Of a stretch of 64,000 nt of DNA, positions 1 to 64,000 are shown piece by piece (positions within the stretch are counted from its first letter, which is position 1; the number at the start of each line of letters is the position of its first letter). Source of the DNA: Planctomycetaceae bacterium (GTDB lineage Bacteria; Planctomycetota; Planctomycetia; Pirellulales; Pirellulaceae). A model generated the notes under the pieces. That model made no database searches and was not told the origin of the DNA. It worked only from the letters and a program-made list of their open reading frames with translations. A program made the translations under genes and the position numbers. Location: contig JAIYDN010000070.1 in the NCBI GenBank assembly GCA_027487485.1, positions 124,001-188,000 on the forward strand, given 5' to 3'.

Positions 1-1
1 C

Positions 2-244
2 AAAAGCGATCTGAAGGAGAAGAACCTGTCCCTTTCGGATGGCCCATCCGCCTGTTACCGGACCAAGACTGGCTGTTTGCGAATCTGTATGCAAGGCCCC
101 ATTCTTGTTGTCTATCCAGAGGGTAATTGGTACGCGAATATGACGGCCGATCGCATTCCCGAATTTGTTGACCGGCAAATCGTTAAGGGCGAGCCCGTTG
201 AAGAGTGGATCTTTGCCAGAAACCCACTTTCGCAAAACGATTAG
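2..244 (+). CDS. (2Fe-2S) ferredoxin-like protein, C-terminal part (5' end outside window)
   Basis: The window opens inside an open frame that ends with TAG at 242-244; its start lies to the left. The visible 80 residues contain SACYRTKTGCLRICMQGP followed by ILVVYPEGNWY and end in EEWIFARNPL. This is the C-terminal half of the thioredoxin-like [2Fe-2S] ferredoxin family, which has cysteines in the pattern C-x6-C-x3-C and a closing 'VYPEG.WY' strand. Such proteins are small soluble electron carriers; the redox partner cannot be read here. No second gene follows on this strand for about 190 bases, so it is probably the last gene of its unit. The family call is fairly firm; the role is unknown. 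Confidence 0.72.
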   Translation, partial: KSDLKEKNLSLSDGPSACYRTKTGCLRICMQGPILVVYPEGNWYANMTADRIPEFVDRQIVKGEPVEEWIFARNPLSQND

Positions 245-430
245 CATATAACCAAGATGCGGCCTCTTTTCTGACTTGGACGAAGCCTCATTCCGGTGTT
301 CCAAAGTTTCCCTTTTGCGCTCGTCGAACTCGCTTTCGCCTCGTTCGCGTCGGTGACATTTGTGGATTATCATGTTTGTAATCTGTGCTTTCGTTGTTCG
401 CGCCGCTACCAAAACCAATTTGCTTGAAAC

Positions 431-2137
431 ATGAATCCGTTCTCTCGACATGTCGCCATTGTTCTAGCGGGCTTGCTGATGGCTCAAGTTTTGCCCTGCT
501 TGTTGCAATCTCAAACGGCAGTTGCTCAAGACTCATTCCCAGTTGCAATCCAAGTGGATGCTGGGAAATCCTTAGGGCCGTTGCGTCCCATCTGGCGATT
601 TTTTGGAGCGGACGAACCGAACTACGCCTACATGAAAGATGGAAGCAAGCTGCTAGGGCAATTGGGTGAGCTTTCTCCGCAATCGGTATTTTTCAGAACG
701 CACAATTTGTTGACGTCCGGTGATGGGACGCCTGCTCTGAAGTGGGGTTCGACGAACGCCTACACCGAAGACAGTCAAGGCAACCCCGTTTATGACTGGA
801 CGATTGTCGATCGTATTTTTGACGCCTATCTCGCTCGAGGTGTCCGTCCGTATGTTCAAATCGGCTTCATGCCCAAAGCGCTATCTTCTAAACCAGATCC
901 TTACCAGCACAAGTTCGGTGCTGGCGCTACTTTCGAAGAAATGTTTTGTGGTTGGGCTCAACCTCCGAAAGACTATGACAAATGGGGCGAACTTGTCTAT
1001 CAATGGACCAAACATTGTGTCGAACGTTACGGTGAAAAGGAAACGCTCACTTGGTACTGGCAAACTTGGAACGAGGCAGATATTCCCTATTGGAAAGGAA
1101 CTCCCGAGCAATTCTTCAAACTGCATGATGTAGCCATCGCGTCTGTCCGTCGCGCTTTGCCAGGTGCTAAAGTTGGTGGTCCGGATGTCGCGAACGGAGG
1201 GAGCGACTTTATGAAAGGATTTCTGAAGCACTGTGTGGAGGGAACGAATTACGCGACGGGCGAGAAGGGAACTCCGCTTGATTTTGTATCCTTTCATGCC
1301 AAAGGATCTCCTGAAGTCATCGACGGGCACATTCAAATGGGAATCAACAAACACTTGCAAGCCATTGAATCCGGCTTCCAATCGATTGCGAAATTCCCGC
1401 AGCTCAAGTCGCTGCCGATTATCCTTGGCGAATCCGACCCCGAGGGATGTGCGGCGTGCCGGGGGGATCGATATGGCTATCGCAATGGAACGATGTATTC
1501 GAGCTACACCGCCGCCAGTTTTGCGAGGAAGCACGATCTTGCCAACAAATATGGCGTCCATCTCGAGGGCGCTCTTACCTGGGCGTTCACTTTCGAAGAC
1601 CAGCCTTTCTTTGCCGGGTTCCGTCAACTGGCCAGCAACGGCTTGCCGTTAGCAACCATGAATGTGTTTCGCATGATGAGTCAAGTTCAAGGTGAACGAG
1701 TCTCTACAGAAAGCTCGCACGCGTTGAACCTGGAAGAGATGATCCAAAAAGGAGTGCGAGGAAGACCGGATGTAGCCGCCCTCGCAAGCCGAAGCAACAA
1801 ACAGATTACCATCATGGTTTGGCACTATCACGATGATGATATTGCAGGCCCTGACGCTGAGATTGAACTGAAACTTGACGGACTGCCGTTAAGTGCAGCG
1901 TCGGCTCAAGTGGCACATTATCGCGTGGATCAACATCACAGCAATCCCTACGACGCGTGGCGCCGAATGGGTTCCCCAAAAGAACCCAATGCAGAACAAT
2001 ACTTGGAGCTAGAATCCGCTTCACGTCTTGCCATGTTGAACGCCAGCGAGCCATTGGAGATTACGAATGGTAGTGGAAAGTTAGCCTTCAAGCTTCCTCG
2101 CCAAGGAGTCTCGTTGATTGTTGTGGAGTGTCCTTAG
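431..2137 (+). CDS. Secreted glycoside hydrolase, GH39-like (beta-xylosidase type)
   Basis: The 568-residue protein begins with a signal peptide (hydrophobic stretch IVLAGLLMAQVLPCLL, probable cleavage after TAVAQ), so it is exported. The body is a TIM-barrel glycosidase of GH39 type. The acid/base site is the glutamate of TWNEAD (about E215), and the likely nucleophile is the glutamate of ILGESDPEG (about E334), a spacing normal for clan GH-A. GH39 enzymes hydrolyse beta-xylosides or related sugars with retention of configuration. The C-terminal 120 residues look like the beta-sandwich that follows the barrel in this family. It stands alone: upstream is a ferredoxin-like gene, downstream a convergent TlpA gene. 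The substrate is not determined by sequence; a role in polysaccharide scavenging is inference. Confidence 0.8.
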   Translation: MNPFSRHVAIVLAGLLMAQVLPCLLQSQTAVAQDSFPVAIQVDAGKSLGPLRPIWRFFGADEPNYAYMKDGSKLLGQLGELSPQSVFFRTHNLLTSGDGTPALKWGSTNAYTEDSQGNPVYDWTIVDRIFDAYLARGVRPYVQIGFMPKALSSKPDPYQHKFGAGATFEEMFCGWAQPPKDYDKWGELVYQWTKHCVERYGEKETLTWYWQTWNEADIPYWKGTPEQFFKLHDVAIASVRRALPGAKVGGPDVANGGSDFMKGFLKHCVEGTNYATGEKGTPLDFVSFHAKGSPEVIDGHIQMGINKHLQAIESGFQSIAKFPQLKSLPIILGESDPEGCAACRGDRYGYRNGTMYSSYTAASFARKHDLANKYGVHLEGALTWAFTFEDQPFFAGFRQLASNGLPLATMNVFRMMSQVQGERVSTESSHALNLEEMIQKGVRGRPDVAALASRSNKQITIMVWHYHDDDIAGPDAEIELKLDGLPLSAASAQVAHYRVDQHHSNPYDAWRRMGSPKEPNAEQYLELESASRLAMLNASEPLEITNGSGKLAFKLPRQGVSLIVVECP

Positions 2138-2494
2138 TCTGCAGCAACGCGGCAACAAGATATAGGCATAGGCGTAAGCTCAATCACGGCTGTTTTGTTG
2201 TTTCTGGATCTCAATCAATATCGAATTTCGATTAAGGAATTTCGAAATCCAATTGAACCAGCCGTAGCTACATGCGCCTGACGAATACATCGCAGTTCGT
2301 TTCCCGACAGAACTGAAACATGCCGAGCATTGAATCACTTTTTAAGCAAATCGAAACTCGGTGGCAAACAATGGCGTCGGAATCTCACCCGCCTCGCTTG
2401 AACAATACGAATCAGAACGAGCATTCTGATTATGCCGTGATGAGCGGTCCAACAAATTTGGCGATGTAACGTTCTCATGCAACGTCGACTCTCT
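2138..2494. other. Intergenic region between convergent genes
   Basis: About 360 bases lie between the 3' ends of the GH39 gene and the TlpA-like gene. I see no RNA gene and no clear terminator. A 49-codon plus-strand frame at 2320-2469 starts MPSIESLFKQIETRWQ, but has no convincing ribosome binding site and is not reported as a gene. Confidence 0.4.
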
Positions 2495-3628
2495 TTAATT
2501 GCGTACGCTCTTCTTCTCAGCTGCCTTCACGAGTTCCTCGATGGATTCATGCAGTACTTTTTCGCCAGGCGAGTCCGTCCAAATGTGCCTAATGATTCCT
2601 TCGGAATCGATTACGAAGATGGTCGGCCAGCCGTCGATTCCCCAGATTTCGGACAACTTTGCTTGACCGGACTGCTCGTTTTTGAACGATCGCCAAGTGA
2701 TTTTCTTGTCAGCAATCCTGTCGCGAACTGCGTCATCGAGTTCATCACCGTTTACACCCACCAAATCGAACGGACGGTCCTTCATGCTTTCAGCGAGTGC
2801 GATTTCATGCGGCACAAGTTCCATGCACGGCTGGCACCATGTAGCCCAGAACGAAAGCATGGTCACTTTTCCCTTAAAATCGCTTAGCTTGAGTGCTTTG
2901 CCGTCTAGATCTTCACCGCTAATTTCCGGTACTGTCTTGCCCACTTGAAGTTGATCCATCAACTTCAAGCCCAACAATTGGGACGCAGCCATTTCACCGA
3001 GTGATTCCTCACCTAGCTTCACGTGGGCGTATTTCTCGCGCACGATGTTGAAATGCTCTTCAGCGGCTAAGATGTGTGAGCTCTTATCGTCATCTTTTGC
3101 TTCTTCCGCATTCTTTTTGAATAGCAAACCAAGACTGTAAGTAGCCAACGCCTGGCAGTCCTTGTGTTTGTTCGTCTTTATGACGGTTCTTAGTACGTCC
3201 TGATGCGAAGGCGTGTTGTTGTAGCCCAAGGCAGGCAATAACTTTTTCACATGAGGCTGATCCAGATGCGTTTCCGAGATCAGTTCCCAGGCCTTCTCGG
3301 CTTTGTCCGACGCGCTTCCCATCACTTCGCAGAATACGTCGAACGCGAGTTCTGTTGTCGGTTCTTCGATCGCGAGTTCGTACAATTTGCCACATTCGAT
3401 CGCCTGGAAACCTAAGATCTCCGAGTGTTCTTTCTGATCTAGTATTTGGTCCTTACGAGCCTCTGCCGACTTCACTTTCATGGACGCGTGATACTTTTCG
3501 AATGCAGTCTTTAGTGGACTTTCGGCAGTGATGTTACCTACAAAACTTAGTACGATAGCAGCCGCTAAAACCAATTGTGGCATTTGACTGGCCCTCATTC
3601 TCAAAAGAGTGTCGTGCAGAATCTTCAT
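2495..3628 (-). CDS. Secreted TlpA-family thioredoxin-like protein with helical N-terminal domain
   Basis: This 377-residue protein has an N-terminal signal segment (MPQLVLAAAIVLSFVGNITA), which places it outside the cytoplasmic membrane. Residues about 40-225 are helix-rich and resemble a tetratricopeptide-like region. Residues about 230-370 form a thioredoxin fold with LSFWATWCQPCMEL; the redox cysteines are C265 and C268 in a C-Q-P-C motif. The cis-proline region is GWPTIFVID. TlpA/ResA proteins reduce or exchange disulfides in exported proteins, for example during cytochrome c maturation. Planctomycetes have many such paralogs with extra N-terminal domains, and the client of this one cannot be read. 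It is transcribed alone, convergent with the GH39 gene. Confidence 0.82.
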   Translation of the reverse strand: MKILHDTLLRMRASQMPQLVLAAAIVLSFVGNITAESPLKTAFEKYHASMKVKSAEARKDQILDQKEHSEILGFQAIECGKLYELAIEEPTTELAFDVFCEVMGSASDKAEKAWELISETHLDQPHVKKLLPALGYNNTPSHQDVLRTVIKTNKHKDCQALATYSLGLLFKKNAEEAKDDDKSSHILAAEEHFNIVREKYAHVKLGEESLGEMAASQLLGLKLMDQLQVGKTVPEISGEDLDGKALKLSDFKGKVTMLSFWATWCQPCMELVPHEIALAESMKDRPFDLVGVNGDELDDAVRDRIADKKITWRSFKNEQSGQAKLSEIWGIDGWPTIFVIDSEGIIRHIWTDSPGEKVLHESIEELVKAAEKKSVRN

Positions 3629-4207
3629 ACTTTTATCCTAAGGAATTGCAAAGAAATAGCTAATCCGCACAATCTTTGCTGAAAAGGTTCCATTCTATTC
3701 CGTGTCGTAGACTGTTGTGAACAGCTGTGCTGTGGCCTCAGCGAACGGGGCTAGCCGACACGCTGGTGGGAATGTTCAGGGGGACAGGTATTGACGTTTC
3801 TGATACCAAGTGCATTCTGAGGCGTGTTCAGTAGACTGATGATTCTTCACGACATTTGTTCCGGAACTAGCCACCTCAGAATGCAACTCAAGACTATTAT
3901 GAACGCGGTTGAGAAACACAAGTCGTTTATCTAAGGCGAAGCCAGAAAGAGCAAAAACAAGTTGCACAATCGCTGGCAAATCTTCCCCGTCGGAAGTCCA
4001 TAAGAACACTATCAAAGCCAACGAAGAAAGGACCTGCGATTTCTCGCAAGTCCCCAAAGTGGAGGCTCCTTGGAGGCCACATTCAGACGCTATCGAATTA
4101 GTTATGCTTGGCGCCGCTTGACGTTTCTTGCGACGGTTCCTATTAGTTTGAAACTTCTGGGGAGCTCGGGGCTTCGGGCCGGTCTGCTCAAACAACTGCT
4201 CTGAGGA
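3629..4207. other. Gene-poor region next to a decayed nuclease gene
   Basis: Nearly 580 bases separate the TlpA-like gene start from the YhcG remnant. A 139-codon minus-strand frame (3776-4195) can be drawn, but its composition is arginine/serine-rich without family motifs, it lacks a ribosome binding site, and I do not support it as a gene. The stretch may be eroded sequence downstream of the YhcG remnant; that is inference. Confidence 0.35.
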
Positions 4208-4306
4208 TTAGCCCTGGTGGGTGAGCTTGTCGAGCTTCAAGTAAAAGATGCCATAACAGCGCAAGAGACGGTTGTAAAAGAAGAGGTCGAGGAAATAGTG
4301 CTCATG
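4208..4306 (-). pseudogene. Remnant of a YhcG/DUF1016 PD-(D/E)XK nuclease gene
   Basis: Reading the minus strand in the frame that stops at 4208-4210 gives HEHYFLDLFFYNRLLRCYG followed by IFYLKLDKLTHQG and a stop. This matches the nuclease-core strand of the YhcG/DUF1016 family, whose usual text is 'D.F..DL.FYNR.LRC....DLK.GKLTHQD'. Only about 33 residues are recognisable. The catalytic acid before LK is replaced by tyrosine (YLK instead of DLK or ELK), the family segment after THQD is missing, and no N-terminal domain precedes it. It is therefore a dead fragment. Whether it came with a restriction system or another mobile unit cannot be told. Confidence 0.66.
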
Positions 4307-4362
4307 ACACGCAAACGATCTTCGTGCGACTCTATTCGACTCATTGGTAAATACAGTTGTGA

Positions 4363-5040
4363 TCAATCGATGGAATTGGCAAGGCAATTATCTGCGAGCG
4401 CGACCGCTTGTTCTATCGAGCCGATCACTTCGCGATAGACAACCAGCATGCGTAGATAAATCGCAAGCGAAACCAGTAAGATGAGGATGATCGCCATCCC
4501 GCCGATCGGTACGGCGATCAACCAGCCAATGCCACATGTCATTAGGCCAATAAGCACGGCCGCGAAGGCGATCACTAGAGACGAGAAGCCGGAGCCGTAG
4601 AGACTGGTGGCGAATTGGTTTAGCCGTCTACGGAGTTCGTCGATCCTGCTTGACAAGTCAGGGCGTTCGATCTCTTGGGCAAGCTCTCCGAGGTAGGAGA
4701 CGAACCAGTGTGCGGCTGATAGTTGGCAAATGATTGCCATAGTTAAACCGGCCAGAATCCATCCTTGACCGAACAGTCCAGACACGAGCAGTAGAACAAG
4801 CCCGGTCGCCTGTGCGGCGACCGACCAGCGGATCGATCGGGGGTTGGCGATTGGGCCTTGAAGACAGAGAGTCCTTCCTAACAGGTCGACCGATATGACG
4901 AAAGCAGCCATCACCATAATGATGTAGGGGCTCATCGAAATCAGAGACAAAGGGAGTGCGATCAGAAGCAGCGTTGTGCCGATTCGTTTCAGCCGTAAGC
5001 CTGTCCGCACCGCACTAAAACTGCCTTTTGCATGAACCAT
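4363..5040 (-). CDS. Integral membrane protein of unknown function
   Basis: This 225-residue protein is mostly hydrophobic. Membrane segments are visible at about residues 21-50 (TLLLIALPLSLISMSPYIIM and onward), 70-90, 92-112, 150-172 and 175-200. A charged stretch, ELAQEIERPDLSSRIDELRR, lies between the third and fourth segments and could be a cytoplasmic loop with a short coiled coil. No enzyme motif is present. It has no operon partner: the YhcG remnant lies downstream and an intergenic gap of about 420 bases lies upstream. I do not recognise the family; small multi-span proteins of this kind are common in planctomycetes. Confidence 0.6.
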   Translation of the reverse strand: MVHAKGSFSAVRTGLRLKRIGTTLLLIALPLSLISMSPYIIMVMAAFVISVDLLGRTLCLQGPIANPRSIRWSVAAQATGLVLLLVSGLFGQGWILAGLTMAIICQLSAAHWFVSYLGELAQEIERPDLSSRIDELRRRLNQFATSLYGSGFSSLVIAFAAVLIGLMTCGIGWLIAVPIGGMAIILILLVSLAIYLRMLVVYREVIGSIEQAVALADNCLANSID

Positions 5041-5463
5041 GATGATTGTCCTTTTTGTCCCGATAAACTCATACTGTAACCGGTAAGATCATATTGCTGC
5101 AACGTGCAACACTCGATGGTGTTTATCGCTTGTTCAATGTGACGCAATGAATGCGCTACGAGCATCGGACTCTGTACCTTTACGCACGTTCTGATTCTGT
5201 GACATACTCAGGCGTTTCCTTAAGCGATCACTCCGTTCATTTTCAGCAATCTGCATACATTGCGTGAACGTTGGGGCTGCAACTTAGGGGAACCACGGCC
5301 CAAGACAACAAACGTGTCACGTACGCATCACTCCCGAGACATTTACGAATTGCACGCTCAATTTAAGTCCACGTACGACGCTTACTCGACCATCCCTTGC
5401 CGCTTGATCGGGTGAATTGGAATCCACGAACCAAAGCGTTCCCAGCATATTCCGTCAGTCGGA
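5041..5463. other. Intergenic region without recognised gene
   Basis: About 420 bases upstream of the membrane protein gene and downstream of the LOG-family gene. I find no supported coding frame, RNA gene or strong hairpin here. Confidence 0.4.
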
Positions 5464-6645
5464 CTAAGTTAGGTCACAGGAGAATGGTAGCGTCTCTTTC
5501 TTTGAATAAATCTCGGGAGCGAACATCCGTATCCTTCGAATGATTTCTTCCTCAGAATCTGTGATGGCAACCAATTCTCCGTACTCCCTGCCTTTTGATA
5601 CCGCTTGCAATAGTGGCCATACGGGGATCTTCTTCGTCCAATGCTCTTCTCCAAATAGGATCATCGGCGTGAAGACCTCTTGAACAGCATAATGATTCTG
5701 GGCTGCATCCTGGAAAATTTCTTGCGTCGTGCCTGCACTTCCCGGAGCAAAAATGACTCCGTGATTCGCTATCGCTAAGAGCCCATCCTCTCGAATACTG
5801 TTGGCAAAGTACTTCGCAATGTGAGTTGCGAAAACGGCGGGTGGCTCATGGCCATAAAGCCATGTAGGAATACCCACACTTTTGCAAAGCTCTTCTTGGC
5901 CGCTTGGGATCGGAAACCTTTCCATCACTCGCCATGCACGGTGAAGCCAATCCGGATCGGCATACTCCTTGCCTGGCTTGCCATCGCTAGGTCGCTGCTT
6001 GAGCATGTCGATGGCGGTCGCTAACTCATTCAAGGTCCTGGTTGCGAAATAGGCGCCTAAATGAGTCGCTTCCATCGCACCAGGCCCGCCGCCGCTTACC
6101 ATCAAGAAACCAGCCTTGGTCAAAAGACAAGAAAGTTTGGCAACTTTGGTATAGAACGGATCTTGCCGTTCCATTCCATGTCCCCCCATGACTGAAACAA
6201 CCTTGCGACCTTGGAGCACTACCTCCAACGCTTCCGTAATGGAATGGTCGTGAAGTTGCCGAGCTAGACTTGTGCTTATCAGCGATGGTGATTTACCTTG
6301 GCAACAGTATTCTTTGTACACGGCATAGTCGTAAGTTGCTTCGTACCCTTTTGGGTCATGAATGTCGAATCCACAAAACAGATCTTTCACCGAATAAAGT
6401 GCGTTCATGTGGACTTTAAACTTGAAGCCCTTCAAATCAGGTATAACCACTCCACCCGTCTGCACGATCTGCCCTGCGATCGAAGCTTCCATTTTGCAGC
6501 CTAGGAAAATGGAGTCAGGAAACGTTTTGCTTCGAATCAACTCGTCATGACTTCTCAGATCAAGTGCTTGAATGGCTGCTGGCTCATGCTCTGGAGCACT
6601 TTTGGCCCAAGCCTCAAATTGAACAAGATTTTTGATTTCTTTCAT
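5464..6645 (-). CDS. LOG-family (lysine decarboxylase-like) Rossmann nucleotide-binding protein
   Basis: The 393-residue protein carries both marks of the LOG/YgdH family: a glycine-rich nucleotide-binding segment (VSGGGPGAMEATHLGAYFA, about residues 183-201) and the signature loop VIFAPGSAGTTQEIFQDAA (about 300-318), a variant of PGGxGTxxE. LOG enzymes cleave nucleoside 5'-monophosphates, releasing the base; related proteins release active cytokinins or act as nucleotide 5'-monophosphate nucleosidases. This protein is longer than the usual ~200-residue plant-type LOG, with about 150 extra N-terminal residues, and so resembles the longer bacterial form. It lies alone just outside the left end of the island. 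The exact nucleotide substrate is not predictable. Confidence 0.75.
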   Translation of the reverse strand: MKEIKNLVQFEAWAKSAPEHEPAAIQALDLRSHDELIRSKTFPDSIFLGCKMEASIAGQIVQTGGVVIPDLKGFKFKVHMNALYSVKDLFCGFDIHDPKGYEATYDYAVYKEYCCQGKSPSLISTSLARQLHDHSITEALEVVLQGRKVVSVMGGHGMERQDPFYTKVAKLSCLLTKAGFLMVSGGGPGAMEATHLGAYFATRTLNELATAIDMLKQRPSDGKPGKEYADPDWLHRAWRVMERFPIPSGQEELCKSVGIPTWLYGHEPPAVFATHIAKYFANSIREDGLLAIANHGVIFAPGSAGTTQEIFQDAAQNHYAVQEVFTPMILFGEEHWTKKIPVWPLLQAVSKGREYGELVAITDSEEEIIRRIRMFAPEIYSKKETLPFSCDLT

Positions 6646-6810
6646 GTTTCATCCGAGTCAATCGAGTTTTGCTTCGCATTCCAGAACGAGTCTAAGGGCT
6701 AACTTACAAGGGGCTGCTAATGGATCAGGAATAGGGAATACCGAATCAAGCGTCCTATGCAAGTGATTTGGAACGCTACGCAATGGCGAGGCGTTGAACT
6801 TCATGGATAA

Positions 6811-6848
6811 AAAAGAGCCATTGATCCAATTGGATCAATGGCTCTTTT
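6811..6848 (-). terminator. Two-way intrinsic terminator, formerly downstream of ssrA
   Basis: A 13-bp perfect stem (GAGCCATTGATCC paired across AATT with its complement, 6815-6844) is flanked by A-runs on the left and T-runs on the right, so it can act on either strand. It lies 6 bases outside the left attachment copy. Before the island inserted, this hairpin would have stood directly behind the 3' end of ssrA on the minus strand, so it is probably the original tmRNA terminator. Confidence 0.75.
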
Positions 6849-6853
6849 GAGAT

Positions 6854-6875
6854 AGTGGAGGCGGGGGGAATTGAA
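6854..6875. repeat. Left attachment site (22-bp copy of ssrA 3' end)
   Basis: The 22 bases at 6854-6875 (AGTGGAGGCGGGG, then GGAATTGAA) are identical to 22550-22571. The right copy is the functional 3' end of ssrA (T-loop, T-stem and acceptor strand); the left copy is an orphan fragment. This is the standard outcome of tyrosine-integrase insertion into the 3' end of a tmRNA gene. Confidence 0.9.
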
Positions 6876-7137
6876 TAACCTCCAAAATCGCAGGGTTTTC
6901 AAGATTTCTAAAAACCGTGGTACAAAAACGACGCGAACAGAGGTAGTGCCCAACAATGAGGCACCCGAAAACGACCCGCTGTCGATCGCTCGAAAGTCTC
7001 TTTTGTCCTGCCGGCTGGACATCGAAACTCTGATTAATTCCGCCACCCTGGATGACAAGGAAGCTCTTGGGCTACTGAACATGATTTTGTCCGACGTTAG
7101 AACAGCATTGTCACGAATGGAGCGGATGGGTGATTGA
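6871..7137 (+). CDS. 88-codon open frame at the left island end; possible detached integrase C-terminus
   Basis: The frame begins with a TTG inside the attachment repeat and reads NNLQNRRVFKISKN onward, ending LGLLNMILSDVRTALSRMER. Residues 35-85 look like a genuine helical protein segment. In the inserted state the only starts are the TTG in the repeat or GTG codons such as 6946, and no good ribosome binding site is visible. In the excised circle, however, the 22-bp core would join the integrase gene to this frame exactly in phase, producing a 554-residue integrase. It may therefore be a separated 3' exon-like tail rather than a gene of its own. No family is recognised. Confidence 0.5.
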   Translation: MNNLQNRRVFKISKNRGTKTTRTEVVPNNEAPENDPLSIARKSLLSCRLDIETLINSATLDDKEALGLLNMILSDVRTALSRMERMGD

Positions 7138-7183
7138 AAGCTATCTCGCCACATGATGCCTAGGTAAGCAAAAAATCGGCCTA

Positions 7184-7232
7184 GATTAGCGAGACTGCTC
7201 CCGGATTAGCGAAAACTCGCTAAGATTAGTGA
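7184..7232. promoter_or_regulatory. Three GATTAGCGA-type repeats with 20-bp period plus inverted repeat
   Basis: GATTAGC, GATTAGC and GATTAGT start at 7184, 7204 and 7224, exactly 20 bp apart, and each continues GA (GATTAGYGA). The middle copy also forms a perfect inverted repeat TTAGCGA-AAAC-TCGCTAA (7206-7223). Repeats on one DNA face every two helical turns, 40 bp before a start codon, suggest an operator for the ATPase gene or initiator-type iterons. No terminator or coding frame overlaps them. Confidence 0.6.
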
Positions 7233-7274
7233 AAAGTCTCTTGGCCGTTTTACATATGGGAGAGTAATTCAACA

Positions 7275-8519
7275 ATGGAATGGGATGTATTGGATTTGAA
7301 AGCGTCGCATATCTTCACACCTTCGGCGCCTATCGATAGCGAAAAGCTCTTTCGAGGAAGGAAAGCACAAGTCAAGGACGTTGTAGACGCAATCAATCAA
7401 AAAGGACGTCACGCGATTTTGTTTGGAGGCCGAGGAGTGGGAAAAACGTCACTTGGAAAGATCCTGCGACAGAAACTCAGTACGATCGAACCTTGTACGA
7501 TTATCTCCCCCTACATCACATGTGATACAAGTGATTCATTTTCCTCGATTTGGCGCAAAGCATTTTTGGAAATTCGGCACATACTGCGAGATGAACCGCC
7601 CGACGAATACGACTTATACAAGGACCATCAATTCGAATGGACACCTTACGAAGTTAGGAGCAACCTAGAGCTTTTTACTAGTCGAGGGCTACTGTATTTG
7701 GTTATCGATGAATTTGATAAAGTGGAATGTCCTGATACGAGGCAATTCATGGCAGATACAATCAAATTGCTTTCTGATCATTCGGTTAACGCCACTCTTT
7801 TGATTATTGGAGTTGCCGATGACGCCACCGGGCTAATTGATAACCACCAATCCATCGATCGCTGTTTGGCTCAGATATCGATCCCACGCATGCCCCAAAC
7901 TGAATGCGAGTCAATCGTGACTAGTGGTTTAGTGACGTTGGGGATGAGCATACAAGATAGTGCTCTTTTTGAAATTGTAGGGCTGTCAAAGGGGCTTCCC
8001 ACGTATGTACACCTCCTCGCGCTTCTCGCTTCAAGAGCTGCAATCGATGCCAAAAGATTGAAAATTGAGAGCGTAGATGTTAAGAGAGCGATTGAACGAG
8101 CAATTTCGCACTCCGAAGAAACAATACGAGCGGAATACGAGAAAGCTACTTTTAGCCCAAGGGAGACCATTTACCCTCAGGTCCTTCTTGCATGTGCCAT
8201 GGCAAATACTGACGAGTATGGACGTTTTCAGCCAAGCGATTTATGCGAACCGATGCGTGTCATCACCAAGAAAGAGTATAAGACTCAAGGCTTTACTGTG
8301 CACTTGAAGGCTTTTTGTGAGACCGAGCGTGGTTTTGTACTCAAAATGCTTGGTGCAGAGTATCGCCGCAAGTATCATTTCCGGAATCCTCTTTTGCAGC
8401 CATATGTGCTGATGAAAGGATTACATGCAAAATTCGTGAATGAAGAAGATCTAAGGTTGCGTCGACTCGATGATATGCCACTCTTCAACTATTCCCACGA
8501 GCCAACTGGTGGTTATTAA
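7275..8519 (+). CDS. AAA/STAND-type ATP-binding protein (Orc1/Cdc6-like layout)
   Basis: The 414-residue soluble protein has a Walker A motif GGRGVGKTS (about residues 51-59) and a Walker B motif LYLVIDEFDKV (about 141-151). It then has a sensor-like strand ATLLIIGVADD and a helical C-terminal half. This layout (short N-terminal 'FRGR' lead, P-loop, Walker B with DEFD) is that of AAA ATPases related to Orc1/Cdc6 and STAND NTPases. Such proteins load helicases, act as regulators, or are defence sensors. No nuclease or protease effector domain is fused to it. A weak ribosome binding site (GGGAGAG) lies 10 bases before the ATG. The phased repeats just upstream suggest self-regulation or an origin function; both are inference. 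Confidence 0.7.
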   Translation: MEWDVLDLKASHIFTPSAPIDSEKLFRGRKAQVKDVVDAINQKGRHAILFGGRGVGKTSLGKILRQKLSTIEPCTIISPYITCDTSDSFSSIWRKAFLEIRHILRDEPPDEYDLYKDHQFEWTPYEVRSNLELFTSRGLLYLVIDEFDKVECPDTRQFMADTIKLLSDHSVNATLLIIGVADDATGLIDNHQSIDRCLAQISIPRMPQTECESIVTSGLVTLGMSIQDSALFEIVGLSKGLPTYVHLLALLASRAAIDAKRLKIESVDVKRAIERAISHSEETIRAEYEKATFSPRETIYPQVLLACAMANTDEYGRFQPSDLCEPMRVITKKEYKTQGFTVHLKAFCETERGFVLKMLGAEYRRKYHFRNPLLQPYVLMKGLHAKFVNEEDLRLRRLDDMPLFNYSHEPTGGY

Positions 8520-8520
8520 A

Positions 8521-9495
8521 CTATCTTAAAGCAGTAGGTAACAAGGATCGCCATTGCTCAGCAAGCCGGTGAGAAGCTTGCAAAGCTCGTTGCTGAGCTA
8601 CTCGGCCGGCTTGCTTTAGATAGTCTTTATCCAGATCGATGGGGTTGCCTCGTTCGCTTCCCATAGATTGCTTAAGGTCATCAAGAACGATTTGAGTGTA
8701 GACGGATTGGGTTGCTGCAATTCGACTTTCAGCTAGCCAAACTTGTGGGTCCATCCAATTCGAACCATGCGTTACTTTCGACAGTAGTTCTTGATCCTGC
8801 GAAATCTCTTGGATCCTTCTTCTCGTGTCAGCTAGGTCGAAATCTCGACCAAGCAAACCGTCCCAAAGTGCATGCATGTTTCGATTCTGCTTGGTAAAGA
8901 TTCGATTCGCTCCACGGTCGCCATCTTCCTCGGTGAAGACGTCTTCCATGTAAAGACTGCCGGCATGGCATGGTTGATGGGCATCGGCGACTAGATGCCC
9001 GATCCAGCAAAGAGCGATTGCCCGATCTGCCGGCGAAGTAGCTTTGTCTTGTAGGGCATTTCTGCACAGCTCAACCGCTTGCGATAGGTGCAGGTCCTGG
9101 GTTTCGAGTGTCGCCTCCCCTGGAAGTAAACCCGGCCTAGCCGGCACTTTCATTTTCGATTCATTGCCGATAACAAGAGTCGCCCCTAGTTCGTAGTGCC
9201 AAGTTGGGCGGTCGTACTTCGGTTGGCTTCTCGCCACATCGGGCCAGTAGCCCACTCGACCGACTTTCCATCGTTGCTCCTCCTCCTGGTTGGGGAGCCC
9301 TTTTGGTGGAACGAAATCATCGAGGTACCGGGGATGCTGAGCCAAGATCTCGAGAAACTTCGTTTGTTCCTCCGCAGATAGCAAATCGAAAGCCATCAGC
9401 GAAATGATGAAATGCCCTCCCTCCGACCATGCATGAACGGTCATTGGCTGAAGGACGATCAGAAACGCTAGCAGGTTACAAAGTAGTTTTTTCAT
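8521..9495 (-). CDS. Secreted S1/P1-type zinc nuclease
   Basis: The 324-residue protein starts at MKKLLCNLLAFLIVL, a signal peptide with a likely cut at TVHA|W, so the mature chain begins with tryptophan as in S1/P1 nucleases (N-terminal Trp is a zinc ligand). Other family motifs are visible: GHFIISLMA, the WPDVAR...HYE segment, LCWIGHLVADAHQPCHAG, then GDRGANRIF and NMHALWDG. Together these hold the tri-zinc site that cuts single-stranded DNA and RNA and releases 3' phosphates. An upstream in-frame ATG at 9525 would add 10 residues before the signal peptide, so I prefer 9495. Its stop abuts the ATPase gene stop head-on. It is the only minus-strand gene in the island and may be passenger cargo used for phosphate scavenging. 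Confidence 0.85.
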   Translation of the reverse strand: MKKLLCNLLAFLIVLQPMTVHAWSEGGHFIISLMAFDLLSAEEQTKFLEILAQHPRYLDDFVPPKGLPNQEEEQRWKVGRVGYWPDVARSQPKYDRPTWHYELGATLVIGNESKMKVPARPGLLPGEATLETQDLHLSQAVELCRNALQDKATSPADRAIALCWIGHLVADAHQPCHAGSLYMEDVFTEEDGDRGANRIFTKQNRNMHALWDGLLGRDFDLADTRRRIQEISQDQELLSKVTHGSNWMDPQVWLAESRIAATQSVYTQIVLDDLKQSMGSERGNPIDLDKDYLKQAGRVAQQRALQASHRLAEQWRSLLPTALR

Positions 9496-9659
9496 CTGAG
9501 CATTATAGCTTTTGGTTGAAATCACTGCGCCGCAAAATTACACTGGGGTAGTCCCAGCCATTTTCTCTGTAGATCTCGAATGGTCAGGATAGGCAGCCTC
9601 TTAGACGGGAAGTCAGCGGGGGCTGTTTTTATTGGTACCCTCCCCAAAGATTAGCAAAC

Positions 9660-9860
9660 ATGGGATTCACCTTCACAACGACACACAACGGCGAAACTGA
9701 CAAGCTTGGTTTGGCCTCGGAGTTGGAGCGATTCGCGAATTGCCAGTGGATAGGTGACCACTACACGCTTGAGCAAGCGTCATCCCTCGTGATGGATCGC
9801 TTCAAAAAGATGATCGAGCAACAGCTAGAGTTGATCGAGCTGCATGTTGAGAGGGAGTAA
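9660..9860 (+). CDS. Small hypothetical protein (66 aa)
   Basis: The frame reads MGFTFTTTHNGETDKLGLAS and ends EQQLELIELHVERE. The C-terminal 35 residues are predicted to be helical with a heptad-like hydrophobic pattern. There is no signal peptide and no recognised motif. It lies between the S1/P1 nuclease (divergent) and the Type IIG-like gene (same strand, about 130 bases downstream). Position suggests it could be a small companion or regulator of the restriction enzyme, but nothing in the sequence proves it. Confidence 0.45.
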   Translation: MGFTFTTTHNGETDKLGLASELERFANCQWIGDHYTLEQASSLVMDRFKKMIEQQLELIELHVERE

Positions 9861-9989
9861 AGGCTATCACGCATCAATAGGTTCTCAATAGCGAGATCCA
9901 TTTTTGACGTTGATTTATTTCTTGATTCATGCAACGTTAACTGGCTTGCAAGCGTTTCGGGATTGAACCCAACAAGACAGAGACCACAG

Positions 9990-12900
9990 ATGCCAGTAGA
10001 AGCCAAACCCCTGTTCAGGCCAGACGTCCTACGAACCTACCTGTCAGCTTTTAAGTTGCCCGAAATCGACCGATCCATTTTGCAACGCTGGGCAGACGAG
10101 ATTGAGACGAGGAAAATTGATCGTTTCGGGGAAAAGGAGATTCTTCCCGATTTCCTACAGGATTTTTTTGTGACGCTCCTCGGTTACATTAGACCAACCG
10201 GTAATACACGATACACAATCGGCTTTGAACGGCATGTTAGCATTGATGGCCAGTTTGTTGATGCAGTTCTCGGTGAGTTTAATGGTCATCAGAAATATCT
10301 TGTTGCTCTGGAAGGGAAAGGGCCTAAGGATCCACTTGATCGTCCATACGCGGGCCGCAAATTATCCGCTGTCGATCAAGGCTATAGGTATGCGATAAAC
10401 CTCGAATGTGACTGGATAATCGTAACCTCCATTAAGCAAACCCGGCTCTATCACAAGGGATCAAACCAGCAAACATACGAACGATTCGATACAGAACGGT
10501 TAGCCGCCGACGAACACGAGTTGAAAAAGTTCTTATTCCTTCTTGGAGCGGACCGAGTTGTACCCGAAGTTGGAACCTGCCACTTCTATACCTTGCAAGA
10601 GGAGTCCTCAAAAGTCGGAAAGGACTTGACTAAGCAGTTCTATCTAAACTACGCCAACATGCGACAAGACGCATTTGAGCAGCTTAGTCGCGACAATCCA
10701 AATACACCGCGTAACGATGTTCTATCGAGCACGCAGAAGCTACTGGACCGAGTGCTTTTCGTTGCTTTCTGTGAGGATCGCGGTTTGCTTCCGACGGAGT
10801 CTATTCGCAAGGCTTATGAGCACAAAGACTTATATCATCCTCGTGGAGTTTGGGAAAACTTTCGGGCGCTTTTCCGCGCTATCGATCAAGGCAATCCGGC
10901 GTTGGGCATTCATGCTTACAATGGTGGTTTGTTCGCTTACGATTCCGTTTTAGACTGCTTCGACGTATCAGACGAGGTTTGCGGCTACTTCCGAGAACTT
11001 GGCGAATTCGACTACAGGCCGGCTTATGAAGCAAGTGGAGAAACCAAGGTTATCGACGTCGATATCTTGGGGCATATCTTCGAACAATCAATCACTGATC
11101 TCGAGCGACTGCGGAACGAACTCGATGGAACAGCAGAACCTGTAGGTTTAGAACAACACAAGACCCGACGAAAAAAGGAAGGAGCTTTTTACACTCCTTC
11201 ATTCATCACTCGCTATATTGTTGAGCAAGCGTTGGGAGGCGTTTTGATTGGCCGATTTGAAACGCTAAGAGTTTCACATCAGAGCAATGCAAAGGGGGCG
11301 GCAAAAAAGGCATTGGAAGAGCCTAAAGTGTATGAGCTCAGCAAGTTAACGAAACCCGTAAAAACTTCGTTAGTTAATTTCTGGGAGGCATGGCAGGATC
11401 AACTAACGTCCATCCGAATCTTGGATCCTGCATGCGGTAGCGGTGCATTTTTGATCGAAGCGTTCGACCAAATGCATACAGCCTATGAACATTCAAACGA
11501 TCGACTCGCCGAACTCCGAGGGTATCGATCTTTGTTCGATCTAGATAAAAGAATTCTTGAGAACAATCTGTTCGGCGTCGACCTCAATGCTGAGGCCGTA
11601 GAGATCTGCCGTTTAAGTTTGTGGATTAAAACAGCAGAGCAAGGGAAGGCATTAACAAGCCTTGACAATACCATCCTCACTGGCAATAGCTTGATCACCG
11701 ATCCGACCGTACATCCCAAAGCTTTCGATTGGCAATCGGTGTTCCCTAAGGTTTTCGAGCAAGGAGGATTTGACGTAGTGATCGGAAATCCACCATATGT
11801 CAGGCAAGAGTTGTTGAGTCAATACAAACCATACTTGCAAGCAAACTACAAGGCTTTTCATGGCATGGCCGACATATATGTTTACTTTTACGAACTTGGT
11901 TTGAGTTTGCTTAAGAATAACGGGCTGTTGTCCTTCATTGTAACGAACAAGTGGATGAAGTCAGGGTACGGTGAACCGCTGCGTCGACTTTTTAGCGAGC
12001 AGGCATGGATTGAATCAGTGGTGGACTTTGGCCACGCTAAACAGATTTTCGAGGAAGCCGACGTATTCCCATCGATTATCGTCGCTCGCAAACCAACGGA
12101 ATCGCCGAAGCCAACAATGGCGAGGCTTTGCATGATTCCTCGAGAACAACTACGTATCGAAGACTTAGGTCGACAGATTGAAACAGAAGGCATGGAGCTT
12201 CCACTCGATCAACTTGGCGCAGATGCTTGGCAACTTGAACCACCTAGGATTCCGTTGCTAATGTCAAAAATTCGAAAAAACGGCGTTCCACTAAAAGATT
12301 TCATAGGTCAAAAACCCCTTCTTGGAATCAAAAGTGGCTTAAATCAGGCATTTTTGATAGACGCCAACACTCGAAATGCCATCGTTTCGGAAGATTCAAG
12401 ATCTTCACAAATTATAAAGCCTTATTTGCGTGGTCAAGACATTGAACGTTGGCACCCAGATTGGAATGGACTTTGGATGATCGCGATAAAATCTAGTGGT
12501 GATTTCAATTGGCCTTGGACGAATCTTTCCGATACTGCGGAAGTGGTGTTTGGTCGTGAATTCCCAGCTGTCTATCGATGGCTAAAACAGTTTGAACACC
12601 CTCTAAGAAATCGGCAGGACAAAGGTAAGTTCTGGTGGGAGCTACGTTCTTGTTCATATTGGCAAATGTTCTCAAGACCGAAATTGTGTATCCAGGGAAT
12701 AGCATTTCATCCGCGCATCGCATTTGATAATTCGGAATCGTTGTTAAACAACTCTGCTTTCATATTGCCAACGGAGGACCGCTGGGTTCACGCTTGTCTT
12801 AACTCACCTGCGATGTGGTATTATGCATTTCGACAATTGCCACACAAGAAAGATGAGGCACTGGCGATGGATGCCGTGTGCGTACAGGAATTGCCTATTC

Positions 12901-13316
12901 CGTCACCAACGGAGAGCCAACGATTAATTGCTGCGAGTGTCGTTGAGCAATTAATCTCGATTGCTTCCTCTATTAGGAAAGTTCAGATAAATATGTTGGA
13001 CTGGCTACGCGTCGAATACGGCATTGAAAGGGCAAGCTTGAAGCTCCAGTCGCTCACTGGACTTGATTCCGATGCCTTGGTTGCTGAAATCAAGAAAATT
13101 CGAGGCAAGAAGAATCCGTTGACTGCGGCTGCTCTCCGGAGTCTGCGCGATGAACACGCCCAAACGATTGAACCAGCTCGCATTCAAGCAGCCGAAGCGA
13201 TGCAACTGGAATGGCAACTCAGCAATCTCGTCAATGAAGCTTATGGCTTGACTCCAGACGAAGTTTCCTTGCTATGGAAGACGGCTCCGCCCCGGATGCC
13301 ATTACAGCCGATCTAG
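9990..13316 (+). CDS. Type IIG-like restriction-modification enzyme (Eco57I-type methylase with N-terminal nuclease)
   Basis: The 1108-residue single chain contains three parts. The N-terminal domain (1-200) has a PD-(D/E)XK-like site, with FVDAVLG (D91) and VALEGKG (E108, K110). The middle is an adenine-specific methyltransferase with motif I DPACGSGAFLIEAF (about 479) and motif IV GNPPYV (about 600). The C-terminal half (about 700-1050) is a TaqI/Eco57I-like specificity region. Such enzymes methylate one DNA sequence and cut nearby, and need no separate methylase. The chosen start is ATG 9990; a TTG at 9963 is in frame but has no better ribosome binding site. The sequence recognised is unknown. 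As island cargo it would defend the host against phage or stabilise the island. All three modules appear intact. Confidence 0.85.
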   Translation: MPVEAKPLFRPDVLRTYLSAFKLPEIDRSILQRWADEIETRKIDRFGEKEILPDFLQDFFVTLLGYIRPTGNTRYTIGFERHVSIDGQFVDAVLGEFNGHQKYLVALEGKGPKDPLDRPYAGRKLSAVDQGYRYAINLECDWIIVTSIKQTRLYHKGSNQQTYERFDTERLAADEHELKKFLFLLGADRVVPEVGTCHFYTLQEESSKVGKDLTKQFYLNYANMRQDAFEQLSRDNPNTPRNDVLSSTQKLLDRVLFVAFCEDRGLLPTESIRKAYEHKDLYHPRGVWENFRALFRAIDQGNPALGIHAYNGGLFAYDSVLDCFDVSDEVCGYFRELGEFDYRPAYEASGETKVIDVDILGHIFEQSITDLERLRNELDGTAEPVGLEQHKTRRKKEGAFYTPSFITRYIVEQALGGVLIGRFETLRVSHQSNAKGAAKKALEEPKVYELSKLTKPVKTSLVNFWEAWQDQLTSIRILDPACGSGAFLIEAFDQMHTAYEHSNDRLAELRGYRSLFDLDKRILENNLFGVDLNAEAVEICRLSLWIKTAEQGKALTSLDNTILTGNSLITDPTVHPKAFDWQSVFPKVFEQGGFDVVIGNPPYVRQELLSQYKPYLQANYKAFHGMADIYVYFYELGLSLLKNNGLLSFIVTNKWMKSGYGEPLRRLFSEQAWIESVVDFGHAKQIFEEADVFPSIIVARKPTESPKPTMARLCMIPREQLRIEDLGRQIETEGMELPLDQLGADAWQLEPPRIPLLMSKIRKNGVPLKDFIGQKPLLGIKSGLNQAFLIDANTRNAIVSEDSRSSQIIKPYLRGQDIERWHPDWNGLWMIAIKSSGDFNWPWTNLSDTAEVVFGREFPAVYRWLKQFEHPLRNRQDKGKFWWELRSCSYWQMFSRPKLCIQGIAFHPRIAFDNSESLLNNSAFILPTEDRWVHACLNSPAMWYYAFRQLPHKKDEALAMDAVCVQELPIPSPTESQRLIAASVVEQLISIASSIRKVQINMLDWLRVEYGIERASLKLQSLTGLDSDALVAEIKKIRGKKNPLTAAALRSLRDEHAQTIEPARIQAAEAMQLEWQLSNLVNEAYGLTPDEVSLLWKTAPPRMPLQPI

Positions 13317-13725
13317 TTGCAGAAAGTGTGAATTTGCACCTAGAAGTCGAGGGGCATTTGTATTGCTGAGGCAATTAATCCAAGATCTCAACAACTTTGG
13401 GTGATTTTCCGTTACTTGAGTTAAATCTACTTGTTGAACAGAATTGTTATTGTATCAACCAAGACATCTTAGACGTCAGTTTTAGCGGCGGCGGAGTACT
13501 TCCGGAGTGGGACCACACGTCGATCCATCCCCTGGCAGTGACCTAACGTGTCATTCGCCCTTCGCTATAATCGCAATATTGCGGGGTGGTTCCTGCGAAT
13601 AACGATCGACTTACCATCGATTGATTCTGGGTAGACGGTTAGCTCCCGTCGAGTGTTTCCAGTCTGCTGACTTTGCAATTGGTTGGCAGGCTGGGACAGC
13701 CCTTTCTTCAGCAAATTGCAATCTG
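13317..13725. other. Intergenic region upstream of a hypothetical island gene
   Basis: About 400 bases. A TATAAT hexamer at 13564-13569 with a weak upstream box is a possible promoter for the next gene. An in-frame TTG at 13621 would extend that gene but gives an atypical N-terminus. I see no RNA gene. Confidence 0.35.
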
Positions 13726-14631
13726 ATGAACACTCTAAAAGCAAATCAATCGTTGGCTCGTAACGCCCTTTCAGTCGAGTTCTCCAAACTGGCTCGCAAG
13801 TGGCTATCGATCGTTGCTTCCAAGCGTTTTGAGGATCAAGAAACCATATTGGCAACGGATTGCAGCCATGCGCTGCGGAAATTGAAGCGGCATGGTTTTC
13901 TTGCTGAGATATCGAATCTGCTTGCCGAGGAGCCAAGAATTGATCCTCCAGGGGTGTTCAGTTTCGACCCACCAGGGAGAGACTTTTTCAGGTTTGCCGG
14001 CTACTGCGAATTAGAGCTAGTTGAGCTCAGCGAAGAATATGCCGACTGGGTTTTGAGACCGGGGCTATTCAATGATTTGGTGCAAACTCTCGGGATGATT
14101 ACTCCGTGGGACTTTGAGGATCCACAGAGACTTACTCTCGACAATCCAGAGGTCATGGACGCCGTTTTCGATATGTACCATCAGATATGCGAGACGCTTT
14201 CCAAGGCGATTTTGGACGAAGGCACGAAGGCAGCATCAACCGATCACAATAGCGAGACTGTTAGCGGGCTGGATGCACTTTGGAGCCCTCTCCCTGGTCA
14301 GCCATTTGGGCAAGCAGAACCGCCTAGTGTTGGTGGTCGAGACCCTAAGGACATCAATGATCATCCTGATGAAAAGGAATGCATTCAACTTTGGCTTGGC
14401 GGTAAGAAATATCGCGAAATTGACAAGCTATTTGTTAAGGCAAAAAAGGAACGAAACGGAAAACCTTGGACCGCGAATGGTAGAGGGGATGCATTCCTGA
14501 CAATCAGACGAGCGAAGGCAAACAGGTTTCTTGTCCCTGACGACAGCTCGATAACCGGATACCAATGGAACCCCGAATTCCAAAACGAAAAAGTGTCCGG
14601 AAACGTTTCCGGACACGCGGCAAATTCGTAG
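13726..14631 (+). CDS. Hypothetical island protein (301 aa)
   Basis: From ATG 13726 the protein reads MNTLKANQSLARNALSVEFS. Residues 1-165 are helical and acidic, with a conserved-looking segment DDPQ-like (WDFEDPQRLTLDNPEVMDAV). After a flexible linker (about 190-220), the last 80 residues contain CIQLWLGGKKYREIDKLF, which resembles a helix-turn-helix of the kind found in resolvase or terminase small subunits. A DNA-binding role is therefore possible but unproven. The final codons overlap a perfect 24-bp palindrome. I do not recognise the family. Confidence 0.6.
   Translation: MNTLKANQSLARNALSVEFSKLARKWLSIVASKRFEDQETILATDCSHALRKLKRHGFLAEISNLLAEEPRIDPPGVFSFDPPGRDFFRFAGYCELELVELSEEYADWVLRPGLFNDLVQTLGMITPWDFEDPQRLTLDNPEVMDAVFDMYHQICETLSKAILDEGTKAASTDHNSETVSGLDALWSPLPGQPFGQAEPPSVGGRDPKDINDHPDEKECIQLWLGGKKYREIDKLFVKAKKERNGKPWTANGRGDAFLTIRRAKANRFLVPDDSSITGYQWNPEFQNEKVSGNVSGHAANS
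14593..14616. promoter_or_regulatory. Perfect 24-bp palindrome, probable operator
   Basis: The half-site GTGTCCGGAAAC is followed directly by its exact reverse complement. It lies within the last codons of the 13726 gene. Looser copies of the same half-site occur downstream at 14741-14773, so it is more likely a protein-binding site than chance coding sequence. Confidence 0.6.
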
Positions 14632-14740
14632 TGTTGCGAAGATTTTCTTGATTTTTCTCTCGCTCCAATCTCGTTGCGATTTGCTCATCTAATCGCACAC
14701 TTACGGCCTTTCTTGGTCCCACTCTTACGGACTTTCTGCC

Positions 14741-14773
14741 GTGTCCGAAAACCTCCATCACTTTTTCCGGACA
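14741..14773. promoter_or_regulatory. Second, split copy of the GTGTCCGGAAA half-sites
   Basis: GTGTCCGAAAA (14741-14751) and TTTCCGGACA (14764-14773) face each other across about 12 bases, 75-107 bases upstream of the HTH gene at 14848. They repeat the half-sites of the palindrome at 14593-14616 and suggest a regulated promoter for the HTH/primase gene block. Confidence 0.5.
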
Positions 14774-14847
14774 TTCGTTATCGAGATACTTTTTGCAGTC
14801 GCTCAAGAGGTAGAGCGGCAAACTTTTAATTCATTTGGAGTAGCAAA

Positions 14848-15069
14848 ATGTCAGTAGCGACGATTCCCCCACTTTCTCACGCTTCAGTAAGCGTACGGCC
14901 AGCAAAGAAGCTCTTTTCACCCAGGGAGGCGGCTGAGATGCTCGGTATCTCCACTCGCTCTTTGTGGACGCTCACTAACTGCGGCAAGATCGCATCGGTT
15001 CGTGTTGGAAAATTGGTCAAGTATTCCGAAGCGGACGTTGATGCCTTTATCGCCGAGAATCGATCGTAG
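14848..15069 (+). CDS. Excisionase/MerR-like helix-turn-helix protein
   Basis: This 73-residue protein contains the compact winged-HTH of the HTH_17 (excisionase) family: SPREAAEMLGISTRSLWTLT, then GKIASVRVGKLVKYSEADVDAFI. Proteins of this family bind DNA beside attachment sites and favour excision, or act as small regulators. Its place in an integrase-bearing island at the head of the replication block fits either an excisionase or a copy-control role. It lies 53 bases before the next gene on the same strand, and a purine-rich run (TTTGGAGTAG) precedes the ATG. Split operator half-sites lie upstream. Confidence 0.75.
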   Translation: MSVATIPPLSHASVSVRPAKKLFSPREAAEMLGISTRSLWTLTNCGKIASVRVGKLVKYSEADVDAFIAENRS

Positions 15070-15122
15070 TCGCCCTCATCACCATCAACCGACCCCATTC
15101 CCAAACCATTACCGAGGAAACA

Positions 15123-15737
15123 ATGACGGAAACCCAAGCAACAAAAACCCCAGGAAATGACGTTGAAGAACTGCAAAGGTACCTAAAGTATCTCGCTGAT
15201 GAGAAATCCCACTTGATTACTCGAATCAGCCGCGCCACTTTTGAATACAAGTGCATCGACGAGGAAGTCATCGTTGATTTATTGTGTCTGGCGATTGCGA
15301 AAGGATTTGATTGTGCATCGATTCTTAGGAACGTGATTTGTAACTTTGAGCACGAGGCGAGCGATTTCGACGCTCGCGAAGCTTTCGAAGGATATACCTA
15401 CGACCTAGAGAACGAGATGTATGCTCTAACGTGCAAAATCGATGCTACCGACTATTCCCGAGCCATGCGAGCGAAACGAGCAATCGCAGCTTTTACGGGA
15501 GAAATTCCATGTGATTCAATTTGGGATAGAGGTGGTCGAAGGATTGAAATCTGCGACATGCTGGTATGTGTGTTGCATTTCTTTTGCAACCAGGGGAGGA
15601 ACCCCGCTGAGATGCTCTGTAAAGCGATTGACGTCTTCGTTTCAGGTGTCTCGTTGCAACTTCGATGCGATGAAGCAGAGTCATTCGAAAAGCTCCAAAC
15701 AGCGATACATTGCCATCTCAGTGATGTGTGTTTCTGA
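15123..15737 (+). CDS. Hypothetical island protein (204 aa)
   Basis: The protein begins MTETQATKTPGNDVEELQRY and is acidic and largely helical, with repeated blocks of the type 'DLLCLAIAKGFDCASIL' and 'DMLVCVLHFFCNQGRNPAEM', suggesting two copies of a helical module. There are seven or more cysteines but no clear metal site. A GAGGAAACA ribosome binding site precedes the ATG. It stands between the excisionase-like gene and the primase block and probably shares their transcript. I do not recognise it. Confidence 0.6.
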   Translation: MTETQATKTPGNDVEELQRYLKYLADEKSHLITRISRATFEYKCIDEEVIVDLLCLAIAKGFDCASILRNVICNFEHEASDFDAREAFEGYTYDLENEMYALTCKIDATDYSRAMRAKRAIAAFTGEIPCDSIWDRGGRRIEICDMLVCVLHFFCNQGRNPAEMLCKAIDVFVSGVSLQLRCDEAESFEKLQTAIHCHLSDVCF

Positions 15738-15763
15738 GAAGGCATTCACCGCCCAAGTAGAAA

Positions 15764-15811
15764 CGAGAAAAGCCGACTGGGGGAAGCCATCATGCCCCAG
15801 TCGGCCTCTCG
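15764..15811. other. Long hairpin between the 204-aa gene and the primase block
   Basis: GCCGACTGGGG (15772-15782) pairs perfectly with CCCCAGTCGGC (15795-15805), with an outer CGAGA/TCTCG extension. No T-run follows, so it is not a standard intrinsic terminator. It may attenuate transcription into the primase gene or serve as a structured DNA site. Confidence 0.55.
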
Positions 15812-15922
15812 AAATGTGCGATACGCAGACCGACCAAGTTGGCGTTCGCTATTGTCAGTTATCGCAAGTTACCGCTCTCACACGATCACTTAGACACGAT
15901 CAAACTCACGGAGGTTATTGTC

Positions 15923-15997
15923 ATGCCGGTCGCCGAAAAGTCAACGTCCAGAAAAGTCCGAGATTTCATATCTGCTTTGGCAATGGTGGCATCATGA
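15923..15997 (+). CDS. 24-residue leader peptide coupled to the primase gene
   Basis: A strong ribosome binding site (GGAGG at 15910-15914) precedes ATG 15923, which opens a 24-codon frame, MPVAEKSTSRKVRDFISALA onward. Its TGA overlaps the primase ATG as ATGA at 15994-15997, and the primase has no comparable ribosome binding site of its own. The short frame therefore probably recruits ribosomes and passes them to the primase. Two ACACGATCA copies (15880-15888 and 15894-15902) lie just upstream. Confidence 0.5.
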   Translation: MPVAEKSTSRKVRDFISALAMVAS

Positions 15998-18900
15998 GCC
16001 AAATTGCACGATCCCCGGCAAGCTTTACCGAAGTCAAGAATGCACTTTTTGGACGATGTCAAGAAGTTGCGATGAACGTCTGCAAAATCGATCCAGTTGA
16101 TGTTTCTCAGATTGTCGCGAAACGTCGTTTTATTCACCATTGCGGTGCGAAAAAGGGACGAATGAGCAATCCCGATGCAATGATCGGAGGTTGCGATGGA
16201 TGCAAAGCAAAATGGAGCGGTCCAATCGATTTTGTTATGCAAGAATTGCGAGTCGACAAATACGAAGCAAAAGACCTGCTTGCAGCATACTTTGGAATCG
16301 AAGGAGCCAGCCGGGGAGGGGTTTCTTCGCGACCTCGAGCGAAAACGCAAGCCATCGATAAAAATGTGAAAGCAGAACCAATTGAACTCTCAGAGGATGG
16401 TTATTCTCGGCACAAACAAATTCTGACGGTTAGCGAATCCAATGAATCTATGATGCTGGTTTGCGCGAAGCACAAACGCGGCGTAACGGTAGATGCTCTT
16501 CTTCAGATTGGAGCTGTTTGCGCTTACTGGCAACAGTCCGAGAAATCAAAAAAACAATATGTGATCGCAATCCCGGTTTACGCAGGGCCAAAGTTAGACC
16601 TCGTGAACTACATCCTCTACGGTCCAACGGGCAAAATTTGGGTCAGGGAAAAAAGCGATGGAGGCGATTGGATCGATACCCATGTTTCGAAACGTCTGGC
16701 TTTCGGTCAAAACGATGAAGATCGGAAACGCGGAGTCAAATTCGATCGAAACGGTATTTGTTGCTCGTTGGCCGTTCGAGATGCAATACTGCGAGGTCAA
16801 ATAATTGACGGGGCTCGGCTTGCAAAGTTCGAAGGCGATAGCGACCTTTTGGTTGCGTTGCCGCTGTTGACATTAGAGGATTCTTGGATCGCCTGGACGA
16901 ACAACGATGGCGCTCGGTCAACTCATGTATTTGACTGGCTTATCGGATTGTTGTCACCGCTGGGAATCCAGGAGTCAATCGTTGTGCACGATCGCGACGA
17001 AGCTGGTGAGCTCGGAGCGATCGAATGTGCGAAACGTCTAGGCCAATTGTCTCCGACGAAAATCGTTAAGCTTCCCCTCGATTACAAAACGAAAAAAGGT
17101 CCTGATTTTCGCGACTATGTCAATGTCCCAAATGGCAAAGCGGAGCTGCTTGAGCTGATTGCAAATACCGAAGTCGGAATTTCAGATAACGACAGTAACT
17201 CGTATGACGAATTAGGCTCTGAAGAGAGAACGGTCAAAAAGGCCTTAGCACCTGAAGTGTACGTCACTGCAGATGAAGCAGTTGTCGCAGAACAAGTCGT
17301 TTGCAATCTCGGGCTTCTGGGCTGGAATTCGCCATGGATTCCCGGCGAGAATCAAGACTCGCTTCGAGTTTATTGCCGTGGGGGTTGGCTCGTCAACATT
17401 ACCCACAGTGAAGATCCAGGCAGCATTGGGAAGATCGGAATCAAGAATATTCCATTGCCGATTGTTCGAGAAAGAATAACACAGTCATCTTACCTAATTG
17501 TTGAAGACGCGAAGGGCAACTTGAAACACGGCCATCCACCGACTTGGCTTTTGGATTCGGTCTTTCAACGAGGGAATTTTGGAGGCTATATCAAGCCATT
17601 GGTTGGTGTCATCAACTCACCGACGATTCGCCCCGATGGCTCAATTCTCCAAGAGCCAGGCTATGACGCCGATACTGGCCTGATCTACCGACCCAGCATG
17701 GAATATCCACAAATACCTGAGCTTCCAACAAAAGACGATTCGAAATTAGCAATTGATCGTCTGTTTGATGTCGTGTCAGATTTCCCGTTCGTAGCTGACG
17801 CGGACAGATCCGCATGGGTAGCACTGCTTTTGTCGTTGGTTGGACGTGCATGTGTTAGTGGTTGCGTACCATTGTTTGCAATTACTGCCACCTGCGCCGG
17901 AAGCGGAAAAGGGCTGTTGGCCGATGTCGCAACACAGATTGCATACGGCCACCCAGTAAGTAAGCGATCTTTCCAAAGAGACGATGTAGAACTTTCGAAG
18001 TTCATAAGTACGCTTCTTTTTGAATCCGAAAAATGCCACATCTTTGACAACCTATCTCGACCACTTCAAGGGGATTCGCTCGATGTAGTTTTGACATCGA
18101 CAGTCATGAAAGATCGACTGTTGAGCAAGACTAAATCCACTGGAGAGATGCCTGCAAGGACAGTATGGATTGCGACAGGCAACAACATTACTTACGGAGG
18201 AGACACTGGAAGACGCGTTCTACCAATTCGTCTCGATCCCGATACTGAGAGTCCTGAAAAACGCGACGGTTTCTCTCACCCTAATCTGATCGACTGGGCT
18301 AAAGCAAACAGAGCAACACTTGTTTGTGACTCGCTAACAATACTCAGGGCGTTTTTCGTAGCGAAGCCAGCACTGAAAATCACGACCTGGGGGTCATTCG
18401 AGTCATGGCTTGAAACCATTTGCGCTTCGATTGTATTTGCCGGTGGGGCGGACCCAACACCAACAAGGGATGAGGCGAACGAAAACGATGACTCGAAAGA
18501 GTTAGTGCGAATGGTTATCGATGCATTCGACGAAGCAGATCCAGATAGAGAAGGAATGACAGTTCGGCAGATCGAAAACCTAATCAAGAACTACCCAAAG
18601 ACTTACCCGGCCTTAGTCGAATGTTCTGGCGAAATTTGCGGAACCATTTTTATACCAAAACGGTTCTCCGCCAAATTACGCTCCATCGAGGGCCGAGTGG
18701 TTAACAAGAAGAAAATTTCAAAAGATGACGCTGGTAAAAATCTGAAACGATGGAGGGTTAGTTTGGTTGTCGACGAAAACGGGGGAACTAACCCCAAACT
18801 AACCAACGAACTAACCCAAGAGGAGCTGCAAAAACACAGTGAAAAGACACCTAGGGTTAGTTTGGTTAGTTCTCTTTTGGATTCTACGCGTAGAGAGATT

Positions 18901-19113
18901 AACGAAGTGCCGGAGTCATGTCATGAATCATCATGTATACGTATGGGCGACTCTCTAAACCGAACTAACCAAACTAACCCAACTAACCCCGCTTCGAATG
19001 ACGCTTGCCCGAAGTGTGGCTGTATCCTCGACATGGGTATCGAAATCAACGGTTACGCCAATTTTTCGTGCATGAAGTGCAATTTCATTGAGCCAAGGTT
19101 TATTGGAGGCTAA
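15994..19113 (+). CDS. Primase-helicase of the island (CHC2/Toprim-like plus P-loop ATPase)
   Basis: From the coupled ATG at 15994 the protein has 1039 residues. The N-terminus has zinc-finger spacing typical of primases (C50, then CDGC at C67/C70). A Toprim-like patch HDRDEAGELGAIE lies at about 333. Near residue 636 comes a Walker A variant ATCAGSGKGLL, followed by CHIFDNLSRP (Walker B region) and the arginine-finger-like GRRVLPIRLD, as in plasmid and phage primase-helicases. The C-terminus ends in a four-cysteine zinc ribbon (CPKCG, then CMKCNF). The frame is open for 184 codons upstream of 15994, but that part overlaps the 204-aa gene and lacks protein-like text. It would drive replication of the excised island. 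Confidence 0.78.
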   Translation: MSQIARSPASFTEVKNALFGRCQEVAMNVCKIDPVDVSQIVAKRRFIHHCGAKKGRMSNPDAMIGGCDGCKAKWSGPIDFVMQELRVDKYEAKDLLAAYFGIEGASRGGVSSRPRAKTQAIDKNVKAEPIELSEDGYSRHKQILTVSESNESMMLVCAKHKRGVTVDALLQIGAVCAYWQQSEKSKKQYVIAIPVYAGPKLDLVNYILYGPTGKIWVREKSDGGDWIDTHVSKRLAFGQNDEDRKRGVKFDRNGICCSLAVRDAILRGQIIDGARLAKFEGDSDLLVALPLLTLEDSWIAWTNNDGARSTHVFDWLIGLLSPLGIQESIVVHDRDEAGELGAIECAKRLGQLSPTKIVKLPLDYKTKKGPDFRDYVNVPNGKAELLELIANTEVGISDNDSNSYDELGSEERTVKKALAPEVYVTADEAVVAEQVVCNLGLLGWNSPWIPGENQDSLRVYCRGGWLVNITHSEDPGSIGKIGIKNIPLPIVRERITQSSYLIVEDAKGNLKHGHPPTWLLDSVFQRGNFGGYIKPLVGVINSPTIRPDGSILQEPGYDADTGLIYRPSMEYPQIPELPTKDDSKLAIDRLFDVVSDFPFVADADRSAWVALLLSLVGRACVSGCVPLFAITATCAGSGKGLLADVATQIAYGHPVSKRSFQRDDVELSKFISTLLFESEKCHIFDNLSRPLQGDSLDVVLTSTVMKDRLLSKTKSTGEMPARTVWIATGNNITYGGDTGRRVLPIRLDPDTESPEKRDGFSHPNLIDWAKANRATLVCDSLTILRAFFVAKPALKITTWGSFESWLETICASIVFAGGADPTPTRDEANENDDSKELVRMVIDAFDEADPDREGMTVRQIENLIKNYPKTYPALVECSGEICGTIFIPKRFSAKLRSIEGRVVNKKKISKDDAGKNLKRWRVSLVVDENGGTNPKLTNELTQEELQKHSEKTPRVSLVSSLLDSTRREINEVPESCHESSCIRMGDSLNRTNQTNPTNPASNDACPKCGCILDMGIEINGYANFSCMKCNFIEPRFIGG

Positions 19114-19536
19114 CGTGCATACAACCCAAAAAGGATTCATTGGGTCTCGTAGGATCCTTGATCTAAAGCAGGCCTCCCAGGCGTTCCGTAAGCAATTTTC
19201 TGGTAGCAGCCGGCCTGTCCACAAAACGCGTTCTAGCGATGTGCTAGAGGCCTCTAACGTCAAGCGATTTATTGAGGTTTTGACGATTGGTGTCGAAACG
19301 GTCGAAAGTAAGGGTCCGTTTATCGAGTTCCGCCAAGTCGCGATTTCGCTCGCTTCCAGAAAAATTGCATCAGGAAAAATTTTTCGTTCGCGATTTGCGT
19401 CAAGAAATTTTTTCTTAGCCAATTTTTTGCCGTTCGGTCAGGCGGTCGGTTCGAAATGGCTCCTCCCCTGGTTGTCCTCCCCCCGCTGTTTTTTTGAATC
19501 GAAAAATTTCCTAGCCATCATCGAAAGAAAAAAATT
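19114..19536 (+). other. Region after the primase gene: doubtful GTG-start frame and AT-tract cluster
   Basis: GGAGG sits 6 bases before a GTG at 19114, which opens a frame VHTTQKGFIGSRRILDLKQA that stays open to 19702. Its first 90 codons look protein-like, but the rest overlaps the 19537 gene as a shadow, so I do not call it a gene. From about 19360 to 19515 there are several A-tract/T-tract junctions such as GAAAAATTTTTC and GAAATTTTTTC. Together with the adjacent primase gene, this makes the stretch a candidate replication origin. Confidence 0.35.
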
Positions 19537-20037
19537 ATGTCAGTCACGAATTCCACGGTCACCAGTTCGCATCCTAGCGACCTTCCGATTCCCAAGATCA
19601 CCGAGGCCGCTTATCCAACAAGGACTCTGCAGTCGATCCCGGTGGAGCTACTTCCTGGTTACCCGACGATCAAGCTTGCCAGTGGTGAGACCGCTTGGGT
19701 AGATGACGAGGGTATCTATGTGAAACCTCGGCGTTATCCTGTTTCGACCCCTCCGCCAGCTCGTGAAGTGGAGAAAGCTGCAAAGTGGCTCGAATCGATC
19801 AAGCCCTTCGAAGAGTCGAGAGTTGTTTGGCGTGGATGCCATGAAGTTAAATGGCTTTGCGAAGTCAAGTTTTCGCAGTATGTATCGAGTGGGGCGTTGC
19901 TCGTCGCTCTTAATCGATGCCAAATTGAAGTAAGGCCGGAGTATCGAAAAGACTCGCCAAACTATGAAGTCCGCGTTCCAGCAAAATGGATGCAATGGCT
20001 CGAGTCACCATCAAAACCAATTCGAGATACTGAATGA
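19537..20037 (+). CDS. Hypothetical island protein (166 aa)
   Basis: The protein starts MSVTNSTVTSSHPSDLPIPK and includes KLASGETAWVDDEGIYVKPR and a closing PAKWMQWLESP. It is soluble, has no signal peptide and no recognised catalytic motif. The ATG follows a purine run (GAAAGAAAAAAATT). Its TGA overlaps the ATG of the next gene as ATGA, so the two are translationally coupled and likely form a functional pair. Confidence 0.55.
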   Translation: MSVTNSTVTSSHPSDLPIPKITEAAYPTRTLQSIPVELLPGYPTIKLASGETAWVDDEGIYVKPRRYPVSTPPPAREVEKAAKWLESIKPFEESRVVWRGCHEVKWLCEVKFSQYVSSGALLVALNRCQIEVRPEYRKDSPNYEVRVPAKWMQWLESPSKPIRDTE

Positions 20038-20279
20038 TCGAAGGGAACCTATTCGAACAAATTGAGAAGCATGGCGATGATAAAGACTTCGAGCCGTGCG
20101 AGTCGCCAAGCTTTCAAGGAACCGCAGCAGCTCCGGGCTCGCTGGAAAAAATCGAGATCCTGCGATTGCGAGTCGAACGTGGCCAACCACTTTGGCACCC
20201 AGCGGATCGAAACGATTTTGCCGGCTTAACCACTTCGGGGCGGTCACTTGTTCGTGGTCCAGAGCTGCGACGAAAATAG
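20034..20279 (+). CDS. Hypothetical island protein (81 aa)
   Basis: The frame MIEGNLFEQIEKHGDDKDFE starts within the stop codon of the previous gene (ATGA overlap). The middle carries ILRLRVERGQPLWHPADRND, a text seen in small planctomycete island proteins, but no function is known to me. There is no membrane or signal segment. Confidence 0.5.
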   Translation: MIEGNLFEQIEKHGDDKDFEPCESPSFQGTAAAPGSLEKIEILRLRVERGQPLWHPADRNDFAGLTTSGRSLVRGPELRRK

Positions 20280-20299
20280 TCAAAAACTTTTCTCTATTC

Positions 20300-20321
20300 G
20301 TGCTTGCTTATATGTAAGCAC
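20300..20321. promoter_or_regulatory. Inverted repeat upstream of the XRE regulator
   Basis: GTGCTT and AAGCAC flank an inner perfect inverted repeat GCTTA-TATG-TAAGC. The site lies 50 bases before the ATG of the HTH gene at 20371 and is the natural candidate for its autoregulatory operator. Confidence 0.55.
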
Positions 20322-20370
20322 TTCGGTATGAATTGATTGTTCTTGTGAATTCAACTCGAAGGTTTTGACG

Positions 20371-20610
20371 ATGGCAAAGAAAGCAGCCAAGAAACTTGAA
20401 AAGTCTTTGGCGGAAACGCTGAGACAAGAGATCGCGGACGGCGAGTACTCACGCTACAGGATTGCCCAACTGACTGGAGTAACAGAAGCGACCCTCTCTA
20501 GGTTCATGAGTGGCGCATCCTCGTTGTCGGTTGATAATGCCGGCAAGATCTGCGAACTGCTAAAGCTGCACCTAGTCAAGAAACCGGAAGAGTCGGAAGA
20601 AAAAGAATAG
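20371..20610 (+). CDS. XRE-family helix-turn-helix regulator
   Basis: The 79-residue protein has a lysine-rich start (MAKKAAKKLEKSLAETLRQE) and a clear HTH: YSRYRIAQLTGVTEATLSRF, then MSGASSLSVDNAGKICELLK. This is the Cro/C1 fold used by phage and island repressors. I start at ATG 20371 rather than the in-frame TTG two codons earlier. A palindrome 50 bases upstream suggests self-control. It probably regulates integrase-side genes, but the target is inference. Confidence 0.78.
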   Translation: MAKKAAKKLEKSLAETLRQEIADGEYSRYRIAQLTGVTEATLSRFMSGASSLSVDNAGKICELLKLHLVKKPEESEEKE

Positions 20611-20694
20611 CAAAACGAAAATGGCCTCCGCGATGCGTCAACATCCGAAGGCCGTGGCATTCCCCCTTACCATTACGAAAAAGGTCTTACGTTC

Positions 20695-20940
20695 ATGATT
20701 ATGCCAGCAGAACGGGAAAGCACCAATCCCAAGCGGTTCGATATCGTGATTGTCGATCACGGCGTTGAATTGATGATTTACGTAATTCGCAATCTACCGC
20801 AGCGAAAGGCTATTCGTTGGCTTCGCGAATGGCTCGATTTTGATATGGACGGTCGGCCTATCATGCTTTTACCAGCCGGTTCGAAAGCTCCATTGGGTTA
20901 CGAAGTTGCAGACCTTGACGATTTCGAGGTGCTAGCATGA
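20695..20940 (+). CDS. Hypothetical island protein (81 aa)
   Basis: The frame reads MIMPAERESTNPKRFDIVIV and DHGVELMIYVIRNLPQRKAI. It looks like a small soluble alpha/beta protein. Its stop overlaps the ATG of a 44-codon frame (ATGA at 20937-20940). No family is recognised; its position just before the integrase suggests an accessory role in island control. Confidence 0.5.
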   Translation: MIMPAERESTNPKRFDIVIVDHGVELMIYVIRNLPQRKAIRWLREWLDFDMDGRPIMLLPAGSKAPLGYEVADLDDFEVLA

Positions 20941-21071
20941 TTGCAACATCTACCACCATTTGCAAAGTCGATTCGGTTGCTCAGGCGATAACGGGATACA
21001 CCTCCTGGATGTTCCAAAGATGTTCCAAAGCGGCAAGAGAGATTCGAACTCAACCGCTCGCAACCAAGTAA
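20937..21071 (+). CDS. Possible 44-aa protein coupled to the upstream gene
   Basis: ATG 20937 overlaps the preceding stop codon, and the frame MIATSTTICKVDSVAQAITG runs 44 codons to TAA at 21069. The overlap is the main support for translation. The residues show no domain, and the frame could be accidental. Confidence 0.3.
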   Translation: MIATSTTICKVDSVAQAITGYTSWMFQRCSKAAREIRTQPLATK

Positions 21072-21168
21072 AGCAATTCACATCCAGGGGAGTGAGCCCC
21101 ACGGACCAATCCACCCCCGCGAACGGAAGATCCAGAGCGGGGTTTTGAATGAATGACGAGGGAAGTTC

Positions 21169-22614
21169 ATGGCATCAATTGCAACATCACCAAACGGCCA
21201 TCGGCGAATTCTGTTTTACGACGCGAACAAGAACCGAAAGGCCGTCCACCTTGGCAAGTGCAGCGAACGTAATGCACTAAAAGTGAAAACTCGAGTAGAG
21301 TCCCTACTTGTTACCAAGCTACTTGGAAATCCGATCGATCAAGATGATGCGGTTTGGCTCGCAGGTGATGGAAAGGAATTCAGAGCCAAGCTCGAAAAGG
21401 TTGGGCTTGTTGAGTGCTCCACCCCCGAACCTGAGAAGGTCCAAACAACCATGGCGGAGTTTCTAGAAAGCTACCTTTTACGCAACTGCCCAAACAAGAA
21501 GCCCGCTACAAGAATCGTTTGGCGCCAAGTAGTGAACTCGCTCAATAAGCATTTGCCGAAAGGGATTGCTTTGAACGAGGTTACTGCGGGGCATGCTCGG
21601 GAGTATCTCGAAAAACTAGTTGCCCAACGAAGAAAGAGTAAAGACGGAACAATCCGAAAGCTTTCTTCAACGACCATCCACAAGCGTATTTCGTTTGCTC
21701 GTCAGTTCTTCCAGGATGCGGTCGATTGGGAGCTGATATGGAAAAATCCATTCGCAAAGATCAAAACGAGTGGTACGTCTCTCAAGAGCAATGTTGAGGT
21801 TCCTCGGGAGCAAATCGAGCTGATACTAGCCAAGTGCAATTCCACTTGGAAAGGGATCGTTGCCCTATCTCGATTCGGCGGGCTTCGCTGTCCCTCGGAA
21901 ACCCTATCTCTAACCTGGGGTGATATCGATTGGGAACTTGGACGAATGAGCATCCCAGAGCCCAAAGTAGAACACCATGAAGGGCGCGGGGTCCGATCGT
22001 GCCCACTCTTTCCCGAATTGAGGGTGATTTTGGAAGATCTGTTCGCGGAAGCCACGATTGACGGAAAGTACCCATCCGCCGATTCGTTTGTAATCGATAA
22101 GCAGTCTTACAGAGATGCGGCAATGCGGCCAGGCGGATGGGCTAATGCAAATTTGCGAACCCAGCTCCTAAAGATTATGCGACGGGCAGGGGTCTCGCCC
22201 TGGAAGCGACTTTTCCATTCGATGCGAGCAACTAGGCAAACTGAGCTCGAACGGGAATTTCCTCTGCATGTGGTTTGTAGCTGGCTCGGGAACACCGAGG
22301 CGGTCGCCAAAAAGAGCTACCTGCTAGTGACCGATGCCGATTTTGCGAAAGCGGTCTCCAAGCCTTCGCCTGAACCGCCGGTTGAGCCCGTGCGCCGTGA
22401 GACGAAAACGACGCGCCGTGAGACAAAATCGACCCTCCGTGAGACAAAAACGACGCCGCACCGAGCACGCAGAATGTCGCAAGAACAAGAAAAAACCCTG
22501 GGGATCTCATTGAAAACTTTTGTTTTCCGTGAAATTCCCAGGGCTTCCAAGTGGAGGCGGGGGGAATTGAACCCCCGTCCCGCGATACTTCCAACCTGGC
22601 ATCTACATGTGTAG
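21169..22614 (+). CDS. Tyrosine integrase of the island, reading through attR into ssrA
   Basis: The 481-residue protein has the tyrosine recombinase layout: a core-binding SAM-like domain (about 90-190, MAEFLESYLL to NPFAKI) and a catalytic domain with R240 (FGGLRCPSE), H350 and R353 (HSMRATRQ), tryptophan in VVCSWLGN and nucleophile Y384 (KKSYLLV). It catalyses insertion into and excision from ssrA. After Y384 comes a tail with three RRETKTT-type repeats. The last 21 residues, SKWRRGELNPRPAILPTWHL and one more, are encoded by attR and by the tmRNA gene on the opposite strand. In the excised circle this tail would be replaced by the frame at 6871-7137. The intact catalytic set suggests an active enzyme. 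Confidence 0.9.
   Translation: MASIATSPNGHRRILFYDANKNRKAVHLGKCSERNALKVKTRVESLLVTKLLGNPIDQDDAVWLAGDGKEFRAKLEKVGLVECSTPEPEKVQTTMAEFLESYLLRNCPNKKPATRIVWRQVVNSLNKHLPKGIALNEVTAGHAREYLEKLVAQRRKSKDGTIRKLSSTTIHKRISFARQFFQDAVDWELIWKNPFAKIKTSGTSLKSNVEVPREQIELILAKCNSTWKGIVALSRFGGLRCPSETLSLTWGDIDWELGRMSIPEPKVEHHEGRGVRSCPLFPELRVILEDLFAEATIDGKYPSADSFVIDKQSYRDAAMRPGGWANANLRTQLLKIMRRAGVSPWKRLFHSMRATRQTELEREFPLHVVCSWLGNTEAVAKKSYLLVTDADFAKAVSKPSPEPPVEPVRRETKTTRRETKSTLRETKTTPHRARRMSQEQEKTLGISLKTFVFREIPRASKWRRGELNPRPAILPTWHLHV
22393..22455 (+). repeat. Three 21-bp tandem repeats in the integrase tail
   Basis: Three direct copies of a 21-bp unit (first copy begins CGCCGTGAGACGAAAACGAC) encode RRETKTT, RRETKST and LRETKTT. 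They differ at 3-4 positions from each other. They lie about 95 bp before the attachment core, so they may be either arm-type integrase binding sites or only a flexible basic linker. Confidence 0.7.
22490..22543 (-). terminator. Island-borne terminator behind ssrA (minus strand)
   Basis: On the minus strand, CCCTGGGAAT and its partner ATCCCCAGGG form a stem with an inner GAAAAC/GTTTTC pairing, followed by six T residues. It lies 7 bases beyond the right attachment site, inside the integrase coding region. It supplies ssrA with a terminator in place of the one separated by the island (6811-6848). Confidence 0.72.
22550..22571. repeat. Right attachment site (ssrA 3' end)
   Basis: These 22 bases match 6854-6875 exactly and comprise the last 20 bases of tmRNA plus two flanking bases. 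The crossover therefore leaves tmRNA sequence unchanged. Confidence 0.9.
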
Positions 22615-22908
22615 CCAACTGTTATTTGTCTCGCCTACTGCGTTCGTTGTTGACATCGGTGCAGTACGCCAGCCTCGAGCTTTTTTAACACCACCAGTGC
22701 GAGACACGTGATTGTGCGATTCGGAATTGCGACAGGTATTCAAGCGCCTCCGACGGGCCCCTGGTACCTGAGAAGCCTAAACTAGGCCGCTAGTGCGAGG
22801 TTTTCCTCTGCAGTTACTTTTTTTAATCGGCTTTTTACGTGGCCAACCGATCAACCACGACATGCCACCAAAATCTTCAATTTATCCGGTCGATTCCAGA
22901 TCGCCCCC
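22552..22908 (-). ncRNA. ssrA: Transfer-messenger RNA (tmRNA)
   Basis: The 357-base minus-strand RNA starts GGGGGCGATCTGGAATCGAC and ends in a T-arm (GGGGG TTCAATT CCCCC) and CGCCUCC acceptor strand, which pairs with GGGGGCG of the 5' end with one G-U pair. The discriminator A is encoded, but CCA is not. The internal reading frame ends TAEENLALAA and then TAG (stop at 22782-22784), a typical degradation tag. tmRNA with SmpB rescues stalled ribosomes and tags the incomplete protein for proteolysis. The gene is the integration site of the island and remains complete. Confidence 0.93.
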
Positions 22909-23142
22909 GTTCCATCGAAGTTCGTGAACTCCAACCGAAATTATCACACCAAAGACCGCAATGACTAGCCCCATTCCCAATTCCCCAGCAATTTGATTCC
23001 TCAAATGCCCAAGCCAAAGCAAGTTTTATTCGAATTTGCCAAATGTCCTGCTATCAATATGTGCTCAATGCACAACGGAGCAAACCAAGCCTATTGGCTT
23101 GATGGTAAGTGTAGAACATTCAATCGCGGTCGATCGTCAGCG

Positions 23143-23628
23143 TTAGCGATTGGCGGCGTACAATTCGGCATAAGTCAACGCCCAGCTGTCAATCAGCTCG
23201 CGGAATTTGTCGAGGTCCACTTCTCCCAAATGCTGGTAGAACCCTCTCGTCAGCAACTCACGATTTGCAATGGTGCCTTTGGCTTGCAGATCCAGCAAGT
23301 AGTATTCGTTAGCTGGACGAACTGCCATCTCGAAGCGACTAAACTTATTTGTGCGTTGGCCACGTTCCATCACTAAATCATCGCGAAGGCACGCACCACC
23401 CCAACCCGAGTCTCCAAAAACGGTCTGGTATCGAAAACCTGGGAACAAGTCCGCGATCTTTTTCATTACCGATTCGATACGGTCCGACAACTCCAGCCGT
23501 AGCTTGGTGTGCAGCGCTTTGAACTCCTCGGCCTCAATCCGTTTCCGTTCGGATTCCGACTGGAACGAGCTGGCTCGGTTCTTTCCACGAGCCGCAGCTT
23601 GCTTTAGCTTTTCGTCAAAATCAGACAT
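23143..23628 (-). CDS. Hypothetical protein downstream of the Tex-like gene (161 aa)
   Basis: From MSDFDEKLKQAAARGKNRAS the protein is soluble, with a basic helical start and an alpha/beta body (SGWGGACLRDDLVMERGQRT, then YYLLDLQAKGTIANRELLTR). The frame is open further upstream to 23739, but that part lies within the Tex-like gene and lacks sense, so ATG 23628 is preferred. It begins 7 bases after the Tex-like stop codon and so belongs to the same transcript. Function unknown. Confidence 0.65.
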   Translation of the reverse strand: MSDFDEKLKQAAARGKNRASSFQSESERKRIEAEEFKALHTKLRLELSDRIESVMKKIADLFPGFRYQTVFGDSGWGGACLRDDLVMERGQRTNKFSRFEMAVRPANEYYLLDLQAKGTIANRELLTRGFYQHLGEVDLDKFRELIDSWALTYAELYAANR

Positions 23629-23635
23629 AGGATTC

Positions 23636-26600
23636 TCAGGCCGTTGGCTCTGAACCATCCCCTTGATCCACAGAAGGTGATGCAGATGGTGATTCAGAAA
23701 CCGAACTTGCTGGTTCGTTAGCAGGCTCTTCCCGAACAACCTCTTGAACTACTGGTGGGGTTACGACAACTTGTTCTGTTACGACTTCATCTTTGGGCTT
23801 CTTGATGAATTGCAACAAGTCAGAGAAAGACCGTAGCGGTTCTTTACCTTGCTGCATGGCTTCGCTGATAGGAGTCACGGGCTTCGGTGGTTCCACACGT
23901 GCGGGGCGCCGATTTTGCGACGAGTCCGATTCGTTGGAGCGGCGGTTGCGATCGCCACCGTCACGTCCGCCAGGTCTTCCACCACGGCTATCTCCGCGGT
24001 TGTCTCCACCACGGCTGTTTCCTCGACCACCACCCGCTGGTCCTCGATTGTCACCCGTTCGAGCGCCTCGGTTATCGCCTGTACCGGCTCCAGCACCGGC
24101 CCCTTGAGGACGATTGCCGCCTGTCGGTCTTGAATCCCTGCTTTGTCCACCAGCTCGGGAATCTTGATTTCCAGCAGGAGCATTGCGATCAGGACGCGGT
24201 CCGCGTTGATCACGCCCAGCGTTCTGACTGCCTTGAGCGCCCCTGTTTTGATTTCCATCGGCTTGACCGCCAAAACCGCCTTCGTTGCGACGCGATGGAG
24301 TTCCAGGAGGAATGGCGGTGAGCGAAACTCGCTTCTTCTTTTCGTCGACGTTCAGCACCCAAACCGTGACCAAATCGCCTACTTGGACAAACTGATGCGG
24401 ATCCTCAATAAAGTCGGCGGCAAGCCGGCTAATGTGAATCAAGCCACTGCATTCCGGACCGAGGTCCACAAACACTCCGAAGTCAGCAACGCCAATCACC
24501 ATCGCTTGAAGCATCGATCCGCTGGTAAGTGCATCCAACTTCGGCACTTTGCTTTGCAGGGAAATCGGGAATTGGAAGTCGCGACTATCGGCGAATGAAA
24601 ACTGCAAGCAGTTTGCAACTCGCTTCATCTTCTCGCGTCCCACTTGCCAGCTGCGAGCCAATCGCTCGACATCGATGGAAAGAGTCGGACGTTCAAGCGG
24701 ACTTGTAGTGATCGGTGGCATTGCCACGTTGATCGTTGGAGCAGTCGGTGCCGCCTCCGATTCTACGGGTGCAGCGGATGTCTCAGATGGACTATCAACC
24801 GAATCTGAGGCAACAACGTCGCTGCCTTCTGCTGACTCGACGGGCGTCGCAGTCGATTGATCCTCTGCTGCAGGAGCTGATGCGGAAACTACCGCAGGGC
24901 TCTCTACAACGGGGCTCTCCGCGGCTTGGCTCTCCGCAGCTGGGCTCTCCGCAGCTGGGCTTTCGGCAACGGGCAACGATTCCACGGTAGCCGCTGCCAC
25001 TTCCTCTAGGGGCGAATCGGAAGCTAAATCATCGGGGATTACAAACCCATCGGTCGCACTCTCCGAATCGTGATCGGAATCGGCCGAAGCGTCATCTAGC
25101 GATGCAGCAAATGGTTGCTCGGCAGCCATTCGTGCATGCTCGACACTAGCAGCTTCAGTTGCAGCCGCAAGCTTAGCAAAATCGGGCTTGCTCCATCCTT
25201 CAGGTGCAGCCGCTGGCAGAGGAAGTTTCGCATGCTCCACCAATCGCTCGGCCAGCCGATAATCATCTGGATGGATGGTTGTGCCATCGAGCGTATTGTT
25301 GCTGCCGAATATTTTTAAGAATCCAAGAGCCTGTCGTACCTGCATTTCCGACAGGTGTTCCGACAGAACCGCTTTCAAGGTTTCGCGGTTGGTAATTTTT
25401 TCCGAGTGGCATGCTTCCAGAACTGCCTTAGCAGCTTCGCTGGTCATACCAGGAATACGTTTCAGAGTATCCAGTTCCGCGTGAAATACATCCACGCCTG
25501 CCTGCGTGATTGCCGCTGAGACCGCATCGTTCAAAGCTGCTTCCAGCTCGCGTTGTGGCAATTCTCGCTGATAGGAACCAAGGCGTAGTCTTACAGGGTC
25601 TACTTTCAAAATCTGCTTCAAAGGATCTTGAAGTCGCCAAGCGAGCCACGTTGCAGCTCGATGCCGTCGCGAAATACGAGGCAGTTCAACAAGGCAGCCG
25701 CGCGACATGCAGTAGCCATCAGCACCAGCCCGATCGACCATGGTCCAATACAGCGAACCTTCGGATGACTGTTTCATCAGCTCCGAAACGGTATGAATCA
25801 GGTAACGTCGAGCGGGCCCGTTGGATAGAGCCAGCAACGTCACTTTGTGCTCGTGAATCCATTGACCAAGAGCAACCACGTTTTGAGCAACCACGTCAGC
25901 GCGATTGCTGTTGCAGGCTATTTCGCTCGTGAACAGAACCTTGCCATCAACATCGACAATTGCGACAGCAGCCATCTTGGGGCCGATCGAATCGATCACC
26001 AAGATCCGGTGCCCTCGTACTGGGCGTTGCAGAAGACTTGCTTGCAAGTGCACGACTGCGGCTTCTGTTAAGTCCATGTGCGCGTCCTCTTCCAAGATCG
26101 TAAATACATCTTGGTGGAGTCGCGGCAGAATGAAGTTGCGAAGCCCTTGCTCTGAAACTTCAAGCAACCAATGGTGCATAGGGTGACGGCCCGGGCAAAG
26201 TGATTCCCGGCAAACTTGAATCAGAGGCTTCTCGTCATAGTGAAAATTGACGGCGATGATTTGCGATCGTTGCCCTCGAGCAAGCATCAAAATCTGATAC
26301 GGAGTCAGATCGACCAATTGCTTCTTCAAACGGGCGTACGATTCCAAAATGCTGCGAAGCCATTTTCGCCGTCGTTGACGAGGCGAAAGTTGCTTATCCG
26401 ACAAGGACTTTGTCTTGAGTCCCTTCGACGATTTGCGTCCCTGATTAAAGTCCGCAATCAAAGGAGCCACTTCTGCTGCCGGCTCTGCAGCAATCGAAGC
26501 TGCGACCGGGGCAACATCCGACGCAACTTCTGCGGCTACCTCCGAAGGAGATTCTGTGCCAACAGATTCGGCAGGTGTTTCAATATTATTTTCAGTTGCG

Positions 26601-27331
26601 ATTGTTGGAGCCGCTTCCGGTTCCACTGGTTGGTCAGCAACCTGGGAAACGGTAGCCTGTGGAGCAATGACTTCGCTTGGCAAACTTTGGTTGCCCGACT
26701 TCTCGGCCGATTCAAGTTGCTTTTCTGCGTCGCTGCCTTTAGGTGGATCAGGGAGAATCTTGACGGACACTCCAGCTCGTTTGAGCAGAGTTCGTTGAAG
26801 GTCCTGAATTAGGCGAACGTCTTCGCTTAAGAGGTGGATCATCCATTGCTTGGTGTGTTCGAGAACCTCCGAAGCCTGTTCGACCGGAACCGCTGCGATC
26901 TCGGCAGTCCAAGCGACCAGATCCTTGGGAGCATCACCTTGCATCGTCAATATTGCTTGACCAACAGCTTCGACTTGCGGACAAGCCTCTACAATGGATC
27001 TGGAGTTACGGCGAGCTCGCAAATGTCGAGTGACCGTGTCTACTTGCGAAATCGTGTTGGCTTGGGAGACAACCGATGAAACCGTTTCGTTCCACTGTTG
27101 TTCGCGTTCCAACGTCTGCTGGACTTTTTCCTTGTGCCGCTTCAAGGATTCCGAATAATTCAGCGCACGACGAAGGATGGACAAAGTCTGCTCGTCGATG
27201 TTCCCAAGCTCATCAGGCCGATAGTTTGCTAGATAGTTCGGTTCGTAACCCTGATTGAGCAACTCGACGGGGAATTTGAGTTGTTCTTCCGGAAGGCGCA
27301 TATAACGCGCGATCGCTTGGATATCTTTCAT
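23636..27331 (-). CDS. Expanded Tex-like RNA-binding protein
   Basis: The 1231-residue protein follows the Tex plan: an N-terminal helical domain (MKDIQAIARYMRLPEEQLKF), a YqgF-like RNase H fold at about 440-540 (ILVIDSIGPKMAAVAIVDVD), a helix-hairpin-helix region at about 625-690 (KRIPGMTSEAAKAVLEACHS) and an S1 RNA-binding domain at about 930-1010 (VIGVADFGVFVDLGPECSGL). Tex proteins bind nucleic acids and act in transcription or RNA turnover. This copy is far longer than the usual ~750 residues. It has acidic, proline/alanine-rich inserts at about 210-330 and 770-900 and a glycine/arginine/asparagine-rich tail at about 1015-1150. I start at 27331 because the 48 codons upstream lack a Tex-like start. 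Confidence 0.82.
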   Translation of the reverse strand: MKDIQAIARYMRLPEEQLKFPVELLNQGYEPNYLANYRPDELGNIDEQTLSILRRALNYSESLKRHKEKVQQTLEREQQWNETVSSVVSQANTISQVDTVTRHLRARRNSRSIVEACPQVEAVGQAILTMQGDAPKDLVAWTAEIAAVPVEQASEVLEHTKQWMIHLLSEDVRLIQDLQRTLLKRAGVSVKILPDPPKGSDAEKQLESAEKSGNQSLPSEVIAPQATVSQVADQPVEPEAAPTIATENNIETPAESVGTESPSEVAAEVASDVAPVAASIAAEPAAEVAPLIADFNQGRKSSKGLKTKSLSDKQLSPRQRRRKWLRSILESYARLKKQLVDLTPYQILMLARGQRSQIIAVNFHYDEKPLIQVCRESLCPGRHPMHHWLLEVSEQGLRNFILPRLHQDVFTILEEDAHMDLTEAAVVHLQASLLQRPVRGHRILVIDSIGPKMAAVAIVDVDGKVLFTSEIACNSNRADVVAQNVVALGQWIHEHKVTLLALSNGPARRYLIHTVSELMKQSSEGSLYWTMVDRAGADGYCMSRGCLVELPRISRRHRAATWLAWRLQDPLKQILKVDPVRLRLGSYQRELPQRELEAALNDAVSAAITQAGVDVFHAELDTLKRIPGMTSEAAKAVLEACHSEKITNRETLKAVLSEHLSEMQVRQALGFLKIFGSNNTLDGTTIHPDDYRLAERLVEHAKLPLPAAAPEGWSKPDFAKLAAATEAASVEHARMAAEQPFAASLDDASADSDHDSESATDGFVIPDDLASDSPLEEVAAATVESLPVAESPAAESPAAESQAAESPVVESPAVVSASAPAAEDQSTATPVESAEGSDVVASDSVDSPSETSAAPVESEAAPTAPTINVAMPPITTSPLERPTLSIDVERLARSWQVGREKMKRVANCLQFSFADSRDFQFPISLQSKVPKLDALTSGSMLQAMVIGVADFGVFVDLGPECSGLIHISRLAADFIEDPHQFVQVGDLVTVWVLNVDEKKKRVSLTAIPPGTPSRRNEGGFGGQADGNQNRGAQGSQNAGRDQRGPRPDRNAPAGNQDSRAGGQSRDSRPTGGNRPQGAGAGAGTGDNRGARTGDNRGPAGGGRGNSRGGDNRGDSRGGRPGGRDGGDRNRRSNESDSSQNRRPARVEPPKPVTPISEAMQQGKEPLRSFSDLLQFIKKPKDEVVTEQVVVTPPVVQEVVREEPANEPASSVSESPSASPSVDQGDGSEPTA

Positions 27332-27703
27332 ATGGCAAACTGGTTCATTCCGCGAATCATAGTGGCCTAGAACGTATCGAAATGAATCGAATGGTTCTTG
27401 GTCCGAAATCGAAGTTTGAAGTCCTTCACGTAAAGGGAGTCGTAGCGCATTGGGATGCGAGGGGGATACATGCATGCAAACAAGACTGGGAATCTAGGGG
27501 AGTCAAGCACAATTGTCAAGCTTTCGACAGCCCTGTCAATAATCGCCCTCGCCCGCTCGATTTGGGGCAGCGATGGCATTTTGTGAAATGTTTCTGAAAT
27601 TTGAAAGTTTGGCTCAAGCGTTAAAGTCGTTAAAGTCGATCCAAACCTCCGTGAGTCGGAGTCGTTTTGTCTATTGAAATTCGCTAACTTTCAGGATTTG
27701 CTT
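27332..27703. other. Divergent intergenic region
   Basis: About 370 bases between the divergent Tex-like gene and the 27704 gene; it must hold both promoters. A short duplication, GTTAAAGTCGTTAAAGTCG, lies at 27621-27639. No other feature is supported. Confidence 0.4.
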
Positions 27704-28030
27704 ATGCTCAAGCCCGTTTTCCGCGTCGTTGGACTGGACCAGGCAACTTGCGATTCCGAGTACGACGGAGCAGAAACGGCAACCCAACCGATCCAATTGA
27801 CTCTGTTTCGTGGCGATTCTGCAGAAGCCGACTCTAAGCCGAAGGCGTCTTACGCAACGAACTCGACCGACAGCGTTACTCTTCGTCTGAAAGATATTCT
27901 TCCCGTGTTGAACCAAGCCGCTTCGAATCGCTTGAGCTGGGTTCGTGATTTCGAAGACGATCCCATTGTGGTGTCTCGCGATTTTTACGAAGTCCTGCTG
28001 ACCTATCAGAACATGAAGCGAGCGGGCTAA
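27704..28030 (+). CDS. Conserved hypothetical protein (108 aa)
   Basis: The protein reads MLKPVFRVVGLDQATCDSEY and ends RDFYEVLLTYQNMKRAG. It is acidic and soluble, without a signal peptide. CAGGA nine bases before the ATG serves as ribosome binding site; the in-frame TTG at 27674 is less likely. Its stop overlaps by four bases the stop of the convergent phytase-like gene. Segment SVTLRLKDILPVLNQAASNR resembles small planctomycete proteins of unknown role. Confidence 0.6.
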   Translation: MLKPVFRVVGLDQATCDSEYDGAETATQPIQLTLFRGDSAEADSKPKASYATNSTDSVTLRLKDILPVLNQAASNRLSWVRDFEDDPIVVSRDFYEVLLTYQNMKRAG

Positions 28031-29244
28031 AGTCCCTGGATTGCAAAGGCTGCCAGAATGGACTGTCTGGCCTCTTCAAAATCGTTGTCAAAACAGACAA
28101 CCAGCAACCTACGTCCGTCCGGCATCGAGGGCCCCCATGCTAGCCCCTCAGGTTTCTCCGGAGTCTTTTCCCCGTTCAGACCGTAGGACGCGTTCATCAA
28201 ATCGAGCAGCAACTCTTTGCGAATAGGCTTTAAGCCAGTAGGCAAGCCTTGCGTGATGGATTGCAAATTGCTTATGTCAGAGGCTTCTGCAATATCTGCC
28301 AAATAGATCCGCTTGATTCTTGCATCGACACCGCTTTCGCTATCGCGCTCCAAAACCAAAAAACGCGTTTCGTCGATCGCAAGCACCTCGCTGACCCCGG
28401 TCGATTCGTCGTCCAAAACATAGTTCAGCTCGATCATGGTCTTCAGATCTCGCTGAATGACCAACCATCGGGATTGAACACCAAGACATTTCTTTTTGAC
28501 GATTCGCCCATCTTGTACCAATGGTCCCTGAAAGACCGCAACCAACGTGCCGCCTTTGGGAGTCTGGCAAACGCCTTCCAAGCCTCGATTCGAAAAGGTG
28601 CCTTCCTTCATGGCTGGCGACTTCCGTTCGGACAGCCCAAACTTGCTGGAAATCGCGACTTCGGACTGTAGCCTCCCCGACCGATCGAAGAATCGAATGG
28701 AAGGCCCATATTCGTCGCTTATCAACACCGAGTCGTTCACCAGCCGAAGCCCTTCGGGATCCAGGCTTGGGCAATCGCCTTGACCATCCCAAGCTTGCAA
28801 AGTAGCCAAACTGCCAGTGAACGGTTGCTCCGTGCTAGTTCGCAACAACTGAGTTGATTTCAAGTTCCATTCCCATGCGAGCTTCGATTTATCGGATGCC
28901 TCCGCGTTAGGGCGAAAGGTCAGTCGATGGAATCTGCATGCGAAACTCGCAGCCCCATCGGCAGGACCACGGTCCGACAACACGTAGTACTCGTCGCTGT
29001 CCGAGGAGTAATCGATCGCCGAAAAACCACCTAAAGCATTCGCCGGACTTCCCGTTTCCAATTTTCCTTCCAGGCCACTCCTGTCTGCCTGAGTCCCAGG
29101 AATCGCTACCAGTCCAACAAGCTCTACCGCAAGTCTTCCAGCGGCGATTGATTCTGGGGTCTCTGCAAGGCTTGGCGTTGCAACGCTGATCAGTTGCCAC
29201 GCAACAATAACAGGAACCACTTGGTAAGGAAGCAATCGCATCAT
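28027..29244 (-). CDS. Secreted esterase-like/phytase-like protein
   Basis: From MMRLLPYQVVPVIVAW the protein has a signal peptide (likely cut near SLAET) and 405 residues. The body carries motifs of the 'esterase-like activity of phytase' family: GGFSAIDYSSDSDEYYVLSD near the N-terminus, DPEGLRLVNDSVLISDEYGP in the middle and KPEGLAWGPSMPDGRRLLVV at the end, all typical blades of a beta-propeller. Related proteins hydrolyse phosphate esters outside the cell, but many have no proven substrate. An upstream start at 29316 would overlap the DUF1559 gene and put 24 residues before the signal peptide, so it is not preferred. Confidence 0.75.
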   Translation of the reverse strand: MMRLLPYQVVPVIVAWQLISVATPSLAETPESIAAGRLAVELVGLVAIPGTQADRSGLEGKLETGSPANALGGFSAIDYSSDSDEYYVLSDRGPADGAASFACRFHRLTFRPNAEASDKSKLAWEWNLKSTQLLRTSTEQPFTGSLATLQAWDGQGDCPSLDPEGLRLVNDSVLISDEYGPSIRFFDRSGRLQSEVAISSKFGLSERKSPAMKEGTFSNRGLEGVCQTPKGGTLVAVFQGPLVQDGRIVKKKCLGVQSRWLVIQRDLKTMIELNYVLDDESTGVSEVLAIDETRFLVLERDSESGVDARIKRIYLADIAEASDISNLQSITQGLPTGLKPIRKELLLDLMNASYGLNGEKTPEKPEGLAWGPSMPDGRRLLVVCFDNDFEEARQSILAAFAIQGL

Positions 29245-29302
29245 GGAGTTCAAAATCGGTAGAGCATTGAAGTGGTGGAAACCGAACACAAGGAAAAGAC
29301 CG

Positions 29303-30295
29303 TTAGTATTCGCCAACGATATCGCCGGAAGCTCGAGTGAACAACGCGGTCAACGTCACTGGATTCGTGTTCGCAGATATAAACTGCACCGAACCATCAC
29401 CCATGCAGAAGTGAGCTCCGCCGGGATGGAAGGCATAGATTTCCGAATCGTTGACGCAGTTGATCAAGCAAGATCCGTTCATCGTAACCACACCAGAGCT
29501 ACTGGTGTTGTTCTGAATTCCTGCAGCATTGGCGCCGTCAATACTAAACCCACTATTGATATCCGCCCATCCCCAACCATCGACCGTAACCGGCGTTCCA
29601 AAAGCAGCTCCAGCACGTGGGTTCATGACCTTTTTGCCTGAAACAAACACACTTGGGCGGCCAGCTGCTTCACTGAGAAGTGCAGTGTTCGATAACCCAT
29701 CGGAAATGGCCGCCAGTCGAACTCCTTCAGGACCGCGTCCCAACGCCCCAAGCGTTTCTCTCGTTCCCAACGACGGCAATCCTGCCAATTGGAAAACAGA
29801 GTTTCGGACAGCGTTGATCGATGCGTAGTCGGCGTAACCCCAAACAGGCTGTCCGGTTCGTGTACCACTGGTAATCGCACTGTATAAGGCTGCATTCGGA
29901 AGATCGCGAGGATTCGCTGCCGTTGACGGGCAGACCAAAGTTGGAATGTTGAACGTAGTGAATGGGTCATTCACTTCAGCAAACCAAGGCGTGTTGAACG
30001 AGTATCCGTTTTGAACGCTGCCTTGCTCGATGTATGGCAAAATCATGGCTACCCAAGACTGCTCTACACGAATGGGTGTTGTCACCGCAATTCTGCTAGG
30101 TGGCAGTTTTCGATGCGCCGATTCGTAATTATGAAGAGCCAATCCAAGTTGACGAATGTTGTTGCTGCAGCTCATGCGTCGAGCTGCTTCACGAGCCGCT
30201 TGCACAGCTGGCAACAATAAGCCAACTAGAATCCCAATGATGGCTATAACAACCAAAAGCTCAACTAAGGTAAAACCGGGTCGAAATCGTTTCAT
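29303..30295 (-). CDS. DUF1559 prepilin-like protein
   Basis: The 330-residue protein begins [20 protein letters not shown], a type IV prepilin/pseudopilin N-terminus: a short basic leader, G|F cleavage site, glutamate at +5 and a hydrophobic helix. It continues [20 protein letters not shown], the signature of the DUF1559 family, and ends with the family motif [17 protein letters not shown]. These proteins are greatly expanded in planctomycetes and are thought to be membrane-anchored, exported proteins of unknown task. The start is fixed by the leader; a purine run AAAGAG precedes it. The phytase-like gene follows on the same strand after about 60 bases. Confidence 0.93.
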
Positions 30296-30474
30296 GCTCT
30301 TTCCTACTTTGTGTTCGAATTGTGAAGGGAAATACGGGAAGCAGTGTAGGGGCACAGATCCAACGATTTGCGAAGTAACCGTGAACTATTGGTTAAGGAA
30401 TGATGAAGAAAATGAAGTAGCAGTGAAGCTAACGTGAAGACTTGGAGGTTTTTGATGAATCCATCCGGTAATTA

Positions 30475-31014
30475 CTAAGCACCAGGGTTTGCTATCACTT
30501 CAATCATTGCTTTGCAAAACCATGGTAGGTCGTCTGGTTTCCGGCTTGAAACAAAATGCCTGTCAACAACGACTGGCGCGTCTTCCCAGATCGCTCCCGC
30601 GTTCACTAAATCGTCCTTGATTCCAGGCGAACCGGTGACTCGAACCCCACGGTAAACCCCTGCCGAAATAGCTAGCCATCCACCGTGGCAGATGGCAGCA
30701 ACACATTTCAAATCCCGATCGAACTCGGAAATCAATGATTTGACCTTGTCCAAACGCCTGAGCCGATCCGGCATGAAGCCACCTGGCAAAAGAACGGCAT
30801 GAAAGTCAGCGGAGTTCACGTCCGCAATGCGAAGGTCCGACTTGCAGGGGTAGCCGTTCTTTCCAGAGTAGACGTGATGAGCGTCCTCGCCAGCAATCAA
30901 GAACTCAGCCCCGGCTTCAATGAGCCGAAGTTTTGGATACCACAATTCCAGATCTTCGTAGATATCCCCCACAAATGCCAAAATGCGTTTTCCGTGCAAT
31001 GGCCCGTTTTCCAT
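30475..31014 (-). CDS. DJ-1/PfpI family protein
   Basis: The 179-residue protein has the class I glutamine amidotransferase-like fold of DJ-1/PfpI. It has GKRILAFVGDIYEDLELWYP at the N-terminus with the conserved glutamate, ADFHAVLLPGGFMPDRL in the middle, and the nucleophilic elbow VAAICHGGW with C109 followed by histidine. Members are deglycases, chaperones or peptidases (PfpI, YajL, YhbO). The C-H-G motif with glutamate fits the PfpI/YhbO branch, often stress-related. It is transcribed alone. Confidence 0.86.
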   Translation of the reverse strand: MENGPLHGKRILAFVGDIYEDLELWYPKLRLIEAGAEFLIAGEDAHHVYSGKNGYPCKSDLRIADVNSADFHAVLLPGGFMPDRLRRLDKVKSLISEFDRDLKCVAAICHGGWLAISAGVYRGVRVTGSPGIKDDLVNAGAIWEDAPVVVDRHFVSSRKPDDLPWFCKAMIEVIANPGA

Positions 31015-31281
31015 GATGGTTTTCTTCCACGATTAGGCTGGATGTGTCTGTGTTCAATATTCAAGATAAAGTCGAAGTAGTAATCCATTCATGCAATGAC
31101 TCATTGATCAGCATGAAAAATGGCCACTGCCTGCGAAGATCTCGAGGGCAGGATTGTAAAGTTTGCGTCGAATCTTGAATAGAAGTTGGCTTCTGATAGG
31201 CTTTAGCGGTAAGGTTGGAGGGAATCGGCCGAGGTGGTCGTGTTTTCGATGAATCGAAGTTCTAGTGCAGGGCAATTCAGA

Positions 31282-32151
31282 ATGAGTCTTGGTAGTTTTT
31301 TTGCTGGGGATCGCCGCGGCCTTTCGTTTGAGCTATTTCCACCCAAGACGGACGATGGGGTCGAATCGCTCATGGCAACGGTTGGCGAACTGATGGAGTA
31401 TTCGCCTGACTTTTTCACCTGTACCTATGGGGCTGGCGGGTCGACGCGTGACCGAACCCTTCAGATTCTGAAAGCGGTCAAAGATCGCTATGAAATCCCG
31501 GTCGCGTCGCATTTGACTTGCGTTGGTACCACGGTCGAAGAGCTTCGAGACTATCTGCGAACCGCGATTGCACAACGAGTCGACTATATCGTGGCTCTGA
31601 GAGGCGATCCGCCAAAGGGGCAAACGGAATTCCAGCAAACAGCCGGCGGTCTTAAGTATGCGAATGAACTGGTCGCTTTAATTGATTCGGAGTTTCCGGA
31701 TCTGGGAATCGCTGTTGCTGGATATCCAGAAGTTCATCAGGAAGCTCCAAACGCAGAAGTCGACCTGGATAACCTGAAGAGAAAGGTGGATGCCGGTGCA
31801 GACATCATTGTGACTCAATTGTTCTACATCAACGAAGACTACTTCCGGTTTTGTGATCGTTGTCGGGCTGCGGGAATCCATATCCCCATCGTCCCGGGTA
31901 TCTTGCCCGTTACCAACCTGGCCCAGATCCAAAGAATCGCTTCCATGTGCCGTGCGAAACTCCCCGAGGCATTCTTGAATCGACTGGGCGAAAGTGACGA
32001 GGCGAGCTGGCAGTTTTCAGCAGGTGTTCAATTTGCTCAAGAACAGGTCGCGGAACTACTCAGCCATGGTGTTCCCGGTGTTCACTTTTATGTGCTGAAC
32101 AAATCGCAAGCGACCAGCGAAGTCCTCAAGGCCCATTGGTTCGTTTCATGA
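31282..32151 (+). CDS. metF: 5,10-methylenetetrahydrofolate reductase
   Basis: The 289-residue flavoenzyme reduces 5,10-methylene-THF to 5-methyl-THF for methionine synthesis. Motifs are GLSFELFPPKTDDG at the N-terminus (catalytic glutamate), FFTCTYGAGGSTRDRTLQIL, HLTCVGTTVEEL, YIVALRGDPP and IIVTQLFYINEDYF with the GIHIPIVPGILPV strand, all in the expected order. Several starts are possible (GTG 31234, ATG 31249, ATG 31282); ATG 31282 gives the normal MetF length. Its TGA overlaps the proC ATG as ATGA, so the two genes are coupled. Confidence 0.93.
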   Translation: MSLGSFFAGDRRGLSFELFPPKTDDGVESLMATVGELMEYSPDFFTCTYGAGGSTRDRTLQILKAVKDRYEIPVASHLTCVGTTVEELRDYLRTAIAQRVDYIVALRGDPPKGQTEFQQTAGGLKYANELVALIDSEFPDLGIAVAGYPEVHQEAPNAEVDLDNLKRKVDAGADIIVTQLFYINEDYFRFCDRCRAAGIHIPIVPGILPVTNLAQIQRIASMCRAKLPEAFLNRLGESDEASWQFSAGVQFAQEQVAELLSHGVPGVHFYVLNKSQATSEVLKAHWFVS

Positions 32152-32957
32152 GCAAAATCTCCTTCGGATTCTTAGGTGGCGGCCAAATGGCAACTGCCAT
32201 TGCGAAAGGAGCCGTCGTGTCCAAACTTGCTGCTCCCAACGAAATAGGTTTCTTTGACACCAGCGAAAAGCAGACCGCATCGCTTCGTGAAAAGTTTCCG
32301 GGCTGCACGGTTTTCACCAGTGCTGAAGATCTATTTCGAAATTGCCAACGTATTATCTTAGCGGTGAAGCCCCAGACACTTTCTGCAGTTGCCTCTGGAT
32401 TGTCCAGCTTTGTTTCGCGAGATCATTTGATTGTATCGATCGCCGCTGGCGTTCCGACTGCAAAGCTCATTGGCTGGTTTGGCACGGATCGAATGATTCG
32501 TGTCATGCCGAACACGCCCTGCCAATCCCTTCAGGGCGCGAGCGGGATTGCCGCCGCAAAATCAGCTACTTCTGACGACTGCCTATGGTGCGAGAGTCTT
32601 TTCTCCGCAGTAGGAAAAGTGGTCCGAGTCAGCGAAGAACAGCTGCATGCAGTAACCGGCCTGTCGGGTTCTGGACCAGCCTACGTGCTGATGATGATCG
32701 AAGCACTCAGCGACGGCGGTGTCATGGCAGGCCTAAGCCGCGAAGCTGCGATGGAACTCGCAACTCAAACTGTCCTGGGAGCCGCCGCTATGGTGCAAGA
32801 AACAGGAATTCATCCTGCAATCTTAAGGGAACAAGTTACAAGCCCGGCAGGAACTACGATCGCAGCATTGAGCACGATGGAGCGGGCTGGATTTCGATCC
32901 GCAGTGATTGACGGCGTTATGGCCGCCGTCAACCGTTCGAAAGAACTTGCTGGATAA
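32148..32957 (+). CDS. proC: Pyrroline-5-carboxylate reductase
   Basis: The 269-residue protein begins MSKISFGFLGGGQMATAIAK, the Rossmann NAD(P) site of ProC. It continues through ILAVKPQ and RVMPNTPCQSLQGASGIAAA to the family signature AVTGLSGSGPAYVLMMIEAL. The substrate loop EQVTSPAGTTIAALSTMERA is intact. It catalyses the last step of proline synthesis. The start overlaps the metF stop, indicating a two-gene operon; the convergent trxA gene lies 20 bases beyond its stop. Confidence 0.94.
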   Translation: MSKISFGFLGGGQMATAIAKGAVVSKLAAPNEIGFFDTSEKQTASLREKFPGCTVFTSAEDLFRNCQRIILAVKPQTLSAVASGLSSFVSRDHLIVSIAAGVPTAKLIGWFGTDRMIRVMPNTPCQSLQGASGIAAAKSATSDDCLWCESLFSAVGKVVRVSEEQLHAVTGLSGSGPAYVLMMIEALSDGGVMAGLSREAAMELATQTVLGAAAMVQETGIHPAILREQVTSPAGTTIAALSTMERAGFRSAVIDGVMAAVNRSKELAG

Positions 32958-32977
32958 CGAAGAACCTTGCAGAATAA

Positions 32978-33292
32978 TTAAGCGTTATCCAAAACGGATT
33001 CGAGCTTGCTTCGCGGCGGTACGCCTTGAAAACGCTCGACGATTTCCCCGTCCTTGAACAGCAGAAGCGTTGGAATCGCATTGATTCCATAGCGTTGAGC
33101 CAATTCCGGTTGCTCTTCGACGTTGACCTTGCCGATCGAAACTCGACCTTCGTACTTCACAGCCAATTCATCGATTACGGGAGCAATCTGTCGGCATGGA
33201 CCGCACCAAGTTGCCCAAAAATCGACAAGAACAGGAGTCTTCGCTCCAAGAACGTCGGTGTCGAAGGCATCGGTGGTAAATTCTGCGGCCAT
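32978..33292 (-). CDS. trxA: Thioredoxin
   Basis: The 104-residue protein is a canonical cytoplasmic thioredoxin with VDFWATWCGPCRQIAPV (active site WCGPC), the NVEEQPELAQRYGINAIPT cis-proline segment and the C-terminal amphipathic helix. It reduces protein disulfides and serves reductases such as ribonucleotide reductase. It is transcribed alone and convergent with proC. Confidence 0.96.
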   Translation of the reverse strand: MAAEFTTDAFDTDVLGAKTPVLVDFWATWCGPCRQIAPVIDELAVKYEGRVSIGKVNVEEQPELAQRYGINAIPTLLLFKDGEIVERFQGVPPRSKLESVLDNA

Positions 33293-33522
33293 TTTACTTC
33301 TCTCTTATTCTGAAAATTCTAAAAACTCTGTTTTTCACGGGATCTAGTTGGGTTCAGATGGGCGAACGCTCAAGCACTGCCAAAATAGCCAAACCCGACG
33401 AGCCATCAATGTACTGCACGAAGTATGCCAAGCAAAGGGATTCTATGCACATCGTCAGAACTTCATAGCCAGGGGACCGGATCATCCGTAAGGCTTAACC
33501 CAAGCCGTCACTTTACGATTCA

Positions 33523-34359
33523 TTATACGATCTGAGCGTCGATAATGCCGTCGTCGCCCAACATCGGCTCGAAAGCCGGCGGACCACCTCGCGAAACAAA
33601 GATGTCATGAATTTGGGCGGTTGCGTCGGCAAAAACCAAGTACAGGTAGGCTTGAACTACAAAGATTCCCACAAAACAGAACAGTAGCCCAAGCAGACTC
33701 AACGGCACGGAAGCAAGTCCGATGACCAGGGCGGCAACCAAACAAACGCCTGACATTCTCGAAAAGAACATGCCGATCCATCGCGTATCTGCCCCCTTCA
33801 TGAAGTCATTTCCCAAGGCCGAATGCATCATGGACGCCATCATCATCACTAGGCATGCCCAATAAATGACCAGCGTGATCACTCCCCCAACAATTCCGAC
33901 CAATACGGCAGGCACAACTTGTTCGTTGTTTCCCAAAGCGCTTGCAAGCGCCACCGTAATCATCATAGGAACGCCTCCCACGATCATGATGATGAACGTC
34001 CAAATCAAATTCCACAGGAACGGCCATAACCCTCGCAGCAGATAATCCGAAAGTCGATTGATGTCAAAATCAGGCCAGTTGTCGTTACGTCCGCCAGTTC
34101 GTGATGCCGCAACCTCGGCCGTATACCCGAATAAAACCAGAGTCCCGACAACCACGGAAGAAAGAACCACACAGCCTACAGACCATAAAACATTCATGAC
34201 CCAATTGGGGCTCTTGAATGGTGCTGTGAACACTCGTCCGTAGTCGAACGACTGAATCGGTTGGTCGTAACCCTGTGGATACTGAGAACCATAGCCACCC
34301 ATGGTGTTGCTGGCATAGGAATTCATGGAAGAGGCTGCAAAGGGGTCGGCATTGGACAT
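33523..34359 (-). CDS. Membrane protein, DUF4013/Yip1-like
   Basis: From MSNADPFAASSMNSYASNTM the protein has 278 residues. A Gly/Tyr/Gln-rich cytoplasmic N-terminus of about 45 residues precedes five or so membrane helices (for example VLWSVGCVVLSSVVVGTLVL and CLVAALVIGLASVPLSLLGL). The short C-terminus is polar (GGPPAFEPMLGDDGIIDAQI). The arrangement resembles DUF4013/Yip1-type membrane proteins common in planctomycetes, whose function is unknown. The longer frame to 34413 adds 18 unlikely residues. It stands alone and is followed upstream by a dispersed hairpin repeat. Confidence 0.65.
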   Translation of the reverse strand: MSNADPFAASSMNSYASNTMGGYGSQYPQGYDQPIQSFDYGRVFTAPFKSPNWVMNVLWSVGCVVLSSVVVGTLVLFGYTAEVAASRTGGRNDNWPDFDINRLSDYLLRGLWPFLWNLIWTFIIMIVGGVPMMITVALASALGNNEQVVPAVLVGIVGGVITLVIYWACLVMMMASMMHSALGNDFMKGADTRWIGMFFSRMSGVCLVAALVIGLASVPLSLLGLLFCFVGIFVVQAYLYLVFADATAQIHDIFVSRGGPPAFEPMLGDDGIIDAQIV

Positions 34360-34436
34360 ACTGTTTTCCGATGGCTGAAGAATGGAATGCTTGGTGTTCG
34401 TTGCGAGGTGCAAAATCTTGGCTTGAGGGGAATAAG

Positions 34437-34508
34437 TGAGCCGCGGGCGCTAGCCGCGATACAGATTCCCATAGAAAATCCCAAAACGCGGCTAGCGCCT
34501 GCGGCTCA
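34437..34508. repeat. Dispersed hairpin repeat (complete copy)
   Basis: A 22-base arm, TGAGCCGCGGGCGCTAGCCG and two more bases, at 34437-34458 is repeated inverted at 34487-34508 with one mismatch and a 28-base loop. One arm recurs at 42483-42504. The arm's GCGCTAGC core is familiar from repeats scattered through Rhodopirellula-type genomes. It behaves like a REP or MITE-like extragenic palindrome. Confidence 0.78.
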
Positions 34509-34553
34509 GTTTACCGGCATGCAGCCATTGACCAAGCTCAACGAACACATTGG

Positions 34554-37340
34554 TTACTCTGTGCACTCATCCAATAAATGGAAAATGCTTCTCCATGGCT
34601 TTTCGCTGCTGCTGCTTAGCGAAAGGGCGCACGATCGGGCGTTAGTATAGCCCGTTTCGCACTTGGATTGTCGCATGGATTCTGCAACATTCTTGGTAGC
34701 GCTTAATGCAAAGTCAGGTATCTCAAACCCTCGATCTCCCCCCATTCCGCAGCACTTTCCTTCGTGAGGCGAATGCACATGGTCGGCACAAGCGTTGGCG
34801 ACTTGCATCAACGGGGCTTCCAGTCCGAATTTATGATTGGAACAAACCGAATGGACTGCGACATCGGAAACCTTACTAGTGATCTGCAACGATGGGACGA
34901 ACTTTGCTGCAAGCTCTAACGAATCCAAGATCTGAATCCGCGCTAACCGTTCTTTGCGAACCGCATCCAAATAAGGGAGGCCTGTTTTTAAGAACGAAGT
35001 GCAGGAACCCAGGTCAAGCACTACCGGGCGCTCGCCATGTCGACTCCATTCCCAAATTGCGTCTAACAGCTCACTTTGCTTTTCGATCGCAACGTTGACG
35101 TACCCCTTGGATGAAAATGCTTGCCCGCAACATTTTCCTGAAGCATTGCTAGGAATATGCACATTGGCATCTGCCTTCGACGCAACTCGCATCAGCACGT
35201 CCGCTGTCCCGCCCATCATCCTAGACATGCAAGTTGGCCAGTAAATGAACTCGGCGTCCTCGAAGCTGCTTGAAAGGTCCATGTCGGGACGACCATAGTC
35301 GCTCGATAAACCTCGGTGCCATTGTGGGAATCCTGGCGCGATTTTTGCAATCGTTTTCGTGGCCCAACGCAGTCCGTCATCGCCCACCAAACCACTAGCC
35401 ACGCGACCAGCCAGGAGACTTGCCTTAACGGCGTGTTCTGCTATTCCAAAGTAATTGCCAAGAATCGAAGCCGCTTTCGAATCGACAACTCCCGTCGATT
35501 CTTTGCGCAATTGCTTCACAAGGTCCCCTGTATTGATCGCAACCGGACAGTCTAAAGCACATAGGCCATCGGTAGCACAGGTTGCCTTGCCCGCAAATTC
35601 GTAATCTCGATCTAACTGTTTCGCGAGTTCGATCTTTCCAGCCGCAAGCATGCGTTGTCTGGCCCTGCGAAGGACGATGCGTTGTCTAGGCGAGAGTGTA
35701 AAGTCTCGACTTGGGCAACGAGGTTCGCAGGCTCCGCATTCGACACACTTGTCAACCACATCTTCAACAATCGGTAGATCTTTGATGTTTTCCAGGTGAA
35801 GCTTTGGCTTGTTCGTCAAAATCACGTCTGGATTGAGCAATCCATCTGGATCCACTGCTCGCTTGAGCCGACGCATGATTTCAACCGCTTCGGTTCCCCA
35901 TTCCGTTTCGACAAACGGCGCCATGTTGCGTCCCGTTCCGTGCTCGGCCTTGAGTGCACCATCAAAACGATGAACGACCAAATCAACCATGTCATCGATG
36001 AAACGAGCGTACTTGTCGTTGTCCTTGGCGCTCGCCATCGGCTGCGAGATCACAAAGTGCAAGTTCCCGTCCCGAGCGTGACCAAAAATAATTCCGTTCG
36101 AATACGCATGCCGCACAAACAACTGCTGCAGTTCTTCGATGGCTGCTCCTAAACGTGGCAACGGAAACGTAACATCTTCCAAGATAGCAGCTTCGCCTTT
36201 GCCTCGGACTGCCGCGACTGCAGGGTACATTCCCTTGCGAAGCTTCCACAAATAGGCTTGCTGCTTCTTGTCCCGAGTGAACTCGATGGGGCTAAGCGAT
36301 TTTGCCTGCGGTTGAACTTTCGAGCGAAATTGTTCCAGCTTGTGAGCAATCGAGTCTTTGTCGGCTGCTTGGAACTCGAACAAAAGTCCCATTAATTTTT
36401 CGTGTTCGTTCAGCCGTTGCGGCAGTTCGGCCGGAACCCCTTCCAGATTGCGAATCGATTCCATCGACGCTCGATCCATGAACTCAACCGCGTCGCAGTG
36501 AATGTCAATCAATTCAGGAATGATTTCGCATGCCGAATTCGCATCTGGAAAGAAGGCTAGTGCTGTGGCTTTCTCGGGTAGTTCTGGAAGTGTTTTGAGA
36601 ACCGCTTCCGAGATGAACGCAAGCGTGCCTTCGCCACCGATCAGCAAATGCGCCAAGATGTCCAGCGGCTTTTCGTAATCCACGAATGCGTTCAGCGAAT
36701 AGCCAACCGTATTCTTTTGGTGGTACTTGCGACGAATCTTGGCCAGTAAATTGGGTGAAGCCAAAATAGCTGCTCTTAGAGCACTCAATTCACGAGCGAT
36801 CGAGGGCTTTTCCGCCTCGAATCGACTCGCCTCGCCCGCTAGCGAGGTATCCCAAACAGAGCTGTCCGGCAAAACAAATCGAATCGACTCGACCGTGTGG
36901 TAGGCATTGTTCGCAACGCCACAGCACATGCCGCTCGAGTTGTTCGAAAGGATTCCACCCATCATGGCGGAATTAATGCTCGATGGGTCCGGTCCAATTT
37001 TGCGTCCCATCGACCTTAACGTTGCGTTGACCACGCCGCCAATGGCCCCGCCTTGTACGCGGACTTTCATTCCAGAATCGATCGGCTCAATTTTCCGCCA
37101 ATGCCGTCCGATATCTACCAGCCAACCATCTGTAACCGATTGACCGGATAAGCTTGTTCCGCCAGCGCGAAATGAGATGGGCACACGCTGCTCGCGCGAT
37201 GCTTTGAATATGGCCTGAACTTCTTGTTCGGTCTGCGGTTGCATGACCGCTTGAGGGATCAGCAGGTACGGACCCGCATCGTTCGCAAAAGCATAGCGTT
37301 GCCAGAGTTCCGTAAGCACGTCAGTGCATGGATGAGACAT
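34554..37340 (-). CDS. FAD-linked oxidase fused to Fe-S subunit (D-lactate/glycolate dehydrogenase type)
   Basis: The 928-residue protein joins two normally separate functions. Residues 1-500 are a PCMH-type FAD-binding oxidase (PISFRAGGTSLSGQSVTDGW, then GPDPSSINSAMMGGILSNNS and a C-terminal FAD-oxidase cap with KAEHGTGRNMAPF). From about 529 come two 4Fe-4S clusters (CVECGACEPRCP and CATDGLCALDCP). Then come two CCG domains (GKCCGQAF near 737, GKCCGMGG near 864). This is the layout of D-lactate dehydrogenase or GlcD-GlcF fusions, which oxidise 2-hydroxy acids and pass electrons to the quinone pool. D-lactate or glycolate are the likely substrates; the sequence does not decide. The map gene precedes it by 15 bases on the same strand. 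Confidence 0.86.
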   Translation of the reverse strand: MSHPCTDVLTELWQRYAFANDAGPYLLIPQAVMQPQTEQEVQAIFKASREQRVPISFRAGGTSLSGQSVTDGWLVDIGRHWRKIEPIDSGMKVRVQGGAIGGVVNATLRSMGRKIGPDPSSINSAMMGGILSNNSSGMCCGVANNAYHTVESIRFVLPDSSVWDTSLAGEASRFEAEKPSIARELSALRAAILASPNLLAKIRRKYHQKNTVGYSLNAFVDYEKPLDILAHLLIGGEGTLAFISEAVLKTLPELPEKATALAFFPDANSACEIIPELIDIHCDAVEFMDRASMESIRNLEGVPAELPQRLNEHEKLMGLLFEFQAADKDSIAHKLEQFRSKVQPQAKSLSPIEFTRDKKQQAYLWKLRKGMYPAVAAVRGKGEAAILEDVTFPLPRLGAAIEELQQLFVRHAYSNGIIFGHARDGNLHFVISQPMASAKDNDKYARFIDDMVDLVVHRFDGALKAEHGTGRNMAPFVETEWGTEAVEIMRRLKRAVDPDGLLNPDVILTNKPKLHLENIKDLPIVEDVVDKCVECGACEPRCPSRDFTLSPRQRIVLRRARQRMLAAGKIELAKQLDRDYEFAGKATCATDGLCALDCPVAINTGDLVKQLRKESTGVVDSKAASILGNYFGIAEHAVKASLLAGRVASGLVGDDGLRWATKTIAKIAPGFPQWHRGLSSDYGRPDMDLSSSFEDAEFIYWPTCMSRMMGGTADVLMRVASKADANVHIPSNASGKCCGQAFSSKGYVNVAIEKQSELLDAIWEWSRHGERPVVLDLGSCTSFLKTGLPYLDAVRKERLARIQILDSLELAAKFVPSLQITSKVSDVAVHSVCSNHKFGLEAPLMQVANACADHVHSPHEGKCCGMGGDRGFEIPDFALSATKNVAESMRQSKCETGYTNARSCALSLSSSSEKPWRSIFHLLDECTE

Positions 37341-37355
37341 TCGGAGAGAACCAGT

Positions 37356-38153
37356 CTAAAATTGGTGTCCGCGCTTCGGTCCGTTGACAGTTTGAGTCAA
37401 AATCTCTGGACCATCTTCGCGCATGAGGATTGTATGTTCAAATTGGGCCGACAGGCGGCCGTCACGAGTTCGCACGGTCCAATTGTCTGTTGGATCTAAT
37501 TTGGTAAATCGAGTGCCAGCGTTGATCATCGGCTCAACGGTAAAGCACATACCAGGTAGCAAGCGCTCTTGACGACTCTTGCGATCCGGCACGTGCGGAA
37601 TGTTCGGATATTGATGAAACCGACGGCCCAAACCATGGCCAACATACTCGCGAACTACGGAAAAGCCTCGACCGGTCGCTTCTGCAACCACATTGTCGCC
37701 GATCACGCTGACCGGGCAGCCCGGTTCCAATGCCGCAATTGCACGGTGCATGGAATCAAAAGCACACTGAGTCACCTTGCGAGCTTCCTCGGAAACCTCA
37801 CCTACCAAAAATGTTTCTGATTGATCACCGTGCCAACCATCCACAATGGATGTGATATCGACATTGATTATGTCACCCTCTTTGAGGACGTATGCATCGG
37901 GAATTCCATGACAAATCACTTCGTTCACGCTGGTGCAGCAGCTCTTGGTGTAGCCTAGGTATCCGAGCGTTGCAGGAACATGCTTATGCTGTTGCGTGTA
38001 GTCAAAAACAAGCCGGTCGATTTCCTCTGTCGAAATCCCGGGCTTGATGTACCCTCGCACGTAGTCCATCAATTGGGCGTTGAACTTACCAGCGGCACGC
38101 ATCCCCATACGTTGAAGTTCTGTCAATTGAAGCTTGCGGATATTTTGAAGCAT
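37356..38153 (-). CDS. map: Methionine aminopeptidase, type I
   Basis: The 265-residue metalloprotease removes the start methionine from new proteins. The metal ligands lie in the expected contexts: DVVNVDIT-like INVDITSIVDGWHGDQSETF (two aspartates), GHGLGRRFHQYPNIPH (histidine), CFTVEPMINAG (glutamate) and FEHTILMREDG (glutamate). HGIPDAYVL and YVGHGLG are diagnostic. There is no N-terminal zinc-finger extension. The FAD oxidase gene follows 15 bases downstream, so the two may be cotranscribed. Confidence 0.95.
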   Translation of the reverse strand: MLQNIRKLQLTELQRMGMRAAGKFNAQLMDYVRGYIKPGISTEEIDRLVFDYTQQHKHVPATLGYLGYTKSCCTSVNEVICHGIPDAYVLKEGDIINVDITSIVDGWHGDQSETFLVGEVSEEARKVTQCAFDSMHRAIAALEPGCPVSVIGDNVVAEATGRGFSVVREYVGHGLGRRFHQYPNIPHVPDRKSRQERLLPGMCFTVEPMINAGTRFTKLDPTDNWTVRTRDGRLSAQFEHTILMREDGPEILTQTVNGPKRGHQF

Positions 38154-38547
38154 GCCACCCTCGGAAACGGTACTTTTCCCTTAATTTCCGCCCTAGTGTA
38201 TCCACTTTGCGAGGTTTCTTCAAATCGCGAATTCTCTTTGGCAAAATGTAGAACAGTTGTCCTCAACTGTTCATGAATCTTGCAACGTTCTCCCAAGCTC
38301 AAGTCCACACTTGTCGGCACTTTGCGATCAGCTCAGAATCATGTAACGGCCTTGGGGAAGTAATGTACCGGTTTCTGCAGTCGGGATGGGAACCTGGTTG
38401 GCAGTTCCGAGCAGTTGAGGACAACTGCTCTACATTGTGAATCTTGCAACGTTCTCCCGAGCTCAAGTCCACGATTGTCGGCACTTTCCATTCCATTCAG
38501 CATCGAAAAACCTACATGAAGTGTCGCGAAGCAATGGCGCTCCAGTC
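38154..38547. other. Repeat-rich intergenic region upstream of map
   Basis: The 394 bases between map and the PQQ dehydrogenase gene contain the composite repeat described at 38248-38487 and no supported gene. The map promoter must also lie here. Confidence 0.6.
38248..38487. repeat. Composite intergenic repeat block
   Basis: Two 25-base palindromic units, GTAGAACAGTTGTCCTCAAC onward (38248-38272) and its inverted copy (38409-38433), enclose a spacer. A 50-base segment beginning TGAATCTTGCAACGTTCTCC follows at 38274 and recurs directly at 38438 with two or three mismatches. Such blocks look like non-coding repeat elements that have duplicated within one intergenic space. Confidence 0.75.
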
Positions 38548-40629
38548 CTACTCCGACAACGCGAACGCAACGAGCGTTCCACCAAGACGACGACCGCTTT
38601 TGCCTCCTCCGGCGGAAATAACCACATATTGCTTGCCACCCACCATATAAGTACTTGGGCTGGCGTTACCCCCAAACGGCAAACTAGACTTCCAAAGCAG
38701 CTCCCCTGTTTGTTTGTCAAACGCTCGGAAAGTTTCGTCGGCGGTCGCTCCGATGAAGATCAACCCCCCTGCCGTAGCAAGAGGCCCGCCGTAGTTCTCC
38801 GTCCCGGTTGGTGGGATTCCTCGTTCTGTCAGTTCGGGATACTCTCCCAAAACCACTTTCCATTTCAACTCCCCCGAGTTGAGATCCACTGCGTTCAAAG
38901 TCCCCCACGGTGGCTTGATCGCTGGGTAGCCCTCGTCATCTAGCCAACGCCGAAATCCTCCAAAGGCATAGGTCGGTTTTGAATCCTTGGTGTCGCGAAC
39001 TGCTTGTTTTGTGTCTTTCGGAACAGCACTCGTTTCACTAGGCGGCTCGCTCTTGCTGAGAACGTAATCGAGAATTGCATTGCGTTTTTCCTCGGGCATC
39101 GAATCGTAAGATGGCATGCGACCCCGTCCTTGCCGCGTCATTTGATCGATCTCTGCCCGCGTCTTGCGCTTATCGATCTCAAGCAACGACGGGAACTTCA
39201 ATTCGAGATTCCCCTTCAGATCCAACCCATGGCACACGCCGCAATAGAGCATATAGTCTTTCTCGCCGAGCCCAAGTTCCGTTCCGTCTGCATGACGGGT
39301 TTCAATCATTTGCAACAACCAAGGCATCTCATTCACATTGACGTAATAGATCCCATCAGGATCTGCCGCGCCACCTCCCCATTCCATCCCGCCATCAAAC
39401 CCAGGGAACATGACTGTCTCTTTCAGGCTGGGAGCAGGAAACGGTCCGAAGTTCGGGGCCGCTCGAATTCTATCCAACGTCATTTGTTGCGTTGCAGCCG
39501 AAATGTTGGACGCATCTTCCTCAGTATACGTTTGTCGCATTAGCGGCAGAGGTTTGGTCGGGAACGGCTGAGTTGGCCAAGCTTGCTCGCCGATCAAATC
39601 CGATGCAGGAACCGGTCGCTCTTCGATCGGCCACAAAGGTTCACCCGTGACTCGATCAAACACAAAAAGCAAACCATGTTTGGTCCCTTGAGCTACCGCA
39701 TCGACCTGCTTCCCTTCGTGGGTTACTGTCAACAGAACAGGGGCACATGGCAAGTCCTTGTCCAATAGATCGTGATGGACGATTTGGAAATGCCATATCC
39801 GTTCACCGGTCGCGGCATTCAACGCAACAATGCTGTTCGCGAACAAATTGCTACCGTGCCGATCGCCTCCATAGAAATCCGGCTCTGCCGTTTTGGTTGC
39901 AGCGTAAACAATTCCGCGTTTTTCATCGAGCGATTGCCCACACCATGGCATCAAGCCCGATGCCGTTTCGTGAGAGCCCTGTGGCCAAGTGTCGTAGCCA
40001 ACTTCGCCAGGTCGAGGAATAAAATGAAAGATCCAACGCTGCTCGCCGGTTAGGACATCAAAAGCTCGAAGAACGCCCTTGCCTCCAAGTCCTCCCAAAA
40101 TCATCATGTTTTTATAAATGACACCCGGCGTATTTAGCCCTGACCCAAGATTGATTGAACCCTTCTCACCAAAACTTCGGATCGTCGCGCCCGTCTTTGG
40201 ATCGATAGCGAACAAATATCCGTTGACCGCTGTAAACAACCGCTGCTCTTCACCCGTTTCATTCTGCCAGTAGACCAATCCCCGCTGACGCGGACTTCCG
40301 GGGCCGGTAGGCTCGTTCGCGGGGTCCCACTTCCAGATTTCTGCTCCAGTTGCCGCGTCCAATGCAATCACAGCACGAGTCGCGGTGGGCGTGTAGAGCA
40401 CTCCATTCACGATTAAGTTGTTCGCTTGGTACTCGGCTCGATTGCCCGTATCGTAAGTCCAGGCAACTTTTAGTTTGCTTACATTTTCACGAGTAATCTG
40501 CTGAAGCGATGAATAAAGATTTCGCTCCTTGCTGCCAAGATAGTGCGGCCAATCGACGTCTTGACCTCGAGCCACTCCCAAACAGATACAAATCGTCGTC
40601 GTCAGGACAAAATTGAAATAAGAGTTCAT
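38548..40629 (-). CDS. PQQ-dependent dehydrogenase with cytochrome c domain (quinoprotein)
   Basis: The 693-residue exported protein has a signal peptide (MNSYFNFVLTTTICICLGVA) and an eight-bladed PQQ propeller: DWPHYLGSKERNLYSSLQQI at the start, blades such as ALDAATGAEIWKWDP and AFDKQTGELLWKSSLPFGGN. A c-type cytochrome insertion carries the heme motif CGVCHG (C463, C466, H467) and the methionine-bearing GRGRMPSYDSM. It would oxidise a sugar or alcohol in the periplasm and pass electrons to cytochrome c. Homologs are called quinoprotein glucose dehydrogenase; glucose is a guess. ATG 40629 is preferred to 40647 because the signal peptide starts there. Confidence 0.86.
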   Translation of the reverse strand: MNSYFNFVLTTTICICLGVARGQDVDWPHYLGSKERNLYSSLQQITRENVSKLKVAWTYDTGNRAEYQANNLIVNGVLYTPTATRAVIALDAATGAEIWKWDPANEPTGPGSPRQRGLVYWQNETGEEQRLFTAVNGYLFAIDPKTGATIRSFGEKGSINLGSGLNTPGVIYKNMMILGGLGGKGVLRAFDVLTGEQRWIFHFIPRPGEVGYDTWPQGSHETASGLMPWCGQSLDEKRGIVYAATKTAEPDFYGGDRHGSNLFANSIVALNAATGERIWHFQIVHHDLLDKDLPCAPVLLTVTHEGKQVDAVAQGTKHGLLFVFDRVTGEPLWPIEERPVPASDLIGEQAWPTQPFPTKPLPLMRQTYTEEDASNISAATQQMTLDRIRAAPNFGPFPAPSLKETVMFPGFDGGMEWGGGAADPDGIYYVNVNEMPWLLQMIETRHADGTELGLGEKDYMLYCGVCHGLDLKGNLELKFPSLLEIDKRKTRAEIDQMTRQGRGRMPSYDSMPEEKRNAILDYVLSKSEPPSETSAVPKDTKQAVRDTKDSKPTYAFGGFRRWLDDEGYPAIKPPWGTLNAVDLNSGELKWKVVLGEYPELTERGIPPTGTENYGGPLATAGGLIFIGATADETFRAFDKQTGELLWKSSLPFGGNASPSTYMVGGKQYVVISAGGGKSGRRLGGTLVAFALSE

Positions 40630-40812
40630 GATTCCGCTCTCTAGCATCCATCGAGACGGACGCCAGGATTACCGAATCACTGGGGCGTCGACGTCATTGA
40701 TCATGATAGACCAAAGGATACCAAAGCGGAATGTGTATCCAAACAGCCGTCCATGGCAATCTCATGTCACCATGTTATGGCAGAAGGGGAGTTGTATGGC
40801 TTGAACCGAGCA

Positions 40813-42243
40813 TCAACCTTTGGCAGAAGCGGAAGAGATGATCACGCCGTACCAACCCAATCCATCAAATTCTTGGTATCCAATCGTTTTGGCAAATGCC
40901 ACTACCGACCCGTCCTCGCGGGTGTAACTACCGTTCGAGCGACCATCGTGCTTTAGATCGAAAGGCCTCAGTAAATCTTTTTCATCGGAGTCGGCAATAA
41001 TGCGCAAGTTCTGGTCCAGCAACAAGACTCGACTGCTTGCCCACTCCAATTCTGAAAGACTTGGCTCATCCTGAACGATCACGCGAGCTTGCTCTTGCCA
41101 ATCGAAGAATACGCCCAGCACCCCCAAGGTTTCGCCATGCATTTCTCCTCCCTTGCGAATCGCAGCCGAATACACGGCAACCGAACGATTTTGATGGCAA
41201 GGGTCGACAAAGATGTCGTCAGCAAAGTATTCAGAACCATCCTTGGATTGAATTGCGTTCTGGAACCAATTTGTTTCCGAAACATCCGATTTTTGTATTT
41301 TAGTAAATCTCTTGGGTTGAGCGTTGGCAACCACTTTTCCTGCTTCGTCTACAAGCAACAAGTCGATGTAAACGCTATAAAACTTGTTGATGGTAGCTAA
41401 ACGTTCCCCAGCTGTTTTTAATTCAATCTGATGTAGACTGCTTTCGGAAGCTGTAGCACTCTCCTCGTTTTCTGGTCGGAATATGCTCTGAATCAAATTC
41501 TGTAGTCCGAAACGCTTCTTTCTGCTCTGCTTCTTCTTTCGAATCGCTGCGTTTTCTGTTTCCCGAAGGAATTCAAGATGCTGGTAGAAGGCTTTATCGG
41601 TTGCCCACCAACGCACATCGGCGGTCCGTTCGTAAAGGTTGCGAACGATTAGCTGGACCAACGTCTGCGACATCTCTACCAATCGCACTCGGTCGCGATT
41701 CTCGATGTCTTTCGAAACGTCGTTGGCTTGGGAAGCCATGTCGGACAATAGACAGGTTTGATCGTCGGTCGCATGCGCAATCGACTTGCAGCTCGTATCT
41801 ACACGTTCAACCAACTCGGACAGTTCATGTAATCCTGAAAGAACATCTTGACTGGTCGTTTGAACATTGGAAACCGTAGAGCGAATCGACTTGGTTGCAT
41901 CCGATGTTTGTTTTGCGAGAGTTTTCACTTCTTCGGCAACGACAGCAAACCCTTTTCCAGCTTCACCTGCTCGAGCCGCTTCGATCGTAGCGTTCAATGC
42001 AAGCATGTTGATCTTCGCAGCAACGGCGTCGATGGTCGCAACGACCTTGCCAATGGACTGAGATGCAGAAAAAAGCGACCGCACCTGATCCTCGGACTTG
42101 CCGAATCGGTCCACCGTCTCACTAACTAAAGATGCAGACTCACGAGTTTCCGTTGCAATCTGCTGCACCGATGTTGCAATTCGGTCTACTCCGACAGCTA
42201 TCGATTGGATCGAATGTGGACTTTCAGAACTTTTGCTTGGCAT
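40813..42243 (-). CDS. Soluble methyl-accepting chemotaxis protein with C-terminal Cache-like sensor
   Basis: The 476-residue protein has its signalling domain first: residues 1-160 contain the MCP hairpin tip ([20 protein letters not shown], then [20 protein letters not shown]). Helices and a basic linker follow ([11 protein letters not shown]). A sensor domain then fills about 260-476, with Cache features ([34 protein letters not shown], and the closing [11 protein letters not shown]). There is no signal peptide or membrane helix, so both parts should be cytoplasmic. Canonical MCPs have the opposite order and an extracellular sensor. It lies 335 bases from cheR in the same direction and probably feeds the same CheA. 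Confidence 0.82.
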
Positions 42244-42578
42244 AATTGCACTGTATTTAAAACAAGCGGTCTTTGAAAAGAGTTTTGCAGACAAATCTCT
42301 GCGATTGCACAGAATAGTAGGTTGCTAAACAAAACCGGGTGAAAATTTCCGATCGAATTCGGATAATATTTTTTTGGTCGGGATCGTTGGATTAAAACCA
42401 AACGAATTCAAAATTCAAATCAAACGGTCGCGCACAAATTAACGTGGACCACCATGAATCCTCTTCTCTGCCAGAAACATTTTGAGCCGCAGGCGCTAGC
42501 CGCGAATACTCATGCTTTAACAATTCCGTAACGCAGTAAACAATTACGGAAAAGCATAAAGAGGCTTAATACGAATTA
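42244..42578. other. Intergenic region with partial dispersed repeat and hairpin
   Basis: One arm of the 22-base dispersed repeat lies at 42483-42504 without its inverted partner. Next to it, at about 42514-42554, TTCCGTAA and TTACGGAA form a separate hairpin with an outer TGCTT/AAGCA pairing. The MCP promoter may lie nearer 42244. No gene is supported. Confidence 0.6.
42483..42504. repeat. Dispersed repeat, single arm
   Basis: TGAGCCGCAGGCGCTAGCCG and two following bases match the right-hand arm of the repeat at 34437-34508 (reverse complement). The second arm is absent, so this is a partial copy. Confidence 0.7.
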
Positions 42579-43397
42579 TCAAACAGCGCGCTGATAGAAT
42601 TGATTTTGCTTGTAACTCACGGGTACAAGGTCTGTCTGAATGTTGACCATGGATTCGCCACCACCCAGAAACAGGAATCCGCCTGGATTCAGCAGCCGAA
42701 CCGCTTTGCGAATAATTTCTTCTTTGGTTGGTACGTCAAAGTAGATGAGAACATTGCGAAGGAAGATAACATCGAGCTGCGGAATGCGCGGCCATGTTTT
42801 CGATAAATTAACCTGCTTGAATTCGATTAGGCTTCGAATATCTTCGTTAGCAACAAGATTGTTACCGTCCGCGGTAAAGAAACGGGTTTGCTGAGCTGCG
42901 GTCAGGCCTCGGAACGTGTCAGCCTTAGTAAACTTCCCAATTCGAGCTTGTTCTAGTACCGTGGGGGAGATATCTGTGGCCAAGATTTTCGTATTCCAAC
43001 CGCCAATGGAATTAGTAGATTCCCTAACGGTCATTGCAAGGCTATACGGCTCTTGCCCAGTCGAGCATGCTGCCGACCAAATGTTGATATTGCGATCCAA
43101 GCCTTTTTTCACAGCAAGCTGAGGAAATACAAAATCCTTCATGCATTCAAAGGGCCATAAATCGCGGAAGAACCAGGATTCATTGGTCGTCATCAAGTCG
43201 ACAATCTGGTGCTTGAGCGGATCGTTTGGCTTGTTTCGCATGTGCTGGACAAGGGATCGAAAGGTTTGGAACTTCTCGGCGATAAGGGGTGCAAGCCGAG
43301 ACTTGACCAAATAGCCCTTTTCCTCGCCCAAAGCGATTCCCGATTCGCGATGGACTAGGCCTCGAATAAATTCAAAATCAGCATCTTGAAGTGGCAT
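42579..43397 (-). CDS. cheR: Chemoreceptor methyltransferase CheR
   Basis: The 272-residue enzyme transfers methyl from S-adenosylmethionine to glutamates of MCPs. It has the CheR N-terminal helical domain (FEFIRGLVHRESGIALGEEK) and methyltransferase motifs: NIWSAACSTGQEPYSLAMTV (SAM site), KILATDISPTVLEQARIGKF, and DVIFLRNVLIYFD with the NVLIYF signature. It ends GGGESMVNIQTDLVPV. It is the last gene of the che cluster in its tight part, 31 bases after cheB. Confidence 0.94.
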   Translation of the reverse strand: MPLQDADFEFIRGLVHRESGIALGEEKGYLVKSRLAPLIAEKFQTFRSLVQHMRNKPNDPLKHQIVDLMTTNESWFFRDLWPFECMKDFVFPQLAVKKGLDRNINIWSAACSTGQEPYSLAMTVRESTNSIGGWNTKILATDISPTVLEQARIGKFTKADTFRGLTAAQQTRFFTADGNNLVANEDIRSLIEFKQVNLSKTWPRIPQLDVIFLRNVLIYFDVPTKEEIIRKAVRLLNPGGFLFLGGGESMVNIQTDLVPVSYKQNQFYQRAV

Positions 43398-43428
43398 GTT
43401 CGTTAGTTTTCGCTATCAACAAAAAGGT

Positions 43429-44055
43429 TTATCGTACGTGAGAACTGATGGGACTGGTTGGGAAAAACATATTGATCTCGGGGGCAATTTTCGGCAGGGG
43501 CAAAACAAGATTGGCAGTACCGGCCTCGGCAACAGCACCTGGCATACCCCAGATAACACAAGTGGCTTCGTCTTGAATCCATACTTGGCCGCCGTTATCA
43601 CGGATGCATTGTGCGCCGTCCACGCCATCCCTTCCCATGCCGGTCAAAACGATGGCCAAAGCCCGATTTCCGCAGTACTTCGCAACAGACCGAAATAGAA
43701 CATCTACCGCAGGACGGCAGGAGTTTTCTTTAGGGCCTTGGTGTAAAACAGTTCGCAGATGAAGTCCTAATCTCTTGACTTCCAAATGGTAGTCGCCAGG
43801 GGCGATGTAAATCTTGCCACTTTCCAGAACGGTATCGTGCTCTGCCTGTAAAGCTACCAACGTGTTCTGCGACGAAAGTCGAGTCGCGAGCTTCTCAGTG
43901 AAGCTTGCTGGCATATGCTGAGCAATCAGAATGGGAGCACGAATGGAACGATCCAGCGCCGAAACGATTTGCATCAACGCTTCGGGGCCACCCGTTGAGC
44001 TCCCGATCGCGATCAGCTCGGGCTTCCAGCTCCCCTGTCGAAATTTTGGTATCAC
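43429..44055 (-). CDS. cheB: Receptor methylesterase CheB, catalytic domain only
   Basis: The 208-residue protein matches only the C-terminal methylesterase/deamidase half of CheB: AIGSSTGGPEALMQIVSAL (nucleophile S20), ILIAQHMPASFTEKLATRLS (histidine) and IVLTGMGRDGVDGAQCI (aspartate). The usual N-terminal receiver domain is absent and no upstream receiver frame is present; the gene starts 4 bases after the cheW stop. Without a receiver it cannot be switched by CheA phosphotransfer in the normal way and may be constitutive or controlled through partners. Confidence 0.9.
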   Translation of the reverse strand: MIPKFRQGSWKPELIAIGSSTGGPEALMQIVSALDRSIRAPILIAQHMPASFTEKLATRLSSQNTLVALQAEHDTVLESGKIYIAPGDYHLEVKRLGLHLRTVLHQGPKENSCRPAVDVLFRSVAKYCGNRALAIVLTGMGRDGVDGAQCIRDNGGQVWIQDEATCVIWGMPGAVAEAGTANLVLPLPKIAPEINMFFPTSPISSHVR

Positions 44056-44059
44056 TGGA

Positions 44060-44515
44060 TTACGCAGCCCCGCAAACTTCTAGTTCGAAAGTCAAAGCAC
44101 GGTCGACATCTAGTACGAGAAGCAATCGGTTCTCAAGCTTGTATACGCCTGCGACAATCTTGCGAGTTTCCCCTTGAACGGTTGCCGGTGTTGGTTCGAA
44201 TGCTTCCTCCCCAATTTCAACGACGTCGCCGATTTGATCAACTAATAGGCTTACGGGGCCATCGTCCGAGGTAAGAACAACGCACATCGGTAAACGCTCA
44301 GTGCTGGTGGGTAGCCCCAGTCGTTCACGAAGATCGATGGATGGGACAATCTGTCCGCGTAGATTCATCAGACCACGAACAACCTGAGGCGCGAGCGGCA
44401 CAGCAGTGATAGTGGGCTGAAGCATTACTTCTTGAACATTGAGTACCTCCACACCAAAGTCGAGGTTTCCAAGCTGAAAAGTGCAGTACTGCTTTTTCTT
44501 GGCGGGGCTATTCAT
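44060..44515 (-). CDS. cheW: Chemotaxis coupling protein CheW
   Basis: The 151-residue protein has the CheW beta-barrel pattern: YCTFQLGNLDFGVEVLNVQE, ITAVPLAPQVVRGLMNLRGQ, IVPSIDLRERLGLPTS and DGPVSLLVDQIGDVVEI. It links MCPs to CheA. It lies one base after cheA and 4 bases before cheB, so the three are one transcript. Confidence 0.94.
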   Translation of the reverse strand: MNSPAKKKQYCTFQLGNLDFGVEVLNVQEVMLQPTITAVPLAPQVVRGLMNLRGQIVPSIDLRERLGLPTSTERLPMCVVLTSDDGPVSLLVDQIGDVVEIGEEAFEPTPATVQGETRKIVAGVYKLENRLLLVLDVDRALTFELEVCGAA

Positions 44516-44516
44516 G

Positions 44517-46898
44517 TTACTGTGCCGTTTCTGTTGGAAGTAGTTGTTCTAAGTAATCTTTCACATCGGGAACGAATGGAAGATCCCGTGCAGTGAGACT
44601 GCACGCATTGTCCGAGAATTCCGGTGCGTAGTTTTGGATCAATTGGCATACGTCAATAATCTCTGTAACTCGACCTTGAACCACGGCCGTGTAGGCAATC
44701 CCTGGACGCGTTGAAGAAGAAATGATTTTCAGTTCTTCATGAACAATGTCGGAAATTCGATGAACCATAAGCCCAATCGCTTTGCCTTCGCTACCATAAA
44801 CTAAAACTTGTGTGGTAGGCGCATCGCCGGAACTTACAATGGAACATCCGCCCAATGCCATGCTCATGTCAATCAGCGGCATAATCTGATCTCGATACTG
44901 GATCACCGTCTGTCCGCCCGAAGTCTCTAAGTTTGCTCGTTCAACTTCTTCTAAACGTGTTAGAGAGGACAACTGCACGGCACATGCTTGTCCATCGCTG
45001 GATTCAAACACCAAGAGAGATTGAGTTTTCGCGGAATGTGTATCGACATCGCTTGCCGCATCTACATCGGAGGTGTTCGCGTTCCGTGATTCGGAAACGA
45101 TGTTGGCCCTTTGCGCCAATTGCATCACATCCAAAATCAACGCGACTTGGCCATCGCCCAGAATAGTAGCACCGGCGTACACAGGAATTGCCTTGAGTCG
45201 CTTGCTCAACGGCTTAACAACGATTTCGCCGGTATCCTGAATCTCATCAATCACCAAACCAAACTGTCGATCGTCCGCTTGTAGGACAACCACATTGATT
45301 CCCGACTGGAATGCTTTTTCTTGCGAGCACAACTTGAGCTCTTGCCCCAAGCTAACCAAAGGTAGCAAACTACCACGAAGGCGAATAACAGGCGTTCCAT
45401 TGACCCATTCGATTTTGGTCGACGAATCTTCTGGCTCTACTCTCAGCAGTTCTAACAAACTTACCTGTGGAATTGCAAATCGATTCCCTTCACAGCTAAC
45501 CATCAAGGCTGGAATAATCGCAAGAGTAAGCGGAATTCGAATTCGTATCGTGGACCCGAACCCTAAATTGCTTTGGATATCCACCAAGCCACCGATGCGT
45601 TCGATGTTGGTTTTAACCACATCCATTCCAACGCCACGGCCTGAAACATTAGTGATCTTTTCCGCCGTAGAAAAACCGGGCAAGAAAATCAAATAGATTG
45701 CTTCGCGATCGGGTAATTTATCAGCTTGTTCCTGAGTGAGTAGTCCGCGTTCTACCGCTTTCGCTTTAACGCGTTTTCCGTCGATTCCATTACCGTCATC
45801 GTTGATTTCAAGGATAACCTGCCCGCTTTCGTGATACGCACGAAGTGACAATCTTCCTTCTGCAGTCTTACCACGTGCCACTCGAACTTCTGGGGATTCG
45901 ATGCCGTGATCCACGGAGTTTCGAACGATATGGGTGAGCGGATCCTTGATCGCTTCAATGATCGTCTTGTCCAGTTCCGTCTCAGCCCCCTCCATTTCAA
46001 CTCGAACTTGCTTGCTACAGCTAAGAGCTAAATCACGCACCACTCGAGGCAACTTGCTCCAAATGTTTCCAATTGGTTGCATTCGCGTTTTCATCACCCC
46101 TTCTTGAAGTTCAGTCGTGATGAGATTCAGTCGCTGAGTGGTTGCGATCAGAGTTGGGTTTTCAAGAGTTGCCGAAACTTGCAAGATCTGATTTCGAGCG
46201 AGCACTAATTCGCCAACAAGGTTCATCAGCTTGTCCAGCAATCCAACATCCACCCGAATGTTGTTATCAGCAGCGCTCGGGGACTTTGCTTCACCGCCGG
46301 ACGTCGACGCCGCGACAGCCTTGGGGGACTCCACAGGGCTTTCTGTTTTCGCAATTTCCACAACTGCAGTTGCTATTGCTGGAACCACGGGTACGCTCGT
46401 CGCGTTCGAAACTGGATTCGCATCAACGATCGGTTCTGAAGCCAGGCTTTCAATCGAAGGGGTATCGCTGGGTGCAGGAGACTCGCTGAGCACTTGAGCT
46501 TGATGCGAATTCTCCAAAGCCTGCAATCGGGACAGTTCTGCCACAAGCTCCGAATACTCGTTGTTACCATCCTTGCCAGTCTTTTCGATATCACCTAGCA
46601 TGGAACGGACAGCGTCGACTAGCGAAAGCAAGCTGCTGGTAATTTCCTCCGTAACGCTCAGTTCGCCTGTGCGCAACTTGGACAGCAAATTCTCCCCAAC
46701 GTGGGAAACAGATTCCAAGCGAGTGAACCCGAGAAAGCCACACGCTCCTTTGATACTGTGAATGGAACGAAAAACCCCGGCGACGATCGATAAGTCGTCA
46801 GGAGTTTTTTCGAGCACAACCAAATCTCTATCGATCCGATCTAAGTTCTCGCAGCTTTCAATAAGAAAGTCATGCACAAGTTCATCAAGTTCAATCAT
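44517..46898 (-). CDS. cheA: Chemotaxis histidine kinase CheA with two CheW-like domains
   Basis: The 793-residue kinase starts with an HPt domain (FRSIHSIKGACGFLGFTRLE, phospho-H47). A proline/serine/glutamate linker (about 125-215) follows, without an obvious CheY-binding P2 domain. The dimerisation helices (DKLMNLVGELVLARNQILQV) and HATPase (HIVRNSVDHGIESPE, INDDGNGID, VSGRGVGMDVVKTNIERIGG) come next. Two CheW-like domains end the protein (about 490-620 and 650-780). There is no attached receiver. It would phosphorylate a CheY, but none is encoded in this window. Confidence 0.93.
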   Translation of the reverse strand: MIELDELVHDFLIESCENLDRIDRDLVVLEKTPDDLSIVAGVFRSIHSIKGACGFLGFTRLESVSHVGENLLSKLRTGELSVTEEITSSLLSLVDAVRSMLGDIEKTGKDGNNEYSELVAELSRLQALENSHQAQVLSESPAPSDTPSIESLASEPIVDANPVSNATSVPVVPAIATAVVEIAKTESPVESPKAVAASTSGGEAKSPSAADNNIRVDVGLLDKLMNLVGELVLARNQILQVSATLENPTLIATTQRLNLITTELQEGVMKTRMQPIGNIWSKLPRVVRDLALSCSKQVRVEMEGAETELDKTIIEAIKDPLTHIVRNSVDHGIESPEVRVARGKTAEGRLSLRAYHESGQVILEINDDGNGIDGKRVKAKAVERGLLTQEQADKLPDREAIYLIFLPGFSTAEKITNVSGRGVGMDVVKTNIERIGGLVDIQSNLGFGSTIRIRIPLTLAIIPALMVSCEGNRFAIPQVSLLELLRVEPEDSSTKIEWVNGTPVIRLRGSLLPLVSLGQELKLCSQEKAFQSGINVVVLQADDRQFGLVIDEIQDTGEIVVKPLSKRLKAIPVYAGATILGDGQVALILDVMQLAQRANIVSESRNANTSDVDAASDVDTHSAKTQSLLVFESSDGQACAVQLSSLTRLEEVERANLETSGGQTVIQYRDQIMPLIDMSMALGGCSIVSSGDAPTTQVLVYGSEGKAIGLMVHRISDIVHEELKIISSSTRPGIAYTAVVQGRVTEIIDVCQLIQNYAPEFSDNACSLTARDLPFVPDVKDYLEQLLPTETAQ

Positions 46899-47120
46899 AT
46901 TAATGTGAGCCGTATAAAAATGACGAATTGAGTCACGTGAAGAGTGACGTCGCCGCGAGTCAGATGGGATTAGAGTGATGTCACACTAATTGGTTCAGAA
47001 ACATAACTTCCAATTAGTAAAAAACTTAAGCTTTTTAAGCAAATTGATTGGCATTTTTCTACAAAGATGACGGTTGTATGGCACTCAGTAAGTGTCGTAT
47101 CGTGTTCGTATTCTTGAAAT

Positions 47121-47152
47121 GCAAAAAGCGATCGGCTTTTAGGCGATCGCTT
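47121..47152 (-). terminator. Intrinsic terminator behind the MCP gene
   Basis: On the minus strand AAGCGATCG and CGATCGCTT form a 9-bp stem with a 9-base loop, followed by a run of T residues. It lies 30 bases beyond the stop codon of the MCP at 47182 and separates that gene from the cheA transcript, so cheA probably has its own promoter in 46900-47120. Confidence 0.75.
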
Positions 47153-47181
47153 GTAAGATTCTAGTTTAATCGAGCCGAAAA

Positions 47182-48834
47182 CTAAGCGCTGAGTGCTGCT
47201 TCTTCATCAACAAAATCTTCTTCGGATTTGCGATTGGCTGTCTCTTGAACGAATTGGAACTTGTCTAGAATCAATCGTAACTGACGAGCCATTTGTTCCA
47301 AGTCATTCGCACTGGACTTGGTTCCGTCTGCGAAGTCAGACGTACGTCTTGCGGCATCGGCCACGCCACCGATATTGGATGTAATACCGGTGCTACCTTG
47401 AGCTGCATTTCCAACGCTTCGGCTAATTTCGTTCGCAGTTGCTGTTTGCTCTTCAACCGCACTTGCGATCGTATTGAAGATGTCGTTCATATGATCGATG
47501 ATCGTGCTGATCTGAGTGATCGCGCCCACTGCACCTTGAGTGTCCGACTGGATTGCTTCCACTTTTTGGCCAATCTCTTCAGTCGCCTTGGCGGTCGCCT
47601 TGGCCAATTCTTTCACTTCGTTGGCTACCACAGCAAAGCCCTTGCCTGCTTCACCAGCTCGTGCAGCTTCAATCGTCGCGTTCAATGCGAGAAGATTGGT
47701 TTGCTGTGCAATCGTGGTAATCACTTTCACCACATTACCGATATCGGTGCTGCTGTCGCCCAGCTTGCGAACGATACGATTCGTTTGTTCGGCAACTTGA
47801 ACTGCTTCGGCTGCTACTCGCGTGGCTTCGCCCGCGTTTCGCGAGATTTCCACAATACTAGTACTCATTTGATCCACAGCGGTTGCAACGGTGTTAATGT
47901 CCCGATTGATTTCCGTGCTGGACTTGGAAACTGCGTTCGCCTTATCGGATGTTTCCGTGGCATTGAGCCCCAGCGATTGGCTAACCGAGCTCATATGAGT
48001 CGATGAATCGTTCAGGTTAACCGCGTTTTGAGCAATCGATCGAAGCATGTTGCTCATGTTTTCGATGGCCCGATTCAGAGATCGACCGATTTGACCGATC
48101 TCGTCCTTGGATCGAACTTGAACTCGTGTACGAAGATCGCCCTCGCTAACCCGATCAAGAACTTTCACTGTTTCTCGTAGTGGATTAATGATTGCTCTGC
48201 TGGTAACGAACGAGACCAAAGTTACAAACACACAAACCGAAAGTCCGATACCAATCATGTAATTCATTCTGGACGCAACCATTAGACTCGATGCGGTTTC
48301 AACTTTGGAACTGTGGTCTTTAGCAGCGGCACCAATTTCGGTTGCCGCAGCCGCACAATCTAGGTAGCATTGCCGGAGTTTGGCCATGATTGGTTCACAA
48401 TCATCGAATCTCTTTTCGCGAACAGCGGGAAATAACTCGGTTTCTGCAATTTGGAAAAACTGCTCCGATGGTGGAATCAGTCGCTTTTGCATAAGGTCTT
48501 GAAGCGGATTCTGACCTAGAGAAACGGTCCATTCTTGTTTTGAACGTTCAAATGCTTGCTGTACACCCTTAATGGTTTGAATGAGCTTCTCTTGACCGTT
48601 CGACTCCGTTACATCTTCCAATTCATGGCATTCGAGATATGCCTGCTGGATAAATAGAGGCGGTGGCAACACGTCCGCGAGGAAATTCTGAAACAACTTG
48701 ATTTCGGAATACTTCGGTCCAAGAATGCGAAGCTCGTTGAACGTCATATACGACATTGCAGCAAACGTCGTGAATCCTGCAAGAAAAACTCCAACTAAGG
48801 AACAAAGCTTAAACTTAACTGACAATGACTTCAT
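47182..48834 (-). CDS. Methyl-accepting chemotaxis protein, membrane-anchored
   Basis: The 550-residue receptor has a first membrane helix ([20 protein letters not shown]), a helical periplasmic ligand domain of about 150 residues, a second helix ([20 protein letters not shown]), HAMP domain ([20 protein letters not shown]) and an MCP signalling hairpin with tip [20 protein letters not shown]. The periplasmic part is of four-helix-bundle size. It would report an external signal to the neighbouring CheA/CheW. A terminator follows the stop codon. Confidence 0.93.
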
Positions 48835-49311
48835 GGCCTTTTCTTCTCTTCACAACGGAAGCTTGGACATACATCTTACAGGCTCACGTTGAGCCAAAAA
48901 ATCAACTCAAAAAATTAGCCCTAAGTTCTGGTAGAGGCAGAACAATCAACAAAAGTTAGCTAAAAGAAATTCTTTCAATTTCAAGATTTGCCGGTTGTGC
49001 CTTGTGTAACAGCTTGGAATCGCTTTTTATTTGGTAAATAATACTTATGCTCGTTTCCATAGTCCTTTGGAGCACCAAAGTTCTTGGTATGGATTAGTTT
49101 TGCGAATAGGCCCTTGCCTAAGTGATCGAATGACTTCATTCATGTCTCCCTATCCGTTTTTGCGCTACTACCACTCCCAATCTTTAGAATTTCAGAATGC
49201 TTTTCCTATTTGCTTGGCGAGTGAACTCAATTGGAATCGATGACGCAAAAACACTTGCAATTGGATTGTAGCGGTGGATTCAAGGATGAATATTATCTAG
49301 GAAGTTTGCTG
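48835..49311. other. Divergent promoter region between MCP and porin genes
   Basis: About 480 bases between divergent genes. A 70-codon plus-strand frame (49031-49243) has no ribosome binding site or protein-like pattern and is not called. I see no RNA gene; promoters of both genes should lie here. Confidence 0.4.
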
Positions 49312-50886
49312 ATGAAGAACGGATTCGCGCGGCTGTCGGTGGCTCTATTACTACCCACCATTCATTTTGGAATGTGGACGTCCTGTTCGAACGTCCATGC
49401 CCAACAGGAAGCGGCTCCACCTGCTTTTGATTATTTTGAAAGTCCGACGGATACCGAACCAACGGCTTCTCCTGGGACGCTTCCTCTGCCTCAGCATCCA
49501 GGCAGATTGCCAGAAGACCCTTCAAGCAGCCTGCCTAAGGAATCACAACCTAACCGTGCCGATCGTCCTCAAAAACCAGTCTCCGCCGGTCGCACAACTT
49601 CGATGATTATACCTGGGCGGCCCAGTAGAAACCTTCCGCCGCCAGGCTTTACCGAAGAAGGCGGTTCCGACGCCCTCGAAGCCGAATCAGGCTCATTAGA
49701 AGCCGAAGAAACTGTAGGACTGCTGGGGTTTCTTCCTCACCAGTTTTATAACGGAGGTCTTTCATTCGAATGCATTTACACCGGCGAGACGTTTACCAAA
49801 GCACGCGGTGGCATCACTTCTGGACGTCCAACCAACTACCGTAGCAACCTGGATTTGGTCGGAATTCTCGACACCGAAAGAATGGGTTGGTGGGACAGCG
49901 GGCGTTTCTTTCTCTACGGACAAAATCTAAGCGGTAGACCATTGTCTGCAACTGAAGTTGGCGATGTACAACTGTTCAGTAACTTGGATTCTACGATCAA
50001 CGAAACAGAACGTCCCTCCTTTACAACGGTAGCAGAATATTGGTACGAGCATTTTCTTCTCGACAACCGATTGCGACTCAAAGTGGGCAAACAAGATGCT
50101 AACGCGGACTTCGCCCTGAGCGACCTCGGTGGCGATTTCGTCCACTCGTCGTTTGGCTTACCTCCAATGATTCCACTGCCCACCTTTCCAAGTCAGGCAT
50201 TAGGAATCGCATCGTTTTACAACGTAACCGAGACAGTTGCGCTCGGATTTGCCGTCTACGACGGTACGTTGCCTTCGGGACCACAAGGCGTACGATGGGG
50301 CTTCGATACTCTCGGGCAAAACGGAGCAATCTCACTTTATCAATTGGAGTTCAAACCACAGCTCGGACCTAACGGTGAGCTGCCCACCACGATTCGCACC
50401 GGTTATTGGTACCACTCTAGCAATGAATCTTGGGTTGAGTTCGATGACGTTCCAGACCCACGGACCTTCCGACGCAATTACGGCTGCTACACTACGATCG
50501 ATCAAATGATATGGAAAGAAGAATTCGGCGGCGACAACGATCAGGGGCTAGGGGTCTTTTTCCAATTCGGATGGGCACCAAGCAATCGGAATGCTTTGAC
50601 AGAATACTACGGCGGAGGCTTAGTCTACAAAGGCTTGCTACCAGGTCGTGACGAAGATTTGCTCGGGCTTGGTATCGCGAGCGCTCGTTTCAGCGACCAC
50701 TTCCAAGCCGCTGAAGCGGATGGTGGTACAGATATTGCCCCCTCCGAAACAGCGATAGAACTTTTCTATAAAGCCCTTGTCGGCAAGAGCTTGTCTCTAC
50801 AACCGGATATTCAGTACATCGCGAACCCAGGTGGACAGTTTAAGGATGCATTGCTACCTGGTCTTCGGTTCGAAGCGATTTTCTAA
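49312..50886 (+). CDS. OprB-family carbohydrate-selective porin
   Basis: From MKNGFARLSVALLLPTIHFG (signal peptide, cut near VHAQ) the protein has 524 residues. A proline-rich, disordered stretch (about 30-130) precedes a beta-barrel with OprB landmarks: NGGLSFECIYTGETFTKARG, NYRSNLDLVGILDTERMGWW, LRLKVGKQDANADFALSDLG, and a final aromatic strand LPGLRFEAIF ending in phenylalanine. OprB porins let sugars cross the outer membrane. An AGGAAG ribosome binding site lies 8 bases before ATG 49312, which decides against the 49231 start. The coiled-coil gene at 50908 converges on it. Confidence 0.85.
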   Translation: MKNGFARLSVALLLPTIHFGMWTSCSNVHAQQEAAPPAFDYFESPTDTEPTASPGTLPLPQHPGRLPEDPSSSLPKESQPNRADRPQKPVSAGRTTSMIIPGRPSRNLPPPGFTEEGGSDALEAESGSLEAEETVGLLGFLPHQFYNGGLSFECIYTGETFTKARGGITSGRPTNYRSNLDLVGILDTERMGWWDSGRFFLYGQNLSGRPLSATEVGDVQLFSNLDSTINETERPSFTTVAEYWYEHFLLDNRLRLKVGKQDANADFALSDLGGDFVHSSFGLPPMIPLPTFPSQALGIASFYNVTETVALGFAVYDGTLPSGPQGVRWGFDTLGQNGAISLYQLEFKPQLGPNGELPTTIRTGYWYHSSNESWVEFDDVPDPRTFRRNYGCYTTIDQMIWKEEFGGDNDQGLGVFFQFGWAPSNRNALTEYYGGGLVYKGLLPGRDEDLLGLGIASARFSDHFQAAEADGGTDIAPSETAIELFYKALVGKSLSLQPDIQYIANPGGQFKDALLPGLRFEAIF

Positions 50887-50907
50887 GTGAGGTACTAAGC
50901 GATGAGC

Positions 50908-52329
50908 CTACTTGACAATCGCCCCTTGGCTTAGGCGCAACAAACGGTTCTTCTCGTCGGAGATCAGCCAGGGATCAATCTTGGTTGGGCGAAGCGCCAA
51001 ATGCGGTTTGCCCATTGCTACAGCTTCTTGAATATCCAATATGACCTCCAAGTCTCCCTTGAGTTCCGCGATCGTCTTTTTGGCGGGAACAAGTCCACCA
51101 CGGTTTTCTTTGCGATCCTTTTCCAGTTGGGCAAGTTGATTGCGAAGAATGGAATTTTCGTTATCAATCTCTTGTCGAAGCTTCTGCAGCTGAGCTCTTC
51201 GATTGGAATCGAGTTTATTCCATTCCGCTAAACTCTTTTGATAGGATCTGTAAAGAGCGAGCTGGCTGTTGTAGGAAGACATTTGAGACTGAAAAATGGC
51301 ATCGCGTTCTGCTTCGACATCCCAGCTTGGTCGCCTTTCCTGAATCTGATACTCGATCAAACGTCCGTTAACGATGCTCGTCACCCAACGGAATTGATAT
51401 AGGTCGACAAAAATCCACTCGCGAACAGGGGCTACGGGAGGAGCCATCGGTAGAGGTTGGCCGGCTGTTGGCGTAGCCCATTCCCTCTCAAACTGTCGAA
51501 GCCGTTCTCTGTTGGCGGCCAAATCCAAACGGACCGATTTTGTTGCGGAGCTATTCTCTGCAGCGACGTCACGTCTCTCTTGAAGTTCTCCGTTCAGGTC
51601 AAGTTCCATCTGCCGAAGTTGCAAATCCAACTCCAATCGCAACTTTTCAAGACCTTCATCACCAAGCTTACGATGCTTGGCCAAAAATGCTTCCACGCGA
51701 TTTGCTCTCTGCTTTGCTATCTCAAACTGGTTGCGAAACGCTTCGCTCAATGCAATTTCCGAGGAAGCCAACAAAGTCTTTCTTGCTTTCTGAAGCACCT
51801 CGTTTGGAATAGGCGATTTGGCATTCGGGCTCTCAATGGTTCCAATAATCTCCCCGAGCCACTGGCAATAGGACTTTCTAACCGCAAGCGATATCGCTTC
51901 CCGCTGGGTTGCGTCGACCAAAGCAACAAACAACTTATTGGCAAGCTCGACTTCTTCCAGATTGATCGCGCAAAGCAGTTTTGCCTTTCCGTTGGTGGAA
52001 CGCGTAATGCCACCCCATTGAGTCTCGTTCGCTCGCAAAAGTGTTTGGGAGGCTGCCTCGAAATCTTGGGCACGAATTTGAATCAACGCAAGAGAGGTGC
52101 TCGCCAATGCGTTAGCGGGATCCTCTTCCAGTGTTTTCTCAAGAAATGGCAATACCCATTCCTGGTCCGTTGTGGTTGGTGAGTCCAAAGTCTTCAGAGC
52201 GTCCAAGACCGTTCGCTTGCTGGAACTAACCTGGACAACGTTGAGATCCTGAGCGTGAAAAGTCCTAGCAGATGACGCTAACGCAACAACAAAAAGAAAG
52301 AAAAACACTCGCTGCGGATGGAGAACCAT
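50908..52329 (-). CDS. Exported coiled-coil protein of unknown function
   Basis: The 473-residue protein has a signal peptide (VFFFLFVVALASSARTFHA). The N-terminal half (about 35-180) looks like TPR-type helices (PANALASTSLALIQIRAQDF). The rest is largely charged coiled coil (about 205-290 and 375-430), interrupted by EWIFVDLYQFRWVTSIVNGR. No catalytic motif is visible. It starts 29 bases after the stop of the 547-aa membrane protein gene and so shares its transcript; both are coiled-coil rich and may act together at the envelope. Confidence 0.7.
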   Translation of the reverse strand: MVLHPQRVFFFLFVVALASSARTFHAQDLNVVQVSSSKRTVLDALKTLDSPTTTDQEWVLPFLEKTLEEDPANALASTSLALIQIRAQDFEAASQTLLRANETQWGGITRSTNGKAKLLCAINLEEVELANKLFVALVDATQREAISLAVRKSYCQWLGEIIGTIESPNAKSPIPNEVLQKARKTLLASSEIALSEAFRNQFEIAKQRANRVEAFLAKHRKLGDEGLEKLRLELDLQLRQMELDLNGELQERRDVAAENSSATKSVRLDLAANRERLRQFEREWATPTAGQPLPMAPPVAPVREWIFVDLYQFRWVTSIVNGRLIEYQIQERRPSWDVEAERDAIFQSQMSSYNSQLALYRSYQKSLAEWNKLDSNRRAQLQKLRQEIDNENSILRNQLAQLEKDRKENRGGLVPAKKTIAELKGDLEVILDIQEAVAMGKPHLALRPTKIDPWLISDEKNRLLRLSQGAIVK

Positions 52330-52358
52330 AAAAACACTTTGCTATCTTCAGTAAATGC

Positions 52359-54002
52359 TTAACGATCTCTAAGGGAGTTAAAGTAGTCGCGTTGCTGATC
52401 CCGTTGGGCTTTTGGCAGGGCCATGTTTTCAATCGCATCGGGGTCATCTGGCGTTCCATTGAGAACACTCTCACGAATTTCTTCTTTCGTAACACCCTTG
52501 CGATTGGGCCCCCCCACTTTCCCGCCGAACGAGGTCTCACCTTTCTTCATTTGGTCGCGGACTTGAGAATCAAATTGTTTGACGTCGGTCTCTGATTCTT
52601 CACGCTCGCCTTGACCTTTGCCATCACCCTTGGCATTTTTGCTGGGCTTGCCTTCTTTGTCTCCTTTACCAGAGCACGATGCACACCCCTCGCCATTGCA
52701 CTCGCTGCAAGTAGACGACTTCTTGGCCGACTGAAGTTCACTGGCCAGTTCCTCCATCTCTTGGAGAGACTCCTGATCTTCCGCCATTTGCTCTAGCTCG
52801 GCTTGAAGTTCTTCCAAAGCTTCCTTGGCACCTTCCGAGTCACCTTGCTCCATTGCCTTTTGAGCTTTCTCCATTTGCTTCTTCACCGCGTTAGCAACTT
52901 CTCCTTTTTTCGCAGAGGCTTGCATTTGATCTAACTTCTTTTGCAGTTTCGCAGCTGCTTCCGAGTCCCCCGACTTCATCGCATTGTCCAGCTCTTTTTT
53001 CGTATCCTCCATGGCTTGCTTTTGCTGTTCCGAAGATTTCTCGATCGCCTTTTGCATCTGCTCCAATTGCTTTGCCAGTTGCTGCTTTTGCTCTTCCGTC
53101 AGCTTGTCGGATTTCATTTGTTCTAGCATTTTCTCAAGCTCTTTGCCGGCTTTGTCTAAGTCCCCATCCTTCAAAGCGTTCATCATTTTGTCGGCGGGGC
53201 CCTTGTCCATTTGCTTCAGGTTTTCCATCGCCTTCTTGAGGTTGTCCGATCCCCCTAGAGCTTCCTTGCGTTGTTCTACTTCCTTCTTGATTTCGTTGAA
53301 GTCCGCCAATAGCTTCTTGGAATCCAAGGTTTCCGACTTCTGCAAATCCTCCAGCTTCTTCTCAATCTTCTTGAATTCATCCGCAGCGTCTTGAAGCCCT
53401 TTTTCTTCTAAAGACTCACGCTGTTTTTTAATCTGAGCCAGAATGGGCTTCGTTTGATTCTTGATATTGTTCAATCGCTCCGAAGCCGATCCTGGCAATT
53501 TTGTGATTGCAGGCAATTCCGCGTCAGGAACCCAAAACAACGCAATACATGCAGCCAAAGGGAGAAAGACCCAAGGGGTATGCGCTGCGAACCTAACTGG
53601 GAATTGATCGCGCACGTCGATCCGTTCTGCTTTGGCTTGTGCGTCCTGAATCAAGGCTGTCCCGATTGCGGTCTCTCGCTCCGATGGAGTCAATAAAAGA
53701 GCACTGCTAACCCTTTCTCGCAGCCCAAATCGCTGATCCAATTGAATTGCCGACTGCATTTTGTTCGGACGATTTACCAAGGCGGCAATCGCCGTCACCA
53801 CCACTGCGGATAGACCACAGCCGGCAAGCCAACGCAGACTCCATGCTTCGAATTGGTAGGGAAGAAACCAAACTTTCGGCACAAGCAACGCCACAAAACA
53901 AACAGAGAACGCAACGATCAACGTCCACGCCAGAACACTCAAAATGGTCTTGGTCCAAAGCAAACGAGCAACTCGGTTGACCTGACGCTGAATAATGTCC
54001 AT
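52359..54002 (-). CDS. Membrane-anchored coiled-coil protein with DnaJ-like zinc motif
   Basis: The 547-residue protein has three N-terminal membrane helices (about 18-45, 55-78 and 147-165), a long Lys/Glu/Gln-rich coiled coil (about 180-430, with the repeated pattern KQLEQMQKAIEKSSEQQKQA) and a CSECNGEGCASCSGKG motif, two DnaJ-type CxxCxGxG half-motifs. The C-terminus carries KGVTKEEIRESVLNGTPDDP. The layout resembles DUF4175-like planctomycete proteins that may scaffold at the membrane. The zinc motif suggests protein binding. Function unknown. Confidence 0.68.
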   Translation of the reverse strand: MDIIQRQVNRVARLLWTKTILSVLAWTLIVAFSVCFVALLVPKVWFLPYQFEAWSLRWLAGCGLSAVVVTAIAALVNRPNKMQSAIQLDQRFGLRERVSSALLLTPSERETAIGTALIQDAQAKAERIDVRDQFPVRFAAHTPWVFLPLAACIALFWVPDAELPAITKLPGSASERLNNIKNQTKPILAQIKKQRESLEEKGLQDAADEFKKIEKKLEDLQKSETLDSKKLLADFNEIKKEVEQRKEALGGSDNLKKAMENLKQMDKGPADKMMNALKDGDLDKAGKELEKMLEQMKSDKLTEEQKQQLAKQLEQMQKAIEKSSEQQKQAMEDTKKELDNAMKSGDSEAAAKLQKKLDQMQASAKKGEVANAVKKQMEKAQKAMEQGDSEGAKEALEELQAELEQMAEDQESLQEMEELASELQSAKKSSTCSECNGEGCASCSGKGDKEGKPSKNAKGDGKGQGEREESETDVKQFDSQVRDQMKKGETSFGGKVGGPNRKGVTKEEIRESVLNGTPDDPDAIENMALPKAQRDQQRDYFNSLRDR

Positions 54003-54165
54003 TTTTCTCGACCTTGCAAACGTTCGAATGAATACAGAAGGATGCCAAGAATTCTGAACTGGGGCGGATCGGTTTAGATTGCTTGGTTCGGAAAATGATT
54101 CCCTGGGATGATAACGCCGTAATTGTAGGGCATGCGGCTTTCGATTTCAAAGCGGATAGTCAAGT

Positions 54166-54489
54166 TTATGGCTTTTCCGAGGAAGGACAGCTACAAACAA
54201 ATTTGCTACAGCCCGGACAACCTTGCCCATACTTGCGTTGAATCGCAGCACTTAAATCGACTCCAGCGACGTTCGCAATGGTGGTCAACCAGGCAAATAC
54301 GTCCGCAAACTCTTCCTCCAAGTTCGTTCGGTCATGCCCTGACCGAAGGGCTGACGCTAATTCACCAACTTCTTCCATCAACCACATGAACGTGCCAGAA
54401 ACCCCTCGTTCGACATCCTTTTCAAAGTACATGTCGTGAATCAGCTTTTGAAAATCGAGAAGTGAAACGTCGGGTTTTGGAATACTCAT
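54166..54489 (-). CDS. MazG-like nucleotide pyrophosphohydrolase
   Basis: The 107-residue protein has the all-alpha NTP pyrophosphatase pattern: FMWLMEEVGELASALRSG and NLEEEFADVFAWLTTIANVA, giving the ExxE...ExxD metal-binding set. MazG-type enzymes hydrolyse non-canonical or excess NTPs to NMP and pyrophosphate. The C-terminal extension CPGCSKFVCSCP has four cysteines and could bind a metal, an unusual addition for so small a member. It lies between the coiled-coil operon and folE. Confidence 0.83.
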   Translation of the reverse strand: MSIPKPDVSLLDFQKLIHDMYFEKDVERGVSGTFMWLMEEVGELASALRSGHDRTNLEEEFADVFAWLTTIANVAGVDLSAAIQRKYGQGCPGCSKFVCSCPSSEKP

Positions 54490-54731
54490 GAATGGAAAGC
54501 CGTCGTGAATGAAATGGTGAATACCGTCAAAAATGGCCGCGAGCCCTGATTCTCAAGTTCTCAAGCAACCTTGGTTAAGAGTTTAACAAATTTGCAGGAA
54601 GCAGCGTCATGCTTCGAACCGCATCGCCCGTTCGCGAAAAAAGGTAAGGATAAACGCGTCGTTTCCCTTGCCTCCATTCCTACACTGACGGTAAATCGTC
54701 TCTCCGAGTTCTCAACTTTCGTATTTGAATT

Positions 54732-55412
54732 ATGATTAGCAATCCTTCCAATTCGTCGCAATCCGCCTCCCTTGAGCACAACGAAACTCATTCGGACCGA
54801 ACTAGCGATCTTTCGAACTCCCATCAACACGGAACCAAATCGCCAGTGGACCACGCACGAATTGAACGAGCAGTAAGGGAAATCCTCGCTGCCGTGGGTG
54901 AAAATCCCGACCGCGAAGGTCTACTAGAAACCCCTGCTCGCGTCGCTCGAATGTATGCGGAAGTGTTTTCCGGACTCCATAAAGACCCCAGCATTCACCT
55001 CAAGCGTGTTTTCACCGAGAGCTACGACGAGATCGTACTGCTCAAGGACATCGAATTTCACAGCATGTGCGAACACCATCTCCTTCCTTTTCACGGTCGA
55101 GCTCACGTCGGCTACCTCCCCGATGGCAAAGTAGTAGGCCTTAGCAAGATGGCTCGAGTCGTGGACGAAGTGGCCAGACGCCCTCAAGTGCAAGAGCGAA
55201 TGACCGAAACCATCGCCGACATGATGGAAAAAGCCCTAGGTGCACGCGGTGTCGTCGTGATGATCGAGGCTAGCCACTCTTGCATGACCATGCGAGGCAT
55301 CCGAAAGTCCGGCGGCATGTGCGTCACCAGCTCCATGCGTGGTATTTTCCGCGAAAATCTATCCTCCCGAGCAGAAATACTCGGACTGATCATGAACCCA
55401 AAACACGGCTAA
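54732..55412 (+). CDS. folE: GTP cyclohydrolase I
   Basis: The 226-residue enzyme opens the GTP ring to form dihydroneopterin triphosphate, the first step of folate (and pterin) synthesis. It has [20 protein letters not shown], the zinc ligands in [20 protein letters not shown] (Cys and His) and in [14 protein letters not shown] (Cys), and [20 protein letters not shown]. The first 45 residues are a serine-rich, low-complexity extension before the family core, so a later start is possible. The folK gene converges on it. Confidence 0.95.
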
Positions 55413-55428
55413 TCGACACGCAATCTAC

Positions 55429-56298
55429 TCAAAAGTCCTCGGTCGGCTCGATAATGCATGTCATCGCTTGCTGAGCCGAATGAATCTCATGAGCCGCCCA
55501 GCGAAGATCGTTTGCTGGCATTAAATACCTAGGCCCTGAAAGAAGGATGCCAGCTTTCTCTCGACGTCCGGAAGGCGACAGCTCCAATAAGCCAGCCCAC
55601 GGAAGGCTGTAGTCTTCCCACAAGATAGTCATGGGATCCGGGGAAGCGACCGCAAAAATAGACAATGCCGAACTGTTATGGATGCTGCTCGATGGATTGA
55701 CTAGCTCACGATCTTGGGGAGGCTGCTGATACCACTCGATTTTGAATGGTGCCGTCTGCTGACTCCCAACCAACTCTTGAAGCTTCCCCAAAAGTGATGA
55801 ATCAGGGCATACCACACGGAGCCCGCAGATTTCTGAGGAACGCAGGTTTTCCGCGAGCTGCAAAATGCTCCATTGAGTAACCGGGTCTACCCAGTCGCTG
55901 GCAACTTCACATGCAGGCAAAAGCACAAAGGTCCGCATGCACATCCTTGGATGAGGCACCTTGAGATGCGGGGTCCAAATCCGATGGCCACCATAAAGAA
56001 GAAGGTCGATATCGATACGTCGAGCTTCCCAACGCAACTGCCTTTGCCGACCCAAGGTTGACTCGATAGTCTTAATTGTTTCCCAGACTTCCCAGACGGA
56101 TTTATCGGTCTGGATCGCCACCACTGCATTCAGAAAATCTTCTTGCCCCGATGGACCACCAATAGGCGGGGTTCGGTACAAACGACTGCAGTTAACGTTG
56201 GAGCTTCCGAAGCAATTTGTCAGTAATCGTTTGGCAGCGAACATCGATTCGCGAGGGTCGCCCAGGTTCGCACCAAGGCTGATCAACGTTGCCACCAT
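55429..56298 (-). CDS. folK: HPPK (folate pathway) with C-terminal extension
   Basis: The 289-residue protein begins LISLGANLGDPRESMFAAKR and contains the HPPK signatures YRTPPIGGPSGQEDFLNAVV, LGRQRQLRWEARRIDIDLLL and VPHPRMCMRTFVLLPACEVA. HPPK transfers pyrophosphate from ATP to 6-hydroxymethyl-7,8-dihydropterin. The normal HPPK ends near residue 165. About 120 further residues (QQPPQDRELVNPSSSIHNSS, then RYLMPANDLRWAAHEIHSAQ) form an extra domain I do not recognise. The gene stop is 17 bases from the convergent folE stop; the next gene upstream starts 6 bases before it. Confidence 0.9.
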   Translation of the reverse strand: MVATLISLGANLGDPRESMFAAKRLLTNCFGSSNVNCSRLYRTPPIGGPSGQEDFLNAVVAIQTDKSVWEVWETIKTIESTLGRQRQLRWEARRIDIDLLLYGGHRIWTPHLKVPHPRMCMRTFVLLPACEVASDWVDPVTQWSILQLAENLRSSEICGLRVVCPDSSLLGKLQELVGSQQTAPFKIEWYQQPPQDRELVNPSSSIHNSSALSIFAVASPDPMTILWEDYSLPWAGLLELSPSGRREKAGILLSGPRYLMPANDLRWAAHEIHSAQQAMTCIIEPTEDF

Positions 56299-56304
56299 TG
56301 GAAT

Positions 56305-56997
56305 CTAGCTCTTCTGTGCTAGAACCGGTTCAATTTTGTCGATTTTCCATCTGGCTGTTTTCTCGCTGGTGTCGTTTTTGCGACCGTTCCTTCGGCAATA
56401 AACCCAAAACCGAGGTCGTTCTGGCTGCCCTTCATCCCGATAGGTCAATCGAAACGTGAAGAAATCGTCCCCGCTGTACGTGGCGTTCTCCCCGGTATAA
56501 ACCCAGGAAGCTGGCTGTTTGTGAGCTCGAATGGCTACCACCGAAGGATCCGTTTTGATCCGGTTGATCGCTTTCGTTAATTCGATATTCTGCGTTTTTG
56601 CATCTGCCCCAGGCTCAAGCCCGTTTAAGAAGTAAATTCGGTTCATGTCCCCCTTCGAAAGGTTCCCCAAATAAAGTTCAGCAAGGTCTCTCGCGTGCGT
56701 CAGGTCGTAACTGACTTCTAACTTACGAGTGAAATAACCAGCTGAAGCTGCCGTCGCCCCCAACGCAATGGAAACGGTCGCGAGTATTTTAGTAGCAATT
56801 CCTTGCCGCTTTCGATTCGCTGTGATCAGGCAAAACGCACCGATTGCTACTCCTATCACGGCGAATGGCATGACCTGCACGTACTCGAACGAAAACACCC
56901 CAATGCAAGCAATCCCAAATCCGATAAGTGAAAGCAAAGAAAACTTAGGACGATCAATGATTTCGTCGGTTTCGGCAGACAGTGTGATTTGATTCAT
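56305..56997 (-). CDS. Hypothetical membrane protein upstream of folK
   Basis: The 230-residue protein has three membrane helices near the N-terminus (SLLSLIGFGIACIGVFSFEY, VMPFAVIGVAIGAFCLI, and ATVSIALGATAASAGYFT). A soluble domain of about 130 residues follows, ending RWKIDKIEPVLAQKS. The soluble domain has RDLAELYLGNLSKGDMNRIY and a DDFFTFRLTYRDEGQPERPR strand pair, resembling planctomycete DUF4190/DUF4878-like membrane proteins. Only 6 bases separate it from folK, so they are cotranscribed. Function unknown. Confidence 0.62.
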   Translation of the reverse strand: MNQITLSAETDEIIDRPKFSLLSLIGFGIACIGVFSFEYVQVMPFAVIGVAIGAFCLITANRKRQGIATKILATVSIALGATAASAGYFTRKLEVSYDLTHARDLAELYLGNLSKGDMNRIYFLNGLEPGADAKTQNIELTKAINRIKTDPSVVAIRAHKQPASWVYTGENATYSGDDFFTFRLTYRDEGQPERPRFWVYCRRNGRKNDTSEKTARWKIDKIEPVLAQKS

Positions 56998-57410
56998 AAG
57001 ATGAAAGAGAAGAGTCGGTCAATCGGCAAGACGGCAAAACCAGAATACTACACCCAAACGCACAGGCATTCCATCTAGCAGGAAGGAATTTCCTCCGATT
57101 CGAACAAGCCTACGAGCCGTTTCCATCGGAAGCTTAGCCCGCCGACTTTACGCTAGGCCAAGCCGAAAGGTTCAATGGAGCATCAGCAACACCACGCTGA
57201 GCCATCGTTCGACGATCGAGAGCAAAATACCTTCACGCCACCTTCATGGAAATGAAAGAATTCCTTCATTCTTTCCGTCGAAAGAACGGGAACGATCAGG
57301 AAAATCGTAATTTTAGTCTCAATCTGAACGAATATCGGCAATTCATTACCCGTAGTGGTTGAATGAATGGAAAAAGATGCGCATATTGTAGGTGTTGAAA
57401 AAAATCATTC
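56998..57410. other. Promoter region of the microcompartment operon
   Basis: The 413 bases between the divergent folK unit and the DeoR gene hold a near-perfect palindrome at 57251-57270 and several ATTCAT/ATGAAT copies near 57339, 57361 and 57407. These fit a DeoR-type operator region. No gene is supported. Confidence 0.6.
57251..57270. promoter_or_regulatory. Candidate DeoR-family operator
   Basis: AATGAAAGAATTCCTTCATT is a 20-bp palindrome with a single mismatched pair, centred on GAATTC, 140 bases before the DeoR start codon. ATTCATT and GAATGAATGG occur again closer to the gene. The likely ligand-sensing repressor is the adjacent DeoR protein. Confidence 0.55.
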
Positions 57411-58295
57411 ATGATTGACGGAATTCCTCCAATTATCTTCATGACCTCTCCCCAACAGCTCAATCCTTCGGTTGTACGAAGAACCAAACTTCGCGAAATG
57501 ATTCGCGAACATGGCTTCGTTTCGATCCCGGACTTGCGCGAGGCGATGGAAGTGAGCGAATCGACGATTCGTCGAGATCTGGAAGCCTTGGAGGAATCAG
57601 GGGAAGCGAAACGAACCCATGGAGGCGTTTTTTCCACGGGCCCGACCAGCACTGTCAAGCAATTTGAAACGCACAAAAACCCTGGGCACTGGGACAAGAA
57701 ACGCCTGATTGCTCAAGCGGCGGCCAGCCTGATTGAAGACCATGACACGCTGTTACTGGACGGTGGCAGCACGACCTATGAATTGGCAAGACAGCTGGTA
57801 GGCCGGCCGCTTCAGATCGTGACTAACTCCTTGCCGGTCGCGAACCTGTTTGCGTCCAGCGATTCGGTGGATTTGGTACTACTTGGCGGGGCAATTCACC
57901 ATCGAACCGGCGTGACTCTCGGTAGTTATTCCAACCAAATGCTGCAATCGCTGAATGTTCAAAAAGCGTTTTTAAGTGTTGCAGGCATCACTGCCAAAGG
58001 CTTTTACAACAGCAACATGCTCTTGGTGGAAACCGAACGAGCCATGATGCAATGCGCGGATCGGACTATTGTCGTGGCGGATAGCTCCAAGTTTGGACGC
58101 TCCAGCCTGGCGCGATTGTGCGGATGGAATGACGTCAACACTCTGGTTGTTGATCAGGACTTGTCCTCCACATGGCGAGACCACATTGAAATCGCGAAAG
58201 TCCAATTAATGTTATCTTCGGCTTCCTCTTCTTCGGATGAGACGGCCAAAAATTCGAACGGCACTGAAACCTCTTCTCCCGAGTATGTAGCGTGA
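57411..58295 (+). CDS. DeoR/GlpR-family transcriptional regulator of the BMC operon
   Basis: The 294-residue protein has an N-terminal DeoR HTH ([20 protein letters not shown], then [17 protein letters not shown]) and a C-terminal sugar-phosphate sensor domain ([32 protein letters not shown]). DeoR proteins repress sugar catabolic operons and are released by phosphorylated intermediates. A second ATG at 57441 is possible. Its stop overlaps the PduL GTG start (GTGA), so it is the first gene of the microcompartment operon and presumably its controller, as in other planctomycete BMC loci. Confidence 0.9.
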
Positions 58296-59005
58296 GCACA
58301 GCCCTTCACCAACTTGATCCAAGCGCTTTAGAGTCACTTGTTCGAGCCGCCGTTCAGCGCGCCTTGACAGGTGGCGAAGCAACACCAGGCATCGTTTCGA
58401 ACAAACCTAATTTGGTGGTCAGCATCTCCGCCAGACATATTCACTTGACGGACGAGCATGTCGAAAAGCTCTTCGGGCCAGGCAAAAAACTGTCTCCGGA
58501 AAAGGGACTCTACCAAGATGGCTTTTTCGCTGCTGCTGAAACGGTCATGATCGTGGGGCCACGCCGTCGCATGCTACCGAACGTCCGAGTTCTCGGCCCA
58601 ACACGAAAATTCAGCCAAGTGGAGCTCGCCTATACCGATGCGATCTCTCTGGGCATTGATGCGCCGGTTCGGCACAGTGGTGATATCGCCAACACTCCAG
58701 GGTGCGTCCTGGTTGGTCCAGCAGGTGCCGTCGAACTTTCGTCGGGCGTGATTCGCGCTGCTCGGCACGTTCACATGGGGCCAAAGGATTGTGCTTTTTA
58801 CGGCGTCAAAAACGGAGACTTCATGTCTCTTGCTGTGAAGTCGCACCAATGCTCGGTCACGTTCGAAGACCTGCTGGTTCGCGAAGATGCAGCAGCAAAA
58901 TTGGAAGTTCATATCGACACCGACGAAGGAAATGCTTGCGATTTAGATCGAGCGATTTCGATCGAATTGAAAAAGCAACAACCTTGCAAGTGCCACGACC
59001 ACTGA
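58292..59005 (+). CDS. pduL: Phosphate propanoyltransferase (PduL-type) of the microcompartment
   Basis: The 237-residue protein belongs to the PduL phosphotransacylase family, unrelated to Pta. It interconverts acyl-CoA and acyl phosphate. The metal ligands are H49/H51 ([12 protein letters not shown]) and H159/H161 ([13 protein letters not shown]); other motifs are [13 protein letters not shown] and [14 protein letters not shown]. The N-terminal helix [19 protein letters not shown] is a typical encapsulation peptide that targets cargo to the shell lumen. The GTG start overlaps the regulator stop. It recycles CoA inside the compartment for the aldehyde dehydrogenase. Confidence 0.93.
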
Positions 59006-59063
59006 ACCTTATAGAAGTCTTGTTTCACATCCCTAGTTTCCTACCATTCACGGAGAAATTTTT

Positions 59064-59366
59064 ATGGCAAAAGTAAATGAAGCGCTCGGCATGATCGAGA
59101 CCAAGGGCTTTGTGTCCTTGATCGAAGCTGTCGATGCAATGATGAAGGCAGCCAACGTCCAATTCTTGGGCTGGGACAAAGTCGGTAGCGGCTTGGTTTC
59201 TGCATTCGTAAGCGGCGACGTCGCTGCAGTGAAAGCAGCCACCGACGCCGGTGCAGCTGCAGCTGGTCGAATCGGCCAAGTTTTGAGCGTCCAGGTGATC
59301 GCTCGCCCACATGATGACCTGTACAAGGTTCTCAAGGTGAACGCTGCGAAGTCAGCCGCCGAGTAA
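59064..59366 (+). CDS. BMC-H shell protein 1
   Basis: The 100-residue protein is a single BMC domain: [20 protein letters not shown], then [20 protein letters not shown] and [13 protein letters not shown]. It forms hexamers that tile the flat facets of the shell. The start is preceded by CGGAGAAATTTTT, a good ribosome binding site. A duplicate BMC-H gene follows after 48 bases. Confidence 0.96.
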
Positions 59367-59414
59367 TCTCACCTCCTTCCATTCACCTCCCAACATTCAT
59401 AGAGATAGAACAAC

Positions 59415-59684
59415 ATGCAAAATGCAATTGGATTGATTGAAACCAAAGGTCTCTTGGCCTTGATCGAAGCCACCGACGCGATGGCAAAGGCTGCCAACGT
59501 CGAAATCGTGAAGCGAGTTGATATCGGCGGTGCCTATGTCACAACCATGGTCAGCGGCGATGTCGGAAGCGTTCGCGCAGCCGTCGAAGCGGGTGCCGCC
59601 GCAGCAGCTCAAGTGGGCGAATTGGTTAGCAGCCACATTATCCCACGACCAGCCGAAGGCTTGATCGCAGCGTTCTTCAAGTAG
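59415..59684 (+). CDS. BMC-H shell protein 2
   Basis: This 89-residue BMC domain (AIGLIETKGLLALIEATDAM, then GAYVTTMVSGDVGSVRAAVE, IIPRPAEGLIAAF) is closely similar to classical PduA/CcmK hexamers and about half identical to its neighbour. Two paralogous hexamers probably differ in pore residues (the segments KRVDIGGAY and GWDKVGSGL differ) and pass different metabolites. Confidence 0.96.
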   Translation: MQNAIGLIETKGLLALIEATDAMAKAANVEIVKRVDIGGAYVTTMVSGDVGSVRAAVEAGAAAAAQVGELVSSHIIPRPAEGLIAAFFK

Positions 59685-59714
59685 ACCCTACCAACGGAGT
59701 GACGGAATAATACC

Positions 59715-60899
59715 ATGAAGGTTCTAGTTGCCAATTTAGGCTCAACCAGCTTTAAGTATCGATTGTTCGACATGACCGACGAGAAGCAACTCGCGCGGGG
59801 AGGTGTCGAACGTATCGGATCAGCCGAAAGTCGCTGTTTCGTGGAAATCGGTTCTTATAAAGGCGAAATGACCAAACCGATTCCCTTCCACGGGGTAGCG
59901 GTCGAAGCATGTATCTCGCAGCTAACCGATCCAACCCATGGTTGTATCCAAAGCGCTTCGGAGATCAGTGCGATTGGTTTCAAAGCGGTTCACGGCGGAC
60001 GCCTGTCCGGTGTGCAACGCATTGACGAGCATGTATTGGCGGCCATGGACGAAATGAATTCGGTCGCTCCTGCTCATAATCCGCCTTACATGGCGGCGAT
60101 GAAGCAATTAGCTGGCATGTCGCAAATTCCTTTGGTGGCTGCTTTTGAAACGGATTTTCATCAGACCATTCCCGAGGCTTGGAAACGCTACGCGCTTCCT
60201 GCCGACATCGCAAACTCCTTGCCGATTCGCAAGTGGGGATTCCACGGCGCATCGCATCGTTTTATCGCTGGTCGAATCGCACAGCTGTTGGGTCGAACCG
60301 ACGCTCGCGTGATTTCTTGCCACTTGGGCGGAAGCTCGTCCTTGTGCGCGATTCGCGATGGAAAGAGTGTTGCGACGACGATGGGAATGAGCCCTCAGAC
60401 TGGCCTTCCTCAAAACAATCGCGTGGGTGATCTCGATCCTTATGCGTTGCCTTTGATGATGGAACATACCGGGATGAGCTTGGTTGGGTTGCTACATCAT
60501 CTGTCGACAAAGGCTGGATTGCTGGGCTTATCGAACGGCGTGTCCGGGGATATCCGCGATCTAGAACAAGCTGCCGATGGCGGGAATGCTGACGCAAAGT
60601 TAGCGTTGGACGTTTACGTGGCTGAGATCCGACGCCAAATGGGTGGCATGTTGATGGCTTTAGGCGGTTTGGATGCGATCGTTTTCACCGGTGGAATCGG
60701 CGAAAATGGGGCACGTATTCGACAGTCGGTATGCGAAGGGCTTGAAGACTTAGGGATTCAGCTTTCCGAAACCAACAAGAGCGGCGGAGCCACCGAGCGA
60801 CGTATCGATGCCTCCACTGGCAAAGTCCAAATTTGGATTGTGCCCACCAACGAAGAACTGGTTGTCGCACGACAAACCGTCGCTGCGATCCAAAGTTAA
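59715..60899 (+). CDS. ackA: Acetate/propionate kinase
   Basis: The 394-residue enzyme belongs to the acetokinase family: MKVLVANLGSTSFKYRLFDM at the N-terminus, AFETDFHQTIPEAWKRYALP, HLGGSSSLCAIRDGKSVATT and GGLDAIVFTGGIGENGARIR. It converts acyl phosphate and ADP to carboxylate and ATP, giving the energy yield of the pathway. It lacks an encapsulation peptide, so it acts in the cytoplasm. Its place right after the two shell genes fits planctomycete BMC operons. Confidence 0.95.
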   Translation: MKVLVANLGSTSFKYRLFDMTDEKQLARGGVERIGSAESRCFVEIGSYKGEMTKPIPFHGVAVEACISQLTDPTHGCIQSASEISAIGFKAVHGGRLSGVQRIDEHVLAAMDEMNSVAPAHNPPYMAAMKQLAGMSQIPLVAAFETDFHQTIPEAWKRYALPADIANSLPIRKWGFHGASHRFIAGRIAQLLGRTDARVISCHLGGSSSLCAIRDGKSVATTMGMSPQTGLPQNNRVGDLDPYALPLMMEHTGMSLVGLLHHLSTKAGLLGLSNGVSGDIRDLEQAADGGNADAKLALDVYVAEIRRQMGGMLMALGGLDAIVFTGGIGENGARIRQSVCEGLEDLGIQLSETNKSGGATERRIDASTGKVQIWIVPTNEELVVARQTVAAIQS

Positions 60900-60925
60900 A
60901 GTCGTTTACCTAAGAGACCAAGTCT

Positions 60926-61234
60926 ATGTTCGTTGCGAAAGTTACCGGAGCCGTAGTCTCCACGCAAAAGGTCGACACCATGATCGGGCAAAAGCTGCTC
61001 GTGGTAGAACCCTTTCGTTTAGAACCTAACGAGCGAACGGAATTGATTTCAACGGGCAGAACTTTTATCGCGGTGGACACCTTGGGCGCAGGGGTCGGCG
61101 ATATGGTTCTGATCACCCAAGGAAGTAGCGCTCGATTCACCCCAGAAACCAGCAAGCTTCCGATCGACTGTGTCATTATCGGTATCGTCGATACCGTTCA
61201 TATTGAAAAAAATAGCGTTTACAAACGTCAGTAA
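60926..61234 (+). CDS. EutN/CcmL pentameric shell protein 1
   Basis: The 102-residue protein has the EutN/CcmL fold: MFVAKVTGAVVSTQKVDTMI, KLLVVEPF, AVDTLGAGVGDMVLITQGSS and CVIIGIVDTVHI. Pentamers of this family cap the vertices of the icosahedral shell. It lies 26 bases after ackA and 18 bases before the aldehyde dehydrogenase. Confidence 0.95.
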   Translation: MFVAKVTGAVVSTQKVDTMIGQKLLVVEPFRLEPNERTELISTGRTFIAVDTLGAGVGDMVLITQGSSARFTPETSKLPIDCVIIGIVDTVHIEKNSVYKRQ

Positions 61235-61252
61235 TCCACTCGCAGAACAACT

Positions 61253-62728
61253 ATGCAAATCAACGAAAACCTCATCCGCTCCGTTGTCGAACAAGTGCTT
61301 AGCGAAGTACGCGGTAACCAATCGGGCGCATCCACCATGGCTGCGAATCCCGTATCGGCTAGCAGCTCGACTGCCCTTGGCCGATTCGGACTCTTTAGCA
61401 ACGTCGACGATGCGGTCCGTTCGGCTCGCGCTGCCTTCGAACAAATGAGAGAGCGTCCGATTGCAGACCGTCGCAAGATTATCGACATCGTTCGTCGTAT
61501 CTCCATCGATCAGTGTGTCGAGCTGGGCACGATGGAAATGGAAGAGACCAAAATTGGTCGCCTGGAACACAAAATCGCCAAGCTCAAAACGCTTGGCGAA
61601 CGAACGCCTGGAGTCGAATTCCTGAAGACGGAATGCTACAGCGGCGATCATGGATTGGCTGTGATTGAACACGCTCCTTTTGGCGTCATCGGAGCGATCA
61701 CGCCGGTAACGCATTCGCTTCCAACCATCACAGGCAACGCGGTTAGCATGATCGCGGGTGGCAATGCTGTCGTGGTGAACCCGCATCCAAGTGGTCGTAA
61801 AGTGGCCGCCGAAGGGGTCCGCCGTTTCAATCAAGCCATCCATGCAGAAGTTGGCATCGATAACTTGATCTCGCTGATCTGCGAACCAACCCTGGAAACG
61901 GCTCAGCAGTTGTTCAAACACCGAAGCGTCGCTTTGATTTGCGTAACGGGTGGACCTGCAGTCGCTCGAGCGGCTCTGAACAGCGGCAAACGAGCGGTGG
62001 TGGCCGGTCCTGGCAACCCGCCTGTGGTGGTGGACGAGACAGCCGACCTAGATCATGCAGCTCGTTGCATCATCCAAGGCGCCGCTTACGATAACAACCT
62101 GCTATGCATCGCTGAAAAAGAAGTGTTCGTTGTCGGCAGCGTTTTCGATGCGATGATGTCCGCGATGGAACGAGCCGGTGCAGTGCGATTGACATCACCC
62201 GAGATCGAGCGATTGACGGCGGCCGCTTTGCAAGTGGTCGGGGAAGGATCGGACAAGCATTACGGAGCTCGTAAAGAACTGTTGGGACAAGATGCTTACA
62301 AATTGGCTGCCGCGGCCGGACGAAGCGTCGACCCAAAAGTGGAGTTGGTTTTTGGCGAAACGACCAACGATCATCCGTTCGTTCAGACCGAGCAGATGAT
62401 GCCGTTCGTTCCTTTTGTGCGATGCAAAGACTTTGATGAAGCGGTTCGCTTGGCACAGGCTGCTGAACATGGCTACCGCCACACCAGCATTATTCACTCA
62501 CGCAATGTACGCAACATGACCAAGATGGCTCGAGTCATGGACACCACCTTGTTCGTCAAGAATGGTCCTTGCATGGCATCGCTGGGATTGGGTGGCGAAG
62601 GCTACCTGTCCTTCTCCATCGCAGGACCGACAGGCGAAGGAGTAACCACACCTCTTACTTTCACTCGCGAACGTCGCTGTTCACTGATCGAAGATCTGCA
62701 TGTTCTTGGTGGTATCAGCAACCTGTAA
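61253..62728 (+). CDS. CoA-acylating aldehyde dehydrogenase (PduP/EutE-type) of the microcompartment
   Basis: The 491-residue enzyme oxidises an aldehyde to acyl-CoA with NAD. Motifs are APFGVIGAITPVTHSLPTIT, VICVTGGPAVARAALNSGKR, VVAGPGNPPVVVDETADLDH and the catalytic NNLLCIAEKEV (C285). The first 18 residues, MQINENLIRSVVEQVLSE, form an amphipathic encapsulation helix, so it is luminal. In planctomycete BMCs the aldehyde is lactaldehyde or propionaldehyde from fucose/rhamnose. It hands acyl-CoA to PduL. Confidence 0.95.
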   Translation: MQINENLIRSVVEQVLSEVRGNQSGASTMAANPVSASSSTALGRFGLFSNVDDAVRSARAAFEQMRERPIADRRKIIDIVRRISIDQCVELGTMEMEETKIGRLEHKIAKLKTLGERTPGVEFLKTECYSGDHGLAVIEHAPFGVIGAITPVTHSLPTITGNAVSMIAGGNAVVVNPHPSGRKVAAEGVRRFNQAIHAEVGIDNLISLICEPTLETAQQLFKHRSVALICVTGGPAVARAALNSGKRAVVAGPGNPPVVVDETADLDHAARCIIQGAAYDNNLLCIAEKEVFVVGSVFDAMMSAMERAGAVRLTSPEIERLTAAALQVVGEGSDKHYGARKELLGQDAYKLAAAAGRSVDPKVELVFGETTNDHPFVQTEQMMPFVPFVRCKDFDEAVRLAQAAEHGYRHTSIIHSRNVRNMTKMARVMDTTLFVKNGPCMASLGLGGEGYLSFSIAGPTGEGVTTPLTFTRERRCSLIEDLHVLGGISNL

Positions 62729-62751
62729 GCTTGCAGCCAAAGAAAACAATC

Positions 62752-63036
62752 ATGCAAACCGCACTTGTACTTGGAAACGCCACTTCCACCACCAAACATC
62801 CAACCCTGGAGAACCTAAAGTTATTGGTCTGCCAGCCCTTGATGTCGGACAACCAAACTCCAGATGGCCCGCCCTTAATTGCAGTGGACCATTTAGGAGC
62901 GGGCGTCGGCGAAACGGTGATGTTGACCAGTGACGGCGGCGCAGTCAAAGAAATATTCAAGATCGAAAACAGCCCCATTCGCTGGGCCGTCCTAGGCCTG
63001 ATCGATGAGTTTCAAGGAACAAGGAGTAAGGTTTAA
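62752..63036 (+). CDS. EutN/CcmL pentameric shell protein 2
   Basis: The 94-residue protein starts at ATG 62752 (MQTALVLGNATSTTKHPTLE) and continues KLLVCQPLM and AVDHLGAGVGETVMLTSDGG, the EutN/CcmL pattern. The open frame extends upstream but enters the aldehyde dehydrogenase region in another phase. It lies 23 bases after that gene. A tandem 7-bp repeat tract follows its stop. Confidence 0.92.
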   Translation: MQTALVLGNATSTTKHPTLENLKLLVCQPLMSDNQTPDGPPLIAVDHLGAGVGETVMLTSDGGAVKEIFKIENSPIRWAVLGLIDEFQGTRSKV

Positions 63037-63069
63037 GGTGTAAGGTATAAGGCGCTAACGCAACCAATC

Positions 63070-63139
63070 CTCACACCTCACACCTCACACCTCACACCTC
63101 ACACCTCACACCTTACACCTTACACCTTACACCTTACAC
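63070..63139 (+). repeat. Ten tandem 7-bp repeats inside the BMC operon
   Basis: Six copies of CTCACAC (63070-63111) are followed by four of CTTACAC (63112-63139), directly before the next start codon (63146). Just upstream at about 63020-63050 the inverse motif GTAAGG/GTGTAAGG occurs, so the transcript could fold the two together. Such a tract is prone to slippage, and it occupies the place of a ribosome binding site. Confidence 0.92.
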
Positions 63140-63145
63140 ACGCCC

Positions 63146-63844
63146 ATGTCTCCCTCTGCCGCAGAAATTGAAACGATCGTACGTCGGGTGCTTCGCGCCC
63201 TAACGTCCGACGCTGCGCCAGGAGCGGCTGGTTCAACTGGTCCGGACACCGTTTCGACACTTCGCCTTTCCGATCGTGTCATCAGTATGCAATTGGTTCG
63301 GGATAAGTTATCCAACCAGCAAGCGATTGAAATCGGAAGAATGTCGGTGGTTACCCCAGCGGCAAAAGATTACTGCCGTGAACGAAAGATCGCGATCGTT
63401 CGCTTGGGTGAGGCGAAAGCGTCAGCTCCAGCTTTGATCCAAGATGGTACAACCAAGGCTCTTGAATTACCGAAACCACAACGTTTGTTCGTAGCGGGAA
63501 CGGCTTCTTGGATGCCATCGATTGCCAAGCAATTATGCAATCGACAATCGCAAGTGGAAACCATGCAAGCAGATGACACTTCTGCCATGCACAGAATCTC
63601 GGAAGGATTGCGAGCAGGACATCAAGCGGGCCTTGCGGTTGTCTCCGCACCTCATGCAGCCTGCTGGCAAGCAGCTCGTGACGATCGGTTGCGGCCAGCG
63701 GTGGTATCGAACTGGGCCGAGCTTTCGGATGTGCTTCGCGAAGTCCCCGTCAACGTATTGATCTTATCGTCCAAGAACTGGAACGTAGCATCGACATGCA
63801 ATGTCGCGCGACGTTTCTTCGAACACCTTCGAAGCAACTCTTGA
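63146..63844 (+). CDS. Microcompartment-associated protein of unknown function, probably luminal
   Basis: The 232-residue protein starts with an amphipathic helix (SPSAAEIETIVRRVLRALTS) followed by a small-residue linker, the form of an encapsulation peptide. The body has two parts: DTVSTLRLSDRVISMQLVRD to RKIAIVRLGEA, and LFVAGTASWMPSIAKQLCNR to VNVLILSSKNWN. The second half faintly resembles the RpiB/LacAB sugar-phosphate isomerase fold (GLAVVSAPHAACWQAARDDR, then NVLILSS), but active-site residues are not evident. It lies between two EutN genes and is downstream of the 7-bp repeats. Function unknown. Confidence 0.72.
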   Translation: MSPSAAEIETIVRRVLRALTSDAAPGAAGSTGPDTVSTLRLSDRVISMQLVRDKLSNQQAIEIGRMSVVTPAAKDYCRERKIAIVRLGEAKASAPALIQDGTTKALELPKPQRLFVAGTASWMPSIAKQLCNRQSQVETMQADDTSAMHRISEGLRAGHQAGLAVVSAPHAACWQAARDDRLRPAVVSNWAELSDVLREVPVNVLILSSKNWNVASTCNVARRFFEHLRSNS

Positions 63845-63863
63845 TTGAAAGCAGATCGAGTCT

Positions 63864-64000
63864 ATGCAACTTTATCAAGTCAATGGTACCGTCACTCTCA
63901 GTCGAGCTCATCCGAGCTTCATGGGCTGCCGCTTGAAGACGGCTGAAGCTTATGGCGACCGACTCCTTGGCCGAGCAGTGAAAGATCCTGATTTGGTCGT
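63864..64000 (+). CDS. EutN/CcmL pentameric shell protein 3 (3' end outside window)
   Basis: The frame from ATG 63864 reads MQLYQVNGTVTLSRAHPSFM, then GCRLKTAEAYGDRLLGRA, and runs off the right edge still open. The opening strand (VNGTVTLSRAHPSFMGCRL) matches the EutN/CcmL family. It would be the third pentamer of the operon, a number typical for planctomycete loci. Further pathway genes are expected beyond the window. Confidence 0.85.
   Translation, partial: MQLYQVNGTVTLSRAHPSFMGCRLKTAEAYGDRLLGRAVKDPDLV

Follow-up and report, generated by a model that had tools for sequence, protein, structure and literature searches.

Mycobacteriophages with attP in the repressor gene have the C-terminus of a regulatory protein rewritten upon integration. 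A recombinase that is rewritten through its own integration has a precedent in Myxococcus phage Mx8, going by the accessible portions of three papers (PMC6070905, PMC4383910, PMC4701971), so that the novelty claimed for such rewriting in the initial annotation of this locus does not stand. As described in those portions, attP lies within the Mx8 int coding sequence, and int acquires another 3′ end upon integration (PMC6070905); a 112-residue C-terminus is swapped for 13 residues, and the modified enzyme is termed less active in one review (PMC4701971) and is credited with a changed specificity in another (PMC6070905). The Islander authors, in the available part of their paper, also allow for integrases extending across attP (PMC4383910). 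In the Mx8 record we found a tRNA-T-loop-like sequence 118 codons ahead of the end of int.

The window, by which we mean the whole 64,000-nucleotide stretch of a Planctomycetaceae genome analyzed here, contains a 15.7-kb island at ssrA bounded by an exact 22-nt identity (Table 1). The integrase ORF runs through the right copy of this core, as annotated initially, and comprises 481 codons (21169–22614), of which 468 are common to both forms and 13 lie past the core inside the tmRNA; the 15 tmRNA-templated residues given earlier hold if counting starts at the TTG, the number encoded past the core being 13. Past the left core, a frame in the identical phase stays open to 7137, while the two other frames close at 0 and 22 codons. 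Joining 22571 to 6876 reproduced the uninterrupted 554-residue integrase that had been proposed (468 + 86 residues). By itself the tail frame is weak evidence and could be due to chance, as 50 of 3000 dinucleotide shuffles also leave this frame open for 86 or more codons. An empty site was not seen among relatives with intact ssrA, which have the tmRNA, and in one case also the right flank, in common with the window; in other relatives the left flank does not lie beside ssrA, and homology there stops at 6809.

Table 1. Features of the window island and its integrase gene (window coordinates).
Feature	Position	Strand	Basis and remarks
Integrase portion common to both forms	21169–22571	+	468 residues including the junction-straddling Asn codon; PF13102 and PF00589 matches; invariant residues
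C-terminus, integrated form	22572–22614	+	13 residues plus stop, antisense to tmRNA
Core, right copy	22550–22571	+	3′ end of ssrA
Core, left copy	6854–6875	+	Displaced ssrA 3′ fragment
Detached in-frame tail, free form	6876–7137	+	86 residues plus stop; joined frame, tail homology
ssrA (tmRNA), integration target	22551–22908	-	ARAGORN; Rfam RF00023, 154.4 bits
Three 21-nt direct repeats in integrase CDS	22392–22454	+	Likely arm-type sites, function inferred
13-nt repeat-core copy in tail	6922–6934	+	Matches 22444–22456; longer than in 30 of 30 control windows; likely right-arm site, function inferred
Hairpin with U run in integrase gene, antisense	22491–22548	-	dG -32.2 kcal/mol, z -5.0; likely replacement terminator of ssrA
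Perfect palindrome, 19-nt arms, immediately outside left core	6811–6848	.	Probably former ssrA terminator, inferred from position

Among the other island genes, the protein encoded at 9963–13316 matches type IIG restriction-modification models (PADLOC E 2.6e-145; PF07669), and a STAND/AAA-type ATPase gene (PF20703, 7275–8519) adjoins the detached tail. The C-terminal part of a 1223-codon ORF (15442–19113) matches phage primase-like PHROGs, a match by which the island may be a phage satellite or remnant.

The window protein has the domains of a lambda-type integrase, a PF00589 catalytic domain and a SAM-like core-binding domain. PF13102 scored above its cut-off, and PF00589 (E 2.4e-5, 24.6 bits) lay slightly below its cut-off of 27.1, which was exceeded in all five tail-bearing relatives examined. 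Residues R240, K266, R353, W372, and Y384, which are invariant and which we take to be the catalytic residues, all lie on the N-terminal side of the core (near residue 460), which could leave the integrated form active. An AlphaFold2 model of a natural full-length relative (L110; 14 sequences) was mostly confident for residues 1–375, fell below pLDDT 50 across the 84-residue stretch spanning attP (376–459), and placed two helices beyond it (461–471 and 477–491; block mean pLDDT 79–92) that form a helical hairpin tail. The best PDB match of this model was lambda integrase (1z1b, E 6.2e-11), giving the relative a lambda-Int-like fold. The attP-spanning stretch is thus predicted to code for a disordered tether, with a small folded module beyond it. 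Pfam holds no family matching the window tail alone or the tail portions of five natural full-length relatives.

Integrase matches were present in 194 of the 241 genomes of the same GTDB family. From 512 relatives found at genome loci the best 80 were kept, 75 of which were not cut off; among these 75, 60 frames end in a tRNA or tmRNA gene, 7 run through one, 3 stop ahead of one, and 5 have none. A phylum-wide even draw gave matches at E ≤ 1e-30 in 13 of 149 genomes; apart from the window, this comprised 24 loci, 20 of them ending within a tRNA gene, one stopping before it, and three showing none. Target genes include those for Ser, Ala, Met, Val, Glu, Leu, Arg, Gln, Asn, and Lys tRNAs and for tmRNA. 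Not one of 24 XerC/D-like control genes ended in a tRNA; this is a weak control, with no tRNA nearby, 6 of the 30 control genes without an ORF, and at least 4 of the 24 chosen frames looking wrong. Loci L142–L221 are partly the same places as L039–L078, and read-through counts are not independent across sets; the classification of L204 depends on an ARAGORN “tmRNA*” call, and L040 has a stop inside its N-terminal frame. The window integrase had no tblastn match in plasmid and phage collections. In several genomes of the genus there are shorter integrases, nearly identical to one another, that close shortly past the catalytic tyrosine and have no tRNA at their end (L010, L013, L014, L018, L022). 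One genome (G082, contig C1) holds four integrase matches with identical scores near 2626725, 2635378, 2644032, and 4571749, three of them ~8.65 kb apart in what looks like a tandem array of one element.

In related islands with both cores mapped, an in-frame tail was present in 34 of 37 (19/21, 7/8, and 8/8 in three sets). The initial annotation had named a frame closed right after the core in homologs as an observation that would speak against it, and this is not the pattern observed. The first set consists of the window and 20 of 40 fetched regions with a core pair accepted by eye (the other 20 gave no accepted pair; L045, with a 13-nt core candidate and a broken integrase frame, was set aside), and the second of eight islands, from a repeat at nine of the 80 genome loci, L144 being dropped as the same place as L040. 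Cores of 13–16 nt are less certain (L050, L052, L054, L069, L076, L159). The islands without an in-frame tail (L053 and L069 in the first set, L171 in the second) have integrases that stop before the core. Among the 29 islands of these two sets, the integrase frame reaches the core in 26 and in every one of them continues open for at least 129 nt past it (median 186 nt), compared with 10 of 52 measurements in other frames (Mann–Whitney p 4e-8). The phase of the integrase relative to the tRNA T loop varies among islands with a tail (20, 4, and 2), and the tail phase goes along with it. Integrases ending ahead of the core were found at nine viral loci and at L053, L069, L150, L163, L171, and L322, so the tail is dispensable or was lost in some members; because such members exist, we regard it as a putative modifier outside the catalytic minimum. 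In L069 and L171, tail-like sequence past the core lies in another frame than the integrase, perhaps a decayed fused gene.

The integrase and tail also occur as one natural gene, a state that serves here as a proxy for the free circle of the window island. Of 41 viral contigs with a relative, six distinct ones hold both in a single ORF (L101, L109/L110, L114/L116, L119, L125, and L129/L141), with no tRNA gene at the ORF. The core within the ORF matches tRNA 3′ ends of other genomes across 21 nt in L101 and L129 and across at most 13 nt in the others, L125 giving no such match. Two 35.7-kb viral contigs were searched for circularity, which could not be demonstrated. A profile built from the six single-ORF viral tails alone recognized, in the integrase frame, 14 of 29 joined tails: 8 of 21 islands of the first set at E ≤ 1.5e-4, with one further strong match among 129 frames (L069, 6e-8, in a non-integrase frame), and 6 of 8 of the second at E ≤ 1.2e-5, where the best other frame was in L171 (0.009). 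The codon positions of the conserved block differ from one another in a coding-like way (0.52, 0.44, and 0.64 over 210 pairs from 21 blocks, that of L064 being out of register), in sequences near saturation. The natural-tail profile does not list the window tail at E ≤ 20, which makes this tail a second type; the tail of genome G107 scored E 10. A leave-one-out profile over mixed tail types recognized 10 of 19 tails at E ≤ 0.015 and missed the other nine, including that of the window (4.3 bits; best shuffle 7.2).

Tails of the window type are present at four other loci. In G107, of the same genus, 94 codons stay open in the same frame after a displaced piece of tmRNA in which the 20 nt are identical, and this stretch is homologous to the tail of the window. 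On that contig the integrase gene is truncated where the contig stops, and a different integrase reads into the tmRNA; G107 (contigs C70 and C395) has two different tmRNA-type integrases in one genome, possibly from two islands in tandem at ssrA. The window's own genome holds a second island at a tRNA-Ser gene (contig C42), whose integrase is a tyrosine recombinase (PF00589 E 1e-13) that reads into the tRNA and has no significant BLASTP similarity to the window integrase (E 0.27); past its core lies a homologous tail of the window type. Another such tail occurs at a tRNA-Cys gene in G096. In a leave-one-out profile of five members the window tail scored 42.8 bits (E 2.7e-12; best shuffle 6.2), with the integrase frame alone scoring among six, the E-values of this type being partly selected in that L035 and C42, and weakly also G096, were picked up through their similarity to the window tail, whereas G107 was found through the tmRNA core alone. 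No core was mapped before the tail in L035, and L034, with an internal stop, was left out of the set. The comparison of homologs proposed in the initial annotation thus turned up a conserved tail, and the G107 homology and profile matches contradict the lack of conservation that it had named as a second possible objection. When the window tail was used in a plain sequence search, 5 of 241 genomes gave a match at E ≤ 0.01, one of them its own genome, which argues that this type is rare or diverges quickly.

The C42-type integrases form a second lineage, in which 11 of 30 loci end inside a tRNA gene, 7 run through it, 3 stop before it, 6 show none, and 3 are cut. A core could be mapped in 8 of 13 regions, and an in-frame tail followed at all eight, one of merely 27 residues. 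The natural-tail profile recognized 4 of these 8 tails at E ≤ 0.002 (for a set size of 100 that we chose), and two others are of the window type. Both tail types therefore occur in both integrase lineages, and the C42 and G106 integrases are 75% identical yet differ in tail type; from this the tails look portable between lineages. As judged from sequence, the arrangement is widespread in Planctomycetota, with conserved tail modules common to integrase lineages.

The DNA between the catalytic domain and the tail appears to carry further layers. For 19 of 29 islands, direct repeats common to the pre-core and post-core stretches surpassed each of 30 control windows, and for the other 10 they did not; they lie at -189 to -78 before the core in clear cases and at +31 to +73 after it, and are likely arm-type sites. 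Of 101 islands, 58 have a terminator-like hairpin on the tRNA-sense strand at most 200 nt from the tRNA 3′ end, compared with a shuffle expectation of 16.7 and with 8 islands for the integrase-sense strand. Neither the window's own hairpin nor the left palindrome came up in simple terminator scans; going by position and folding, the island seems to bring ssrA a new terminator, with the palindrome probably the old one.

Taken together, the island's attP quite probably lies inside the integrase gene, with a free form that would be full-length and end in the tail and an integrated form that would lack it. In the free circle, the gene would be read across attP to give a lambda-Int-like body, a disordered linker, and the conserved C-terminal tail. 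A crossover within the core sequence at the ssrA 3′ end would strand the tail 15.7 kb off, at the opposite end of the island, and leave a gene that retains the catalytic domain and ends in residues antisense to the tmRNA. The tail most likely helps establishment, whether at integration or in assembly on attP; without it, the balance would move among integration, maintenance, and excision, in line with what is reported for Mx8. Circle formation here, the production of both forms, and the role of the tail are what we infer from this arrangement, and we favor state-dependent control of integration versus excision. A more inclusive reading, which we put forward tentatively and at just under even confidence, is that these are phylum-wide, self-editing bacterial integrases that would carry a portable helical tail while free and whose loss of it would set the direction of the reaction, the linker DNA serving in several layers at once as protein-coding sequence, left arm sites, core, right arm site, and antisense terminator.

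Three other explanations bear on the same observations. Open frames past the left core might be meaningless if antisense tRNA ends are often open, in keeping with the dinucleotide shuffles and with the 10 of 52 other-frame measurements above; the homologous G107 tail, which follows the same displaced piece of tmRNA with its frame unchanged, together with the profile tests, leaves this hardly credible. Conservation of the tail and of the arrangement in relatives is what places the arrangement above chance. A separate small gene translated alone when integrated, for example for a directionality factor or inhibitor, would fit the in-frame ATG, GTG, or TTG found in 21 of 21 tails listed and the first start in the window tail, a GTG at codon position 23 ahead of the conserved block. 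It is nonetheless very improbable given the natural single-ORF fusions and the fact that the tail follows the integrase frame in all but three mapped islands despite the varying tRNA phase.

A stronger case, still unlikely in our view, is that the 3′ end of the integrase gene holds arm sites, terminator, and core purely for compactness, tail loss being without regulatory meaning. The linker repeats that match the tail, the excess of antisense terminator-like hairpins, and the existence of tail-less members all accord with this explanation. What speaks against it is the tail itself, a conserved and confidently modeled helical module whose types are common to divergent integrases, which suggests a function of its own.

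On the reading that the tail is an integrase module lost upon integration, an arrangement known from Mx8 becomes a widespread one with a definable tail, and the role of the lost C-terminus becomes testable in many natural island pairs, partly in cultured species such as Lacipirellula limnantheis I41, which holds the mapped island L159. It would also account for the recurring tRNA-antisense C-termini of planctomycete integrases. For tool mining it matters that an integrase gene taken from an integrated island of these bacteria would come without the free-form C-terminus. The accessible text of a 2021 review places self-disrupting recombinases in archaea only (PMC8371274), with which the present islands are at odds, though here the tail alone is lost.

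Compared with the systems described, as far as the available portions of the sources go, the planctomycete islands are most like Mx8, where attP likewise lies inside int and integration swaps the C-terminus; a core in the coding frame and an in-frame continuation for the free form were found in the window, the mapped islands, and the single-ORF relatives. BLASTP of Mx8 Int against the two planctomycete integrases gave no similarity (best E 2.5 and 5.8), and neither tail profile matched Mx8 Int, leaving it without a recognizable sequence relationship to them; the arrangement is of the same kind, which does not imply the same family. The archaeal SSV-type suicidal integrases also have the site in the integrase gene, which integration parts (PMC8371274, in the portion available), but there the N-terminal part is separated from the part with the catalytic domain, whereas here R240–Y384 precede the core, the catalytic domain stays intact, and the tail alone is lost. 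Streptococcal ICEs in rumA exchange 3′ parts of target and integrase gene and so alter the C-terminus, according to the accessible text of PMC4701971; they differ in having a serine recombinase, a protein-coding target, and frame changes. In the mycobacteriophage attP-in-repressor systems it is the repressor that is rewritten, and in the planctomycete islands the recombinase. In the open-access literature, outside which most subscription papers lie, we found no description of the planctomycete set, the conserved tail modules, or the antisense terminators. Tyrosine recombinase cases described in bacteria, in the parts of the sources available, are Mx8 and Mx9, as against the phylum-wide recurrence with conserved tails seen here. 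The principle is known from Mx8; what is new is its spread across the Planctomycetota and the conserved tail modules common to integrase lineages.
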